In this document: positions 1 to 64,000 of the stretch, in pieces
Numbering within the stretch: the first letter of the stretch is position 1
Layout: each line of letters opens with the position of its first letter
Assembly: GCA_022710585.1 (NCBI GenBank)
Contig: JAKLGV010000011.1
Coordinates: 1 to 64,000, forward strand
Length of the DNA stretch: 64,000 nt
Direction: 5' to 3'
DNA from: Deltaproteobacteria bacterium
GTDB lineage: Bacteria; Desulfobacterota; Syntrophia; Syntrophales; Smithellaceae
Program-made: the position numbers and the translations under genes
The notes under the pieces: model-generated
Seen by the model: only the letters and a program-made list of their open reading frames with translations
The model's database searches: none
What the model was told of the DNA's origin: nothing

Positions 1-74
1 ATCATAGAAACAGGAAATGAAAGCTGGAGGATGAAACACAGGTCTTTATAAACATATATTTTTTACTCAGGGGT

Positions 75-119
75 GGGTCAGTTTTGGACGCCTATACTGG
101 GTCTATTTTAAATGCCTAT
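75..119. repeat. Two tandem terminal-type repeats, possible insertion sequence end
   Basis: Two imperfect 21-base copies lie 24 bases apart (75-95 and 99-119). Both begin GGGTC, carry a central TTTT and end GCCTAT; 16 of 21 positions agree. Short tandem repeats with a GGGTCAGTTTT core are typical of the ends of IS21-family elements, so this may be the edge of an element whose transposase genes lie left of the window. No transposase reading frame is visible here, so the assignment rests on the repeat pattern alone. Bases 1-74 and 120-263 show no gene. Confidence 0.35.
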
Positions 120-263
120 TGACATTTATTGATATATTGTAAATTTATAACAAAAGAATTGAGAAAGTTAAAAAAATATTTTTGATAATTGATATTAAAA
201 AGAATGCTTTCGCAATAAAAAAGAAAGGTAAAAATCTATGCAGAATTGAAACGTTTGGAATTT

Positions 264-1160
264 TTAATTATGGACGGAACAAATTATACATTTACAGGAA
301 CGCTTTGAAAAATGCCTTACACCAACAACTTTCCCGTCTTTACGATCAGCCCTTCTAAATATATGACTAAACAATTCGTTCTCATCATTTTCTAAATATC
401 TTCGTATTGAGTAGGCACATATATCAGCAATTTGAATCATGCTTGTCAACTTTGAATCAACAAACAAAGGTGTCTCAATAATATTTTCTATTTTTGTCCA
501 GAGTGTTCCCTTACTATGGAAAGATCTCATGAGTTCAGTATGTTTTTTAGCAACCGTTTGATTGTTATCATGAATTATAATTCCATAATACTTATGGGAA
601 GAAGCATTTTGTTTTGAAAAAAGATTAAGGCATTGCTGAAATCTGGACACAATTTGTTCAAAAGCTTGCTCGTCAATAGATTGAGTTGCTTTTCCATAAT
701 CAAAATGAGTTTTATCAATGCATTCCGCAAACAATCGTGCTTCGTTCCAATTACCAACTGTTTTTGCGATTTCTGTAATAAATTTTAGTCTTTCTGCATA
801 AGTTAGATGAACGTAGCATTCAGTTTGTTTATATGTCTTCTTGGTTTGCTTGTAATATGGGTTTTTTGTTTTTTGTAACGATAGAAGTTTTTCTGTCCGA
901 TATTTAGTTGTTTCAGAACGACGTTGTTTATATGATAAATTATCAAAGTGTGAAATTTTGATTTGTTCTTGATATTTTCTAAGTAACCATCCTGTGTGTA
1001 TTTCAATGCCTTCTAGCTCGTATTTCTTTTTTATGGCCGCTATTTCTTGATCATATGATGCCCATAAATGTATTGGTATTGCAAGGCCTGCCAATACAAA
1101 ATGGCTTGTATTTCCTGGGACATTCGATGTTCCAGACTCATCTATATAACAAAAATGCAT
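264..1160 (-). CDS. DUF3800 domain-containing protein
   Basis: This 298-residue protein opens with the acidic motif YIDESG (residues 5-10) and near the C-terminus has IQIADICAYSIRRYLE, both hallmarks of DUF3800. The family is usually considered an RNase H-like fold with conserved acidic residues and is common in mobile and defence-associated DNA; no activity is established. The ATG at 1160 follows an AAGGA ribosome site about six bases upstream. The gene is clearly AT-richer than everything from moeA rightward. It lies between a possible insertion-sequence end and the 3' side of tRNA-Sec, so acquisition by transfer is likely. No partner gene is visible. The family call is firm; a cellular role cannot be read from the sequence. 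Confidence 0.8.
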   Translation of the reverse strand: MHFCYIDESGTSNVPGNTSHFVLAGLAIPIHLWASYDQEIAAIKKKYELEGIEIHTGWLLRKYQEQIKISHFDNLSYKQRRSETTKYRTEKLLSLQKTKNPYYKQTKKTYKQTECYVHLTYAERLKFITEIAKTVGNWNEARLFAECIDKTHFDYGKATQSIDEQAFEQIVSRFQQCLNLFSKQNASSHKYYGIIIHDNNQTVAKKHTELMRSFHSKGTLWTKIENIIETPLFVDSKLTSMIQIADICAYSIRRYLENDENELFSHIFRRADRKDGKVVGVRHFSKRSCKCIICSVHN

Positions 1161-1382
1161 ATTTGATTCCTTATTTTAGGCAAAAAAAAGCGACTGGTGA
1201 AAAGGCTTTTAAAGCCCCTCGTTGAGACGCGTGGCGACTCTTTCCAGACGCATGTTTTCTGTATAGTAATCAGACTCGTCTTGTCAAGAATTATTTATAT
1301 CTTAGAAAATCAGAATAATTGTTTTTGGTTCAGTAATGGTTCAGTTATATTTTGTAATAATGCCAATAATTATAAATATTTA

Positions 1383-1480
1383 TGGCGGAAGTGCATGGGA
1401 ATCGAACCCACCTGGGACGGTTTTAGCGCCCCACATCAGATTTGAAGTCTGAGAGGCCCACCAGTGACCTTGGCACTTCC
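1383..1480 (-). tRNA. selC: tRNA-Sec (anticodon UCA)
   Basis: Read on the minus strand, this 98-base RNA has an eight-pair acceptor stem (GGAAGUGC with GCACUUCC), a discriminator G and an encoded CCA. It has a long variable arm and an anticodon stem-loop with UCA in its loop. The extended acceptor stem, large size and UCA anticodon are diagnostic for selenocysteine tRNA. It implies that SelA, SelB and SelD are encoded elsewhere. Within this window it pairs functionally with the TGA-containing HMA gene at 12926-13222. The 3' end faces the AT-rich accessory patch, a typical position for an integration site. Confidence 0.95.
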
Positions 1481-1535
1481 GTGAAGGAATTTATCTGTAA
1501 AATCGCAACGTGTCAACATGCAAAAAAACAATTTC

Positions 1536-2774
1536 TTATAATTGAAGAGATTCGGACCGGAACAAAGAATCATCCAGCAACTGGACGGTTACCTCTGAGC
1601 CTTTTTTGATTCTGGTTTCTTCTTCTCCAATGACAATCAAGCCATTGGCCGCGACCATCGATTTGAGAATTCCCGATCCCTGATCGCCGGTGGTGATGGC
1701 GACGTATCGATCCTTTTCTTTTTTGACAACAGCGCGGATAAAATGCCGGAAGCCGGGATTCTTCTGAAATTCGTCATTGCAAACTGCCTGAATGGTCTGG
1801 CGGAATATTTTTTTATGTCCCTGCATTTTTAAAAGGGAAGGGCGGACGAATTGTTCGAAAGAAACCATTGAGGACACCGGATTGCCCGGCAGGCCGAACA
1901 GCGGAACGCCTTCGATGGCGCCGAAAGCCAGCGGTTTGCCCGGCCGCATTGCCACTCGCCAGAAATGCATGGCGTTGCCGATTTCGCCCATAACATTTTT
2001 GACGAAGTCAAAATCGCCGACTGAAACGCCGCCGGAGGAAATCATTAAATCGGCATGTAGCGCGGTTTTGAAGGCTTCCCGCAGATCCGTTTTTTTGTCT
2101 TTGACAATTCCCAGCATAATCGGGATCGCGCCGCATTCCATCACCTGAGCCGCAAGGGAGAAGCTGTTGCTGTTGACAATTTTTCCCGGCGGAGGCTCGA
2201 TTTCAATGTCCACCAGTTCGTCACCGGTGGACATAATGGCCACGCGGGGCTTCTGATAGACGCTGACAAAGGCTCTGCCCAGAGCGGCGAGCATACCGAT
2301 GTCCGCCGGCCGCAGAGCGCTTCCTTTTTTTACGACAAGGTCGCCGGTCCGCACGTCTTCTCCGGCAAAACGGATATTTTCAGATTTTTCCGCCGAGGTA
2401 TAAACAATAACGGTTTTACCTTCCTTCATCGTATCTTCCTGGTGGACGACTGAGTCGGCGCCTTCCGGAAGCACCGCGCCGGTCATGATGCGGGCGGCTT
2501 CACCCTTTTTTATTTTTTTGACGGCCAGTGTCCCCGCGGGGATGTCTTCAATGATTTTGAGCTTCACCGGTTTTTCTCGTGAGGCGTCTTTGATGTCGGC
2601 GCAGCGAAGCGCGTAGCCGTCCCTGGCCGAATTGTTGGCGGAAGGAATATTGCGCGGGGCAAAAACATCTTCGCCGATCACGCGGCCTCGGGCTTCCAGA
2701 ATATTGATTTTTTCCAGTCCCAGCGGCCGGAAGTTCACCAGGATCGTCTTCAGCGCTTCTTCCACAGAAATCAT
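1536..2774 (-). CDS. moeA: Molybdopterin molybdenumtransferase MoeA
   Basis: This 412-residue protein inserts molybdate into adenylylated molybdopterin in the last step of molybdenum cofactor synthesis. Visible family features are the N-terminal dimerisation region with SANNSARDGYAL, the MTGAVLPEGAD segment around residues 97-107, the MoCF-binding core with STGDEL (about residue 182) and SSGGVSVGDFD (about 247), and MRPGKPLAFG followed by LFGLPGNPVSS. The length is normal. The ATG at 2774 has a GGAGATGG ribosome site. It ends 55 bases before tRNA-Sec. Formate dehydrogenases often need both molybdopterin and selenocysteine, so the neighbourhood is plausible, but no such enzyme lies in this window. 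Confidence 0.95.
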   Translation of the reverse strand: MISVEEALKTILVNFRPLGLEKINILEARGRVIGEDVFAPRNIPSANNSARDGYALRCADIKDASREKPVKLKIIEDIPAGTLAVKKIKKGEAARIMTGAVLPEGADSVVHQEDTMKEGKTVIVYTSAEKSENIRFAGEDVRTGDLVVKKGSALRPADIGMLAALGRAFVSVYQKPRVAIMSTGDELVDIEIEPPPGKIVNSNSFSLAAQVMECGAIPIMLGIVKDKKTDLREAFKTALHADLMISSGGVSVGDFDFVKNVMGEIGNAMHFWRVAMRPGKPLAFGAIEGVPLFGLPGNPVSSMVSFEQFVRPSLLKMQGHKKIFRQTIQAVCNDEFQKNPGFRHFIRAVVKKEKDRYVAITTGDQGSGILKSMVAANGLIVIGEEETRIKKGSEVTVQLLDDSLFRSESLQL

Positions 2775-2846
2775 TTTTCCATCTCCACAAAATTGATGGG
2801 CAGCACTTTATCAAAGACAGGGCGCTTGTCAATATATAATGAGACT

Positions 2847-2880
2847 CAGTATTGGGGAGCCTGAAAGCAACCCAATACTG
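2847..2880. repeat. Perfect 10-bp inverted repeat upstream of mfd
   Basis: CAGTATTGGG at 2847-2856 is matched by CCCAATACTG at 2871-2880 across a 14-base loop. No T-run follows on the plus strand. It is the first of three consecutive hairpins that fill the moeA-mfd gap (2775-3063), which holds no gene. It could be a terminator remnant or a dispersed palindromic repeat; copies elsewhere would be needed to tell. Confidence 0.6.
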
Positions 2881-2888
2881 TAAGTCGA

Positions 2889-2924
2889 ATTATCCCGATA
2901 GCGAAGGATATCGGGATTGTCGAA
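2889..2924. repeat. Inverted repeat with ATCCCGATA arms
   Basis: ATCCCGATA pairs with TATCGGGAT around the loop GCGAAGGA. After a small internal mismatch the stem continues with an outer TCGA/TCGA pair. The compact palindrome with an asymmetric bulge resembles REP-like dispersed elements more than a terminator, because no T-tract follows. Confidence 0.5.
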
Positions 2925-2983
2925 TATAAAAATATTTTCAATTGAATTATCCGGCAAAGAAGATTAGGAAGCATCCAGAGCGA

Positions 2984-3022
2984 CCCGTTCCGGATGAAAG
3001 ATTGGTTTCTATCCGGAATGGG
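2984..3022 (+). other. Strong hairpin followed by TTTT before mfd
   Basis: CCCGTTCCGGAT (2984-2995) pairs with ATCCGGAATGGG (3011-3022) with only one G-U pair in twelve, followed by TTTT. It could work as a weak intrinsic terminator or attenuator 42 bases before the mfd start, or be a third palindromic repeat. No leader peptide was identified with it. Confidence 0.5.
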
Positions 3023-3063
3023 TTTTAGTGCTGGAAAATTTAATTTGAGGATGAGTTAAATCC

Positions 3064-6000
3064 GTGCGAAAAATTGTCGCAACGAAAAACAGGACGGATG
3101 TCGAGCCCGTCAATACGATTGTCAGGCATGCTGAAGAGGGCCGGTCCAAAATTGATGTCGGCGGATTGAAGGGAGCGTCCCGGTCTTTGCTGGCGGCTCA
3201 GCTTTTTAAAAAATTGGAGAGGCCGCTGCTGATTGTCTGCCCGGCAGAAAAAGAAACGGCCGCTTTCGCCCGTGAGCTTTCTCTTTTCCTGGGCGGCGAA
3301 TCCGTCTTTCACTACCCCTCACTGGATTTCCTGACCATTGATATGTTCGCGCTCCAGAAGGAGGACGAATTGAGCCGTCTGGAGGCGCTGGCGAATCTGC
3401 AGGTCGGCAACAAAACGGTTGTGGTGGCGTCTGCGGCGGCTTTAATGCAGAAAGTGATGCCCGTAGATGAATTTGGCCGGCATTTCCAGATTATTTCCGT
3501 GGGCGATACGCTGAACATTGATGAATTCGGCGCCGGGCTTGTCGCGCGGGGATACCGGCGAAAAAGCCTGGTGGATGAAAAGGGAGAGTTCAGCTTCCGG
3601 GGGAATATTATTGATATCTTCCCGCCGGCCGAAAAAAATCCGCTGCGGCTGGAAATGTTCGGGGATGAAATTGAAACCATCCGGGTTTTTGATCCTTCGT
3701 CCCAGCGCTCAATCGGTACGGCAACCGCCTTTATCGTGCCTCCGTCCGGTGAAGTCATCATCAATTCCTCCACGCTGGAACTGGCCGTCCGCAATATCAG
3801 ACGTCGCTCCGATGAACTGTCGCTTCCCCGCGAGATTCGCAACCGTCTGGTGGACACGCTGAAAGAAGGCCTGATGGACTCGGTGAATCCCGTTTTCCTG
3901 CCACTGTTTTATGAGTCGTATGACAGTGAAGAAGGGCTTTCGCGGAATAAACTTTCCGGTCTCTTTGATTATCTGTCCGGAAATACTCTGGTGATTATGG
4001 ATGATCCGCTGGCATTCCATCAATCTCTGCAAAATGCCCGGCTGGGCATCGACAAGCTGCTGTTCAAAACAAAAAACAGCGGGAAATTTCATCTGGAAAA
4101 AGAAAACACCTATTTTCAGCCTGACGACGTGACGGCCCGTCTGGAGAGCTTCGGTCGAATTGTTCTGGAAGGCCTGAATCTGGACAAAGCAGAGGAAAGC
4201 TTTCCAGCGATTGAATTTGAGACTCACCGGTATATCTGTTCGGGAGAACTCCAGGCCGGTGAGATCAGGGAAGACGCCGCTTTACGGTGGACGGTGGAAC
4301 AGATCAAGTCGTGGCTTGCCGACGACATGTTGATTTGCCTCTTTTGTCCCGCGCTGGAAGATGTTCAGCGGATGAAGCAGTTGCTTCTGTCGTATGATGT
4401 GCCGGTGCAGCTTTTGCCGGCCGGCGAAACGGTTCTGGACATGATCAACCGCGGCGATCAAGACGCGACGCTTGTTCTGCTCAAGGGCGAGCTTTCCGCT
4501 GGTTGCGTCATTCCGGCCATGAAGCTGGTCTTTTTAAGCGAAGAGGAAATATTTGTAAAAAAAACGACGCGCCGCCGTTCGCGGCCGGTCAGAGAAGGCT
4601 ATTTTATCAAGTCGTTTGGCGATCTGAAGGAAGAGGATTTTATCGTTCACACGGATTTCGGCATCGGGATTTATCGCGGTTTGAAGAAAATCACCGTGGG
4701 GAAAATCGAAAATGATTTTCTGGTCATTGAATACGCGGACGGCGACAAGCTCTACATTCCCGTGAACGCTCTGCAAAAAATCCAGCGCTATCTAGGCCCG
4801 GATGGCTATGTGCCGAAAATCGAAAAGATGGGGGGCACGTCCTGGGAAGCGGCCAAGGAAAGAGTGAAAAAATCCGTGCGGGAATACGCCGAAGAGCTGG
4901 TGGCCATTTATGCCGCCCGCGAAGCCCTGGAAAGAAAATCGTTTTCACCGCCGGATCGCATCTATGAGGAATTCTGTTCCACGTTTGAATTCGAGGAAAC
5001 GCCGGATCAGGTCAGGGCCATTGAAGACATCCACATGGACATGGATGATCAAAAGCCGATGGACAGGCTGATTTGCGGCGACGCCGGATTCGGCAAAACG
5101 GAAGTCGCGGTCCGCTCCGCGTTCCGGGCGGTCATGGACGGCAAGCAGGTTGCCGTTCTGGTGCCGACGACCATTCTTGCGGAACAGCATTATCGCACCT
5201 TTTCCCGCCGTCTGAATGATTTTCCGGTTCGTGTGGAAGTGCTCAACCGTTTCAAGAGTTCCGCCGAGCAGAAGAAAATTGTCGAGGACCTGAAAAATCA
5301 GAAGGTGGATATTGTGGTGGGGACGCATCGCCTGCTGCAGAAGGATATCGCCTTTAAAGATCTGGGGCTGATCATCATTGACGAGGAGCAGCGTTTCGGT
5401 GTGTCGCACAAGGAAAAGTTAAAGAAAATGCGCACGCTGGTGGACGTGCTCACGCTTTCGGCGACGCCGATTCCGCGCACGCTGCATCTGTCTCTGGTCG
5501 GTATCAGGGATTTGTCGATTATCAACACGCCGCCGGAAGACCGGGTGTCCATCAAAACCTACGTGCTGGAATTCGATGAGGATGCGATTAAAGCGGCCAT
5601 CGAAAAAGAAATGGCGCGCGGCGGGCAGGTGTTTTTCGTCCATGACCGCGTGCGCTCCATTTATTCCATTGCTCTTCTTGCACAGCGGCTCGTGCCGCAG
5701 GCGAGAGTCGGTGTCGTGCACGGACAGATGAAACCGGCGGAGATTGAGAAAACGATGACGGCCTTTATCCGTCAGGAATGCGACGTTCTGGTGTGCACGA
5801 CGATTATCGGTTCCGGTCTGGACATTCCGACCGCCAACACCATCATTATCAACCGCGCCGAAAAGTTCGGTCTGGCGCAACTGTATCAAATCCGGGGACG
5901 CGTCGGACGCTCCAGCCGGGAAGCCTTCGCGTATCTGCTGCTGCCCAAGGGGGCGATGCTGTCTCGAGAGGCAATGAAAAGGCTTCAGGTCATCAAGGAT

Positions 6001-6618
6001 TTTTCCGAGCCGGGTTCGGGATTTCGAATTGCCTATAATGATTTGGAAATCCGCGGCGGCGGCAATCTGCTGGGCATTTCCCAATCGGGGCATATTTCTG
6101 CGGTTGGCTATGAGCTTTACACGGAATTGATGGAGAAAACGATTCGGGAAATCAAGGGGGAGAAAACGGAGGAAGAGGAACTGCTGCCTGAAATTCAGCT
6201 CGGCATCTCGGCCTTCATTCCCGAAGAGTATGTGCAGGATGTTCAACAGCGTCTGGTTTTATACAAGAGAATATCGCTGGCCTCGAATGACGAAGAGCTT
6301 TCTGAAATTAAAAACGAGATGAAGGACTGCTACGGGGATCTGCCCGGGAACGCCGAAAATCTTCTACAGATCATCAGCATCAGAAATGCTCTGAAGCCGC
6401 TTAAAGCCAGAAAAATGGGCTATGACGGAAAATTTCTGTATATTTTCTTCCGGGATCATTCCCCGATTGATCCGGCAAAGATTATGGCGCTCTATCGGAA
6501 AAAAATCAGAGAATTGCGTTTTACTCCCGATTATAAGCTCTTTGTTCCCGCACCCCAATTACAGGAGAAAGAGATTGTCGTGCAGGCGGAGATGTTGTTA
6601 AAGATGCTTGCCCAATAG
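3064..6618 (+). CDS. mfd: Transcription-repair coupling factor Mfd
   Basis: This 1184-residue protein is an ATP-driven translocase that removes stalled RNA polymerase and recruits UvrA to the lesion. From the N-terminus it shows the UvrB-like module, the CarD-type polymerase interaction domain (about residues 515-580, with [15 protein letters not shown]), a Walker [10 protein letters not shown] near residue 672, the DEEQ box near 772, helicase motif VI ([11 protein letters not shown]), and the C-terminal TRCF domain. The start is GTG at 3064 with a GAGGATGAG ribosome site. It leads a same-strand block ending in uvrA, its functional partner. Confidence 0.97.
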
Positions 6619-6644
6619 ACGCAAGCAGGATATAAGAAAAAGAT

Positions 6645-7634
6645 ATGAGAAAAGCGACGGCTCAATTCTGTTTCATTTCAACAACGGGAAAATCACAAAA
6701 GATTTTAATGGTTCAGTATATTTTTATATCACTGATGCTGCCGTGCTTCATCATCGCCTGTGATCAGATGGACACATTTTCCAAGCCCTATGTGGTCACG
6801 GTTAATGGCGCCAAAATTTATCAGGAAGAATATCAGGCGCGTCTGAATAAAAAGAAGCAGATGTTGTCCGGAGATATCCTGAAGCAACCCGATTACATGA
6901 AAAGATTTGAGGCGGAAGTTCTGGAGAGCATGATTACGGAAAAAATTATGCAGCAGCGCGCTCAGGAGCTCAATATTTCAGTCAGCGATGCCGAACTGGA
7001 GAAAAAAATTAAAGAAATAAAAGAAGATTACGGAGAGGAGTTTACCGGACTTTTTGCCAAGCAGAATATAAACTACGAACAATGGAAGGCCGAATTCCGC
7101 GACGAGATGCTGATCCAGAAACTGATTGCCGCGGACGTGAACGACAAAATAAAAATATCGGAAAAGGAAATCAGCGATTATTTCAGTCAGCACCGCGGCC
7201 GCTATAAAAATGACGCGCGGGTTCGTGTTGCTCAGATTGTTGTCCGCGACATGGCCGCGGCCAACAGGGCGATGGCAAGATTAAAAGCGGGCGAAAAATT
7301 TGAAAAGGTCGCCGCGGACGTATCCATCGGGCCGGAAGCGAAGCATGGCGGTGATCTGGGATTCCTCACGAAATGGGTCATGCCGGATCCGCTCGATAAA
7401 ACGATTTTTCAAATGCCGGCCAATAAAATCAGTCCGGTTGTTCAGAGCTCTTACGGCTTCCATATCTTTAAAGTTCTGGAGATTCAGCCGGCCAGGGAGA
7501 GAACGCTGGCCGATGTTCGGCAGGAAGTGATGGACGATATCCGGACGCAGAAAGAGGAAGTGGCTTTCAGCGTCTGGCTGGAAGACTTAAAAAGAAAAGC
7601 GGTGATTAAGAGAAAAACCAATATCAAAAACTGA
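6645..7634 (+). CDS. PpiC-type peptidyl-prolyl isomerase, SurA-like lipoprotein
   Basis: This 329-residue protein has a hydrophobic segment ending in LPCFIIAC, which looks like a lipobox with Cys38, then a SurA-type N-terminal helical region and a parvulin (PpiC) domain at about residues 190-285 with GGDLGFL and SYGFHIFKV. It should act in the periplasm on outer-membrane or secreted proteins. The N-terminus is long before the signal segment, so the internal ATG at 6708 may be the real start, although neither has a strong ribosome site. The gene lies 26 bases after mfd and is followed by a second isomerase of the same type. Confidence 0.85.
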   Translation: MRKATAQFCFISTTGKSQKILMVQYIFISLMLPCFIIACDQMDTFSKPYVVTVNGAKIYQEEYQARLNKKKQMLSGDILKQPDYMKRFEAEVLESMITEKIMQQRAQELNISVSDAELEKKIKEIKEDYGEEFTGLFAKQNINYEQWKAEFRDEMLIQKLIAADVNDKIKISEKEISDYFSQHRGRYKNDARVRVAQIVVRDMAAANRAMARLKAGEKFEKVAADVSIGPEAKHGGDLGFLTKWVMPDPLDKTIFQMPANKISPVVQSSYGFHIFKVLEIQPARERTLADVRQEVMDDIRTQKEEVAFSVWLEDLKRKAVIKRKTNIKN

Positions 7635-7667
7635 AATGAACAATCATTCGAATGAAACAGGGGAGGG

Positions 7668-8642
7668 ATGAATTTGAAAAATATAAAATACGTTTTATTG
7701 CTGCTGCTGATCTTTATCAGTGTGCAGGCGCGCGCCGAAGTTGTGGACCGGATCATCGCGGTCGTAAATGATGAAGTGATTACGCTTCACGATCTGAGCA
7801 CCGCCTTCGAACCTTATGAGAAAAACATCGAAAACACTTACAAGGGGAAAGACAAGGATGCCATCATCAGACAGACCCGAGAAACTTTTTTCCAGAGGCT
7901 GATTGACAACATCTTGATTGAACAGGAAGCCAAAAAGAATGGCATCAGCACTACCGTCAAGGACGAGGATGTGATGAATGTTATTCAGGGGATGCTGGGC
8001 AAACAAAAAATCAGTATGGCGGAGTTCCAGAAAAATCTTGCCCGGGAAAGCAGTTCCCTCGAGGTAATAAAAAAGGAAATCAGATCGCAAATCATCCGGA
8101 TGAAAGTTCTGAAAAGAGAGGTCAAGGACAGAATCATGGTGACCGATGAGGAGATCGGTGAATACTATGCCAGACATCGTCAGGACTACGAAGGAAAAGA
8201 AAGCGTCCGGATGAAACAGATTCTGTTGCTTGTCGCTTCAGGAGCGGCTCCAGGTGAAAAAAACAAAATCAAGATGGAAGCTTTGCGTTTGAGGGAACTC
8301 GCCGTAAAAGGAGAATCATTTGATCTGCTGGCGACAAAATATTCGCAGGGATCGGCGGCGCCCCAGGGCGGCGATGTCGGTTTTATCGAGAAGGGCACCA
8401 TTATTCCGGAAGTTGAAACGGTCGCCTTCAGCCTTCCTTTAAATACGGTCAGCGATGTGATCGAATCGGGAATTGGATTTCATATTATTAAAGTCATCGA
8501 CAAGAAAGGCGCGAACGTCAAGCCCATTGCCGCAGTGAGGGAAGAGATCAAAACGAAAATAGAAGATGAGAAACTTGATAAAAAATATGATGAATGGATT
8601 TCTTCCGTGAGGGATAAATCGCATATCGATATAAAATTGTAA
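7668..8642 (+). CDS. SurA-like periplasmic peptidyl-prolyl isomerase
   Basis: This 324-residue protein has a cleavable signal (ending near QARA), a SurA N-terminal domain (VVDRIIAVVNDEVIT onward) and one parvulin domain at about residues 180-275 with GGDVGFIEKG and GIGFHIIKV. Classical SurA has two parvulin domains and this has one, so surA is not assigned outright. The first ATG (7668) directly abuts the GGGGAGGG ribosome site, and TTG at 7674 has better spacing and may be used. It probably shares an operon with the preceding isomerase, as tandem chaperones for outer-membrane proteins. Confidence 0.88.
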   Translation: MNLKNIKYVLLLLLIFISVQARAEVVDRIIAVVNDEVITLHDLSTAFEPYEKNIENTYKGKDKDAIIRQTRETFFQRLIDNILIEQEAKKNGISTTVKDEDVMNVIQGMLGKQKISMAEFQKNLARESSSLEVIKKEIRSQIIRMKVLKREVKDRIMVTDEEIGEYYARHRQDYEGKESVRMKQILLLVASGAAPGEKNKIKMEALRLRELAVKGESFDLLATKYSQGSAAPQGGDVGFIEKGTIIPEVETVAFSLPLNTVSDVIESGIGFHIIKVIDKKGANVKPIAAVREEIKTKIEDEKLDKKYDEWISSVRDKSHIDIKL

Positions 8643-8657
8643 GAAATTAATATCACG

Positions 8658-11471
8658 ATGGATACGATCAAAATCAGAGGAGCCGCCCAGCATAATTTAA
8701 AGAATATCAACCTGGATATTCCCCGAGACAAATTTGTGATTATCACCGGGGTAAGCGGCTCCGGCAAATCTTCTCTGGCGTTCGACACGATTTACGCCGA
8801 AGGGCAGAGACGCTATGTGGAATCCCTTTCCACCTACGCGCGGCAGTTTATCGGACAGATGGATAAGCCCAACGTGGAATCCATCGAAGGTCTGTCTCCG
8901 GCCATTGCGATTGAACAGCGCGCCGCGAGCCACAATCCCCGTTCCACCGTCGGCACCGTGACGGAGATTTACGATTATTTTCGTCTGCTTTATGCCGCTG
9001 TCGGCGTCTGTCATTGCTACAAATGTGGCCGGGAAATCAAATCGCAGACGATTGACGGCATTCTGGACAGCATTTCCGCGCTTCCTGAAAATACGGCCTT
9101 CAGTGTGCTGGCGCCGCTGGTCCGGGGGAAAAAAGGAGAGTTTCAGAAAGAGCTCAAGAAGCTTCAGAAAGAGGGATTCGCGCGCGTCCGCGTTGACGGG
9201 GAAATCCGTGATCTCGCGGAAGAAATTGCCCTGGAAAAGAACAAACGCCACGACATTGATCTCGTGATCGATCGTTTGATTCTAAAAGACGGCGTCAGAA
9301 AGAGGTTGCGGGATTCTCTGGAGCTGGCCGCCGCGCGGGCGGAAGGCCTGGTTCGCATTGTCACGACCGGTGGCGAGGAAATGCTTTTCAGCGAAAAATA
9401 CGCTTGTCCCGATTGCGGGATCAGCATTCCGGAGCTGACGCCACGGATGTTTTCCTTCAACAATCCCTATGGCGCGTGTCCGGACTGCAACGGTCTGGGT
9501 TCTTCCATGCGTTTCACCGAATATCTGGTGGTGCCGGACGCCGGATTGTCTTTACGGGACGGGGCGATCGCGCCGTGGGCCGGACGGCAATCTCTTTATT
9601 ATTATAATTTGCTCGACGCGCTCTGCGACCATTACGGATTTGACGTCAATACGCCGTTTAACAAGCTGCCGGAGAAAATTCAAAAGATGCTGCTTTATGG
9701 ATCGGGCAATGAGCTGATCAAATTTTATCATGACCGCGGCGACAAGCGATATTTCTCGCATCGGCCTTTTGAAGGCGTAGTCAGACAACTGGAGCGCCGC
9801 TGGAAGGAAACGGCGTCGACGGCCATCCGCAATGATCTGATGCGCTACATTGATCTGAGCGCCTGCGACACCTGTCGCGGCGCGCGCCTGAAGAAAGAAA
9901 TTCTGGCCGTTACCATTATGGACAAGAATATTTATGAGTTGTGCCAGTTGTCCATTCGCGACTGCTATAACTATTTTGAGCAGATAAACCTGTCGCCTCA
10001 GGAAAGAAACATCACTGAAAGGATCGTCCGGGAAATCAAGAACCGCCTCCAGTTTCTGCTCAACGTGGGCATGGATTACTTGAGCCTGGACCGGGCGACA
10101 TCGTCTTTGTCCGGCGGAGAGAGTCAGCGCATCCGGCTGGCGACACAGATCGGCTCCGGCCTGATGGGCGTTTTATATGTGCTGGATGAACCGACCATCG
10201 GGCTGCATCAGAAAGATAATTTGCGTCTGATCGATACCTTGAAGCGGCTGCGCGACATGGGGAATACGGTTCTGGTCGTGGAGCACGATGCCGACATGAT
10301 TCTGGCCTGCGATCATATCGTGGATATCGGTCCCGGTGCCGGTACGGAAGGCGGAGAACTCGTTTTTCAGGGAACGCCGGCTGAAATCATCCATGATGAA
10401 AAATCTTTGACGGGGCGGTATTTATCGGGAAAGGATGTCATCGAACGGCCCTCAAAGAAAAGAGCCATGAAAGGAAGGTTCATCATCATTGAAGGCGCCT
10501 GCGAAAACAACCTGAAGAATATCGACATTAAAATTCCCGTGGGTCTTTTTACGGCGGTGACCGGTGTGTCCGGTTCCGGCAAAAGCTCCATGGTTATTGA
10601 AACGCTTTACAAAGTGATGGCGCGCCGCCTGAATCAGTACAGCGGATCGATGGGTAAAATTAAGAAAATTGTTGACCTGGGTGATATAGAACGCGTCATT
10701 ATGATTAATCAGCATCCTATCGGCCGGACCCCTCGCTCCAATCCGGCAACCTACACCGGTGTTTTTTCCATCATCCGTGATCTATTCACCAATCTTCCCG
10801 AATCCAGAATGCGCGGCTACAAGCCGGGACGGTTCAGCTTTAACGTCAAGGGCGGGCGCTGTGAAGCCTGCGAAGGCAACGGCCTGATTAAAATTGAGAT
10901 GCATTTTCTCCCGGATGTTTATGTGACCTGTGATGCCTGCCACGGCAAACGGTTTAACCGGGACACCCTGGATATTAAATATAAAGATAAGAGCATTGCC
11001 GATGTTCTGGATATGACCGTCAATCAGGCGCTGGTTTTTTTCTCCAACATTCCTTCCATTAAATCACACCTGCAACTGCTCAATGAAGTCGGTCTGGGCT
11101 ATATCCATCTGGGGCAGTCGGCAACCACCCTTTCCGGCGGAGAAGCACAAAGAATAAAACTCGCGCGGGAGCTTGGCAAGAAGGTCAACAGCAATACCCT
11201 TTATATTCTGGATGAACCGACCATCGGACTGCACTTTGCGGATATTCAAAAACTGCTGGATGTCCTGATGCGTCTGGTGGATATGGGCAATACCATGGTG
11301 GTGATCGAACATAATCTGGATGTCATTAAATGCGCCGACCATATTATTGATCTGGGACCGGAAGGGGGCACCGGCGGCGGCAGAATTGTTTCTTCCGGCA
11401 CCGTCGAAAAGGTTGCCCGGGACGAAAACTCCATCACCGGTCAATTCCTGCGACAGGTTATATCTTTATAA
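8658..11471 (+). CDS. uvrA: Excinuclease ABC subunit A (UvrA)
   Basis: This 937-residue damage sensor of nucleotide excision repair has two ABC ATPase modules. Walker [10 protein letters not shown] occurs at residues 31-39 and again near 635; ABC signatures are [12 protein letters not shown] and [12 protein letters not shown]. Zinc-binding Cys pairs include CYKCG, CPDCG with CPDCN, and CEACEG with CDACHG. The length is normal. It starts 15 bases after the isomerase stop with a poor ribosome site, which suggests translational coupling. Mfd at the head of the block delivers UvrA to stalled polymerase, so repair partners flank two folding genes. Confidence 0.98.
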
Positions 11472-11475
11472 AAAA

Positions 11476-12186
11476 TCAAACTATAGGTTTCGACGGATTT
11501 CTTTCGCCGAAAATCGCTCTGCCGATGCGCACGATGGTTGCGCCTTCCTCAATGGCGATTTCAAAATCATCCGTCATGCCCATGGAAAGTTCATTCATCT
11601 GAATGCCCGCGATGCCTTCCTGAATAATCTTTTGCTGAAGATCTTTCAGTGCGGCAAAATAGGGGCGGGAGTTTTCCGGATTGTCGGAATAGGGCGCCAT
11701 CGTCATTAAACCCTGAACGCTCAGATTTTCCAGCGCTGAAATATTTTTAATCAGTTCTATCGCTTCAGAGGCTTCGATGCCGCTTTTTGATGGCTCGCCG
11801 CTGATATTGACCTCCATCAGGATATTGATCTTGCGGCCGATGATTCCGGCTCTCCGATCAATTTCTCTGGCGAGTTCCAGGCGGTCAACGGAGTGGATAT
11901 AGTCAAACAGGTTGACGACATACTTGGCTTTATTGGTTTGCAGATAGCCGATCATATGCCACTGAACCTTTTCTTTGATGAGAGTGATTTTGTCTCTTGC
12001 TTCCTGAACGTAATTTTCACCGCAGGCCGTTATGCCGGCTTTAATCGCCTGCTCCACGATGTGGGGCGCGACAGTTTTGGTGACGGCCAGAAGTTTGACA
12101 GAATCGGGAGAACGGTTGCATCGCGCGGCGGCAGCCGCGATTCTCTGTCTGATTATTTTGATATTGGCAATGATATCCGTTTCCAT
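11476..12186 (-). CDS. YggS/PROSC family pyridoxal phosphate-binding protein
   Basis: This 236-residue single-domain PLP-barrel protein controls vitamin B6 and amino-acid homeostasis. The PLP lysine lies in LLAVTKT (Lys37). Also visible are the family segments [28 protein letters not shown] and [16 protein letters not shown]. It converges on uvrA with only four bases between stops, and lies six bases downstream of maf on the same strand. Other bacteria often keep this gene in cell-wall or proC clusters, which are not seen here. Confidence 0.93.
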
Positions 12187-12192
12187 AATTAT

Positions 12193-12795
12193 CTATCGAA
12201 AGCTGATCGCTTTTAATTTTTTTAATGTTTCCAAAACTTCACAAAGCGGCAATCCGATGACGTTGGTGTAAGAGCCGCGGATAGACTGAATAAAGTACGC
12301 GCCCTTTCCCTGGATGGCGTAGCCACCGGCCTTATCGTAGGGTTCATCGCAGTCAATGTACCAGTTCATTTCGTCCGGACTGATCGTTTTGAATTTTACG
12401 GCAGATTGCACAACTCCGGCGGCGCAGACTCGCGATTGTGTCCGGGCAATCGTAAAACCGGTAAAAACTTTGTGTTCGCGTCCGCTTAATTTCTCCAGCA
12501 TCATTTTCGCCTGCCGCCTGTTTTTCGGCTTGCCTAAAATGACGCCGTCAATCACGACAATGGTGTCGGCGCCTAAAACCCAGGCGTCCTGATGTTGACG
12601 GGAGATGACCAGCGCCTTTTCTTGGGATAATCTTTTGACGTGCTGGCGGGGACTTTCACCGGCCAGGTAATCTTCGTTGATGTGAGGCGGCATGATTTTG
12701 AAATTCAATCCTGCCGACCGGAGCATTGCCTGCCGTCGGGGTGAAGCGGAGGCTAGAATGAATTTATGGCTGGATGTTATCGGCATCTTGCTCAC
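12193..12795 (-). CDS. maf: Maf family nucleoside triphosphate pyrophosphatase
   Basis: This 200-residue protein carries the Maf signature ILASASPRR (residues 13-21) and the catalytic segment VLGADTIVVIDG, with GYAIQGKGA further on. Maf enzymes hydrolyse non-canonical or modified nucleoside triphosphates to monophosphates and have been linked to septum arrest. An alternative start, MPITSS, lies nine bases in. It forms a two-gene unit with the PLP protein and is divergent from the selenoprotein gene at 12926. Confidence 0.92.
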   Translation of the reverse strand: MSKMPITSSHKFILASASPRRQAMLRSAGLNFKIMPPHINEDYLAGESPRQHVKRLSQEKALVISRQHQDAWVLGADTIVVIDGVILGKPKNRRQAKMMLEKLSGREHKVFTGFTIARTQSRVCAAGVVQSAVKFKTISPDEMNWYIDCDEPYDKAGGYAIQGKGAYFIQSIRGSYTNVIGLPLCEVLETLKKLKAISFR

Positions 12796-12925
12796 TTGAC
12801 CGGAGATTAAAATTGAAAATTTCTATCACAAATTTAGCTCTGACTGTCAATTGTTAAATGCATTTGCATATTCATCAAAAATATTGTAACGATGCCCGCA
12901 AGTTCATTTGGAGAGGTTTATAAAA

Positions 12926-13222
12926 ATGAAAAAGAAATTTATCCTGTTATTAATGATGATCTTCTTGGCAGTGTCCGGCAGTCAGGCGCTGGCGAAAGAA
13001 AGAATCGTAAAATTAAACATACTGGGTTGCAACGCCTGAGGGAATAAGCACAGGATAGGGACTATCCTGAAGGAAATCAAGGGCGTCAGTAAATATGACT
13101 TCGCGCATAAAGATTTTGTCACGGTAACATTCGAAGATACGGCCACCACCATTAAAGTCATTACCGGAGAACTCAAAAAAGGCGGTAAAGAAGTAAAGGG
13201 GAAACCGGTCTTTTTGAAATAG
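12926..13222 (+). CDS. Exported HMA (MerP-like) protein, probable selenoprotein with CxxU
   Basis: This 98-codon frame is interrupted only by TGA at 13037-13039 (codon 38). The frame starts at ATG 12926 after a GGAGAGG ribosome site nine bases upstream and ends at TAG 13222. Residues 1-23 form a signal peptide. Residues 27-98 look like a heavy-metal-associated fold: a beta strand, then ILGCNAUGN, where Cys35 and Sec38 occupy the usual CxxC metal-binding pair, then helix, strands (DFVTVTFED), helix (TTIKVITGELKKGG) and a last strand. A perfect hairpin just after the TGA fits a bacterial SECIS, and tRNA-Sec is in the same window. Homologous reading continues on both sides of the TGA, which argues against a decayed gene. 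It probably binds or reduces a soft metal or thiol substrate in the periplasm; the substrate is unknown. A conventional caller would miss it. Confidence 0.85.
13051..13069 (+). promoter_or_regulatory. Bacterial SECIS hairpin
   Basis: CAGGATA (13051-13057) and TATCCTG (13063-13069) form a perfect seven-pair stem closing a five-base loop GGGAC. The loop begins 19 bases after the TGA codon at 13037-13039. Bacterial SECIS elements are described as small stem-loops with a G at the first loop positions, about 16-37 bases past the UGA; this hairpin meets both criteria. It would recruit SelB with Sec-tRNA. Confidence 0.8.
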
Positions 13223-13226
13223 ACAA

Positions 13227-14303
13227 CTAAAGATATTTTTTCAGCTTTGCCGCTTCCAGTTTTTCGACGATCTTTTTGACGTCCTGGGAGCGGCCTTTTT
13301 TGCAGATCAACAGAGCGTCTTTGGTCTCAACGATTAATAAATCCCTGACCCCCACCAGCGCTGTCAATCGGCCCGGATTGTAAACCAGCGAACCTTCTGA
13401 ATCTTCAAAAATCGCCTGACTGTCGCGGCACGCGACATTGCCTTTGTCGTCTTGGGGCGATATTTCCCGGACCGCGTCCCAGCTTCCTACATCGCTCCAG
13501 CCGAAGTCTCCCGGAATGATAAAAACGTCATCCGCTTTTTCCATCACACCGTAATCGATGGAAATGGAATCAAGCTGCCTGTAAACGCGGGCAACGGTGG
13601 CGGCCTCGTCAGCAGAACCCAGCGCCTGATCAATTTTCATCAGGCCGGCATATAAGTTTGGCAACCGGCGGCTGATTTCTTCCAGGATGACAGATGTTCG
13701 CCAGACAAACATGCCGCTGTTCCAGTAGAAATTGCCGCTGGCAATGAATTCCTGAGCCTGCCGAAAGTCCGGTTTTTCACGGATGGAGCGGACGCGAAAA
13801 ACGTCTTCATTGTTTATTTTCCCGAATAAATCTTTGCTTTCAATGTATCCGAAACCGGTTTGAACACTGGATGGTTTGATGCCGATGGTAACCAGACCGT
13901 TTTCACGCGAGGCGACTTCAATAGCGGCGGCGATCAGATCAAGATATTTTGAGGAATCGGCAATGGCGTGGTCGGAGGGCAGAACAACCATGACGTCATC
14001 GGGAACCCTTTGTCGGATGTGCAGTGCGGCCAGGCCGATACAGGCGGCGGTGTTTTTCCCCTGCGGTTCTATAATAATATTACGCGTTGGAATTTCCGGA
14101 AGCTGCCGCATTAAAGTGCGGGCGTGTTTCCTGCCGGTGACCACCAGAATGTTTTCCGACGAGACGAGGGGCCGGATCCGTTCAACCGTTTCCTGAATAA
14201 TGGTTTTTTCGCTGATGATATCCAGCAGGTGCTTGGGCTTTTTCTCCCGGCTGCGGGGCCAGAATCTTGCGCCTTTTCCTCCGGCCATAATGACTGCATA
14301 CAT
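13227..14303 (-). CDS. manC: Mannose-1-phosphate guanylyltransferase
   Basis: This 358-residue nucleotidyltransferase makes GDP-mannose from mannose-1-phosphate and GTP for surface polysaccharide. The N-terminal MAGGKGARFWPRSR with KPKHLL (residues 6-27) is the nucleotide-binding signature, and VVLPSDHAI (about 105) and FYWNSGMFVWR (about 193) are family motifs. It lacks the C-terminal cupin isomerase domain of bifunctional enzymes, so it is the short monofunctional type. A GGAG site precedes ATG 14303. It converges on the selenoprotein gene with four bases between stops. Confidence 0.93.
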   Translation of the reverse strand: MYAVIMAGGKGARFWPRSREKKPKHLLDIISEKTIIQETVERIRPLVSSENILVVTGRKHARTLMRQLPEIPTRNIIIEPQGKNTAACIGLAALHIRQRVPDDVMVVLPSDHAIADSSKYLDLIAAAIEVASRENGLVTIGIKPSSVQTGFGYIESKDLFGKINNEDVFRVRSIREKPDFRQAQEFIASGNFYWNSGMFVWRTSVILEEISRRLPNLYAGLMKIDQALGSADEAATVARVYRQLDSISIDYGVMEKADDVFIIPGDFGWSDVGSWDAVREISPQDDKGNVACRDSQAIFEDSEGSLVYNPGRLTALVGVRDLLIVETKDALLICKKGRSQDVKKIVEKLEAAKLKKYL

Positions 14304-14399
14304 ATTTTGTATCTCCTGTCTTCCGTAAAAGAGAATGATGGGTATCTATAATATAATGTGTCTTGCAATTTCAAGCGGGAAAAGATAATTTATCGCACC

Positions 14400-15593
14400 A
14401 TGACGAAAATAATGTATCCGGAAATAACACTGAAAAAAGGGCGGGAAAACGCTTTGCTGCGCGGACATCCCTGGGTGTTTTCCGGAGCAATTGCCGCCGT
14501 TACAGGCCGGCCCGAACCCGGCGATATTGTTTTTGCGCGGAGTGTGTCGGGTCATCCGCTGGCGCTGGGCTTTTACAACCCGTTAACGGATATCGCCTTT
14601 CGCTCTCTGACGTCCAGATGCGAAGAAAACATCTCCCAGTATTTCTGGCAGTCCCGTCTGAATGCCGCGCACAAACTGCGACAGAAGGTTGTTGATGAGC
14701 AAACCAACGCCTACCGTCTGATCAATGCCGAAGGCGACGGATTTCCCGGCTTGATTGTCGATGTCTATGATTCCACGGTGGTGATGTCGATCGCCACGGC
14801 GGGTATGGAAAAGCAAAAAAGTCACATTTTAAACGCTCTGATTTCCCAGTTCAAACCGGCAAGGATTTATGAACAGAGTGAAGGCCGTTCCCGCGAGATG
14901 GAAGGGTTGGAAAAAAGAAACGGCATCATCTTTGGCGATGATCAATGCGATCCGGTGGAGATTACGGAAAACGGCCTGAAGTTTGAAGTGGATTTCGTCG
15001 CCGGCCAGAAAACCGGCTTCTTCCTCGATCAGCGCGTCAATCGGGAAAAACTGGGAGCCCTGAGCCGCGACGCGCAGGTGTTGAATTGTTTTTGTTACAG
15101 TGGGGCGTTCTCGGTCTATTGCGCCGAAGGCGGCGCCAGACGGGTGGTTTCTCTGGACATCTCCAAACCGGCCTGTGCCCTGGCGAGAAAGAATTTGCAT
15201 CTCAACTGGTTTTCCGCTGACAATCATCCGGTTGTGGAAGCGGATGTCTTCGCCTATCTGCGCGCCACGCAGGAAAATTACAGCATGATTATTCTGGATC
15301 CTCCGGCTTTTGCCAAGGACAGAAAAGATGTGACGAAAGCCGCGCACGGCTATAAGGAAATCAATCTACAGGCCATGAAGCGCCTCGCATCCGGCGGCAT
15401 CCTGGCCACGTTCTCCTGCTCCAATTTTATCGACGAGGATCTTTTTTACAGGATTGTTCTCTCCGCGGCGCGCGATGCCGGAGCTGATTTGCAGGTTATG
15501 GCCAGACTGGAGGCCGGTCCGGATCATCCTGTTTTACTGGGTCATCCGGAAGGCCGCTATCTCAAGGGATTGCTGCTTGTTAAAAGAAAGTAG
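14400..15593 (+). CDS. RlmI-like class I rRNA cytosine methyltransferase
   Basis: This protein of about 397 residues has an N-terminal PUA-type RNA-binding region (ending in HPWVFSGAI and GDIVFARS), an EEHEE-like middle, and a Rossmann methyltransferase with VLNCFCYSGAFSVYCAEGG as SAM motif and the catalytic IILDPPAF. This architecture matches RlmI, which methylates 23S rRNA. An upstream GTG at 14358 is in frame, but homologous sequence begins near MYPEITLKKGRE, so ATG 14400 (or 14412) is preferred. It is divergent from manC. The exact target nucleotide is not provable from sequence. Confidence 0.85.
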   Translation: MTKIMYPEITLKKGRENALLRGHPWVFSGAIAAVTGRPEPGDIVFARSVSGHPLALGFYNPLTDIAFRSLTSRCEENISQYFWQSRLNAAHKLRQKVVDEQTNAYRLINAEGDGFPGLIVDVYDSTVVMSIATAGMEKQKSHILNALISQFKPARIYEQSEGRSREMEGLEKRNGIIFGDDQCDPVEITENGLKFEVDFVAGQKTGFFLDQRVNREKLGALSRDAQVLNCFCYSGAFSVYCAEGGARRVVSLDISKPACALARKNLHLNWFSADNHPVVEADVFAYLRATQENYSMIILDPPAFAKDRKDVTKAAHGYKEINLQAMKRLASGGILATFSCSNFIDEDLFYRIVLSAARDAGADLQVMARLEAGPDHPVLLGHPEGRYLKGLLLVKRK

Positions 15594-15621
15594 CTTGCCC
15601 TTTTGATCGGTTCATCTTTGC

Positions 15622-16014
15622 TCAGCGAGCTGTCAGATTCGCGGCGATTTTGTCATGGATCATTCGGGAAGCCATATGGTTGCCAACCGCTCCCACGAAG
15701 ACGGAAACGGATGTCAGGCTCCTGTCCAGATATTCCACCTTGATGGTCACGTTTTCTTCCCGCACAAACGCCTTAATTTCGCCCGTTGAAATCTTGCGCT
15801 CTTTCTGGATGTCGGTTGCTTTGAGTTCGGTTAAGGAGTTTTCACAGGCTTTCCAGACCGGGTCGATGTCGGCTTTGTATTCGGTAATGAGACTGCCGTC
15901 CTGATAGAAGAATTTTCCGGAACTGATGCCGGCGACTTTTCCCTGGAAATTTACAGCCATACTGCATCCGGCAAGTATCATCAAAACGACAAGCAATAAT
16001 ATTTTATTTTTCAT
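15622..16014 (-). CDS. DUF3568 family lipoprotein
   Basis: This 130-residue protein starts at ATG 16014, which has AAGGAG seven bases upstream; an in-frame ATG at 16047 would put residues in front of the signal. The signal ends in the lipobox LILAGC-S with Cys at about residue 17. The rest follows the DUF3568 pattern, with repeated short strand-forming segments and a glycine- and alanine-rich end (FVGAVGNHMASRMIHDKI). The function of the family is unknown. It follows the DUF3047 gene by about 20 bases and is probably cotranscribed. Confidence 0.8.
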   Translation of the reverse strand: MKNKILLLVVLMILAGCSMAVNFQGKVAGISSGKFFYQDGSLITEYKADIDPVWKACENSLTELKATDIQKERKISTGEIKAFVREENVTIKVEYLDRSLTSVSVFVGAVGNHMASRMIHDKIAANLTAR

Positions 16015-16033
16015 GGAATAACTCCTTGGGTAA

Positions 16034-16861
16034 TCATTTAGGAACATTCGTGATGATCGGCTTTTTCGCCGCCGAAATCCTGGGCGGGGGCGGAGGCTTG
16101 ACGGCGGAAATCTTCAAATCCTTGACTTCTCTTGCCGCTTCGGCCAGCGCGATGTCCCTGGGATCCGCGCTGAAATAGATTTCGCCGATGAGGCTTTCGG
16201 CCGGGTTTCCCGTATGCTGGGAATTGATATGGATCTGCAATCCGGTCGTCAGTCCCTGAGGTTCGCCGCCTTTCACATCCCCGAATAATTTTTTATAGTC
16301 TTTATAGAGATTGCGCCGTTCGGTAAACCACTGACCGGTTTGATCCGTCTGATTTCTCAAAACAATGTATCGAAGTTTGTCGCCGCCCGTCTGTGGACTG
16401 CGGCCGCTCCAACCTTTGGGAGCTTCGGTATCCCAGATATATCCGATGACCGGTGTATTGGTCATGGCCGGGAAGCCGGTGGGCTTGAAGGCCACATAAA
16501 GCTGCAGCGCCTGATCGTCCGTGGCTGATTGGCGTATATCGCCACCGGTGGGCAGTTTGTTGGCTTTCCAGCGCCAGCACAGCACGGGATATTTTTTGAC
16601 ATCCACGTTGAATTCTTTCTGCAAACCGAAAGAGGAATCACCCGCGGATTTCAGATAAAGAAAAAACTGGTTGTTTTCTTTCTTGATCTCCACTTTCGGC
16701 AGGCCTTTTTTCTTGTCCAGTTTCCAACCGGCGGGAATGCCGCTGAGGATATCGGCGGGTGTAAATTTGGTAACGGGAAGCATTGCAAACTCCGCCCGGC
16801 TGCTGAAAGCGGCGAGTAAGAGAAAAGCCAGACAAAAGATTAAAACGGATATTTTCTTCAT
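16034..16861 (-). CDS. DUF3047 domain-containing exported protein
   Basis: This 275-residue protein has a signal peptide (residues 1-23, ending SSRA) and the DUF3047 core, recognisable by VLCWRWKANKLPTGGDIRQ, DDQALQLYVAF and IGYIWDTEAP. The family is widespread in proteobacteria, exported, and without a known activity; its shape suggests a carbohydrate-binding-like beta sandwich. The C-terminus is proline-rich (KPPPPPRISAAKK). It lies ten bases after pyrE and 20 before the lipoprotein, forming a small envelope pair. Confidence 0.85.
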   Translation of the reverse strand: MKKISVLIFCLAFLLLAAFSSRAEFAMLPVTKFTPADILSGIPAGWKLDKKKGLPKVEIKKENNQFFLYLKSAGDSSFGLQKEFNVDVKKYPVLCWRWKANKLPTGGDIRQSATDDQALQLYVAFKPTGFPAMTNTPVIGYIWDTEAPKGWSGRSPQTGGDKLRYIVLRNQTDQTGQWFTERRNLYKDYKKLFGDVKGGEPQGLTTGLQIHINSQHTGNPAESLIGEIYFSADPRDIALAEAAREVKDLKISAVKPPPPPRISAAKKPIITNVPK

Positions 16862-16870
16862 TAAAACTCC

Positions 16871-17455
16871 CTAGCGTTGACTGTGTTTCTCGCGCAGTTT
16901 CATGATTTCTGTTCTGGTCAGAACGCATTGGATCTGATCAACGTATTTCAGAATATTTTCCTTGCCGCCTTCTTCACGGTCAATCAGCGAGATCACCATT
17001 TCAATGTCCAATCCTGCTTTGCGCGCCTGTTCAATGGCGGTGATGGTGGAAGCGCCGGTTGTAATCACGTCATCGATGATGGCAACCTTTTCGCCGGGCC
17101 GGACGCTGCCTTCGATGGCGCTTTTGGTGCCGTGATCCTTGACATCTTTTCTGACGATAAACGATTTGATCGGCTTCCCTTTCTGATATGATATCACGGC
17201 CAGCGCGTTGGCGATGGGATCCGCGCCCAGGGTCAGTCCGCCGGCGGCCGTAATACCGGTATCCTTGACGAGGTCAAAGATGATCGCGCCGATGAGATTC
17301 ATGCCTTCCGGGTCGAGCGTGGTCGGCTTGCAGTTGAAGTAGTAGTAGCTTTGTCGGCCCGAAGCGAGCGTGAAGGGCGGATTTTCGCTGTATTTGAAAG
17401 ACTTTTCCAGGATGATTTCGCCAAGTCTTTCTTTCATTTTTTCAATCGACATCAT
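16871..17455 (-). CDS. pyrE: Orotate phosphoribosyltransferase
   Basis: This 194-residue enzyme transfers phosphoribose from PRPP to orotate, giving OMP in pyrimidine synthesis. The PRPP-binding motif VAIIDDVITTGAST lies at residues 124-137, and the SGRQSYYYF segment near 32-40 is typical of the longer OPRT group. ATG 17455 has a GGAG site. It sits between a TonB-type gene and DUF3047 without other pyrimidine genes. Confidence 0.95.
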   Translation of the reverse strand: MMSIEKMKERLGEIILEKSFKYSENPPFTLASGRQSYYYFNCKPTTLDPEGMNLIGAIIFDLVKDTGITAAGGLTLGADPIANALAVISYQKGKPIKSFIVRKDVKDHGTKSAIEGSVRPGEKVAIIDDVITTGASTITAIEQARKAGLDIEMVISLIDREEGGKENILKYVDQIQCVLTRTEIMKLREKHSQR

Positions 17456-17477
17456 GTTTTCTCCATTGCCTCTTAAG

Positions 17478-18173
17478 TTATGACTGAGGATTATTTTTTA
17501 AACTGAATTTGATGGGCAGTTCCACCCAGGCCGTGAAGGGTGTTCCTGATCTTCTGGCCGGTTCGAATTTCCAGGGCTTCACCGCTTCCACAGCTGACTG
17601 ATCAAGAATGGCGTACCCCGATGATTTTCCTATTTTAAGCTTGCCGACTGTTCCGTTGGATAAAATTTCCGCCAACACGAAAACCATGCCTTCATAACCC
17701 CGGACACGCGCCACTTCCGGATATACAGGCGGCGCGTTTTCTTTGTAAAGAGGATGGGCAATGACCGTATTTATGGATGAAGCCTTGTCGGCATTTCCGT
17801 CAGCTATGGAATTTCGCGCACCAGAATGGCCGTCTGTCAGTGCCGCATTTGATTTATCACCGATGAAGGATTCTCTATTATCGGCATCTATGGCCGCTGC
17901 CGTTGATTTCTGATCAATGATCATAGGGTGGATCGGTTTGCTGACGGCCTTCATCTGATCCTTCCTGTCTTTTTTGATATGGGCGGTGACTTCCAGCGTT
18001 TGTTGCGCGAGAGATATCCAGACCGGCCGGCTGCCGTTGAGCGCCGGAGCGGAGACAGTGGAGGTCAACAGCCAGAAGATCAGGCCTGCTCCGGCAATCA
18101 CATGCAACAGTAGGGAACAAAATAATGCCGGACCTATTTGGGGTTTGTTTTTTGTCGAACGAAAAAAAGTCAT
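17478..18173 (-). CDS. TonB family energy-transducer-like protein
   Basis: This 231-residue protein has an N-terminal transmembrane anchor (about residues 15-38), a low-complexity periplasmic linker, and a C-terminal TonB fold (about 145-228) with PPVYPEVARVRGYEG, GTVGKLKIGKSSGYAILDQSA and VKPWKFEPAR. TonB proteins couple the inner-membrane proton gradient to outer-membrane receptors. No exbB, exbD or receptor gene is nearby. It starts nine bases after the metH stop with a poor ribosome site, so coupling to metH translation is likely. Confidence 0.88.
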   Translation of the reverse strand: MTFFRSTKNKPQIGPALFCSLLLHVIAGAGLIFWLLTSTVSAPALNGSRPVWISLAQQTLEVTAHIKKDRKDQMKAVSKPIHPMIIDQKSTAAAIDADNRESFIGDKSNAALTDGHSGARNSIADGNADKASSINTVIAHPLYKENAPPVYPEVARVRGYEGMVFVLAEILSNGTVGKLKIGKSSGYAILDQSAVEAVKPWKFEPARRSGTPFTAWVELPIKFSLKNNPQS

Positions 18174-18182
18174 GCCTTAAAA

Positions 18183-20591
18183 TTAATGTCTCTTAATTAT
18201 TTTTTCCACCACCTTCACCGCTTCCACGCCGTCTCTGGCAAAATTGGCGCCGATGGATCGGGCAAAGTCTTCCGTCACTACCGCTCCGCCAATCAGGAAA
18301 TCCGTGTTGATGCCGTTTTCGCGCGCCAGAGTGATGACTTCCTTCATATTCACCATGGTGGTGGTCATGAGGGCGGAAAGTCCGATCACGTCCGGCTTTT
18401 CTTTCCTGGCCGCGCTGACGATCACCTGGTCAGAGACGTCTTTGCCGAGGTCAATAACACAATATCCGTAATTTTTCAAAAGAAGAGCGACGATATTTTT
18501 GCCGATATCGTGAATGTCGCCCCGGACGGTGGCGAGCAGCACTTTTCCTTTATCCGCCTGCGCCGTTTTTTTTAGGAGCGGATCCAGATGGGCTAATCCT
18601 TTTTTCATGGTTTCCGCCGCCGCCATCAGCTGCGGAAGAAAATAAATTTTCTTTTCATATAAATCGCCGACGCGGACAATGGAAGGGATCATAACTTCGT
18701 CAACGAGTTCGGCGGCCTGTCGGCCGGTGCGCAAGGCCTCCTCCAGGAGCACTACGATATTTTCTTTTTCCCCGTCCAGAATCGCTTTGACCACTTTTTC
18801 TTCTGGTGAACTTTTTTCAACGGGCCCCGGAGTCTGGGGAGCAGTCTGCTGCGAAAAATGATTGATGAACTGCAGCGAGGCCTTTTCGCGGGCGGTCAGG
18901 GCGTCGCCGGCTTTCTGAACGTTGGTGAATTCGACGCTGGCCGGATTGGCGATGGCCATGGTCAGACCGCAATACTGCGCCATCGCCAGAAAAGCGGCGT
19001 TGAGCCAGGGACGTCCCGGCATGCCGAAAGAAACATTGGAAAGCCCCAGAATCGTTTTGCACTTGAAGGTGTTTTTGCACCAGTTGATCGTGGCCAGCGT
19101 TTCCCGGCCGGCATGAGCATCGGAAGCGACCGCCATCGTCAGGCCGTCCACCACAAAATCATCTTTCGTGAAACCGAATTTCTGCGCTTTGCGAAAAATA
19201 TTGTCAATGATCGTCTGGCGCTTTTTCGCCGTCTTCGGCAGTTCGCCGCCGGTCAGGGGCAGCAGAATAAACATGGCCCCGTATTTGGCCGCCAGCGGCA
19301 GGAGCTTAGATACCTTTTCTTTCTCTCCGGAAATGGAATTGATCAGCATTCGGCCCGGATAAAGCCGCAGCGCCGCTTCAATGGTTTCAATCCGGGAAGA
19401 ATCAATTGCCAGCGGCAGACGGCTGGCGGAGGATAAAAGTCCGACAACGTTTTTAATGGTTTGAATTTCATCAATGCCGGGCTGGCCGATGTTCACATCC
19501 AGAAGCGCTGCGCCCTGGGCTTCCTGCTCCTGAGCCATTTGCCGGATGATGTTTAACTTTCCTTCCGTGAGTTCCTGCTGCAGGGACTTTTTGCCAGTGG
19601 GATTGATTCTTTCGCCGACAATATAAAGCGGACTGTTTTCATTAATTTCCAGAAAACCGCGCGCGGAGCTGAGCGCGGAAATGGATTTTCGGACGGGTGA
19701 GGTCGGTTTTTTACGCGACACGGCGCGTGACAGCGCACGGATGTGTTCCGGTGTGGTTCCGCAACAGCCGCCCAGAAGATTGGCGCCGGCTTTAGACAGA
19801 TCGGATCCAAAGGAAGCGAAGGTTTTGGCGTCCATTTCAAAAACCGTTACTCCGTCTTTGAGTTTGGGCATGCCCGCGTTGGGCTTGGCCAGCAGCGGCA
19901 CCGTGGCATAAGGCTTCATCATTTTTATGAAGTCAATCATTTGTTCGGGGCCTGCAGAACAGTTGCAGCCGACCGTGTTCGCGCCCAGGCTCTGCAGGGT
20001 GATTAAAGCGCTCTGGGGCGGCGTTCCACCCAGCGTGTGTCCGTCTTTTTCGTATGTCATGGACACCATGGTGAAAATATCGGAAAGCTCTCTGACGGCC
20101 AGAAGCGCGGCACGCGCTTCCTGAATGTCAATCATCGTTTCGATGACGATCAGATCGCATCCGCCGTCAATCAATCCGCGTGCCTGCTCTTTAAATGCGT
20201 CCACGGCTTCTTCAAAGGCCAACGGGCCGAAAGGTTCAATAAATAGTCCGGTTGGACCGATATCCCCGGCGATCAGCGTTTCCCTGCCGCAGGCTTCTCT
20301 AGCCAGTCTCGCCAGTTGAAGATTGACGGAATAAACCTCTTCCTGAACACCGTATTGCTTGAGTTTATAACGGTTGGCGCCGAAGGTGCAGGTATAGACG
20401 ATCTGCGCGCCGGCTTTCCGGTAAGCCGCATGGACATCTTTGATGACTTGCGGATTATCCAGACACCATAATTCCGGGCAAACGCCGGCCGGCAGGCCTC
20501 TTTTCTGTAATTCCGTGCCGGTCGCTCCGTCCAGAATGAGTATTTTTTTCGCTAGAAGATTTTTGATTTTAGTCGCTGCAATCACGGCCAT
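18183..20591 (-). CDS. metH: Cobalamin-dependent methionine synthase lacking activation domain
   Basis: This 802-residue protein methylates homocysteine from methyltetrahydrofolate through methylcobalamin. It holds the homocysteine domain (1 to about 295; zinc Cys in VGCNCSAG and GGCCGTTPEHI), the pterin domain (about 315-575; VGERINPTGKK), the B12 cap and the B12 domain with GDIHDIGKNIV near residue 690, whose His is the lower cobalt ligand. It ends after the B12 domain, whereas full-length MetH continues about 330 residues with the SAM-binding activation domain. That domain appears as its own gene at 23449-24066, so reactivation is probably carried out in trans. Confidence 0.95.
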   Translation of the reverse strand: MAVIAATKIKNLLAKKILILDGATGTELQKRGLPAGVCPELWCLDNPQVIKDVHAAYRKAGAQIVYTCTFGANRYKLKQYGVQEEVYSVNLQLARLAREACGRETLIAGDIGPTGLFIEPFGPLAFEEAVDAFKEQARGLIDGGCDLIVIETMIDIQEARAALLAVRELSDIFTMVSMTYEKDGHTLGGTPPQSALITLQSLGANTVGCNCSAGPEQMIDFIKMMKPYATVPLLAKPNAGMPKLKDGVTVFEMDAKTFASFGSDLSKAGANLLGGCCGTTPEHIRALSRAVSRKKPTSPVRKSISALSSARGFLEINENSPLYIVGERINPTGKKSLQQELTEGKLNIIRQMAQEQEAQGAALLDVNIGQPGIDEIQTIKNVVGLLSSASRLPLAIDSSRIETIEAALRLYPGRMLINSISGEKEKVSKLLPLAAKYGAMFILLPLTGGELPKTAKKRQTIIDNIFRKAQKFGFTKDDFVVDGLTMAVASDAHAGRETLATINWCKNTFKCKTILGLSNVSFGMPGRPWLNAAFLAMAQYCGLTMAIANPASVEFTNVQKAGDALTAREKASLQFINHFSQQTAPQTPGPVEKSSPEEKVVKAILDGEKENIVVLLEEALRTGRQAAELVDEVMIPSIVRVGDLYEKKIYFLPQLMAAAETMKKGLAHLDPLLKKTAQADKGKVLLATVRGDIHDIGKNIVALLLKNYGYCVIDLGKDVSDQVIVSAARKEKPDVIGLSALMTTTMVNMKEVITLARENGINTDFLIGGAVVTEDFARSIGANFARDGVEAVKVVEKIIKRH

Positions 20592-20664
20592 CTCCTGTTT
20601 TTGAGTTGTGCTTATATCATTAATGATGATTTCGCAATTTTTTAGATGAACGATCTGATCGACA

Positions 20665-23283
20665 TCACGAAAGGGTATATCCTTTTTCCCTGAATAGTCT
20701 CAGGCAGGCCTCGACGACGGCTTCATCAAAAAGAATGCCCCTGTTTTTTTCGATTTCGGCTAGCGCCGCTTCAATGCCCAGCGAAGCGCGATAAGGTCGG
20801 TGCGATGCCATCGCCTCCACAACGTCGGAGACCGCCAGAATCCGGGCTTCCAGGATAATTTCATTGCCCCGCAGATTTCTGGGATATCCGGAGCCATCCA
20901 TTCGCTCGTGATGCTGATAAACGATCTGGGCGAGCGGCCATGGCGATTCAACATTTTTTAATATCTCATAACCGTGCTGTGCGTGCTCCTGCACAATGGA
21001 GCACTCGATTTTCGTCAGTTTGGAAGGTTTGGTCAGGATTTCCGCCGGGATGGATATTTTGCCGATGTCGTGAATGGTGCTGGCCATGCGTATTCCGTCA
21101 ATTGTATGCACGGATAATCCCATTTCCGTGGCAATGGCTCTGGCCAGATCCGCGACCCGCAACTGATGTCCGGCTGTGTAAGGGTCCCGCATTTCGATAG
21201 ATGATATCATCACCTGAATGGTTGTCCCGACCGATTTTCTAAGACTTTCCAGAGTGCGATACAGTTCCGCATCGATCCGCTTGCGCTCGGTAATATCCCG
21301 CAGGATAAAAATAAGACATTCCTGTTCGTCGATGGTGATGCCCCGGGCGGAATAGATGCCGAAACGTTCAGAGCCGTCTCTACGACGGAACTTGAATTCA
21401 CGGTTCAGTATATCCTTGCCGGATTTCAACTCCGCCGTCATGAAATCACGCTCCGCAAGATCGATCCAGAAATTAACGGAGGGTTCGCCGGATTTTTTTC
21501 CTATGACGAGTTCACGTTTCCATCCCAGGATATCTTCAAATCCTTTGTTGGCATCGATGATCAATCCGTCTTTGAGGCGCGTCAACGCTATACAATCCGG
21601 CGTTGTTATGAAAATTTTATGAAATTTTTCTTCTGAAAGTTCAGATTTTTCTTCAGCCAGCTTGCGTTCGGTGATGTTCAGTAAAATGCCGTTGAAGACG
21701 GTTCGGTCTTCATAGCGCGTCGGGGTGGAAAGGCCGTGAAACCAGATCATTTTTCCGGTCGTGAGCGCGAAACGTCCCTCGAAATGCCAGGGGGTTCTGT
21801 TTTTGACGACTGATTCAATCGATTCCAGAAACCTTTCCCGGTCTTCTTCATGAAGACGTGACAAGAAAAGGGGAAAAAAATTGTCCAGATTGTTCAGATC
21901 GATATTTTCTGTGAATTTAGAAAATTCGCCCAAAGGTTCGCTGATATAGCTCATGCCGTATTCGCCGTTGTCTTTGGCGTAGAACTGAAAAATCACACCC
22001 GGCAGATTTTCCGTGATGCCGCGCAGCCGTTCATCCTTTTCACTGAGTATCTTTTCCGTTCGTTTTCGTTCCGTAATATCCCGGCACACATGGACAACGG
22101 CAAACGGTGTGCCATCTTCGTTGCGCAAGACATCGCCGTTGATTTCAAAAAGGATTTTCCGTCCGTCTTTGGTCATGAGATGATATTCTCTGGGGCCCAG
22201 TCTGATTTCCAGCAAGAGGTGCATATTTCTAATGACTCTTTCGCAATCTTCCGGCGCCACGAAGTTAAGAAGACTCTGACCCAGAAAATCATTATGGCTG
22301 TAGCCGCCGATCCGCAACGCGTTCTCATTTGTAAAAAGAATCTTGCCTGTGAGATCAGTACGAATCACAGCATCCGGAATGGCATTAACCAGCTTCGTCT
22401 GCAGCTCTTCGCTTCTCCGGAGTTCCTCTTCCGCCTTCTTGCGCTCGGTGACGTCGCGTGTGATACCGATAATGCCGACGGGTTTGCCGTCATCCGACCA
22501 CAGGAAGGAGGCAGTCACTTCCGCCAGGAAAGTTGATCCGTCCTTGCGCAATTCCTCCGATTCGTAAGAAAGCGTTGAATTGCGGTCGAAATCAGGTTCG
22601 CCGGCTTTGGCCAGCTGATCCGACATCATGGCGATATTCCGGTTCAACTGTTCGGGGGACACCAGGTCCTGCATAGAGAGTTTCATATACTCATCAACCG
22701 TCCGGCCATGCGTGCGCTCCACAGCTTCATTGACATAAATAAAACGGCCTGCAAGATCCATCATCCAGATTAAATCCGGACTACATTTTGCGATTTTACG
22801 ATACTTTTCCTCGCTGCGTCGCAATTCTTCCAACGCGGCTTCCTTCTGGGATTCCGCTTCTTTGCTCTGTTTCCTGATGATGGTTTCTTCCAGCTCTCTG
22901 GCAATCACCGGGCACAGGCGGGAATAATTGCCTTTCATGATGTAATCACGGGCGCCCAGACGCATGCATTCGACGGCTTTCTCCTCGCCAATTGTTCCGG
23001 ATACAATGATGACGGGAATGTCGACGTCTTTTTCTTTTAATAACGCCAGAGCCGATGGGGCGCTGAATTGCGGCATTTTGTAGTCGCAAAGAATGATATC
23101 CCAGTCCTTATCGATGACAGCTTTCATCATCGCGTCGGCAGTTTCAATCCGGTCATATTGGGGATGATAGCCCCCCTTTTTGAGCTCCCGTATGACCAGC
23201 AGGAGATCATCTTCCGAATCCTCAATGAGCAGGACCTTGATGGGGTAAGGATTATCGATGTCGGCGGAAAGCGAATTATTCAT
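20665..23283 (-). CDS. Receiver, multi-PAS, HD-GYP phosphodiesterase-type protein
   Basis: This 872-residue signalling protein starts with a response-regulator receiver (residues 14-130, phospho-acceptor Asp67 in CDYKMPQ). About four PAS/PAC units follow between residues 155 and 665, each ending in a DITERK-type linker. The HD-GYP domain (about 675-865) has HDIGK near 737 and HHERMDGSGYP near 790. Intact HD-GYP motifs predict cyclic di-GMP hydrolysis. No transmembrane segment is seen, so it senses cytosolic cues or receives phosphate from an unlinked kinase. It sits alone between metH and the B12-activation gene. Confidence 0.93.
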   Translation of the reverse strand: MNNSLSADIDNPYPIKVLLIEDSEDDLLLVIRELKKGGYHPQYDRIETADAMMKAVIDKDWDIILCDYKMPQFSAPSALALLKEKDVDIPVIIVSGTIGEEKAVECMRLGARDYIMKGNYSRLCPVIARELEETIIRKQSKEAESQKEAALEELRRSEEKYRKIAKCSPDLIWMMDLAGRFIYVNEAVERTHGRTVDEYMKLSMQDLVSPEQLNRNIAMMSDQLAKAGEPDFDRNSTLSYESEELRKDGSTFLAEVTASFLWSDDGKPVGIIGITRDVTERKKAEEELRRSEELQTKLVNAIPDAVIRTDLTGKILFTNENALRIGGYSHNDFLGQSLLNFVAPEDCERVIRNMHLLLEIRLGPREYHLMTKDGRKILFEINGDVLRNEDGTPFAVVHVCRDITERKRTEKILSEKDERLRGITENLPGVIFQFYAKDNGEYGMSYISEPLGEFSKFTENIDLNNLDNFFPLFLSRLHEEDRERFLESIESVVKNRTPWHFEGRFALTTGKMIWFHGLSTPTRYEDRTVFNGILLNITERKLAEEKSELSEEKFHKIFITTPDCIALTRLKDGLIIDANKGFEDILGWKRELVIGKKSGEPSVNFWIDLAERDFMTAELKSGKDILNREFKFRRRDGSERFGIYSARGITIDEQECLIFILRDITERKRIDAELYRTLESLRKSVGTTIQVMISSIEMRDPYTAGHQLRVADLARAIATEMGLSVHTIDGIRMASTIHDIGKISIPAEILTKPSKLTKIECSIVQEHAQHGYEILKNVESPWPLAQIVYQHHERMDGSGYPRNLRGNEIILEARILAVSDVVEAMASHRPYRASLGIEAALAEIEKNRGILFDEAVVEACLRLFREKGYTLS

Positions 23284-23448
23284 AAATCAATCCTAACGAT
23301 TTTTTATCGTGCTAACAAAAAAAATTCAGGTAAAGATTGTAACTCGTTTTGACTGAAAGGATAATATTATAAGATATTTGAATTATCAAGGGACAATTTT
23401 CAGAGACAACTCAGAGAGACATTCACAGGAAAATACCGATACTTTTGA

Positions 23449-24066
23449 TTAGTAAATGCCAGTGATGGCTGTGACGGATTTTTCCGGAATCAGAATATAG
23501 CTGGGATTGATCTGGACGCCGAACTTGTCCATCTGCAGTTTTTCATAAATGATTTTCTGGTTTTCCAGGGCAAAATCCGCGTAGCCGGCGGAGAAGCGCC
23601 GCGGCAAAAGCGTTTTGCCTTCCCGGCGCAGCGCCTGATTCATATATTGCATGATCCATTCCAGCGCCCCATCCGTCATTTCACTGGCGGTCGCGTCGTA
23701 AACGACAGCGGCCGTTAAATCATTCCGACCGGTTTTGTCGCGGATGGCTTCCATAATCGCGCTCCCGCTCGTGGCGCCCATCAGGATAACTTCCCGGCAG
23801 TTGCGCAGAAAGGCGGATAATTTTTTACTGCGGAACATCAAATTTCCGGACACTGATATTGTTTCGCCGTCATTTTGACTGATTTTCAGCCTCAGGGACA
23901 TTCCCTGAAGCGCAATCAGAGAAGAGGCTTCATGGATCAGGGCATCCGTTTCTTTCTGCTGAAGGGCTGAAATTTCCGTCGTGAGTTTTTTGTAGCCCAG
24001 GCGATGGTAGATTTTGTCGCGGGGCGGACCCATGGGTATCTTTTCGAAAAAAACTGTCGATTCCAT
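23449..24066 (-). CDS. Stand-alone MetH activation-domain protein
   Basis: This 205-residue protein matches the C-terminal activation domain of methionine synthase: RRFSAGYADFAL near residue 160 and NPSYILIPEKSVTAITGIY at the end correspond to the SAM-binding RxSxGY and the final strand-loop. In full MetH this domain binds SAM and helps reductively remethylate inactive cob(II)alamin. Here it is a separate gene, 50 bases after leuB on the same strand and about 2.9 kb before the truncated metH. The start ATG 24066 has AAGG upstream. It probably partners the 802-residue MetH, but similar proteins also serve other corrinoid enzymes. Confidence 0.85.
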   Translation of the reverse strand: MESTVFFEKIPMGPPRDKIYHRLGYKKLTTEISALQQKETDALIHEASSLIALQGMSLRLKISQNDGETISVSGNLMFRSKKLSAFLRNCREVILMGATSGSAIMEAIRDKTGRNDLTAAVVYDATASEMTDGALEWIMQYMNQALRREGKTLLPRRFSAGYADFALENQKIIYEKLQMDKFGVQINPSYILIPEKSVTAITGIY

Positions 24067-24115
24067 ACCAATCCTTTGCGTGGCGCCGCCCGTAAACAGT
24101 TCTCCGGGGCGTCGG

Positions 24116-25210
24116 TCAGTTTAAAAGTTTATGGAGGTTTGCGGCGACGGCATCGCCCATTGCTGTTGTGCCGACAAGTTTTTTATCCGGCTGATCAATA
24201 TCCTTTGTGCGGTAGCCTTCCTTTAAGGTTTCCGTAACGGCTTTTTCGATCAAATCGGCTTCCGCGGACATGGCGAATGAGTATCTGAGCATCAAAGCCA
24301 CAGACAGAATGGTGGCCAGTGGATTGGCGATGTTTTTTCCGGCGATGTCGGGCGCCGAACCGTGAATCGGTTCATATAATGCGCTTTTCCTGCCCAGGCT
24401 GGCGGAGGGAAGCATGCCGATGGAGCCGGTCAGCATCGCGGCTTCGTCGCTTAAGATATCGCCAAAGAGATTGCTGGTGACAATGACATCAAACTGGGAG
24501 GGATTGCGGATGAGCTGCAGGGCGCAGTTGTCCACATACATATGCTGCAAGGCGACATCGGGATAATCTTTCCCGACTTCAGTGACCACGCTGCGCCACA
24601 GCTCCATCGTTTCAAGAATGTTGGCCTTGTCCACAGACAGAAGATTCTTTTTGCGGGTTCGGGCAATTTCAAAGGCGCGAACGGCAATCCGGCGGATTTC
24701 ATCCTCGGAATAGGCCAGGGTATTGACGCCTTTGCGTTTTCCGTTTTTGCCTGTCTTGACGCCGCGCGGCCGGCCGAAGTAAACGTCGCCGGTCAGTTCG
24801 CGGATAATCATGATATCAATGCCCCGCACGATATTGCTTTTCAGCGGTGAAGCGTCGAGCAGCTCTTCGAAAACAATGATCGGCCGCAGATTGGCATAGA
24901 TGCCCAGTTTGCCCCGCAACCCCAGCAGTGCTCGCTCCGGCCTCACGCTGTAATCCAGTGATTCCCATTGCGGTCCGCCGACGGCTCCCAGTAAAACCGC
25001 GTCACTTTGCATCGCCAGTTTCAGACTTTCGTCCGGCAGGGGGGTTCCAAAGCGATCATACGCGCAGCCTCCGGCAAGCCCTTCCTGAAGTTGAAAGTTC
25101 ATCTTTTTTCGGTCGGAGATGAGTTGCAGAATCTTTAAAGCTTCCCGCATGATTTCCGTTCCGATGCCGTCGCCGGCAAAGACGGCGATCTTAAAATTAT
25201 CTTTTTTCAT
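24116..25210 (-). CDS. leuB: 3-isopropylmalate dehydrogenase
   Basis: This enzyme of about 364 residues oxidises and decarboxylates 3-isopropylmalate with NAD in leucine synthesis. Visible motifs are the N-terminal [12 protein letters not shown], the substrate-binding [10 protein letters not shown] region, [14 protein letters not shown], and [16 protein letters not shown] near the C-terminus. The ATG at 25210 has AGAGG six bases upstream and fits the family start; an in-frame ATG at 25231 is less likely. The start lies inside the end of leuD by 14 bases, which implies translational coupling. Confidence 0.97.
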
Positions 25211-25703
25211 TCTTGCCTCTCTTGCCGGCAATGTGCTTCATCAGGCCTCCGTCGGCGATGAGCTCTTCCATAAACGGCGGGATGGAATTGATTTTAAAAA
25301 CTTTATTGGAGCTGGTCAGGGTAATCGTTCCGGCGGTGCTGTCCACCTCAATTTCTTCACCGTCCTGAATGGCATCAAAAAGTTCTTGGGATTCGAAAAT
25401 GGGCAGCCCCATGTTGAATGAATTCCGGTAAAATATTCTGGCGAAACTCTTGGCGATCACGCATGAAACGCCGGCCGCTTTGATTGAGATCGGCGCGTGT
25501 TCGCGTGACGAGCCGCAGCCGAAGTTTTCTCCTCCCAGAATGATGTCGCCGGCTTTCATCCGGGCGACAAAATCAGGATCGGCATCCTCCATGCAGTGGG
25601 TGGCCAGTGCCTGCGGATCTGATGTCGTTAAGTACCTCGCGGGAATAATGGCGTCGGTGTCAATGTTATCTCCAAACTTCCAGACTTTTCCTTTGCATAT
25701 CAT
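25197..25703 (-). CDS. leuD: 3-isopropylmalate dehydratase small subunit
   Basis: This 168-residue swivel-domain subunit pairs with LeuC to isomerise 2- to 3-isopropylmalate. [14 protein letters not shown] (residues 13-26) and [15 protein letters not shown] (about 57-71) are diagnostic. The short length indicates the archaeal/HacB-like class rather than the 200-residue enterobacterial one, which agrees with the 419-residue LeuC. ATG 25703 has GAGG upstream. Confidence 0.96.
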
Positions 25704-25729
25704 ATCAAGAAACCTCTAATATTTTTTTG

Positions 25730-26989
25730 TTAGAGTTCTGCGGGAGAAGCGATCCTCCCCAGAACAGCAGATGCCGCCGCGACCGCGGGACTCGCCAGAT
25801 ACACTTCGCTTTTGGTATGCCCCATACGGCCCACGAAATTGCGGTTGGTGGTTGCCACCGCCCTCTCTCCTTCCGCCAGAATTCCCAGATGGCCGCCAAG
25901 GCAGGCGCCGCAGGAAGGCGGGCTGATGACGGCATCGGCTTTCATAAAAATCTCCAGCAGACCTTCCTTCATGGCCTGTCTGTATATATCCGGCGTTGCC
26001 GGGACAACAATCAATCTTACATGGGATGCGGCTTTGCGGTTTTTCAAAATCTTGGCTGCGATTCTCAAATCCTCAATACGGCCGTTGGTGCACGAGCCGA
26101 TCAGGGATTGATCTATTTTAACTTTGCCCGCTTTGCTGATGCCTTTGGTATTGGACGGCAGATGGGGAAAGGCCACCTGCGGCTCAAGCTTTGCCGCATT
26201 GATTTCAATAATGTCTGTGTAGGAGGCGTCCTCATCGGAAGCATAAAATTTGTAATCGCGCTTTGCCCTTGTCTTGACGTATTCTCTCGTTATGGTGTCA
26301 GGAGCAAAAATTCCGTTTTTGGCGCCGGCTTCGATGGCCATATTCGCCATGGAAAACCTGTCGGCCATCGGCAGTTTACGGATGGTTTCTCCGGTGAACT
26401 CCATCGCCTGATACAGTGCCCCGTCCACACCAATGCGGCCGATGATATTCAGAATCAGATCCTTGCCCGACACCCATTTGGGCAGTTTGCCGTAAATAAT
26501 GAACTTGATCGACGGCGGCACTTTCAGCCAGAGTTCGCCGGTGAGCATCGCCGCGGCCAGGTCGGTGCTGCCCACGCCGGTGGCAAACGCGCCCAGCGCG
26601 CCGTATGTGCAGGTATGGCTGTCCGCGCCGATGACCAGATCACCGGGCAGGACAATGCCTTTTTCCGGCAGCAGGGCGTGCTCCACGCCGACGTTTCCGC
26701 CTTCATAGAAGTGCGTGATCTTATGTTTTCGGGCGAATTCACGCACCGCTTTGCACTGCTGGGCGGAATTGATGTCTTTATTCGGCGTGAAGTGATCCAG
26801 CACCAGAGCGATTTTGTTTTTGTTGAAAACTTTTTTTCCGCCGGCTTTGTCGAATTCTTTGACGGCGATCGGCGCGGTAATATCATTGCCGAGCGCGATA
26901 TCCACTTTCGCGTTAATCAACTGGCCGGGGGTAATTTTTTTCAGGCCGGTATGCGCCATGAGTATTTTTTCTGTAATGGTGTTGCCCAC
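25730..26989 (-). CDS. leuC: 3-isopropylmalate dehydratase large subunit
   Basis: This 419-residue aconitase-family subunit carries the [4Fe-4S] cluster; its ligands lie in LIGSCTNGR (about residue 295) and [11 protein letters not shown] (about 358). [20 protein letters not shown] is also diagnostic. It starts at GTG 26989 with GGAG about eight bases upstream. The cluster is oxygen-sensitive, consistent with anaerobic life. It lies between leuA and leuD with short gaps. Confidence 0.97.
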
Positions 26990-27041
26990 GATTTGTTCTC
27001 CTTTTAAAAAGTGAAGAGAGTCTTTAGCCTATTGCAGGCGT

Positions 27042-28589
27042 TTATTCAACAACTTTAACCTTTTTTCTGTTGCTTTTGATAAATTCCAGACGGTTCAGCG
27101 CGTTGATATAAGCCTTGGCGGAAGCGACAAGGACATCCGGATGTGCGCCGCGTCCCACGACAGAATGTTCATTGTATTTCAACTGGACGGTGACTTCACC
27201 CTGCGCGTCGGAACCGCCGGTGATGGCGTTGACAATGTATTTCATCAGCGGATAGTTGGTTTGCGTGATGTTGCGAATAGCCGCGAAAGTGGCATCCACC
27301 GGACCGTTGCCGAATCCTGCTTTGCGCACAATTTCGTCGCCCACTTGAATTTCCATAGTTGCCGTGGGAATGGCCACGTTGCCGCTGACCACATTGAGAT
27401 AAACGAGCGTGTATTTATCTTCTCCCCGGTAAATTTCTTCAGAAAGAATGGCTTCCAGGTCTTCATCGTAAATATCTTTTTTAACATCGGCCAGGTCTTT
27501 GACGCGTGCCGCGACTTTGTTGAGTTGTTCGTCATTCAGCAGGTAACCCATTTTCTTCAAATGATGCGAGATGGCGTTGCGTCCGGAGTGCTTGCCCAGA
27601 ACGATGTGCGTGTCGCTGATGCCGACGGACTGTGGCGTCATGATCTCATAGGTGATTTTTTCCTTGATCAATCCGTCCTGATGAATACCGGATTCGTGGG
27701 CAAAGGCATTTGCGCCGACGATGGCTTTATTGGGCTGCACCGATATGCCGGTAATCTGCGTCAGCAGTCTCGAGGTTTTATAAATCTGGTCGGTATTGAT
27801 TTTGGTGTAAAGACCGAAAAGATCTTTGCGGGTCTGCAGTGCCATGACCGCTTCTTCCATCGCGGTGTTGCCCGCGCGTTCGCCAATCCCGTTGATGGTG
27901 CATTCGATCTGGCGCGCGCCGTTTCTGATTCCGGCGAGTGAATTGGCTACCGCCAGCCCCAGGTCATTGTGGCAATGTGTGGCGATGATGGCGTCATCAA
28001 TGTTCTGGACATGGGCAAAAAGATAAGCAATCAGTCTGCCGAATTCTTCCGGAATGGCATACCCCACCGTGTCGGGAATATTCACCGTTGTCGCCCCCGC
28101 GTCAATCACCGCGGAAACCATATCGACGAGGTAATCCTTATCTGACCGTGTCGCGTCCATCGGCGAAAATTCGACATTGTCCGTGTAGGACTTGGCCAGC
28201 TTCACAGCGGCAACCGCCTCTTTGAGCACCTGTTCGCGGCTCTTCTTCAGCTGATATTTCAAATGGATGTCGGAAGAGGAAATAAACGTATGAATGCGCG
28301 GATTCGCCGCGCCCTTGATGGCCTGCCAGGCGCGGTCAATATCGGTTTTATTGGCGCGGGCCAGACCCGCTACCTGAGATTTTTTGATCTCTCTGGCGAT
28401 TTGTTTCACCGCGTCAAAATCTCCCTCGGAAGCGATGGGAAATCCGGCTTCTATGATGTCCACACCCAGCCTTTCGAGCTGACGGGCGAGCAGCAGCTTT
28501 TCTTCCGTGTTCATGCTGTAGCCCGGCGACTGCTCGCCGTCTCTCAGGGTGGTGTCGAAAATATACACGCGGTTCTTATCTTTTTTCAT
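27042..28589 (-). CDS. leuA: 2-isopropylmalate synthase
   Basis: This 515-residue enzyme condenses acetyl-CoA with 2-oxoisovalerate, the committed step to leucine. It shows the DRE-TIM catalytic start FDTTLRDGEQSPGY (residues 11-24), the metal-binding ATHCHNDLGLAVANS near 205, and the C-terminal regulatory domain (about 390-505), which normally binds leucine for feedback inhibition. ATG 28589 has an AAGGAG ribosome site. It is the first gene of the leu operon and follows a leader attenuator. Confidence 0.97.
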   Translation of the reverse strand: MKKDKNRVYIFDTTLRDGEQSPGYSMNTEEKLLLARQLERLGVDIIEAGFPIASEGDFDAVKQIAREIKKSQVAGLARANKTDIDRAWQAIKGAANPRIHTFISSSDIHLKYQLKKSREQVLKEAVAAVKLAKSYTDNVEFSPMDATRSDKDYLVDMVSAVIDAGATTVNIPDTVGYAIPEEFGRLIAYLFAHVQNIDDAIIATHCHNDLGLAVANSLAGIRNGARQIECTINGIGERAGNTAMEEAVMALQTRKDLFGLYTKINTDQIYKTSRLLTQITGISVQPNKAIVGANAFAHESGIHQDGLIKEKITYEIMTPQSVGISDTHIVLGKHSGRNAISHHLKKMGYLLNDEQLNKVAARVKDLADVKKDIYDEDLEAILSEEIYRGEDKYTLVYLNVVSGNVAIPTATMEIQVGDEIVRKAGFGNGPVDATFAAIRNITQTNYPLMKYIVNAITGGSDAQGEVTVQLKYNEHSVVGRGAHPDVLVASAKAYINALNRLEFIKSNRKKVKVVE

Positions 28590-28628
28590 AACCTTCTCTC
28601 CTTCTTTAAAGAGTATCCACGATATAAA

Positions 28629-28658
28629 AAAGGCCGTGAGTTTTTGCCCACGGCCTTT
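28629..28658 (-). terminator. Leader terminator of the leu operon (attenuator)
   Basis: Reading on the minus strand, AAAGGCCGTG pairs with CACGGCCTTT around a ten-base loop and is followed by T residues: a classic intrinsic terminator lying between the leader ORF and leuA. Part of its upstream arm (GTGGGC, 28646-28651) can instead pair with GCCCAC at 28706-28711, which would prevent terminator formation. Confidence 0.85.
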
Positions 28659-28681
28659 CAGGTAATCAGTTTTTGATGGTG

Positions 28682-28801
28682 CTAGCGATGACCTAAAAAC
28701 GACGGGTGGGCGGCCTTTTGTAAAAGGCGCAAAAGGGCGTCTTCTGTAATCAGATGCAGACTCTTTGGTGTTGAGTTTCCATTACGCACTTTTTTAGACA
28801 T
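28682..28801 (-). CDS. Leu-rich leader peptide of the leu operon
   Basis: This 39-codon frame runs from ATG 28801 to TAG 28682, with AAGGA nine bases upstream. Seven residues are leucine, four of them in the run LLRLL (residues 23-27). Those Leu codons lie directly against a small hairpin (28713-28728), followed by the GCCCAC element and the terminator before leuA. This is the classical layout of ribosome-mediated attenuation: a ribosome stalled for charged Leu-tRNA would keep the terminator from forming. It is not the enterobacterial leuL sequence and is too small for ordinary gene calling. Confidence 0.65.
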   Translation of the reverse strand: MSKKVRNGNSTPKSLHLITEDALLRLLQKAAHPSFLGHR

Positions 28802-28844
28802 CGTCGTTGATCCTTGCTTTAATCGTGGCCATTCCCTAATACAA

Positions 28845-28861
28845 AAAAAACTTCTTGTCAA
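28845..28861 (-). promoter_or_regulatory. Candidate leu operon promoter (-35 region)
   Basis: A perfect TTGACA on the minus strand (28861-28856) precedes an AT-rich spacer. The -10 is weak: TATTAG at 14 bases or TAGGGA at 17. Position fits transcription starting just before the leader ORF. The rest of the gap (28862-29071) holds no gene that can be seen. Confidence 0.4.
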
Positions 28862-29071
28862 AATTTTTTTTAAGTGTTGTGGAGTCTATCATTGAGGATC
28901 AATTAAAAGTTGAGTGGAATTGACCGTCAGGGGTATACGGCAGAGGATCAAGGAATTTTTTTGTCGCAAATTTTTTAAAAATATGCTTTTGTCGCGGAAA
29001 TGCAAATTTCACAATAAGAAAAATTCTCAGCAGTTTGCCGAAAATTATGACGAAAATGGGGATATATTTTT

Positions 29072-30454
29072 ATGTTTAAAAAATTAATCAGTTTATCTGT
29101 AGTCCTTTTGCTCGTTTTCATAAGCATACCATCTTTTGCCGCGGAACCGTCCTTCAGCCTGAAGGCGTCTGAAAAGATGGTTGTCACCTTTGCCAGTACC
29201 CCTCTGTTATCAGTGGCCAGTCCTGACGGCACAAGACTGGCGTATGTCGCTCAGGAAGGCGGCAAACAGTTTGTAGTGGTTGATGGAAAAGCCGGAAAAC
29301 AATATGACGGCGTGGGTATGTCGCTGACGTTCAGTCCGGACAACCGGCATGTTGCCTATGGGGCGCAAATCGGCAAGAAGCAGGTTGTCGTTGTGGACGG
29401 TCTGGAAGGCAAATATTACGATTCCATCGGGTCTAAAATATTTTTCAGCGGCGACAGCAACCGGGTTGCCTACGCGGCAAAAGCAGATAAAGACTGTTTT
29501 GCCGTGATTGACGGAAAAGAAGGCAATCACTATGAAGGCATCGGTTCGAACTTTGTGTTCAGCCCGGACGGCAGGCATCTGGCTTACGGCGCCATGTCAG
29601 GAAAAAAACAATTTGTCGTTGTGGATGGAAACGAAGGCAGTCGTTATGACGGCGTCGGAGACAGTATTGTCTATAGCCCTGACAGCAAACGAATGGCCTA
29701 TCACGGCATTGCCGACAAAAAGCATTTTTTGATCGTCAATGGAACCGAAGGCAAGCGCTATGAAGATCTGGGGGTGAATTTCTATTTCAGTCCGGACAGC
29801 CGGCGCCTTGCCTATTTAGCGAAAGCGAACCAGAAATGGTTCGTGGTGGTTGATGGTCAGGAAGGCAAACCCTATGACGGCGTGGCCGATAATATCGTTT
29901 TCAGTCCGGACAGCAATCATATCGCCTATCAGGCCCGACTGGACAAACAGCGCTTCTTTATCCTTGATAACAAGCAGAGCAAGGCCTACGAAAGAATCGG
30001 TTCCACGATCGTTTTCAGTCCGGATAGCAAGAGAGTGGCCTATATTGCCCAAGCCGAGAATAAGCGATTCGTTGTCAATCTTGACGGAAGGGAAGGAAAG
30101 CAATACGATCTCATTGGCAACGGATCTCTGATCTTCAGTCCGGACAGCAAGCACATCGCTTACGCGGTGGAATCCAATAAAAAGCGCTTTGTGGTCGTCA
30201 ATGACAAAGAAGGAAAAAACTATGAAGGCATTGGAAATCGACATCTTGTTTTTAGCCCGAATAGCCAGTATCTGGCATATCTTGCCCAATCCGCGAATAG
30301 GCAAATTGTTGTTGTCAATAATCAGGAACTCAATAGTTACGACGGCATTTTCCCTCTGGAGCAGGGGGCTTTTGTTTTTGACGCGCCCGACCGTTTCCGT
30401 TTTCTGGCTATCAAGGATAAGAGCGTCTACGCGGTGGATGTCAAAATTAAATAA
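29072..30454 (+). CDS. Exported beta-propeller-like repeat protein
   Basis: This 460-residue protein has a signal peptide (about 1-24, ending SFA) and then ten repeats of about 38 residues, with a partial eleventh. The repeat consensus is FSPDSKRVAYxA...KKxFVVVDGKEGKxYDGIG. The FSPDS/AY signature resembles TolB-like WD40/PD40 propeller blades, although repeat length and the recurring VVVDGKEGK-YDGIG tail are unusual. It is probably periplasmic or surface exposed and binds proteins or glycans. No linked partner gene is seen; it is transcribed divergently from the leu operon and followed by the tRNA cluster. Confidence 0.8.
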   Translation: MFKKLISLSVVLLLVFISIPSFAAEPSFSLKASEKMVVTFASTPLLSVASPDGTRLAYVAQEGGKQFVVVDGKAGKQYDGVGMSLTFSPDNRHVAYGAQIGKKQVVVVDGLEGKYYDSIGSKIFFSGDSNRVAYAAKADKDCFAVIDGKEGNHYEGIGSNFVFSPDGRHLAYGAMSGKKQFVVVDGNEGSRYDGVGDSIVYSPDSKRMAYHGIADKKHFLIVNGTEGKRYEDLGVNFYFSPDSRRLAYLAKANQKWFVVVDGQEGKPYDGVADNIVFSPDSNHIAYQARLDKQRFFILDNKQSKAYERIGSTIVFSPDSKRVAYIAQAENKRFVVNLDGREGKQYDLIGNGSLIFSPDSKHIAYAVESNKKRFVVVNDKEGKNYEGIGNRHLVFSPNSQYLAYLAQSANRQIVVVNNQELNSYDGIFPLEQGAFVFDAPDRFRFLAIKDKSVYAVDVKIK

Positions 30455-30594
30455 CGGGATGAGGCATCGGGGGTGCCCCGGTCTATTCTGTAAAAAATTT
30501 ATATGATTGATAAATCATCTTACTCAAATAGGAGTTTTCCGCTGATTTATTTCGCAATTCTGACCTTGTCCGTGAAAAAAAATTAAAAATTTAC

Positions 30595-30623
30595 TTGACA
30601 AAAACGTGCATTAAAATTAGATT
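30595..30623 (+). promoter_or_regulatory. Sigma-70-type promoter for the tRNA-secE-nusG cluster
   Basis: TTGACA (30595-30600), a 17-base spacer and TAGATT (30618-30623) lie 87 bases before tRNA-Thr. An A/T-rich stretch precedes the -35, and GC-rich bases (GCGC) follow the -10, a discriminator typical of stringently controlled stable RNA promoters. A second TTGACA at 30657-30662 has only a poor -10. The rest of 30455-30709 holds no gene. Confidence 0.75.
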
Positions 30624-30709
30624 GCGCAATTCGCTTAGGGGGTGTAGGTGTGTTTTTTGACACTCTATAGCTTAAGTTGTTGATATTAATAAAGTTTGAG
30701 ATGGGATTG

Positions 30710-30785
30710 GCTGGCGTAGCTCAATCGGTAGAGCAGCTGATTTGTAATCAGCAGGTTGCGGGTTCGAGTCCCATCGCCAGCTCCA
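30710..30785 (+). tRNA. tRNA-Thr (anticodon UGU)
   Basis: The 76-base cloverleaf has acceptor GCTGGCG with CGCCAGC, a GGTTCGAGTCC T-arm and encoded CCA. The seven-base anticodon loop is TTTGTAA, giving UGU for threonine. First gene of the cluster. Confidence 0.97.
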
Positions 30786-30801
30786 GTTCGATTATTGTGA
30801 T

Positions 30802-30886
<85 letters not shown>

Positions 30887-30910
30887 TCGGTTTTTTGGAA
30901 ATTGAAATAG

Positions 30911-30986
30911 GCGGGAGTAGCTCAGTGGCTAGAGCGTCAGCCTTCCAAGCTGAGGGTCGCGGGTTCGAATCCCGTTTCCCGCTCCA
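30911..30986 (+). tRNA. tRNA-Gly (anticodon UCC)
   Basis: The 76-base cloverleaf has acceptor GCGGGAG with TTCCCGC (last pair G-U), T-arm GGGTTCGAATCCC and encoded CCA. The anticodon loop CTTCCAA gives UCC for glycine. Confidence 0.97.
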
Positions 30987-31023
30987 GATATTTCTGAAAA
31001 AGGGCGAGAGTTTAAAAGATTGT

Positions 31024-31099
31024 GCCCACGTAGCTCAGTCGGTAGAGCACATCCTTGGTAAGGATGAGGTCACCAGTTCAATCCTGGTCGTGGGCTCCA
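31024..31099 (+). tRNA. tRNA-Thr (anticodon GGU)
   Basis: The 76-base cloverleaf has acceptor GCCCACG with CGTGGGC and encoded CCA. The anticodon loop TTGGTAA gives GGU. In many proteobacteria a tuf gene follows this tRNA; here rpmG follows after 13 bases. Confidence 0.97.
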
Positions 31100-31112
31100 G
31101 TGAAGGAGAATT

Positions 31113-31262
31113 ATGCGAAACAACATTATTTTAGCCTGTACGGAATGCAAACAGAGAAATTACACGACGACAAAAAATAAACGGACCATGCAAAACCGTC
31201 TGGAAATGAAAAAATACTGCAAGTTTTGTCGCGGACATAAATTACACAGGGAAACCAAGTAA
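31113..31262 (+). CDS. rpmG: 50S ribosomal protein L33, zinc-binding form
   Basis: This 49-residue protein of the large subunit has two Cys pairs (CTEC, residues 9-12, and CKFC, residues 37-40) that make the zinc ribbon of the C+ type. Start ATG 31113 has AAGGAG upstream. It lies between tRNA-Thr and tRNA-Trp, a position common in non-enteric proteobacteria. Confidence 0.96.
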
Positions 31263-31270
31263 GAGGGTAA

Positions 31271-31347
31271 AGGCCAGTAGCTCTAATGGATAGAGCGCCG
31301 GACTCCAAATCCGGATGCTGGGGGTTCAAGTCCCTCCTGGCCTGCCA
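31271..31347 (+). tRNA. tRNA-Trp (anticodon CCA)
   Basis: The 77-base cloverleaf has acceptor AGGCCAG with CTGGCCT, discriminator G and encoded CCA. The anticodon loop CTCCAAA gives CCA for tryptophan. It lies eight bases after rpmG and 25 before secE. Confidence 0.97.
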
Positions 31348-31372
31348 TTTTCCCTGGATCGAAGGAATGGAA

Positions 31373-31588
31373 ATGGACGAAATAAAAGAAAAAGCGAAAG
31401 TAACGATTCAAAATGTAACGCAGTTTTTGAAAGACGCAAAAGCTGAATTAAAGAAGGTTACGTGGCCGACGCCCAAACAGACCGTGGCCTCAACCGCTGT
31501 TGTAATCATCTTGGTTTTTATCGTTTCTTTTATCCTGGGTATTATTGACTTTATTTTGGCGAAAGCGGTTAAATTAATATTAGGTTAG
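31373..31588 (+). CDS. secE: Preprotein translocase subunit SecE
   Basis: This 71-residue protein is the short, single-span SecE form: an amphipathic region with FLKDAKAELKKVTWPTPKQ and one membrane segment (about residues 43-64). It clamps SecY in the translocon. ATG 31373 is chosen because AAGGA lies six bases upstream; ATG 31367 is too close, and the longer in-frame start at 31286 lies inside tRNA-Trp. Confidence 0.93.
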   Translation: MDEIKEKAKVTIQNVTQFLKDAKAELKKVTWPTPKQTVASTAVVIILVFIVSFILGIIDFILAKAVKLILG

Positions 31589-31592
31589 CAAA

Positions 31593-32123
31593 ATGGCTTT
31601 TAAATGGTATGTGGTTCATACGTATTCCGGGTACGAGAATAAGGTCAAAATAGGTCTTGAGGAGAGAATCAAGACCACGGGCACGCAGGCTTATTTTTCC
31701 GATATCCTGATTCCCGAAGAGGATGTTGTCGAATTGGTATCCGGCGAAAAGAAAAGCTCCAAAAGAAAGTTTTTTCCGGGGTATATTCTTGTCCGCATGG
31801 AAATGAATGATGAAGCATGGCATGTGGTTAAGGACACACCGAAAGTCACCGGTTTTATCGGCAGCAAAGACAAGCCGTCCCCGATCCCGGACAAAGATGT
31901 CGAACATTTAAAAATCAGAATTGATGAAGGGACGCTGAAACCCAAGCCCAAGTTTCTGTTCGATGTCGGCGATCATGTGAAAATCATCGACGGCCCCTTC
32001 ACGAATTTTGACGGAATCATTGATGAGTTAAAGCCGGAAAAAAGCAAATTGCGGGTGATCGTCAGCATTTTCGGCAGGCCGACGCCGGTGGAACTGGATT
32101 TCATTCAGGTGACGCAGGTCTAA
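31593..32123 (+). CDS. nusG: Transcription termination/antitermination factor NusG
   Basis: This 176-residue factor binds RNA polymerase and modulates elongation, Rho termination and ribosome coupling. The N-terminal NGN domain opens with KWYVVHTYSGYENKV; the C-terminal KOW domain includes VGDHVKIIDGPFTNFDG (about 125-141). It lies four bases after secE and before rplK, the conserved order. Confidence 0.97.
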   Translation: MAFKWYVVHTYSGYENKVKIGLEERIKTTGTQAYFSDILIPEEDVVELVSGEKKSSKRKFFPGYILVRMEMNDEAWHVVKDTPKVTGFIGSKDKPSPIPDKDVEHLKIRIDEGTLKPKPKFLFDVGDHVKIIDGPFTNFDGIIDELKPEKSKLRVIVSIFGRPTPVELDFIQVTQV

Positions 32124-32185
32124 TTTTTTAATTTAAAGGGTTCAACAGACAATATAAAAAACAATTAAGATCAGGGTGATTCAAA

Positions 32186-32611
32186 ATGGCAAAGAAAATT
32201 ATCGCGAACATTAAATTGCAAATAAAGGCGGGCAAGGCAACGCCTTCTCCTCCGATCGGTCCGGCACTGGGTCAGCACGGCGTCAATATCATGGAATTCT
32301 GCAAAGCGTATAACGCCATGACGCAGAGCCAGGAAGGCATGATCATTCCGGTGGTCATCACGGTTTATGCCGACCGGTCTTTCACTTTTATCACCAAGAC
32401 GCCCCCGGTGTCCGTGTTGCTGAAGCAGGCGGCTAAAATTGCCAAGGGATCCAGCGATCCGAAGAGAGATAAGGTGGGGACGGTGACAGCCGCCCAAGTG
32501 AAAGAAATTGCTGAGTTAAAATACAAGGATTTAAACGCCGTGGACATTGAAGGCGCAATAAATACCATTGCCGGCACGGCCAGATCAATGGGAATTGAAA
32601 TTACAGGATAA
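32186..32611 (+). CDS. rplK: 50S ribosomal protein L11
   Basis: This 141-residue protein forms the GTPase-associated centre with 23S rRNA and the L7/L12 stalk. [19 protein letters not shown] (residues 21-39) and the C-terminal rRNA-binding domain with [10 protein letters not shown] are typical. It is followed closely by rplA in the usual order. Confidence 0.98.
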
Positions 32612-32629
32612 TAAAGACGAGGTTTTATC

Positions 32630-33328
32630 ATGTTAAAAAGAGGCAAACGAATATTGGCGGCAAAGGCCAAGGTGGAACCGGGGAAAAAATATTCATTGAA
32701 GGAGGCTGCGGAAATCGTTGTATCGACGGCCGCTACCAAATTTGATGAAACAGTGGATGCGGCTATTAGACTGGGTGTGAATCCCGCTCATGCCGATCAG
32801 ATGGTCAGGGGAAGCGTTGTTTTACCTCACGGTTTGGGAAAAACGGTACGCGTTCTGGCATTTGCCAAAGGCGATAAGGAAAAAGAAGCTCTGGAAGCCG
32901 GTGCCGATCTGGTGGGCAATGACGAAGTGATTGAAAAAATCAAAGGTGGCTGGATGGAGTTTGATCGCGTGATTGCTACACCGGATATGATGGGGGCCGT
33001 GGGCAAGATCGGTAAGATTTTGGGTCCGCGTGGTTTAATGCCCAATCCCAAAGTCGGAACCGTCACTTTTGAAGTGGGCAACGCGGTGAAAGAGCTGAAA
33101 GCCGGTAAAGTGGAATTCCGCGTAGAAAAAGCGGGCATTGTTCACTCACCGGTGGGCAAAGTTTCTTTCGGCGCCGATAAATTGAGAGACAATATCAGTG
33201 CTTTGCTGGAAACCATCATTAAACTCAAACCGGCATCCAGCAAGGGAACGTATATTAAAAGCATCGCGATCTCCAGCACGATGGGGGTTGGCGTGAAGAT
33301 TGATCCTCTCGATATCAAGGCTGCTTAA
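32630..33328 (+). CDS. rplA: 50S ribosomal protein L1
   Basis: This 232-residue protein forms the L1 stalk that moves with E-site t[18 protein letters not shown] near residue 128 is the signature. In many bacteria L1 represses its own rplK-rplA mRNA. It lies 18 bases after rplK; a leader region separates it from rplJ. Confidence 0.98.
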
Positions 33329-33361
33329 AGATATCGGGAGAGCGGTTTAAAAAGCAAAAAA

Positions 33362-33425
33362 GGTCGAAGACAGCAGGTACAGAAGTTTAAACGTAATGCG
33401 GCCTGCCGAGACTCGTAACGACAAA
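33362..33425 (+). ncRNA. L10 leader RNA (ribosomal protein L10 binding site)
   Basis: The rplA-rplJ gap (33329-33569) holds the conserved L10 leader pattern: GAAGACAGCAGGTAC, a variable loop, and CCTGCCGAGACT, whose GCAGG and CCTGC pair. In known cases L10-L12 binds here to repress rplJL translation. A pyrimidine-rich region with GGTTACCGTTTTTTT follows at about 33491-33506 and may be an attenuator. The borders given are approximate. Confidence 0.8.
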
Positions 33426-33569
33426 AAGTTACTTTTTTATTTTGAAGAAGGTAAACATTTTTTCTGAAACGGGAATCGGTGTTTGGACAAGGTTACCGTT
33501 TTTTTCTTCTGTATGCGGCTGAAATCTGAGGCCTCAGTGGAAAAAATTTATTGAAAGGAGGCTGATAAA

Positions 33570-34094
33570 TTGGATCGGAAATCGAAAGAACAAATTGTAT
33601 CCGAACTCCAAAAGAAACTCAAAGATGCCAATATGGGCGTTCTGACCAGTTTCAGCGGGATGAATGTCGAAAAAATGGAAGCTTTGAGAAATGAGTTGCG
33701 CAAATCTAATGCCGAATGGAAAGTCGTGAAGAATACTCTGCTGAGAATTGCTTCTGACGGCACTGATTTCAGCATTATTGCCGATCATTTCAAGTGGTCT
33801 GTTGCCATTGCGTTGAGTTATAAAGATCCGGTGGCGCCGGCTAAAGTTCTGGTTGATTTCGCCAAGAAGAATCCGGAATTGGAAATTAAAGTCGGAGTTT
33901 TGGATAAGAAAATTCTGACCAAAAATGACCTGACGGTTCTGGCGGAATTACCCGGCAGAGAGGTTCTTTTGGGCAAACTGGTTTCAGTCATGGCGGCGGT
34001 GCCGACCTCGTTCGTGACCGTTTTGAGCGGCGTTCCGCGAAGCCTGGTGCAGGTGCTCAACGCCTATTGTGACAAGAAAAAAACTTTAAACTAA
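33570..34094 (+). CDS. rplJ: 50S ribosomal protein L10
   Basis: This 174-residue stalk base protein anchors L7/L12 dimers. The N-terminal rRNA-binding part has [19 protein letters not shown], and the C-terminal helix carries the L12 sites. It begins with TTG at 33570, supported by AAAGGAGG nine bases upstream. It is likely repressed through the upstream leader. Confidence 0.97.
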
Positions 34095-34120
34095 TAAAAC
34101 ATACAGAGAGGAATAAAAAA

Positions 34121-34501
34121 ATGTCTATTACGAAAGATGATGTCGTCAAATTTATTGAAGGAATGACCGTATTGGAGCTGTCAGCTCTGGTCAAAGAATT
34201 GGAAGAAAAATTTGGTGTTTCCGCTGCCGCTCCGATGATGGCCGCTGTGGCCGTTCCCGGCGCTGCCGCCGCCGCTCCGGCTGAAGAAAAAACGGAATTC
34301 GATGTGATCCTGACCGGCTTCGGCGCGGAAAAGATTCAGGTCATTAAAGTTGTTCGCGCGATCACCAATCTGGGATTGAAAGAAGCGAAAGATCTGGTGG
34401 AAGGCGTGCCCAAGCCCATTAAAGAAGGCGCTTCCAAAGATGAAGCCGCTGATATCAAGAAGAAAATTGAAGAAGTGGGCGGTACCGTCGAGATTAAGTA
34501 A
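34121..34501 (+). CDS. rplL: 50S ribosomal protein L7/L12
   Basis: This 126-residue stalk protein recruits translational GTPases. It has the N-terminal dimer domain, an Ala/Pro hinge (about residues 38-58) and the C-terminal factor-binding domain with [18 protein letters not shown]. It has AGAGGAA upstream. Expected in several copies per ribosome. Confidence 0.98.
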
Positions 34502-34537
34502 AACGATCTCAAACATTAAAAATTTTTTAAGGACTTT

Positions 34538-37500
34538 ATGAGTGACTTTAGAAAAATATTCGGGCAGGTAAAAAAGATACTGGATATCCCCAACCTGATT
34601 GATATTCAGACAAAATCCTATGAGACATTTCTGCAAAAGGATATCGCTCCGGTCAAACGGAGCAATAATGTGGGGTTGCAAGGCGCTTTCAAGAGCGTCT
34701 TCCCCATTTCTGATTTCAGCGGCAAATGTTCCCTGGAATTTGTCAGCTACAAGCTGGGCGATATCCGCTACGATGTAAATGAGTGTATCCAGAAAGGCAT
34801 GACGTATGCCGCTCCCCTGAAGATCGTCGTTCGGCTCGTTGTCTTTGACGTTGAGCGTCCGTCTGAAGGCAGAAACATCGGAGAGGAAACGGCGGAAGCG
34901 CGTCAGATCCGGGACATCAAAGAACAGGAAGTCTATTTTGGTGAAATCCCCCTGATGACGGAAAATGGCACATTCATTATCAATGGAACGGAGCGGGTGA
35001 TTGTCAACCAGCTCCACCGTTCTCCTGGTATCTTTTTTGATCACGACAAGGGAAAAATTGTGACCAGCGGCAAACTGATTTATTCGTCGCGAGTCATCCC
35101 CATCCGGGGGTCCTGGCTGGATTTCGAGTTTGATTCCAAAGATATTCTTTACGTGCGCATTGACCGTCGCCGCAAAATGCCGGTGACGATTCTACTCAAG
35201 GCGCTGGGTAATTCCACGCAGTTTATTCTGAACTATTTCTACAGCGTCAATACGGTGATCATCGAGAACAAGAAGATCTATTTTGCCGTGAATGAGGCGC
35301 TGGTTGGCCAGAAAGCGCCGGAAGATGTCAAGGATGCGAAAACGTCTGAAGTCATTATCAAGAAGAGCCGTAAATTCACCAAACCGCTGATTAAAAAGAT
35401 AGCGGATTCCGGCATCAAGCGCGTGCACATTGGTGATTTTGAACTGGCCGGTAAAGTTCCGTCGCAGGATGTTTTGGATCCCGAAACCGGCGCGGTGGTC
35501 TTTCGCTGCAACGAGGAATTGCCCGCCAACTGCATGGAGATCATCAAGGAAAAAGACATCAAAGAATTGAAGATCATCCACATCGATGAAGACACGGATA
35601 ACGCGTCCATCCGGGATACGCTTTTGCTGGATAAAATTGACAGCACCGAAGACGCAATTATGGAAATCTATCGCCGTCTGCGTCCCAGCAATCCCCCGAC
35701 GCCGGAAACAGCCGGAAAGTTTTTCAAAAGCCTTTTCTTCGAGCCGGAAACCTATGATCTGTCGAATGTCGGCCGGGCGAAGATGAATTATAAGCTGCAC
35801 ATGAATGTGCCGACGGATACGACGGTTCTGAGCAACGACGATATTATGTCCGCGGTCAAATATCTGATTGATCTGAAAAACGGCGTCGGCGATTGCAGCG
35901 TTGATGATATCGATCATCTGGGCAACCGCCGCGTGCGCTCGGTCGGAGAGCTGATTGAAAATCAGTACCGCATCGGTCTGGTGCGCATGGAACGGGCGAT
36001 CAAGGAAAAAATGAGCCTCCAGGACATTGAAACCATGATGCCGCATGACCTCATTAACGCCAAACCGGTTTCCGCGGTGGTCAATGAATTCTTCAACTCT
36101 AGCCAGCTTTCCCAGTTTATGGACCAGACCAATCCGCTTTCGGAAATCACGCATAAGCGGCGTCTGTCCGCGCTGGGTCCCGGCGGTCTGACAAGAGAAA
36201 GAGCGGGTTTTGAAGTCCGCGACGTTCATCCGACACATTACGGCCGCATCTGTCCCATCGAGACGCCGGAAGGTCCGAATATCGGTCTTATTGTCTCGCT
36301 GAGCACCTACGCGAGAGTCAATGAATTCGGCTTTATTGAAACGCCCTACCGGATGGTGGAAAACGGAAAGGTGTCCGATGAAGTTCGTTTTGTGACGGCC
36401 ATTGAAGAGGAGAATCAGATCATCGCTTCGGCGGATCGTCCCCTCAACAAACAGGACAAATTTGTCGAGGAATTGATATCGGTCAGGAAAGCGGGCAGCT
36501 ATATGTCGGTGGTTCCTGAAGACATCAAAATGATGGATGTTTCCCCCACGCAGCTGGTCAGTGTGGCCGCGGCCCTGATTCCCTTTCTGGAGCATGACGA
36601 CGCCAACCGCGCGCTGATGGGATCCAACATGCAGAGGCAGGCAGTGCCGCTGATGAGTCCGGAAGTTCCGGTCGTCGGCACGGGCGTGGAGTCCGTGGTC
36701 GCCCGCGATTCCGGCGCTGTTGTTGTGGCCAGGAGAGCCGGCGTTGTCGAAAGCGTCGATGCCTCCCGGCTGATCGTCCGGGCGGACCGTATGGAAGAAG
36801 ACGGAATCGACAGCGGCGTGGATATTTATAATCTGTCCAAATATCAGCGATCCAATCAGGACACATGCTTCAATCAGAAACCGATCGTCAGTGTCGGCCA
36901 GCGCGTCGGCAGAAAAGATATTCTGGCAGACGGCCCGGCCATTGACAACGGCGAACTGGCCCTGGGCAGAAATGTGATGGTCGCTTTTATGTCCTGGGGC
37001 GGCTACAACTACGAAGACTCCATTCTGGTCAGTGAACGGGTGGTGAAGGAAGATATCTTCACGTCCATTCATATTGAAGAATTTGAAACGATGTCCCGCG
37101 ATACCAAACTGGGCAAGGAAGAAATCACGCGCGACATTCCCAATGTCGGGGAAGAAGTGCTCAAAAATCTGGATGAAAGCGGCATTGTCTGCATCGGTGT
37201 CTCCGTGAAGCCGGGGGATATTCTGGTGGGCAAGATCACGCCCAAAGGCGAAACGCAGCTGTCCGCGGAAGAAAAACTCTTGCGGGCGATCTTCGGAGAA
37301 AAAGCCAGTGACGTGCGCGACACCTCATTGCGCGTTCCGCCTGGCGTCGAAGGAACGGTGATTGATGCCAAGATCTTTACCCGGAAAGGCGCGGAAAGCG
37401 ATCTTCGTTCACAGGCCATCGAAGCGGACGCCATTGAACAGATTACCCAGAACAGAGATGATGAAATCCGCATTCTGACGGAAACCATCAAACATGATCT

Positions 37501-38671
37501 GACAAAACTGGTTGTCGGCAAAACGGCGGCTACCAAGATCGCGGACGCGAAAAAGAAAACGGTCCTGAAGAAAGGCGATAAAATCACAAAAGAAATCTGG
37601 GATGAATTGCCTTTCTCCGGCTGGAAGGAAATCACCATTGCCGAGAATGACGGAACGGAAGAGAAGATCAGCGGTCTCATCGCTTCTCTGGAGAGAAAAA
37701 TTGATTTTGTCAACGCGCATTTCGAAGAGAAAATGGAAAAGATCAAGGCCAGCGATGAGCTGCCGCCCGGCGTGATCAAGATGGTCAAGGTTTATATTGC
37801 CATCAAGCGAAGACTGTCCGTCGGCGACAAAATGGCCGGCCGCCATGGGAACAAGGGTGTTTTGTCCCGCATTCTGCCCGAGGAGGATATGCCCTATTTT
37901 GCCGACGGCTCCACTGTTGACATCGTCCTCAATCCATTGGGCGTTCCTTCGCGAATGAACGTCGGACAGATTCTGGAAACCCATCTGGGCTGGGCGGCCA
38001 AATCCATCGGTGAAAGTTTAAATGAGTTGATCGAAAAGCATTACAATTTGAATGACATTAAACATGACTTGAAAAAGAGCTATTCCTCACCAGACTTCGA
38101 TAAATTTGTTGATCATGCATCGGCGGACGATATCCGACGGTTTCTCGGACGTCTGAAAAAAGGCATGCTCGTGGCCAGCCCCGTATTTGACGGCTGCCAC
38201 GAAGATCAGATCCGGGAGATGCTCACGAAAGCCGGCCTGCCAGAGACGGGGCAATCCCTGCTGTTTGACGGCAGAACCGGAGAGCCGTTTGATCAGGAAG
38301 TGACGGTGGGAATTATTTATATGATGAAACTGCACCACTTGGTGGATAATAAAATTCATGCCCGTTCTATCGGGCCTTATTCCCTGGTCACGCAGCAGCC
38401 GCTGGGAGGCAAGGCCCAGTTCGGCGGTCAGAGACTGGGAGAAATGGAAGTCTGGGCGATGGAAGCCTATGGCGCGGCTCACGCCCTGCAGGAGTTCCTC
38501 ACGGTCAAGTCTGATGACGTGGCGGGAAGAACGAGAATTTACGAATCCATTGTCAAGGGTGAACATAATTTTGAGTCGGGCCTCCCGGAATCCTTTAACG
38601 TGCTCGTTAAAGAGCTTCAGGGGCTCGGTCTGGATGTGGAACTGGTGGAAGAACCCGACAGCCTGAGCTGA
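34538..38671 (+). CDS. rpoB: DNA-directed RNA polymerase subunit beta
   Basis: This 1377-residue catalytic subunit keeps the rifampicin-pocket region [20 protein letters not shown] with [11 protein letters not shown] after it, looking wild type. [13 protein letters not shown] near residue 1097 and the C-terminal [19 protein letters not shown] are intact. It follows rplL by 36 bases and precedes rpoC, as in nearly all bacteria. Confidence 0.99.
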
Positions 38672-38746
38672 TCATTTGATCGCCGGGCTTTCCGGAAAAA
38701 GTTCACCGGCCATTTCACATCGCCATTTAAGGACAGGAGATAATCT

Positions 38747-41700
38747 GTGGAAGACGTTTTTAGTTATTTTGAAAAACCGAAAAATTTAGTTAAATTTAAC
38801 GCAATGCAGATTTCCATCGCATCGCCGGAAAAGATCCAGAGCTGGTCGCACGGAGAGGTCAAGAAACCGGAAACCATCAACTATCGCACATTCAAACCGG
38901 AAAAAGACGGATTGTTCTGTGCGAAGATTTTCGGACCGGTGAAGGATTATGAATGCCTCTGCGGGCGCTACAAGCGGATGAAACACCGTGGTGTGGTCTG
39001 CGAAAAGTGCGGTGTGGAAGTCATTCAGTCGAAAGTGCGCCGCGAACGGATGGGGCACATTACACTGGCCACGCCGGTGGCGCATATCTGGTTTTTGAAA
39101 AGTCTTCCCAGCCGCATCGGCAACGCGGTGGATCTTTCACTGAAAGAACTGGAAAAGGTTCTTTATTTTGAATCGTGGATTGTTCTGGATCCGAAGAACA
39201 CACCGCTCACCAAAAAAGATCTACTCACGGATGAAGAGTACGAAGAAGCCCGCGAACAGTATGGCAATGACGGTTTTGTGGCCGGCATCGGCGCCGAAGC
39301 CATCCGTCAGCTGCTGGAAGAAATTGATCTGGAAAAGCTCTATGAAGAACTGCGCGCCGAGATCGTCACCTCCGTTTCCGATACCAAGAAAAAGAAGCTG
39401 GTGAAGAGATTAAAAGTCGTCGAGGCGCTGCGCAAATCAGGCAATAAGCCGGAATGGATGATTTTAACGGTACTGCCGGTGATTCCGCCGGACCTGCGCC
39501 CGCTGGTTCCCCTCGATGGCGGACGTTTTGCCACGTCCGATCTGAACGATCTGTATCGCCGGGTCATCAACCGCAATAACCGCCTCAAGAGGCTGCAGGA
39601 GCTCAATGCCCCGGAAATTATCATCCGCAATGAAAAACGTATGCTGCAGGAAGCCGTGGACGTACTCTTTGACAACGGCCGCCGCGGCCGGGCGATTACC
39701 GGAACCAATAAACGCCCGCTCCGTTCCCTGTCCGATATGCTCAAAGGCAAGCAGGGGCGCTTCCGTCAGAATCTGCTGGGCAAACGCGTGGACTATTCCG
39801 GCCGTTCGGTGGTTACCGTCGGTCCGGATTTAAGACTGCATCAGTGCGGGCTGCCCAAAAAGATGGCCATCGAACTCTTCAAACCTTTCATTTACAACCG
39901 TTTGCTGGATAAAGGCTATGTCACGACGGTCAAGAGCGCCAAAAAGATGGTGGAAAAGGAAACCGCCGAAGTCTGGGACGCGTTGGATGAGGTGGTGCGC
40001 GAATATCCGGTCATCTTAAACCGTGCTCCCACGCTGCACCGACTGGGCATTCAGGCGTTTGAGCCGGTGTTGATTGAGGGCAAGGCCATTCAGCTTCATC
40101 CGCTGGTGTGCACGGCGTTCAACGCGGACTTTGACGGTGACCAGATGGCGGTCCATATCCCTCTTTCCATTGAAGCGCAGACGGAAGCCCGGGTTCTGAT
40201 GATGTCCACCAACAATATTCTGTCTCCGGCCAACGGAAGCCCGATCATTATTCCCAGCCAGGATATCGTTCTGGGCATTTATTATCTGACCCGGGAGAAG
40301 ACCGATGTAAAGGGCGAAGGCATGATCTTTGCCGATCCGGATGAAGTCCGCTCCGCCATCGATAATGGCGTGATTGATCTGCACGCGCGGATCAAGGTGC
40401 GCATCAATGGCGCGATGAAAAATACGACCGCCGGAAGAATCATCCTGTCGGAAATCGTGCCGGAAGAAATCGGTTTTGATGATATCAATAAATTGATGAA
40501 TAAAAAGCAACTGACCCATCTGATTGACCATTGCTATCGTCTTTGCGGGGACAAGACAACGATTATTCTGGCCGACAAATTGAAGGATCTCGGCTTTAAA
40601 TACGCGACGATTTCAGGCCTCTCCTTTGCCGTGGGCAACATGATTATTCCGGAGCACAAGAAACGTATCGTTCTGCAGGCGGATAAAGATGTTTTGAAGA
40701 TTCAGAAGCAGTATATGGACGGCTTGATTACCGATGGTGAGCGATATAATAAGGTCGTCGATATCTGGGCGCAGTCCACTGAAAAAATTGCTTCCGAAAT
40801 GTTGAAGGGTATCAGCACCGAGGAAGTCGCTGCCGCGGATGGCAAGAAACGAAAAATTGAAAGTTTCAATCCTATTTACATGATGGCTGATTCCGGGGCG
40901 CGCGGTTCCGGACAGCAGTTAAGACAGTTGGCCGGTATGCGCGGTCTGATGGCCAAACCGTCCGGTGAAATTATTGAAACTCCCATCACCGCCAATTTCC
41001 GCGAAGGCCTGACCGTTTTGCAGTACTTCATCTCGACGCACGGCGCCCGCAAAGGTCTGGCCGATACCGCGTTGAAGACGGCCAACTCCGGTTATCTGAC
41101 CAGACGGCTGGTGGATGTGGCTCAGGACAGCATCATCACCGAGCATGACTGTGAAACCGTTGACGGCGTTTACGTATCCGCTCTGATGGAAGGCGGTGAA
41201 ATTATTGAAACCGCCGGTGAGCGCGTGCTGGGTCGCGTCGCCCTCCAGGAAATCAAGGATCCGTTTACCGGAGAAGTGATCGTGAAAGCCAACCAGATGA
41301 TCGATGAAACCCTGGCGGATAGAATCGATCAGGCGGGCATTGAAAAAGTCAATATCCGGTCGGTTTTAACCTGTCGCTCCAAGCATGGCGTGTGCGCGAT
41401 GTGCTACGGACGAGATCTGGCTCACGGCCATCTGGTCAATATCGGCGAAGCGGTCGGTATCGTCGCCGCGCAATCCATCGGTGAACCGGGTACGCAGCTC
41501 ACGATGAGAACGTTCCATATCGGTGGAACGGCGAAATTTGATGAGCAGTCCACTCTGGTGGCCCGTCATGACGGCATCATCAAGTTTGTCAATCTCAGCA
41601 CGGTGAGAACCAAGGAAGGCGATCTGGTCGTGATGAAGCGCAACGGTGAAGTTCATGTTCTGGATGAACAGAAACGCAGCCGCGGCAAATATGTTCTTTC

Positions 41701-42841
41701 CTACGGCGCTCATTTGAAAGTGACCGATAACAGTGAAGTAAAGAAAGGCCAACTGATTGCCGAATGGGATCCCTTCTCCATCCCGATTCTGGCGGAAGTG
41801 GATGGAACGATTAAATTCGATGATATCACGGAAGGAAAAACAATGCAGGAGCAGGTTGACGAAGTGACCGGCCTGTCGCGCAAGATCATTGTTGAATACA
41901 AAGGCGGAGATTTGAGGCCGCGTGTTTCGATTAAGGACAGCAAGGGCAAAACCGCCAAACTGGCCGATTCCAATGCCGTTGCCCGTTATCTTCTGTCGGT
42001 GGGCGTCAACTTGGTTGTTTCGGAGGGTGATGGCGTCAAAGCCGGCGATATTATTGCCAAGATTCCGCGTGAAACAACAAAAACCAAAGATATTACAGGC
42101 GGTCTTCCCCGTGTGGCCGAGCTCTTCGAGGCCCGCAAACCCAAAGACTTTGCCGTCATCAGCGAAATCAGCGGTGTTGTGGAATATGGTAAAGACGCCA
42201 AAGGCAAGCGGAAGATCATTGTCCGTCCCGATGTGGGGGACGTGAAAGAATACCTTATCGCGAAAGGAAAGCATATCAGCGTTCAGGAAGGCGATCAGGT
42301 TACGCCCGGCGACGCTTTGATGTCCGGCGTCAATAATCCCCATGACATTCTTTCCATTAAGGGTGAGAAAGAACTGGCCCGGTACCTGGTGGATGAGGTT
42401 CAGGAAGTTTACCGTCTGCAGGGCGTCAAGATTAACGATAAGCACATGGAAGTCATTGTCCGTCAGATGCTCCGACGGGTTAAGGTAGCCGATCCCGGTG
42501 ACACAACGTTTATTGCCGATGAAAAGATCGAGCGTTACCGCTTCCTTGAGGAAAACGAAAAGATTATCGCTCAGGGCGGCCGCCCGGCCATCGGTGAACC
42601 ACTGCTGCTGGGCATCACCAAGGCGTCTCTGAGCACGCAGAGCTTTATTTCCGCTGCTTCCTTCCAGGAAACCACGAAAGTGCTCACCGAAGCCGCTCTT
42701 TCCGGCAAGACCGACTACTTAAGAGGTCTGAAAGAAAATGTAATTATGGGTCGATTGATTACGGCCGGCACGGGTCTGGTCATGTATCGCAAACTGGGGA
42801 TTAAACTGGAAAACGAAAATCCGGAGGCGGTTGCGGAATAA
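38747..42841 (+). CDS. rpoC: DNA-directed RNA polymerase subunit beta'
   Basis: This 1364-residue subunit holds the active-site magnesium motif NADFDGDQM near residue 460. Zinc site 1 has CLCG with CEKCG (about 66-90), and zinc site 2 has [13 protein letters not shown] near 885. The bridge/trigger region ([18 protein letters not shown]) is intact. It starts with GTG at 38747 after AGGACAGGAGA. No clear terminator follows before the str genes. Confidence 0.99.
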
Positions 42842-42864
42842 TTTAAAAATAAATATAAAAATGC

Positions 42865-42893
42865 TTGACATCTTTAATTTTAACTGGTACGTA
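42865..42893 (+). promoter_or_regulatory. Candidate promoter before rpsL
   Basis: TTGACA at 42865-42870 is followed at 17 bases by TACGTA, a poor -10, embedded in the palindrome GGTACGTACC (42886-42895). The rpoC-rpsL gap is a natural place for a str-operon promoter, but the -10 match is weak and the palindrome might instead be a protein site. Confidence 0.35.
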
Positions 42894-42948
42894 CCACCGG
42901 TTCGCTGCCCCAAATAGGATTAAAGGCAGTGATTTTTCAAGGAGGAAA

Positions 42949-43320
42949 ATGCCGACTATCAGTCAATTGATCCGGAAAGGCCGGATGAAAGTGAAAAAGA
43001 AAACTAATACGCCCGCGCTGGCGAGTTCGCCGCAGCGCAGAGGTGTTTGCGTGAGAGTTTACACAACGACTCCCAAGAAGCCGAATTCCGCTCTGCGAAA
43101 AGTGGCCAGGGTTCGCCTGACCAGTGGATATGAAGTTTCTTCTTATATTCCGGGCATCGGTCACAATCTGCAGGAACATTCTGTTGTTCTGGTGCGCGGG
43201 GGGAGAGTCAAGGATCTGCCCGGTGTACGCTATCATGTCATCAGGGGAACGCTGGATACCGTAGGCGTGCAGGACCGTAAACAGGGTCGATCCAAGTATG
43301 GTGCGAAAAAGCCAAGCTAA
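42949..43320 (+). CDS. rpsL: 30S ribosomal protein S12
   Basis: This 123-residue decoding-centre protein has [16 protein letters not shown] and [13 protein letters not shown], with streptomycin-sensitive lysines in place. ATG 42949 follows GGAGGAAA directly; the longer in-frame start at 42865 lies in the presumed promoter and is rejected. Confidence 0.98.
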
Positions 43321-43334
43321 ACGGAGACAATGAA

Positions 43335-43805
43335 ATGCCGAGAAGACGGGAAGTAGAAAAAAGAGATATTTTGCCGGATCCCAAGTTTAATAATAAACTG
43401 GTCGCAAAATTCATTAATTCTTTATTGAAAAGAGGCAAGAAAAGCGTTGCGGAAAGCATTCTGTATGGGGCTTTCGATATCATTGAAAAGCGGGTCAAGG
43501 AACAGCCGGTCGAATTTTTTGAAAAGGCTGTCAATAATGTCAAACCTGTGATTGAAGTCAAATCCAGAAGAGTCGGCGGTTCCACTTATCAGGTGCCGAC
43601 GGAAGTCGTTCCATCCAGGCGCACCGCGCTGGCCATTCGATGGCTGATTTCCAACGCCCAGGAGAGGGCGGAAAAAACCATGCGGGAAAAACTGGCCGCG
43701 GAACTGATTGATGCCGCGAACAACCGGGGTGGAGCGATCAAGAAAAAAGAAGCTGTGCATAAGATGGCGGAGGCCAATAAAGCCTTTGCGCATTATAAAT
43801 TTTAA
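43335..43805 (+). CDS. rpsG: 30S ribosomal protein S7
   Basis: This 156-residue protein nucleates the 30S head. [20 protein letters not shown] and [13 protein letters not shown] are family segments. In the usual str operon fusA follows; here the next gene is tuf, 56 bases on. Confidence 0.98.
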
Positions 43806-43861
43806 ATAACCATTTAAACGATAGGGAAACTAACCATTCAAAGTTAAGGAGGATAGGTGAG

Positions 43862-45055
<1,194 letters not shown>

Positions 45056-45075
45056 AAAAGTAGGTTAGCTAACCC

Positions 45076-45384
45076 ATGAAAGAACAAAAGATTAGAATTC
45101 GTCTAAAAGCTTACGATTATAAACTGTTGGATCGCTCCGTGGAAGAGATTGTGGAAACAGCCAAAAAAACCGGTGCGCGTGTCGCCGGCCCCATACCGAT
45201 TCCTACTGAGATCAATAAGTATTGCGTGAACCGATCACCTCATGTGGATAAGAAGTCTCGCGAGCAGTTTGAAATCCGAACCCATAAAAGACTGGTTGAT
45301 ATTGTTGAGCCTACGCAGGCCACGGTGGATGCCTTAATGAAACTGGATCTGTCCGCCGGGGTGGATGTGGAAATTAAAGCGTAG
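45076..45384 (+). CDS. rpsJ: 30S ribosomal protein S10
   Basis: This 102-residue protein has [16 protein letters not shown] and [20 protein letters not shown], matching S10 (also NusE, part of antitermination complexes). A 12-base perfect palindrome, GGTTAGCTAACC (45063-45074), ends one base before the ATG and contains the only ribosome-site-like bases, so start accessibility may be structured. Confidence 0.98.
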
Positions 45385-45398
45385 GCGTATTGAAGAAC

Positions 45399-45436
45399 AA
45401 TTGAAGGATGGCATTAAAAAATGCCATCCTTCAATT
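45399..45436. other. Perfect 17-bp hairpin between rpsJ and rplC
   Basis: An uninterrupted 17-pair stem (45399-45415 with 45420-45436) closes an AAAA loop; its core is GAAGGATGGCATT with its exact complement. It nearly fills the 89-base gap from rpsJ to rplC. Only a broken T-run follows, so as a terminator it would be imperfect. It may be an mRNA processing or stabiliser hairpin, a regulatory site in the S10 operon, or a bidirectional attenuator. Confidence 0.8.
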
Positions 45437-45473
45437 CAATATTTAAATGTTTACAAAAAAAATGGAAGATCAG

Positions 45474-46100
45474 ATGAGCAAGGGAATTATTGGTAAGAAA
45501 TTAGGAATGACTCAGGTCTTTGCGGATGACGGTTCAGCCGTGGGCGTTACCGCTGTTGAAGTTGAACCATCGGTTGTTTTACAGATCAAGACAAAGGACA
45601 AAGACGGCTACGACGCGGTTCAGCTGGGGTACGGTCGCGTAAAGCAGAAGAATGTTACCAAGCCGATGCAAGGCCACTTCAACAAGGCCAACAAAGGATG
45701 CTTTCGTTTTGTGAGAGAATTTCCCGTACAGTCTGAAATGTATGATGTGGGACAGGAAATTACGGCTGACATTTTTAAGATGGGAGATTATGTGGATGTG
45801 GTCGGAACATCCAAAGGCAAGGGTTTCCAAGGTGTTATGAAAAGACACGGATTCGGCGGCGGCAGGGCCACGCATGGTTCGATGTTTCATCGCGCTCCCG
45901 GTTCCATCGGCGCCAGCGCCGATCCCTCGCGCGTTTTTAAAGGAACCCGGATGGGCGGTCAGATGGGCAATGTCCGAAAAACCACCCAGAACTTAGAGGT
46001 TTGGCAGGTGCGGTCCGACAGAAATTTGCTCCTGTTGAAGGGCGCGGTTCCCGGCAGCAGAAACGGTTTTATAATAATCAAGAAAGCAAAGAAAAAATAG
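45474..46100 (+). CDS. rplC: 50S ribosomal protein L3
   Basis: This protein of about 208 residues opens with [20 protein letters not shown] and has [20 protein letters not shown] near the peptidyl transferase centre. ATG 45474 has GGAAG six bases upstream and fits the family; an earlier in-frame ATG at 45447 adds residues with no family match. Confidence 0.97.
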
Positions 46101-46128
46101 TTAATAAGGCACATCTGGAGTTATGAAC

Positions 46129-46752
46129 ATGGCAGTTGCGGATGTTTTTGATATTCAAAAAAATAAAGTTGCTCAAGTTGAACTGAACGATGCCGTTTTC
46201 GGCGCGGAGGTCAACGAAGCGGTGATTTACGACGTAGTGAAAATGCAGTTGGCCGCCAGACGCTCCGGCACGGCAGACACCAAAACCAGAAGCGATGTTA
46301 GTGGAGGCGGAAAAAAACCGTGGCGTCAGAAGGGGACAGGCCGCGCCCGATCGGGGTCGTCAAGATCCCCCATCTGGAGAAAGGGCGGAACGGTTTTCGG
46401 TCCTCATCCCAGAGACTATGCGTACAGCGTTCCCAAAAAAATCCGCAGGAAAGCGCTGATCTCTGCGCTGAGCATGAAATTCAAAGACAAGAAGATGGTT
46501 ATCCTGAAAGATTTCCCCATGGAAAAAATCAGCACCAAGGTTTTCCAAAACGTGGTTGATCTTTTCGATTTCAAAAAAGCGCTTTTTGTTCTGGATGACA
46601 ATAATGACGTTTTGTTGAAGTCTTCGCGCAATATTCAAAACGTTAAGATGATCAGGTCAGAGGGAATTAATGTTTATGATATTATGAATTGTGAGCATAT
46701 CATTCTTCTCGAACCCTCCGTAAAAAAGATTGAGGGGGCATTGCTGGTATAA
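46129..46752 (+). CDS. rplD: 50S ribosomal protein L4
   Basis: This protein of about 207 residues has the rRNA-binding extended loop SGGGKKPWRQKGTGRARSG. ATG 46129 is chosen because GGAG lies eight bases upstream; ATG 46123 is only two bases from it. In E. coli L4 represses the S10 operon; the site is not shown to exist here. Its stop overlaps the rplW start by one base. Confidence 0.97.
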   Translation: MAVADVFDIQKNKVAQVELNDAVFGAEVNEAVIYDVVKMQLAARRSGTADTKTRSDVSGGGKKPWRQKGTGRARSGSSRSPIWRKGGTVFGPHPRDYAYSVPKKIRRKALISALSMKFKDKKMVILKDFPMEKISTKVFQNVVDLFDFKKALFVLDDNNDVLLKSSRNIQNVKMIRSEGINVYDIMNCEHIILLEPSVKKIEGALLV

Positions 46753-47039
46753 TGGAATTAAACAAAGTAGTAAAGCGATTGCTGGTGACGGAAAAAACGA
46801 CCGCCGCGCGGGACGACTTGAATAAGTATTTCTTGGAAGTGAACCCGAAGGCAAATAAGGTGGAAATCAAGGCAGCAGTGGAAAAGCTTTTCAAAGTCAA
46901 AGTCCTGGAGGTGCGCGTGATGCACGTTTTGGGAAAAAAGAAGAGAATGGGCAGAACGATCGGCCAGAAGAGTTCGTGGAAAAAAGCCGTCGTGACGTTG
47001 GCTGAAGGCAGCAGGATTGAGTTTGCCGAAGGCATCTAA
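46752..47039 (+). CDS. rplW: 50S ribosomal protein L23
   Basis: This 95-residue protein lies at the exit tunnel, where SRP and trigger factor dock. VVKRLLVTEKTTAARDD and FKVKVLEVRVMHVLGKKKR are typical. Its ATG overlaps the rplD stop in TAATG, so translation is coupled. Confidence 0.97.
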   Translation: MELNKVVKRLLVTEKTTAARDDLNKYFLEVNPKANKVEIKAAVEKLFKVKVLEVRVMHVLGKKKRMGRTIGQKSSWKKAVVTLAEGSRIEFAEGI

Positions 47040-47062
47040 GAACTGGTTGAAGGATTGAACTG

Positions 47063-47887
47063 ATGGGAATTATTAAATATAAGCCGACATCTCCCGGAAG
47101 AAGATTTCAGAGCGTTTCCGATTTTGCTGAAATCACTTCTACCGAACCGGTGAAGGCGCTGTTAAAACCGTTAAGGAAAAAAGGAGGCCGTAACTGCTAC
47201 GGTCGAGTGACAGCCCGTCATATCGGCGGCGGACATAAGCAGAAATACAGAATAATCGATTTCTGCCGAAACAAACCGGACATTCCGGCCAAAGTCGCCA
47301 CGATCGAATACGATCCGAACCGCACGGCGAGAATCGCTCTGCTCAATTATCGCGACGGCGAAAAAAGATATATTGTCGCTCCGGCGCAGGTCAATGTCGG
47401 CGATATTTTATACAGCGGAGAAAAGGCGGACATCAAACCCGGCAATGCGGTACCACTGAAATACATACCGTTGGGATCCTTGATTCATAACGTGGAATTA
47501 AAGGTTGGCCGTGGCGGACAGCTGGTCCGGTCGGCCGGCGCCTATGGTCAGTTGATGGCCAAAGAAGGAAATTACGCTCAGGTCCGACTTCCGTCGGGTG
47601 AAGTGCGCAAGGTCTTCATCGAGTGTATGGCAACTATCGGACCGGTGGGAAACAACGACCACGAGAATATCAGCATCGGCAAGGCGGGGCGAAAACGCTG
47701 GTTGGGCAAAAAACCGCATGTCCGCGGCGTGGTTATGAATCCGGTGGATCATCCGATGGGAGGTGGCGAAGGCAAATCGTCCGGTGGCCGGCATCCGTGT
47801 ACACCATGGGGAATTCCGACAAAGGGTCATAAAACGAGAAAAAATAAGAGAACCGATAAATATATTGTTAAGAGAAGAGGTAAATAA
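47063..47887 (+). CDS. rplB: 50S ribosomal protein L2
   Basis: This 274-residue protein supports peptidyl transferase assembly. [19 protein letters not shown] and the C-terminal [20 protein letters not shown] with [12 protein letters not shown] are intact, including the conserved His in DHPMGGG. Confidence 0.98.
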
Positions 47888-47889
47888 GC

Positions 47890-48168
47890 GTGGCACGTTC
47901 GATCAAAAAAGGTCCGTATATTGAAGAGAGGTTGCTGGCTAAAATCAGAAAAATGGAAGCCGAAGGAACCAAAAATGTTGTCAAGACATGGTCACGGCGT
48001 TCCACTATTACACCGGAGCTGATTGGTTATACCTTTGCCGTGCATAACGGAAAAAAATTCATTCCGGTTTATGTGACGGAAAATATGGTGGGACATAAGC
48101 TCGGCGAATTCGCGCCGACCCGGGTTTTCTTTTCACATTCAGGAGATCGTAAGACTAAAGTGAGCTAG
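47890..48168 (+). CDS. rpsS: 30S ribosomal protein S19
   Basis: This 92-residue 30S head protein begins [17 protein letters not shown] and has [25 protein letters not shown] at 47890 starts two bases after the rplB stop. Confidence 0.97.
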
Positions 48169-48211
48169 CCGTATGCAAGGATATGGCAGGTAAGGTTTGG
48201 AGTTAATCAAT

Positions 48212-48544
48212 ATGGAAGCAAAAGCAGTTGCAAAATATATTCGGATGTCGCCGCAGAAAGTAAGACTGGTGGCCGACCTGATCAGAGGGAAAAGGGTGCA
48301 GGAAGCGAAGAATGTTCTTCTCTTCACCAGAAAATACGCCGCGGGTATTGTCGCCAACGTGCTGAAATCAGCGGTTGCCAATGCCGCCCAGAATCCCAAT
48401 ATTGACGAAAACATTCTTTATGTAAAAGAAATTTTTGTGGACCAGGGCCCTGCTTTAAAGCGCTGGCGTGCCAGGGCGCAGGGAAGAGCGGCGGGCATTA
48501 AAAAAAGAACTTCGCACATTACAGTTATTTTGGACGAAATTTAA
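48212..48544 (+). CDS. rplV: 50S ribosomal protein L22
   Basis: This 110-residue protein lines the exit tunnel; [20 protein letters not shown] and the tunnel hairpin [15 protein letters not shown] are diagnostic. ATG 48212 has GGAG nine bases upstream; an in-frame TTG at 48197 is less likely. Confidence 0.97.
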
Positions 48545-48555
48545 GGAGGTGCGGT

Positions 48556-49203
48556 TTGGGTCAGAAGGTTAACCCGGTAGGATTACGGTTGGGCTACATT
48601 AAAAAGTGGCAGTCAGTATGGTACACCGATAAAAAATACAGTGAAGTGCTGCACGAGGATTTGCAGATCAGGAAGTATCTGAAGAAAAAACTGTATCATG
48701 CAGGAATCGCCAAAATTGAGATAGAGAGAGCGGCCAACAAAGCCAAGGTCAATATTTATTCGGCCCGCCCCGGCGTCATCATCGGAAAAAAAGGGTCAGA
48801 AATTGAAAAACTCAAATCCGAGATCGAAAAATTTTCAAAATCGGAAATCATTATTAACATCCTGGAAGTGCGCAAGCCGGAAGTGGATGCCCAACTGGTT
48901 GCCGAAAATGTGGCGAGTCAGCTGGAAAAAAGAGTGGCGTTTCGCCGGGCCATGAAAAAATGCGTGGGTTACGCTCTGAAATTTGGCGCCAAGGGAATTA
49001 AAATCGCCTGCTCGGGAAGACTGGGAGGCGCGGAAATGTCCAGAGCGGAATGGTATCGTGAAGGTCGTGTACCACTGCACACACTCCGGGCGGATATCGA
49101 TTACGGTTTCACGGAGGCCAATACCGCTTACGGATTAATCGGGGTTAAAGTTTTCATTTTCCACGGAGAAGTCTTGCCGACCAAAAATGAAAAAGCAAAA
49201 TAA
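48556..49203 (+). CDS. rpsC: 30S ribosomal protein S3
   Basis: This 215-residue protein has [20 protein letters not shown], the KH domain with [16 protein letters not shown], and the C-terminal [17 protein letters not shown]. The start is TTG 48556 with AAGGAGG six bases upstream, which overlaps the rplV stop. Confidence 0.98.
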
Positions 49204-49274
49204 ATTCTGCCTGCAGATCTGACGATTGATATGGCAGCGGTTTACAGGGATAGGAACAACGGGAGTTTTGTTTT

Positions 49275-49697
49275 ATGTTAATGCCGAAAAGGGTAAAATT
49301 CAGAAAGTTACAGAAAGGCCGGATGGGCGGTAAAGCCACCAGAGGCGGCTCCATCGCCTTTGGTGAATATGGATTGCAGGCGGCGGAATGCGGCTGGATT
49401 ACATCCAGGCAGATTGAAGCGGCCCGTGTCGCCATGACTCGTCACGTCAAGCGCGGAGGAAGAATCTGGATTCGGATCTTCCCCCATAAATCCGTGACGA
49501 AAAAGCCGGCTGAAACCCGTATGGGTAAAGGGAAAGGCGCTCCGGAAGGATGGGTGGCAGTCGTCAAACCCGGCGCTGTACTGTATGAGATGGAAGGCGT
49601 TTCCAAAGAGGTGGCCAAAGAGGCATTTCGTTTGGCCGCGCATAAATTATCCATCGCCACTAAATTTTTATCGAGGGATATTGCTGATGAAAATTAA
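49275..49697 (+). CDS. rplP: 50S ribosomal protein L16
   Basis: This 140-residue protein contacts A-site t[22 protein letters not shown] and [20 protein letters not shown] are typical. Its last 11 bases overlap the start of rpmC. Confidence 0.98.
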
Positions 49698-49881
49698 AGA
49701 AATCAGAGCTCTCGACATCAACGGGCTCAAACAGAAAATAGAAGACTTGAGCGAAGAGCTCTTCCGCCTGAAGATCAGGCATGCATCCGGACAACTGGAA
49801 TCAACAGTCATGCTGGGTAAAATACGCAAGGATATTGCCCGTGTCAACACTGTGTTGAAAGAAAAGGAGGCAGCGAGTTAA
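49687..49881 (+). CDS. rpmC: 50S ribosomal protein L29
   Basis: This 64-residue two-helix protein at the tunnel exit has [18 protein letters not shown] and [20 protein letters not shown] 49687 lies inside the end of rplP; an upstream in-frame start at 49585 is buried in rplP and has no family match. Confidence 0.96.
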
Positions 49882-49882
49882 C

Positions 49883-50140
49883 GTGGATCAAAGAGGATTT
49901 AATCGCACCATTAAAGGCGTGGTAGTCAGCAATAAAATGGATAAAACAATCGTGGTCAGAGCAGAGCGTCTGGTCAAACATCCTGTTTTTCACAAATATG
50001 TGCGCAAGCACGTCAAATATAAGGCTCATGACGAACGGAATCAGAGCAAGGTTGGAGACACTGTTTTAATTATCGAATCGCGTCCGTTAAGCAGGGAAAA
50101 ACGCTGGCGAATGCTGGAAATTTTGGAGAAGGCAAAATAG
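49883..50140 (+). CDS. rpsQ: 30S ribosomal protein S17
   Basis: This 85-residue OB-fold protein has [39 protein letters not shown] and [15 protein letters not shown]. The start is GTG 49883, one base after rpmC; the AGGAGG for it lies in the rpmC tail at somewhat long spacing. Confidence 0.97.
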
Positions 50141-50185
50141 ATTAACTGGTGGAGTTGATCCAGTCAGTTTGGTGAGGATTTTTTT

Positions 50186-50554
50186 ATGATTCAGATGCAG
50201 ACCATACTCAATGTTGCGGATAATTCAGGCGCCAAGAAAGTCGCATGTATTAAGGTGCTGGGTGGCTCCAAACGTCGATACGCAAGTTTGGGTGACGTTA
50301 TAGTTGTTTCCGTCAAGGAAGCGATTCCGAATTCCAAAGTTAAAAAAGGCGATGTGCTCAAAGCCGTTATCGTGCGTACCGTGAAGGAAGTTCGAAGACC
50401 GGATGGATCTTATCTGAAGTTTGATGATAATTCGGCGGTTTTGATTTCCAATCAGATGGAACCCATAGGGACACGAATTTTTGGACCTGTCGCCCGTGAG
50501 CTGAGAGCGAGACAGTTCATGAAAATTATATCTCTGGCTCCTGAAGTTTTGTAA
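50186..50554 (+). CDS. rplN: 50S ribosomal protein L14
   Basis: This 122-residue protein begins [19 protein letters not shown] and ends REARQFMKI-like ([17 protein letters not shown]), as expected. ATG 50186 has GAGGA about nine bases upstream. Confidence 0.98.
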
Positions 50555-50576
50555 AAACGTTTCGCAGAGGGGAAAA

Positions 50577-50891
50577 ATGAGTTTAAGTAAAATTAAAAAA
50601 GGGGATGTGGTTAAGGTACTTGCCGGAAAAGACAGAGGCAAAACCGGCAAGGTGTTAACGGTAATTCCCGAAAAAGGCAGGATCACGGTCGAGAAGGTCA
50701 ATATCATCAAGAAGCATAAAAGACCGGACCAGAAATCCAAGGGTGGTATCGTTGAAAAAGAAGGATCAATCAACATCTCCAATGTTGGTCTGTTCTGTAA
50801 TAAGTGCAAAAAAGCCGTCCGGGCCCAGAACAAAACGCTGGAAGACGGCAAAAAGTTGCGCATCTGCTGCAAATGTAAAGAAGTTATTTAA
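50577..50891 (+). CDS. rplX: 50S ribosomal protein L24
   Basis: This 104-residue assembly-initiator protein has a KOW motif ([20 protein letters not shown]), [15 protein letters not shown], and a C-terminal Cys cluster (CNKC and CCKC) that may bind zinc. Confidence 0.97.
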
Positions 50892-50906
50892 TGTGGGTTA
50901 TATAAC

Positions 50907-51446
50907 ATGGCAAGATTAAAAGATTATTATCTAAAAACGGTTGTTCCGGCTCTGGTGAAGGAATTCGATTATAAGAATCCGATGCAGGTGCCCAAAATGG
51001 AAAAGATTGTCATCAATATGGGTTTGGGCGAAGCCATTCAGAACGTGAAGATTATTGATGGAGCGGTGCAGGAACTGGCGGCTATTACCGGTCAAAAGCC
51101 GGTTGTCAACAAGGCCAAAAAGTCCATCGCGACGTTCAAGCTCAGACAGGGGATGCCCATCGGCTGTTCGGTCACGCTGAGAAAACAGATTATGTACGAG
51201 TTTTTCGACCGTCTGGTGAATGCGGCTCTGCCCAAGGTGAGAGACTTTCGCGGCGTTTCCGCCAACGCGTTTGATGGCCGTGGGAATTTCTCAATCGGTT
51301 TGCAGGAACAGATCATTTTCCCGGAAATAGAGTATGACAAGGTGGAAAAAATCAAGGGAATGAACATTACCATCGTGACGAGCGCCAAGACGGATCAGGA
51401 AGCCAGATTTTTATTGAAAATGATGGGTGTTCCTTTTAAACAATAA
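50907..51446 (+). CDS. rplE: 50S ribosomal protein L5
   Basis: This 179-residue protein binds 5S rRNA and P-site t[39 protein letters not shown] and the [18 protein letters not shown] segment are intact. Confidence 0.98.
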
Positions 51447-51470
51447 ATTAAAAGCCTCGGAGGATATGGC

Positions 51471-51656
51471 GTGGCAAAAAAGTCGTTAATCGCGAAAGCG
51501 AAAAGAGAGAAGAAGTTTTCGGTCAGAGAATATAACCGCTGCCCCCTTTGCGGAAGGCCGCGGGCGTATTACCGGAAATTTGATATGTGCAGAATCTGTT
51601 TGCGTAAACTTTCCCTGCATGGAGAACTTCCCGGGGTAATTAAATCCAGTTGGTAA
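51471..51656 (+). CDS. rpsN: 30S ribosomal protein S14, type Z
   Basis: This 61-residue zinc-binding S14 has CPLCG (24-28) and CRIC (40-43). It starts with GTG 51471 after CGGAGGA. The short zinc form replaces the 100-residue form of enterics. Confidence 0.97.
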
Positions 51657-51678
51657 TTTTAGTTTAAGGAGAAAAAGA

Positions 51679-52080
51679 ATGGGGATGACGGATCCTATTG
51701 CCGATATGTTAACCAGAATCAGAAACGCAAACAAGGCGCGTTTTAAAACGGTCCATGTCGGGATGTCCCAGATGAATGTGAATATCGCCAAGGTGCTGAA
51801 AAAGACCGGATATATTAATAATTACGATAAGGTCAAGGATGAGAAAGGCAAAGAAGCACTGGAAATAATTCTTAAATACCCTGATACCAAACGCACCGTC
51901 ATTACGGGCATTAAGCGGGTCAGTAAGCCGGGGCGCAGAGTTTATGTTCATTCCGACAGCGTTCCGAAAGTGCTCAACGGTCTGGGCATTTCGATTCTTT
52001 CGACTTCCAGAGGGATTATTACCGATACGGAAGCCAGAGAAATGAATGTCGGCGGCGAGATTATTTGCAACGTCTGGTAA
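51679..52080 (+). CDS. rpsH: 30S ribosomal protein S8
   Basis: This 133-residue protein has TDPIADMLTRIRNANKAR and ends LNVGGEIICNVW-like (MNVGGEIICNVW). In E. coli S8 represses the spc operon at rplE; no such site was examined here. ATG 51679 follows AAGGAGAAA; ATG 51685 is a possible alternative. Confidence 0.97.
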   Translation: MGMTDPIADMLTRIRNANKARFKTVHVGMSQMNVNIAKVLKKTGYINNYDKVKDEKGKEALEIILKYPDTKRTVITGIKRVSKPGRRVYVHSDSVPKVLNGLGISILSTSRGIITDTEAREMNVGGEIICNVW

Positions 52081-52114
52081 TTTGAAAAAAGATATTAAGC
52101 AGGAGCTTTAGTTC

Positions 52115-52654
52115 ATGTCGAGAATAGGAAAAAAACCGGTAAGTTTTCCGAAGAGTGTCAAAATCACCCAGAGCGCGAATGAGGTGAAAGTCGAAGGTCC
52201 CAAAGGAACCCTTTCTTCAAAAGTTCCGGAGGGAATAACGGTAACAATCGGCGACGGCAGTCTTTCGGTGGAAAGAAAATCGAATGAGATCGCCATGCGT
52301 TCCTTTCATGGTTTAACCAGAACGCTGGTGGAAAATATGGTCAAGGGCGTCACCGACGGTTTTGAAAAAAAACTGGAAATCTCCGGCGTCGGTTATCGCG
52401 CGGAACTGGCTGATAAAAGTTTAAAACTCATCCTGGGTTTTTCCAGTCCGGTTCAGTACGAGATTCCCAAGGGCATCGAGATTAAGATTGATAAACAGGT
52501 CAATCTGGTCGTTTCCGGCATGGATAAAGAGCTGGTCGGTCGGGTGGCTTCGGAAATAAGGGCATTGAGAAAACCGGAGCCCTACAAGGGCAAGGGCATC
52601 AAATATGCGGGTGAATACATTAAACGCAAAGCCGGCAAGTCGGCCAGCGCATAA
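52115..52654 (+). CDS. rplF: 50S ribosomal protein L6
   Basis: This 179-residue protein has SRIGKKPVSFPKSVK, EISGVGYRAEL and the C-terminal RKPEPYKGKGIKYAGEYIKR, all diagnostic for L6. Confidence 0.98.
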   Translation: MSRIGKKPVSFPKSVKITQSANEVKVEGPKGTLSSKVPEGITVTIGDGSLSVERKSNEIAMRSFHGLTRTLVENMVKGVTDGFEKKLEISGVGYRAELADKSLKLILGFSSPVQYEIPKGIEIKIDKQVNLVVSGMDKELVGRVASEIRALRKPEPYKGKGIKYAGEYIKRKAGKSASA

Positions 52655-52686
52655 GAAAGTAAATTGGTCGTAAAGAGGATAGAACA

Positions 52687-53052
52687 TTGGCTTCCAAAAA
52701 GACATTAAAAATAAGAGCAAAGAGAGAAAAAAGAACCAGGGCAAAACTGCATGGCACCCAGGAGAGACCGCGTCTTTCCGTGTTCCGGAGCGACAGGCAT
52801 ATTTATGTTCAGGCCATTAATGATGTAGCGGCAAACACTCTGGCTACCGCGTCAACGTTATGCAAAGAGCTGGAGAATAAGATAAAAGACAAAAAGAAAG
52901 TGGATGTGGCCAGAGAAGTCGGTAAATTAATCGCCGAGCGGCTGAAAGCCAAGGGGATTGAAAAAGTTGTTTTTGATAGAGGACAATTTCTCTATCACGG
53001 TCGTGTGAAAGCGTTGGCGGAAGCCGCTAGGGAAAATGGTCTTCAATTTTAA
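52687..53052 (+). CDS. rplR: 50S ribosomal protein L18
   Basis: This 121-residue 5S rRNA-binding protein has [19 protein letters not shown] and [20 protein letters not shown]. It starts with TTG 52687. Confidence 0.97.
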
Positions 53053-53083
53053 TTTTATTAATCAAAGATAAAGGAAAGAACCT

Positions 53084-53569
53084 TTGGACAAGAAAGAAAG
53101 AGAAATGAAAGATATGGAACTCCTTGACCGTGTGGTTGCCATTAACCGAACGGCAAAGGTGGTCAAGGGCGGCAGGCGTTTCCGCTTCAGCGCCATTGTG
53201 GTTGTCGGCGATGGCAAGGGAATGATCGGAACAGGATTGGGGAAGGCTCACGAAGTGCCCGAGGCGATCCGCAAGGGGATGGATATGGCCAAGAAGAACA
53301 TGGTGAAAGTGGCTGTGGTGGAAAGAACGATTCCCTACGAGGTGGTTGGACGCTATGGCGCGGGCAAGGTTCTGTTGAAGCCGGCGTCGGAAGGTACCGG
53401 TCTGATCGCGGGCGGTGCCGTGCGCGCGGTGCTGGAGGTGGCCGGTGTTCATAATATTCTGACCAAATGCCTGGGATCACATAATCCGCATAATCTCGTG
53501 AAGGCGACGATGGAAGGGCTTTGTCAGCTGAAGAATCCTGCGGAAATCGCGGCGCAAAGAGGCAAATAA
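53084..53569 (+). CDS. rpsE: 30S ribosomal protein S5
   Basis: This 161-residue protein has [20 protein letters not shown] and [16 protein letters not shown]-like [20 protein letters not shown]. The start is TTG 53084 with AAGGA eight bases upstream; ATG 53105 is a shorter option. Confidence 0.96.
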
Positions 53570-53600
53570 TACGGCCCATTATTCGGTGAGGTAAGAGACA

Positions 53601-53789
53601 GTGGATAAAAAAATAAAAATAACAAAAATAAAGAGTATCATCGGTCGTCCCGAAAAGCAGAGAAAAATATTAAAGGGCATGGGACTGGCCAGAATCAATC
53701 AAACGGTCACTTTGGTTGATACACCGCAGATTCGCGGGATGATCAATAAAGTCGGTCATTTAATTTCCGTGGAAGAGTCAAAGGAGTAA
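53601..53789 (+). CDS. rpmD: 50S ribosomal protein L30
   Basis: This 62-residue protein has KIKSIIGRPEKQRKILKGMG and TPQIRGMINKVGHLI, the L30 pattern. GTG 53601 is the start; it lies between rpsE and rplO as usual. Confidence 0.96.
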   Translation: MDKKIKITKIKSIIGRPEKQRKILKGMGLARINQTVTLVDTPQIRGMINKVGHLISVEESKE

Positions 53790-53792
53790 ATT

Positions 53793-54239
53793 ATGGATTT
53801 GGGTTCGTTGAAAGCTCCGGCCGGTGCGACAAAGAAACGCAAACGCGTGGGGCGGGGGGATGCTTCCGGTCATGGAGGCACATCCGGCAAAGGCCACAAG
53901 GGGCAGAAGGCTCGTTCCGGCGGAAAAGTCAGAGTGGCTTTTGAAGGCGGACAGATGCCGATGGCGCGTCGTCTTCCCAAGCGGGGTTTCCGCAATCCTT
54001 TCCGCAAGCAGTATGTCGCGGTTAATATTCTGGATATCTGCAGGAAGTTCGGCAAGGGTGCCGTGATTGATGAAGCAGCGCTTTTGCAAAGCGGCATTGT
54101 GAGAAAAGAAGGCAGCAACATTAAGATCCTGGCCAAGGGCGACATTGATTTCCCCGTAACGTTAAAAATAGCCAGAGTCAGTCCGGCCGCGAAAAATAAA
54201 ATTACCGCCGCCGGCGGATCGGTAGAAGAGGTAATATAA
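53793..54239 (+). CDS. rplO: 50S ribosomal protein L15
   Basis: This 148-residue protein has KRKRVGRGDASGHGGTSGKG, GGQMPMARRLPKRGF and a basic N-terminus typical of L15. It has AAGGAG upstream of ATG 53793 and abuts secY. Confidence 0.98.
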   Translation: MDLGSLKAPAGATKKRKRVGRGDASGHGGTSGKGHKGQKARSGGKVRVAFEGGQMPMARRLPKRGFRNPFRKQYVAVNILDICRKFGKGAVIDEAALLQSGIVRKEGSNIKILAKGDIDFPVTLKIARVSPAAKNKITAAGGSVEEVI

Positions 54240-54240
54240 T

Positions 54241-55548
54241 TTGTTAGAAGGTCTGGGTGGCGTATCTAAAATTCCGGAACTCCAGAGAAGGATTTTATTC
54301 ACGATCCTTCTTTTAGGTGTTTACCGCATCGGCGTCTATATTCCCACACCGGGAATCGACAATGTCGCTTTGCTGGCTTACTTTGAACATGCCAAAGGAT
54401 CCCTGTTTGGTCTGATGGATATGTTTGCCGGCGGCGCTTTCAGCAATTTTTCCATTTTCGCGCTGGGCATTATGCCCTACATCAGTTCGTCGATTATTTT
54501 GCAGTTATTGACGATTGCGGTTCCTCACCTCGAGGCGCTTTCTAAAGAAGGGGAAAGCGGCCGACGCAAAATTACGCAATACACCCGCTACGGTACGGTT
54601 CTTCTAAGTATGATTCAGGGATTCGGTATTTCTATCGGTTTGCAGCAAATGGCCGGTCCCAACGGTGCGCCAATTGTTTTGAATCCGGGTATGGGCTTTG
54701 TGCTCATGACGATGATCACCTTGACTTCCGGTACGTGTTTCATCATGTGGCTGGGCGAATTCATCACAGAAAAGGGCATCGGCAACGGCATTTCGCTGAT
54801 CATTTTTGCCGGTATTGTCTGCCGGATTCCGGCGGCCATGGGCAACACCTACAGGCTGGCGACAGCCGGTGAACTGGGCGTCCTGGTGATTCTACTGATT
54901 GCGGTAATGATGATCGCAGTAGTGGCCGCGATTGTTTTCGTGGAGGGCGGACAGCGCCGCATCCCCGTGCAGTACGCAAAAAGAGTTGTCGGAAGAAAGA
55001 TGTATGGCGGACAGACCACGCATCTCCCGCTGAAAATTAATACATCCGGCGTCATTCCGCCGATCTTCGCGTCTTCCGTGATTATGTTTCCGGCGACCAT
55101 TGCCAATTTCGCGCCGCAGACGTGGATGAAAGATATTGCCGGGTATCTGGTTCCCGGTCGTCTGGCCTATGAATTGCTTTACGTGGCGTTTATCTTCTTC
55201 TTCTGTTTCTTTTATACGGCCGTGACCTTCAAACCGGATGATGTTGCCGAAAATATGAAAAAATACGGCGGTTATGTGCCGGGAATCAGACCCGGCAAAA
55301 AGACCGCCGAGTATATTGAGAGCGTACTGGAACGGCTGACCTTCAGCGGGGCGATTTACGTTTCCATCATTTGCGTCCTGCCCAGCGTCTTGATTTCGCA
55401 GTTGAATGTTCCTTTTTATTTTGGCGGCACCGCTCTGCTGATCGTTGTCGGTGTGGCAATGGATACGGCCAGTCAGATTGAATCACATCTGCTGACCAGG
55501 CAGTATGAAGGATTTATGAAGAAGGGACATCTCGCCCGCAGGAAGTAG
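54241..55548 (+). CDS. secY: Preprotein translocase subunit SecY
   Basis: This 435-residue channel protein has about ten membrane segments, MPYISSSIILQLLT near residue 79, GLGIGNGISL-like KGIGNGISLIIFAG, and TFKPDDVAENMKKYGGYVPG. It starts with TTG 54241, one base after rplO. The adk gene that often follows is missing; map follows after 12 bases. Confidence 0.98.
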   Translation: MLEGLGGVSKIPELQRRILFTILLLGVYRIGVYIPTPGIDNVALLAYFEHAKGSLFGLMDMFAGGAFSNFSIFALGIMPYISSSIILQLLTIAVPHLEALSKEGESGRRKITQYTRYGTVLLSMIQGFGISIGLQQMAGPNGAPIVLNPGMGFVLMTMITLTSGTCFIMWLGEFITEKGIGNGISLIIFAGIVCRIPAAMGNTYRLATAGELGVLVILLIAVMMIAVVAAIVFVEGGQRRIPVQYAKRVVGRKMYGGQTTHLPLKINTSGVIPPIFASSVIMFPATIANFAPQTWMKDIAGYLVPGRLAYELLYVAFIFFFCFFYTAVTFKPDDVAENMKKYGGYVPGIRPGKKTAEYIESVLERLTFSGAIYVSIICVLPSVLISQLNVPFYFGGTALLIVVGVAMDTASQIESHLLTRQYEGFMKKGHLARRK

Positions 55549-55560
55549 CGGAAGATTATC

Positions 55561-56310
55561 ATGGTCATTCTGAAACTTCCGGAGGAAATCGAGAAAGCGA
55601 GAGCGAGCAATCGTATTGTCGCGGAGGTTTTAAGCCGACTCAGGGATAAAGTAAAACCGGGTGTTAAGACGAAAGACCTGGATAAATTTGCAGAGGAGAT
55701 TGCGGAAAAAAGAGGAGCCAGGCCCGCATTTAAAGGTTATCACGGCTACCCGCATTCCCTGTGCATATCGATCAACGAAGTGGTTGTGCATGGAATGCCT
55801 TCCGACCGGGTGTTGCAGGAAGGAGATATCGTAGGACTTGATTTCGGAGTCTGCTATCAGGGGTTTTACGGTGATGCAACAATCACATTGCCGGTGGGCA
55901 GGGTAACGGACAAGGCCCTGAGGCTGATGCAGGTTACCGAGCAGAGTTTATATACCGGCATCGAGCAGGCGGTGAACGGCAATCGATTGGGAGACATCTC
56001 CGCCGCCGTGCAAAAAGTTGTTGAAGATGCGGGCTATTCAGTTGTCCGCGATTTTGTTGGCCACGGAATCGGCAAGAATCTGCACGAGGAACCTCAGGTT
56101 CCCAATTTCGGGCAGAGAGGCCGCGGGATTGAACTGAAGCGGGGCATGATTCTCGCGATTGAACCGATGGTGAATGAAGGCCACTATAAGGTTCAGATTC
56201 AGCCGGATGGCTGGACGGTGGTGACAAAGGACGGAAGTTTATCGGCTCATTTTGAGCATTCGATTGCGATAACGGACAATGGTCCTGACATATTGAGTAA
56301 ATTAAGTTAG
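55561..56310 (+). CDS. map: Methionine aminopeptidase, type I
   Basis: This 249-residue enzyme removes the N-terminal Met. The five metal ligands are visible: VGLDFGV, FYGDATIT, GHGIGKNLHEEP, AIEPMV and the C-terminal HFEHSIAIT region. It takes the slot after secY, with infA next. Confidence 0.97.
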   Translation: MVILKLPEEIEKARASNRIVAEVLSRLRDKVKPGVKTKDLDKFAEEIAEKRGARPAFKGYHGYPHSLCISINEVVVHGMPSDRVLQEGDIVGLDFGVCYQGFYGDATITLPVGRVTDKALRLMQVTEQSLYTGIEQAVNGNRLGDISAAVQKVVEDAGYSVVRDFVGHGIGKNLHEEPQVPNFGQRGRGIELKRGMILAIEPMVNEGHYKVQIQPDGWTVVTKDGSLSAHFEHSIAITDNGPDILSKLS

Positions 56311-56361
56311 TAATGACCGATCGGAAACCGGTCAAATTCGTTGTGGTAATGATAGTAAAAT

Positions 56362-56580
56362 ATGGCCAAAGAGGAAGCGATAGAAGTTGAAGGAAGAGTG
56401 ATAGAACCCCTGCCCAATGCTATGTTTCGGGTGGAACTGGAAAACGGACACAAGGTTCTGGCACACATATCGGGTAAAATGCGTATGCATTTCATCAAGA
56501 TCCTGCCGGGAGATAAAGTAACGGTTGAACTTTCACCTTATGACCTGACCCGGGGCCGCATTACGTACAGGACAAAGTAA
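56362..56580 (+). CDS. infA: Translation initiation factor IF-1
   Basis: This 72-residue OB-fold factor binds the ribosomal A site. [26 protein letters not shown] and [12 protein letters not shown] are characteristic. It lies 51 bases after map, followed by rpmJ. Confidence 0.98.
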
Positions 56581-56610
56581 ATTTTTTACTGAAAATGAGG
56601 AGTTAAGATC

Positions 56611-56724
56611 GTGAAGGTTAGATCGTCGGTTAAAAAAATATGCGAGAAATGCAAGATCGTCAAACGCAGAGGCGTTTTGCGGGTAATTTGTGAAAATCCC
56701 AAGCATAAACAGCGTCAGGGATAG
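56611..56724 (+). CDS. rpmJ: 50S ribosomal protein L36, zinc-binding form
   Basis: This 37-residue protein starts at GTG 56611 after GAGGAG and is too short for usual cut-offs. CEKCK (11-15), Cys27 and His32 give the zinc site of the C+ form, with [19 protein letters not shown] as the N-terminal signature. It lies between infA and rpsM as in most bacteria. Confidence 0.96.
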
Positions 56725-56749
56725 TTTTTAAATTCAGGAGACTTTATAG

Positions 56750-57118
56750 ATGGCACGAATTTCAGGTGTTGATTTACCGAAAAATAAAAGAATGGAAGTT
56801 GCCTTGACTTATATTTACGGCATCGGCAAGACCAGGGCAAAGGAAATCCTCAAAGAATCCGGCGTCAGTCCGGATACCAGAACGGATGATCTGGCCGACT
56901 CCGAGATATCGGCCATCAGAGGCATTATCGATAAAGAGGGTAAGGTGGAAGGCGATCTGCGCCGGGAAACATCCATGTCGATCAAACGCTTGATGGATAT
57001 CGGAACGTACCGCGGATTGAGACACCGCAAGGGACTGCCCGTCAGAGGCCAGCGGACGCATACGAACGGCCGCACCAGAAAAGGTCCGCGGCGCGCTATC
57101 GCAGGAAAGAAAAAGTAA
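56750..57118 (+). CDS. rpsM: 30S ribosomal protein S13
   Basis: This 122-residue protein begins [20 protein letters not shown] and ends in [19 protein letters not shown] followed by a basic tail. First gene of the alpha group. Confidence 0.98.
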
Positions 57119-57143
57119 ATATTAAATCCAAGCTGGAGGCATC

Positions 57144-57536
57144 ATGGCTAAGGCAGTAAGAAAAACTGGCAAGAGGAAAGAAAAAAAGAATATTACCGAA
57201 GGTGTTGCTCATATTCAATCGACGTTTAATAACACCATTGTCACCATTACGGACATGAGCGGGAATGTTATCGCCTGGTCCTCAGCTGGGTTGCAGGGTT
57301 TTAAAGGTTCGCGCAAAAGTACGCCTTTTGCCGCCCAGATGGCCGCGGAAGACGTTGTACGCAAGGCCAAAGAACAGGGGATGCGCAAAGTTCAAGTTTA
57401 TATTAAAGGACCCGGATCGGGAAGGGAATCGGCTCTGCGTTCACTGCAGATTGCCGGTCTGACCATCACATTGATTCGCGACGTGACACCGGTGCCGCAC
57501 AATGGGTGCAGACCGCCGAAACGTCGTCGCGTGTAA
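57144..57536 (+). CDS. rpsK: 30S ribosomal protein S11
   Basis: This 130-residue platform protein has [20 protein letters not shown] and ends [17 protein letters not shown], diagnostic for S11. Confidence 0.98.
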
Positions 57537-57576
57537 TATGAAAAGAATAACTCAGGATAATTAAAGGGAGGCTTTT

Positions 57577-58206
57577 TTGGCAAGATATACGGATTCCTCA
57601 TGCAGGTTGTGTCGTCGCGAAGGATTAAAACTCTTTTCAAAGGGCGACAGATGCTATTCGGAAAAATGCTCTTTCGAGAGAAGGGATTATGTTCCGGGCG
57701 ATCATGGTCAGATGCATAAGAAACAGCGGTCTGATTATGGCGTGCAGCTACGAGAAAAACAAAAACTGAAAAGAATGTATGGTCTTTTGGAAAAACAGTT
57801 CCGGGGATATTTTGAAAAGGCCGACAAGCAAAAGGGCATCACAGGCACGAATCTGCTGGTGCTTCTGGAAAGAAGAATGGACAACATGATTTTCCGGATG
57901 GGCTTTGCCACTTCGAGAATCGAAGCCAGACAGCTCATCAGCCACGCTCATTTCCTGGTGAACGGAAAACCGGTGAATATTCCATCTTTTCTGCTCAAGG
58001 CCGGCGATGAAGTTTGCGTGAAAGAAGGCAGCCGGAAGATCGTCCGCATTATGGGAGCTCTGGACACGGTCGTCAGACGGGGCGTGCCTCAATGGCTGGA
58101 ATTGGATAAAGACAATTTCAAGGCCAAAATCAAACTGCTGCCTGTACGGGAAGACTTAACCATGCCGGTTCAGGAACAGCTTGTTGTCGAACTTTATTCG
58201 AAGTAA
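57577..58206 (+). CDS. rpsD: 30S ribosomal protein S4, zinc-containing form
   Basis: This 209-residue 30S assembly protein has an N-terminal Cys set (CRLC and CYSEKC, about residues 8-35) and the S4 RNA-binding domain with MDNMIFRMGFATSRIEARQL. TTG 57577 has GGGAGG upstream. Confidence 0.98.
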   Translation: MARYTDSSCRLCRREGLKLFSKGDRCYSEKCSFERRDYVPGDHGQMHKKQRSDYGVQLREKQKLKRMYGLLEKQFRGYFEKADKQKGITGTNLLVLLERRMDNMIFRMGFATSRIEARQLISHAHFLVNGKPVNIPSFLLKAGDEVCVKEGSRKIVRIMGALDTVVRRGVPQWLELDKDNFKAKIKLLPVREDLTMPVQEQLVVELYSK

Positions 58207-58252
58207 AAATAAACTGATTTAATAAACCAGCTACTAAAGGATGGGTTTAATT

Positions 58253-59221
58253 ATGCAAAGGAACTGGTCAAGTCTGATTCGTCCCAAGCGTATTGATGTT
58301 GATGAAGCGACACGTACGAATTTCTACGGAGAATTTACCATTCAGCCTCTGGAAAGAGGTTTCGGAATAACTCTGGGCAATTCGCTCCGGAGAGTATTGC
58401 TTTCTTCCATTCAGGGTTCTGCTATCGTTTCGGTAAAAATTGATGGCGTCTTGCACGAATTTTCCACCGTACCCGGCGTGAAAGAAGATGTGACGGATAT
58501 TATTTTGAACTTAAAAGGTGTCCGCTTCAAAATGGGGCAGGCCAACGCCAAAGAAGTCAGTATTGATGTCAGCCGGGAAGGGGCGGTGACGGCAGCCGAT
58601 ATCATCACCGACGGCACCATGGAGGTCTTAAATCCCGATCATCATATTGCGACCGTTTCCAGCGGTTCGTTTAAAGCAAAATTGATGGTCAAGATGGGGA
58701 AGGGCTATGTGCCGGCGAAAAAGGAACTGGAACCGGATCAACCGAAAGGCACCATCAATATTGATGCTATTTTTTCACCGATTAAAAAAGTGAATTACAT
58801 TGTTTCTCACGCGCGCGTCGGGCAGATTGCCGATTATGACAAACTCACCCTGGAAGTCTGGACGGACGGCAGCGTCAAACCGGAAGACGCGATCGCTTAC
58901 TCGGCAAAAATTCTCAAACAGCAGTTGGATGTCTTTATCAACTTCGAAGAAGTCGAAGAAGAAGTCGTTCCTGAAAAACTTGATGAACAGGACAACCTGG
59001 GCAAGGTGCTGTCCCGTTCCGTGGAAGATCTGGAGCTCTCCGTGCGCTCGGCCAACTGCCTGAAGAATGCCGGTATCAACACCATCGGCGAACTGGTCAG
59101 GAAAACGGAAGCGGAAATGCTCAAAACCAAGAATTTCGGGCGCAAGTCGTTGAGTGAAATTAAAGATATTCTCGCCGAATATGATCTCACGTTCGGAATG
59201 GATATTGATTCGAAAAACTAG
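58253..59221 (+). CDS. rpoA: DNA-directed RNA polymerase subunit alpha
   Basis: This protein of about 322 residues has the assembly domain with [20 protein letters not shown] and the C-terminal DNA-binding domain (about 245-315; [32 protein letters not shown]). The start [12 protein letters not shown] (ATG 58253) matches relatives; ATG 58241 lies against the AAAGG site. Confidence 0.98.
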
Positions 59222-59260
59222 ATTTTGAAAAAGTTCATCAAAGGAAAGAGGTAATCAACA

Positions 59261-59692
59261 ATGCATCACGGTAAAGCGGGCAGTAAACTGGGCAGAACTT
59301 CCAGCCACAAAGAAGCGATGCTTCGTAATATGGTGACTTCCGTTATCAAACACGAACGGATTAAAACGACCGACACCAAGGCCAAGGAATTGAGGAAGCT
59401 GGCGGAAAAAATGGTGACGCTGGGCAAGAAGGGCAGTCTGCATGCGAGACGTCAGGCGCTGGCCGTCGTTCGTGATAAAGATACGGTTGGCAAGCTTTTC
59501 GGTGAGTTGACCGAACGTTATCGCAATCGCGCGGGTGGTTATACCAGAATCGTCAAGGTCGGCTATCGGTATGGCGACAATGCACCGGTTTCCATTCTCG
59601 AATTTATCACTGATGAGAAAAAGAAGGAAAAGGCAAAAACAAAGGCTAAAGGCACAACCAAAGCGAAAGCGAAGACCAAAGAAAAAGAATAA
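59261..59692 (+). CDS. rplQ: 50S ribosomal protein L17
   Basis: This 143-residue protein begins [20 protein letters not shown], then has the L17 fold to about residue 117, followed by an extra Lys/Ala/Thr-rich tail of about 25 residues. It is the last gene before the terminator. Confidence 0.98.
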
Positions 59693-59710
59693 TCTTTAAA
59701 ATATCACATC

Positions 59711-59743
59711 AAAAAGGCAGGATGTTCAAATCCTGCCTTTTTT
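59711..59743 (+). terminator. Intrinsic terminator after rplQ
   Basis: AAAAAGGCAGGAT (59711-59723) pairs with ATCCTGCCTTTTT (59730-59742) around GTTCAA, continuing into T residues. It ends the ribosomal superoperon; the A-rich side would also allow termination from the opposite direction. Confidence 0.93.
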
Positions 59744-59804
59744 ATGGTTGTTTTTTAGGAGTAAAAGAAGTACATTGCGCACAAAATAAACTGGAGGTTT
59801 GATT

Positions 59805-60065
59805 ATGACGGAAAATAAAATTGGCGAAGTGATGAAGTTCTTCTCAAAACCTTCCGTGGCCGCGGTAAAGATCACTGACGGCGAAGTCAATGTGGGTGAC
59901 AGCCTCAAATTCTCCGGACACACCACCGATTTTACCGATGTGATTCAATCAATGGAAGTGGACAACCAGTCCGTACAGAAGGCGGTAGCCGGTGATTTCA
60001 TCGGCATCAAGGTATCCGGCAAAGTCCGCCCCGGAGATGAAGTCTTTAAAGTCATTCCGGATTAA
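59805..60065 (+). CDS. EF-Tu domain 2-like small protein
   Basis: This 86-residue protein resembles the beta-barrel domain 2 of translational GTPases: KIGEVMKFFSKPSVAAVKIT, then VGDSLKFSGHTTDF and AGDFIGIKVSGKVRPGDEVFKV. It has no GTPase motifs. Annotated relatives are called translation elongation factor-like proteins, and their role is unproven; a similar barrel is fused to U32 peptidases. GGAGG lies seven bases before ATG 59805. It sits between the ribosomal terminator and the PhoB-type gene, 11 bases before the latter. Confidence 0.8.
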   Translation: MTENKIGEVMKFFSKPSVAAVKITDGEVNVGDSLKFSGHTTDFTDVIQSMEVDNQSVQKAVAGDFIGIKVSGKVRPGDEVFKVIPD

Positions 60066-60076
60066 TTATCATTTCT

Positions 60077-60775
60077 ATGTCTATAATTCTGATTGTTGAC
60101 GATGAAAAAGATATCGTTGATTTGATTTCTTATAATCTGGAGAAAGAGGGATTTTCCACAGCTAAAGCCTACGATGGTGAGCTTGCCCTGCAAATCATCA
60201 AAAAACAAAAACCGGATTTAATTATTCTGGATTTAATGTTGCCGAAAATGAACGGACTTGATGTTTGTAAGGCTGTCCGCCATAATCCGGAGACGTTTGC
60301 TCTTCCGATCATCATGTTGACAGCGAAAAGCGACGAAGTGGATAAGGTAACCGGTCTGGAAGTCGGAGCTGATGATTATGTGACCAAGCCTTTCAGCGTG
60401 AAAGAGCTGACGGCCAGAGTGCGCAGTATTTTTCGTCGTCTCAAAGAAACGGATAAGACCACGGCCAAAGAAGAGTTCACTTATGAAGGTCTCAAAATAA
60501 ATTATGTTTCGTGTCTTGTTTCAGTGAACGGTAAGGACGTCACGTTGAGTCCAACCGAGTTGAAACTTCTTTTCTTCTTATCGCGTCATCCCGGACGGGT
60601 GTATTCCAGAAATCAGATCATTGATCATGTATGGAATGATGAAACGTTTATTACCGACCGCGCCGTGGACGTCCATATCCGCCGGCTGCGTTCCCAGATT
60701 GAACAGGACATGGAAAATCCTCATTATATTCTTACCGTTAGGGGATTTGGTTATAAATTTGCCGATCTGAAGTAG
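60077..60775 (+). CDS. phoB: PhoB-type response regulator
   Basis: This 232-residue OmpR/PhoB-class regulator has a receiver (residues 1-120; Asp52 in LDLMLPKMNG, Lys near KPFSVKEL) and a winged-helix DNA-binding domain (about 135-230; SPTELKLLFFLSRHPGRVYS, AVDVHIRRLRSQIE). No PhoR-type kinase gene is adjacent. The phoB name rests on the Pho box before pstS and the surrounding phosphate genes. Confidence 0.85.
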   Translation: MSIILIVDDEKDIVDLISYNLEKEGFSTAKAYDGELALQIIKKQKPDLIILDLMLPKMNGLDVCKAVRHNPETFALPIIMLTAKSDEVDKVTGLEVGADDYVTKPFSVKELTARVRSIFRRLKETDKTTAKEEFTYEGLKINYVSCLVSVNGKDVTLSPTELKLLFFLSRHPGRVYSRNQIIDHVWNDETFITDRAVDVHIRRLRSQIEQDMENPHYILTVRGFGYKFADLK

Positions 60776-60822
60776 ACTGTCTGTTATTTTCTTTTCTTAA
60801 TATTTTTCTAACTTTCTTGAAA

Positions 60823-60856
60823 CTGTCATCAAGCTGTAACATTTATTCCTTACAAT
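60823..60856 (+). promoter_or_regulatory. Pho box and -10 of the pstS promoter
   Basis: Two direct heptamers 11 bases apart, CTGTCAT (60823-60829) and CTGTAAC (60834-60840), match the Pho box consensus. TACAAT at 60851-60856 lies ten bases after, which is the standard arrangement in PhoB-activated promoters that lack a -35. The pstS ATG is 33 bases downstream of the -10. Phosphate-starvation induction is expected. Confidence 0.85.
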
Positions 60857-60888
60857 AGGCGTAAATTTAAATTTTGGAGGATAAATAA

Positions 60889-61737
60889 ATGTTAAGTATG
60901 ATTAAGAAAACAGTCTTGGCTATCGTGGCTTTCTCTCTGATGAGCGGCGTCACTTTTGCCGGTTCATCCATTGTTATCAAGGGATCAACCACCGTTTTGC
61001 CGGTTGCTCAGGGAACACTGGAGGCATTCATGAAAAAGAATCCTCAGGTGCAGATGTCTCTTTCGGGCGGCGGATCGGGAGAGGGCATCAAAGCCCTGAT
61101 CGACAAAACAACAGATATCGCCACATCTTCACGCGAAATTAAGAAAGAGGAAATCACGCTTGCCCAAACAAAAGGCATCAAGCCTGTCGCTCATGTTGTT
61201 GCGCATGATGCGATCATTCCGGTTGTGCATCCCAAAAACAAAGTTGGCAATTTATCCATCGATCAGCTCAGCCAGATTTATCAGGGCAAAATCACCAACT
61301 GGAAAGAAGTCGGAGGAGAAGATCTGAAGATTGTCGTCATTTCCCGCGACTCTTCTTCAGGCACTTTTGAATCCTGGGATCATTTTGTGATGAAGAAAGC
61401 AAAGGTGACTCCGAGAGCTCAGATGCTGGCTTCCAACGGAGCCATCGTTACCGCCATTGCCAAGAACCGCTACGCCATCGGTTATCTGGGCATCGGCTAT
61501 ATCAATAAAAGCGTGAAGCCGTTACAGGTCAATGGTGTAACCGCTTCCGTGCAAACAGCCCTTTCCAAGGAATATCCACTTTCCCGCGAACTTTACATGT
61601 ACACGGATGGCGATGCCAAAGGGGATGTGGCCAAATATCTGGGCTTTGTAAAATCGACCGAAGGACAAAAGATTGTTGTGAAAGAAGGCTTTGTTCCTTT
61701 AATGGATACAAAAAAAGCGGTGAAAAGTAAGAAGTAA
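60889..61737 (+). CDS. pstS: Phosphate ABC transporter substrate-binding protein
   Basis: This 282-residue periplasmic protein has a signal peptide (about 1-24, ending TFAG) and the phosphate-binding fold: IKGSTTVLPVAQG, SGGGSGEGIKAL, SRDSSSGTFESW and a YAIGYLGIGY segment. It captures phosphate for PstCAB. GGAGGA precedes ATG 60889. Only pstC of the transporter is partly inside the window, about 2.1 kb downstream, with three other genes between. Confidence 0.95.
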   Translation: MLSMIKKTVLAIVAFSLMSGVTFAGSSIVIKGSTTVLPVAQGTLEAFMKKNPQVQMSLSGGGSGEGIKALIDKTTDIATSSREIKKEEITLAQTKGIKPVAHVVAHDAIIPVVHPKNKVGNLSIDQLSQIYQGKITNWKEVGGEDLKIVVISRDSSSGTFESWDHFVMKKAKVTPRAQMLASNGAIVTAIAKNRYAIGYLGIGYINKSVKPLQVNGVTASVQTALSKEYPLSRELYMYTDGDAKGDVAKYLGFVKSTEGQKIVVKEGFVPLMDTKKAVKSKK

Positions 61738-61768
61738 AAAGAAAACAGGCGATAGTGAAGGTATTGTC

Positions 61769-62191
61769 TTGAAAATGAATAGTGACAAAAAGAAAGTTCT
61801 GTTTGTTTGTACGCATAATGCGGTCCGGTCGCAGATAGCCGAAGCATTCTTGAATCATATTTACGGGGATCGGTACATGGCGTTCAGCGCCGGGTCTGAT
61901 CCCTCGCAAATTGATCCTATCGTTATCATGGTGATGCAAGAGTTCGGCATAGACTTAAGGGATTACAAATCAAAAGGATTAGACGTTTTTCGCTATGACC
62001 GATTTGATTATGTTGTCACCGTTTGCGATCAGGCGCAGGAAACATGCCCGTATTTCCCGGAGGGCCATGAGCGTATTCACAAAAGCTTTACCGATCCTGC
62101 AAAATTTCAGGGCAGTCCTGACGAGGTATTAAAAGAATACAGACGCATACGTGATGAAATAAATAAATGGATCGAAAAGGAGTTCATTTAA
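61769..62191 (+). CDS. arsC: Thioredoxin-coupled arsenate reductase-type protein
   Basis: This 140-residue low-molecular-weight phosphatase-fold protein has CTHNAVRSQIAEAF, with Cys14 and Arg20 in the C-x5-R loop. Cys86 and Cys93 in VCDQAQETCP are the resolving pair of thioredoxin-linked arsenate reductases. It should reduce arsenate, which enters through phosphate uptake systems. The start is TTG 61769 by ribosome-site spacing; ATG 61775 is possible. No ars efflux gene is nearby; context is phosphate uptake. Confidence 0.88.
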   Translation: MKMNSDKKKVLFVCTHNAVRSQIAEAFLNHIYGDRYMAFSAGSDPSQIDPIVIMVMQEFGIDLRDYKSKGLDVFRYDRFDYVVTVCDQAQETCPYFPEGHERIHKSFTDPAKFQGSPDEVLKEYRRIRDEINKWIEKEFI

Positions 62192-62210
62192 TATTTGAAG
62201 GGGTCGCAAG

Positions 62211-62642
62211 ATGTTTCGCAAGATATTATACCCGACTGATTTTTCAGATAGGTCAAAAAAAGCCACGGCCTATATGAAACAACTGAAGGATGCCGGAACC
62301 GAAGAGGTTGTCCTTCTCCATGTTGTAGATACCCGGAAACTGCATATACCTGAGGTATATGCCATGCTGGACTTATCTGTATTGGGGGACAAACAAGCGA
62401 GTGATGCGGCAACAGAAGCGGGTCATATAGCCGGAATATTGAATGATCTTGGAATACGGACAAAAATTAGGATTGAAAAGGGAGTACCGTTCAAAGAGAT
62501 TCTAAAGGTGGAATCAGAAGAGGACGTTTCACTCATCATCATTGGCTCTCATGGATCAAGCAATGTTGAAGAAATGCTCCTGGGATCTGTCTCGGAAAAA
62601 GTAATTCGAAAAGCCAAGGGACCGGTTCTTGTCGTAAGATAA
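62211..62642 (+). CDS. Universal stress protein, UspA family
   Basis: This 143-residue protein begins MFRKILYPTDFSDRSKKATA and has the ATP-binding GSHGSSNVEEMLLGS near the C-terminus, so it is the nucleotide-binding class. Uses include redox and starvation responses; none is specific here. It lies in a run with the reductase and the phosphate transporter. Confidence 0.93.
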   Translation: MFRKILYPTDFSDRSKKATAYMKQLKDAGTEEVVLLHVVDTRKLHIPEVYAMLDLSVLGDKQASDAATEAGHIAGILNDLGIRTKIRIEKGVPFKEILKVESEEDVSLIIIGSHGSSNVEEMLLGSVSEKVIRKAKGPVLVVR

Positions 62643-62721
62643 GGAGATGGAAATGCAAAACGAATTAAAACAAATTTGGGAATTTCAAACTTATTGTGAA
62701 AATGTAATCTATAGGGATTAA

Positions 62722-63732
62722 TTGCTTGATATGATTGAGTCGATGTCGTTTGTTTTTTTTCTTGTTTTCATTGCGCTTGTTTTTGATTTTATCAACGGCT
62801 TTCATGATTCGGCCAACTCCATTTCCACCATAGTATCCACCAGAGTTTTATCACCGAAATATGCTGTCCTGTGGGCGGCATTTTTTAATTTTGTTGCCGC
62901 TTTTCTTATCGGGACACAGGTTGCTCATACCATCGGCAAGGGATTTATTCATCTGGATGTCGTCGATAATTTACTGATTTTGTCCGCTCTCAGCGGGGCG
63001 ATCATTTGGGATATTATTACCTGGTATTATGGACTTCCCAGCAGTTCTTCTCACGCTTTAATGGGTGGGCTTATCGGCGCTGCTATAACAAAAGCCGGAA
63101 CCGGCACGCTTGTGTGGGCAGGCATTATTAAAACAACCGTTTTTATCATTGTTTCCCCGATGATTGGCATGACGCTTGGCTTTATGTTTATGGTTATTGC
63201 CATGAATCTGAACCGTCATTCCACGATTGCCAAATCCGATAAAATTTTTCGCAAACTTCAGCTTATTTCCGCGGCTGTTTATTCGCTGGGACATGGCATG
63301 AACGATGCGCAAAAAACGATGGGGATTATTGCTATGGTTCTTTTCAGCAAAGGTCTGTTAGGGAATACCTTTTATATTCCTTTCTGGCTTGTCATCGCCT
63401 GTCATGTGGCGATAGCCCTGGGAACCATGTTCGGCGGCTGGCGGATTGTCAAAACGATGGGAACAAGAATTACCAAGCTTCAACCGATCGGAGGATTTAG
63501 CGCTGAAACGGCTGCAGCCTGCTCCATTATCGGCGCATCTATCGCCGGCATACCCGTCAGCACAACTCACACCATAACCGGCGCCATCGTTGGTGTAGGC
63601 GCCACCCATAGACTTTCCGCGGTTCGTTGGGGGGTTGCCGGAAATATTATCTGGGCATGGATTTTAACGATACCTGCTTCAGCCGTCATTTCAGCTGTCA
63701 TCTATTTTTTTATAAAATATTTTATTCTTTAA
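62722..63732 (+). CDS. Low-affinity inorganic phosphate transporter, PiT family
   Basis: This 336-residue membrane protein has the two inverted PiT signatures, DFINGFHDSANSISTIVSTR near the start and GHGMNDAQKTMGII in the middle, and VSTTHTITGAIVGVGA towards the end, with about ten membrane segments. It couples phosphate to a cation gradient. Start choice is uncertain: TTG 62722, ATG 62731 and ATG 62743 are all close and the ribosome site is weak. No adjacent DUF47 partner gene is seen. Confidence 0.94.
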   Translation: MLDMIESMSFVFFLVFIALVFDFINGFHDSANSISTIVSTRVLSPKYAVLWAAFFNFVAAFLIGTQVAHTIGKGFIHLDVVDNLLILSALSGAIIWDIITWYYGLPSSSSHALMGGLIGAAITKAGTGTLVWAGIIKTTVFIIVSPMIGMTLGFMFMVIAMNLNRHSTIAKSDKIFRKLQLISAAVYSLGHGMNDAQKTMGIIAMVLFSKGLLGNTFYIPFWLVIACHVAIALGTMFGGWRIVKTMGTRITKLQPIGGFSAETAAACSIIGASIAGIPVSTTHTITGAIVGVGATHRLSAVRWGVAGNIIWAWILTIPASAVISAVIYFFIKYFIL

Positions 63733-63820
63733 GTTGATGGATTAAAAAATGTTGGATACAAAACATATAAACGGCAAAAATAGTAGGAAATAAAAAGATT
63801 CAAGGATTGCGGGATTCTTT

Positions 63821-64000
63821 ATGATAAGACAAACAAAAGAAATCATTATTAAATATATCTTCTTTCTTTTTTCTCTCGCGTCCATTGTTGTTCTGGGGCT
63901 GATTGTTCTTTCGCTTTTCCGTGAAGGTATCCCTTTATTTAGCAAAGTATCAGTCAAAGATTTTCTCTTTGGAATGGAGTGGTATCCCACGTATGATCCG
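63821..64000 (+). CDS. pstC: Phosphate ABC transporter permease PstC, 3' end outside window
   Basis: Sixty codons are visible from ATG 63821 to the window edge. They show a basic cytoplasmic end, one membrane segment (IFFLFSLASIVVLGLIVL) and the PstC segment REGIPLFSKVSVKDFLFG with EWYPT. It should join PstS, PstA and PstB in high-affinity uptake. The gap 63733-63820 before it shows no gene and no clear Pho box. Confidence 0.85.
   Translation, partial: MIRQTKEIIIKYIFFLFSLASIVVLGLIVLSLFREGIPLFSKVSVKDFLFGMEWYPTYDP

Follow-up and report, generated by a model that had tools for sequence, protein, structure and literature searches.

A TGA-interrupted gene at a fixed locus

The window analysed here, a 64,000-nt stretch of contig JAKLGV010000011.1 (GCA_022710585.1) from a member of the Smithellaceae (Syntrophales), holds on its forward strand a frame of 98 codons at 12926–13222 that is interrupted by a single internal TGA (13037–13039, codon 38) and ends with TAG (13220–13222). 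A Shine–Dalgarno-like GGAGAGG (12910–12916, forward strand) lies 9 nt 5′ of the ATG at 12926, and G-rich sites of this kind stand upstream of most homologues; no sigma-70-like promoter was found for the gene. With TGA read as U, the translation is MKKKFILLLMMIFLAVSGSQALAKERIVKLNILGCNAUGNKHRIGTILKEIKGVSKYDFAHKDFVTVTFEDTATTIKVITGELKKGGKEVKGKPVFLK, which carries GCNAUGN around codon 38, so that frame, TGA, motif, TAG end and a good ribosome site are all as given in the preliminary description of this DNA. Residues 1–23 (12926–12994) form a predicted signal peptide, recognized by its basic N terminus, hydrophobic core and A-x-A site with predicted cleavage after ALA, and this pattern is retained among homologues. 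The TGC codon at 13028–13030 encodes Cys35, which opens a CxxU motif and is invariant in the alignment. When the window was scanned for TGA-interrupted frames, only 12926–13222 combined ORF avoidance, a redox-type motif and a stable hairpin.

The gene is flanked by two genes on the reverse strand, identified by profile matches and kept across the family in our neighbourhood comparison: a divergent Maf-family pyrophosphatase gene (12193–12795) and a convergent mannose-1-phosphate guanylyltransferase gene (13227–14303). This order was present in nearly all Smithellaceae examined and in part in other families of Syntrophales. The locus is a fixed single-gene locus, neither an operon nor a mer cluster, as expected from the earlier claim of a stand-alone gene.

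The tRNA-Sec previously placed in the window was recovered both by ARAGORN and by Rfam RF01852 (75.1 bits) at 1383–1480 on the reverse strand, and selA, selB and selD are present in the genome. A DUF3800 protein is encoded close to the tRNA-Sec, at 264–1160, and is a possible mobile neighbour. The selD gene (L041, G000:C4:68918-69844) itself contains one in-frame TGA, and SelD is probably a selenoprotein in its own right. Across the order, selA was found in 91 of 92 good Syntrophales genomes, which makes its presence unusable as a correlate; the sole exception (G253) also lacks the selenoprotein gene.

Homologues and coding constraint across the TGA

Homologues were detected in 50 of 51 Smithellaceae genomes at 36–62% identity, the best of them full-length, and all with TGA or its counterpart at the same codon, a recurrence that takes the frame far beyond chance. 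Exactly one in-frame TGA was present in 51 of the 53 Smithellaceae copies, and two paralogues, L042 and L043 (GCADC), which stand beside a Sec copy in genomes G028 and G004, have Cys instead; residue 38 is accordingly C or U, as had been predicted for homologues. In Syntrophales as a whole, the profile matched in 105 of 155 genomes, and 110 of 117 matches had exactly one in-frame TGA; outside Syntrophales, a scan of 395 genomes of the phylum yielded no more than scattered members. A profile search of GTDB genome contigs returned 46 matches, and a search of the same contigs with the single window sequence returned none. One contig filed under Patescibacteria (L125, JAHIYH010000063.1) holds a typical Smithellaceae-like copy and is probably mis-binned.

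Coding-constraint and SECIS statistics were computed on the 48 intact Smithellaceae Sec copies, all of which have TGA at the Sec38 position. The 57 codons 3′ of the TGA are free of stops in 48/48 of these copies, whereas 265 and 287 stops interrupt the two remaining forward frames. When pooled, synonymous and nonsynonymous differences amount to 0.67 and 0.30 for the codons 3′ of the TGA and to 0.69 and 0.32 for those 5′ of it, with a median dN/dS of about 0.31 after versus 0.37 before. We rejected a pseudogene on the grounds of this purifying selection 3′ of the TGA and the 48/48 open frames, and a sequencing error on the grounds of 48 independent intact copies.

A conserved SECIS hairpin downstream of the TGA

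Downstream of the TGA, positions 13051–13069 (forward strand) fold into a SECIS hairpin with an 8-bp stem, CAGGATAG/CTATCCTG, and the loop GGA, as judged from folding, synonymous constraint and covariation. Four constraints on bacterial SECIS elements (bSECIS), concerning loop, stem length, spacing and energy, have been summarized previously (PMC13188914), and the window hairpin satisfies all of them, with a 3-nt loop starting with G, a stem of 8 bp, a spacing of 19 nt and −10.1 kcal/mol. An AGGATAG-loop-CTATCCT element occurs in nearly all members, starting 12 nt 3′ of the TGA in 48/48 Smithellaceae Sec copies, and at least 6 of 7 stem pairs are present in 48/48 intact Sec copies.

Selection on the hairpin is visible at synonymous sites. 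Synonymous diversity falls to 0.08, 0.00, 0.05 and 0.12 at codons +5, +6, +8 and +9, against 0.3–0.7 at most other codons, and is free (0.46) at codon +7, which lies mostly in the loop. The mean hairpin energy was −9.4 as observed versus −5.8 (s.d. 0.35) in synonymous recodings, which never fell below −6.9; for the window hairpin alone, 11 of 5,000 synonymous recodings were equally stable. Order-wide, the stem covariation score was 0.423 versus 0.195 for shuffled data and 0.033–0.139 for slid controls, 93.9% of stem cells were paired, and double changes, which affected 6 of 7 stem pairs, occurred in 33 cells against a shuffled mean of 8.2. In the Cys paralogues L042 and L043, 5 and 4 pairs are left, at about −2 kcal/mol. 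On the minus strand, 13051–13069 scores as terminator-like and might double as a transcription terminator for the convergent gene (13227–14303).

By the expected mechanism, SelB together with Sec-tRNA would bind the hairpin, and ribosomes would read the UGA at 13037–13039 as Sec. Two other ways of reading this codon were weighed. Viewed in isolation, the sequence shows a frame interrupted by TGA, as it would be if translation really ended at the TGA and the frame beyond it were a relic or chance; this is very improbable given the constraint and open frames beyond the codon, the conserved and covarying SECIS hairpin and the existence of Cys paralogues. Still further from credibility is a genome-wide reading of TGA as another amino acid: TGA ends 7 of the 29 long ORFs (≥250 codons) of the window and hence is an ordinary stop elsewhere, the paralogues replace it by Cys rather than by Trp or Gly, and both a SECIS element and the Sec machinery are present. 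The proposal that the locus encodes a selenoprotein is strongly supported on the three points that had been named for its refutation, with homologues continuing beyond the TGA, strong conservation downstream of it, and selA, selB and selD in the genome.

A predicted HMA fold with a displaced CxxU motif

AlphaFold2 modelling on the family alignment (pLDDT 83.3) placed a domain after the signal peptide, with an HMA-like ferredoxin fold (strand–helix–strand–strand–helix–strand) at residues 25–97 (12998–13216). The best structural matches were HMA domains and MerP (3dxs, Z 12.1, r.m.s.d. 1.7 over 73 residues; MerP 1osd, Z 11.3, r.m.s.d. 1.8 over 70 residues), and Foldseek gave the same picture. 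The window protein missed the PF00403 gathering score (18.7 versus 24.8 bits), and relatives with a CxU motif scored 36.3 and 33.9 bits against the same model. The predicted fold and the signal pattern bear out the earlier assignment to an exported HMA/MerP fold. With identity, decoding and export considered jointly, 12926–13222 very probably encodes an exported selenoprotein on an HMA scaffold.

The register of the motif calls for a correction. Sec38 had been placed exactly at the second metal-binding cysteine, whereas HMMER alignment of the profile with MerP and CopA sets VPG..CaaC against VPGmtCaaC, followed by a compensating two-residue gap on the other side. These compensating gaps put CxxU two residues N-terminal of GMTCxxC in a scaffold of constant length; in the family profile the GMxCxxC metal motif is accordingly out of register and its Met absent. 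The site is not a simple CxxC-to-CxxU swap in MerP, judging from aligned sister subfamilies that have CxU or a Sec without partner Cys. On our reading of this alignment, Sec in the CxU subfamily would fall on the first cysteine of MerP.

The 107 tabulated Sec-bearing sequences comprise 90 CxxU forms, 16 CxU forms and one without an upstream Cys. The hairpin of the CxU forms keeps its protein position, and its distance from the TGA is hence 15 nt rather than 12. Two relatives from another family of the phylum (L225 and L226) carry PGVVU(G), that is, Sec without a Cys partner, and two further homologues (L184 and L185) have CxC, with Cys at the Sec position. In a maximum-likelihood tree built on few columns and with many weak forks, Cys forms, L042 and L043 among them, are nested in Sec clades, and supported branches require at least three changes; Cys thus most simply arose by replacing Sec. 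Genomes in which a Sec copy stands beside a Cys copy that has largely shed its hairpin provide a natural experiment on the retention or loss of Sec and SECIS.

In five members (L206, L208, L209, L227 and L228), a CxU selenoprotein HMA domain is fused to a thioredoxin-like domain, which matched Thioredoxin_9 (E = 1.3e-5) in the one protein scanned. The CxxC of the fused domains is reduced to TWCPDS, TWCKDS or TWSxxS, leaving them at most one cysteine of their own, and the fused thioredoxin domain itself may be non-catalytic.

Candidate chemistry of the Cys–Sec site

In the mature periplasmic domain, the CxxU site would lie at the start of helix 1, with Cys35 and Sec38 as the probable working site. 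The pair could cycle between the selenol/thiol and selenenylsulfide forms, and the protein would then act as a periplasmic thiol–selenol redox protein or as a partner of proteins with a thioredoxin fold. We consider such redox chemistry the most likely function, at about an even chance; what speaks for it is that the domain occurs fused to thioredoxin, that its motif is of the redox type, that the metal motif has been lost and that no mer genes adjoin the gene. Against it stand the varying Cys–Sec spacing (CxxU and CxU) and the PGVVU forms without a partner Cys, which suit a ligand or a nucleophile equally well. Of the earlier suggestion of redox or mercury/selenide chemistry, thiol redox is the part towards which the fusion and the lack of adjoining mer genes lean.

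HMA folds serve mostly in metal handling, and there is a substantial, though lesser, possibility that CxxU is a soft-metal site at which an ion such as Hg(II) or Cu(I) is bound in the periplasm and passed on or sequestered in the manner of MerP. Ligation is favoured by the fold itself, with MerP among the best structural matches, and by the variable Cys–Sec spacing, with which a ligand set is compatible; moreover, all 46 members match NCBIfam MerP, and the known HMA-type selenoproteins NF041115 (UxxU) and NF045683 are named metal-binding. The motif, however, stands two residues off GMTCxxC, whose buried Met has no counterpart here, no mer genes adjoin the selenoprotein gene in Smithellaceae neighbourhoods, MerT was not found in the genome by a search that had no working positive control, and the order-wide, mostly single-copy gene at a fixed locus resembles a housekeeping more than a resistance gene. 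That the site instead handles selenium or sulfur species (selenide, polysulfide or persulfide) in a sulfidic periplasm seems unlikely: an exported protein of strict anaerobes with Sec in the loop that precedes helix 1 would be in keeping with it, and 19 members match ExtJ of the selenite/tellurite reduction operon, but these matches are weak (best E = 0.006) and the neighbourhood comparison found no sulfur or selenium genes conserved beside the gene.

Returning to selenol redox chemistry, we tentatively propose, at somewhat less than even chances, an order-wide and probably housekeeping periplasmic family in which an HMA metal-chaperone fold has become a module for selenol redox chemistry; in this scenario the reactive residue moved along a loop of constant length (CxxU, CxU and Sec without Cys), and one branch was fused to a thioredoxin domain that has no more than one cysteine of its own left. 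The displaced CxxU on an HMA fold poses the question of whether a metallochaperone scaffold is capable of selenol redox chemistry.

Relation to known selenoproteins

Among known families, MerP (TIGR02052) was the best match to the window protein (E = 4.6e-8, alignment near full-length), and is likewise exported and of HMA fold. The score of 33.5 bits, however, lies below the cut-off of 92.55, and the window protein differs from MerP by the Sec in its site, the motif two residues earlier and the lack of an adjoining mer operon. Another small HMA-like selenoprotein is NF041115, a UxxU metal-binding (seleno)protein that corresponds to the ‘putative mercuric reductase’ family of the Olavius symbiont, but it carries two Sec in UxxU where the window protein has CxxU, and the window protein scores 13.8 bits where the cut-off is 95. 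NF045683 (MerT/CopZ fusion-like) and the MerT-type selenoprotein (PF02411) also resemble heavy-metal transport proteins; they are membrane transporter fusions, in contrast to the soluble exported single domain described here, and the NCBIfam search gave no match of the window protein to NF045683. Selenoprotein W-like and other CxxU selenoproteins share CxxU but have a thioredoxin-like rather than an HMA fold.

A ‘Mercuric transport protein MerP’ selenoprotein with 2 sequences was listed from the Global Ocean Sampling (GOS) data in 2008 (PMC2398784, Table 2); this entry can be likened to the window protein by name alone, as the table gives neither motif nor domain. With the GOS ‘MerP’, UxxU and MerT/CopZ selenoproteins on record, the HMA type of selenoprotein is not in itself new. 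The 119 prokaryotic selenoprotein families catalogued in 2026 include none of MerP/HMA CxxU type and no matching entry (PMC13188914), nor does one appear among the new deep-Sep families as displayed (PMC12013277); the Olavius or Haft papers may contain an earlier mention. In NCBIfam (June 2026), no model reached its cut-off for family members, and to that extent the gene is, as had been stated, invisible to ordinary calling. The locus adds a well-supported family to the approximately 119 prokaryotic selenoprotein families and subfamilies. Its carriers make up most of Syntrophales, an order important in methanogenic degradation (Smithella, Syntrophus), in the genomes of which annotation can be expected to truncate or overlook the gene.
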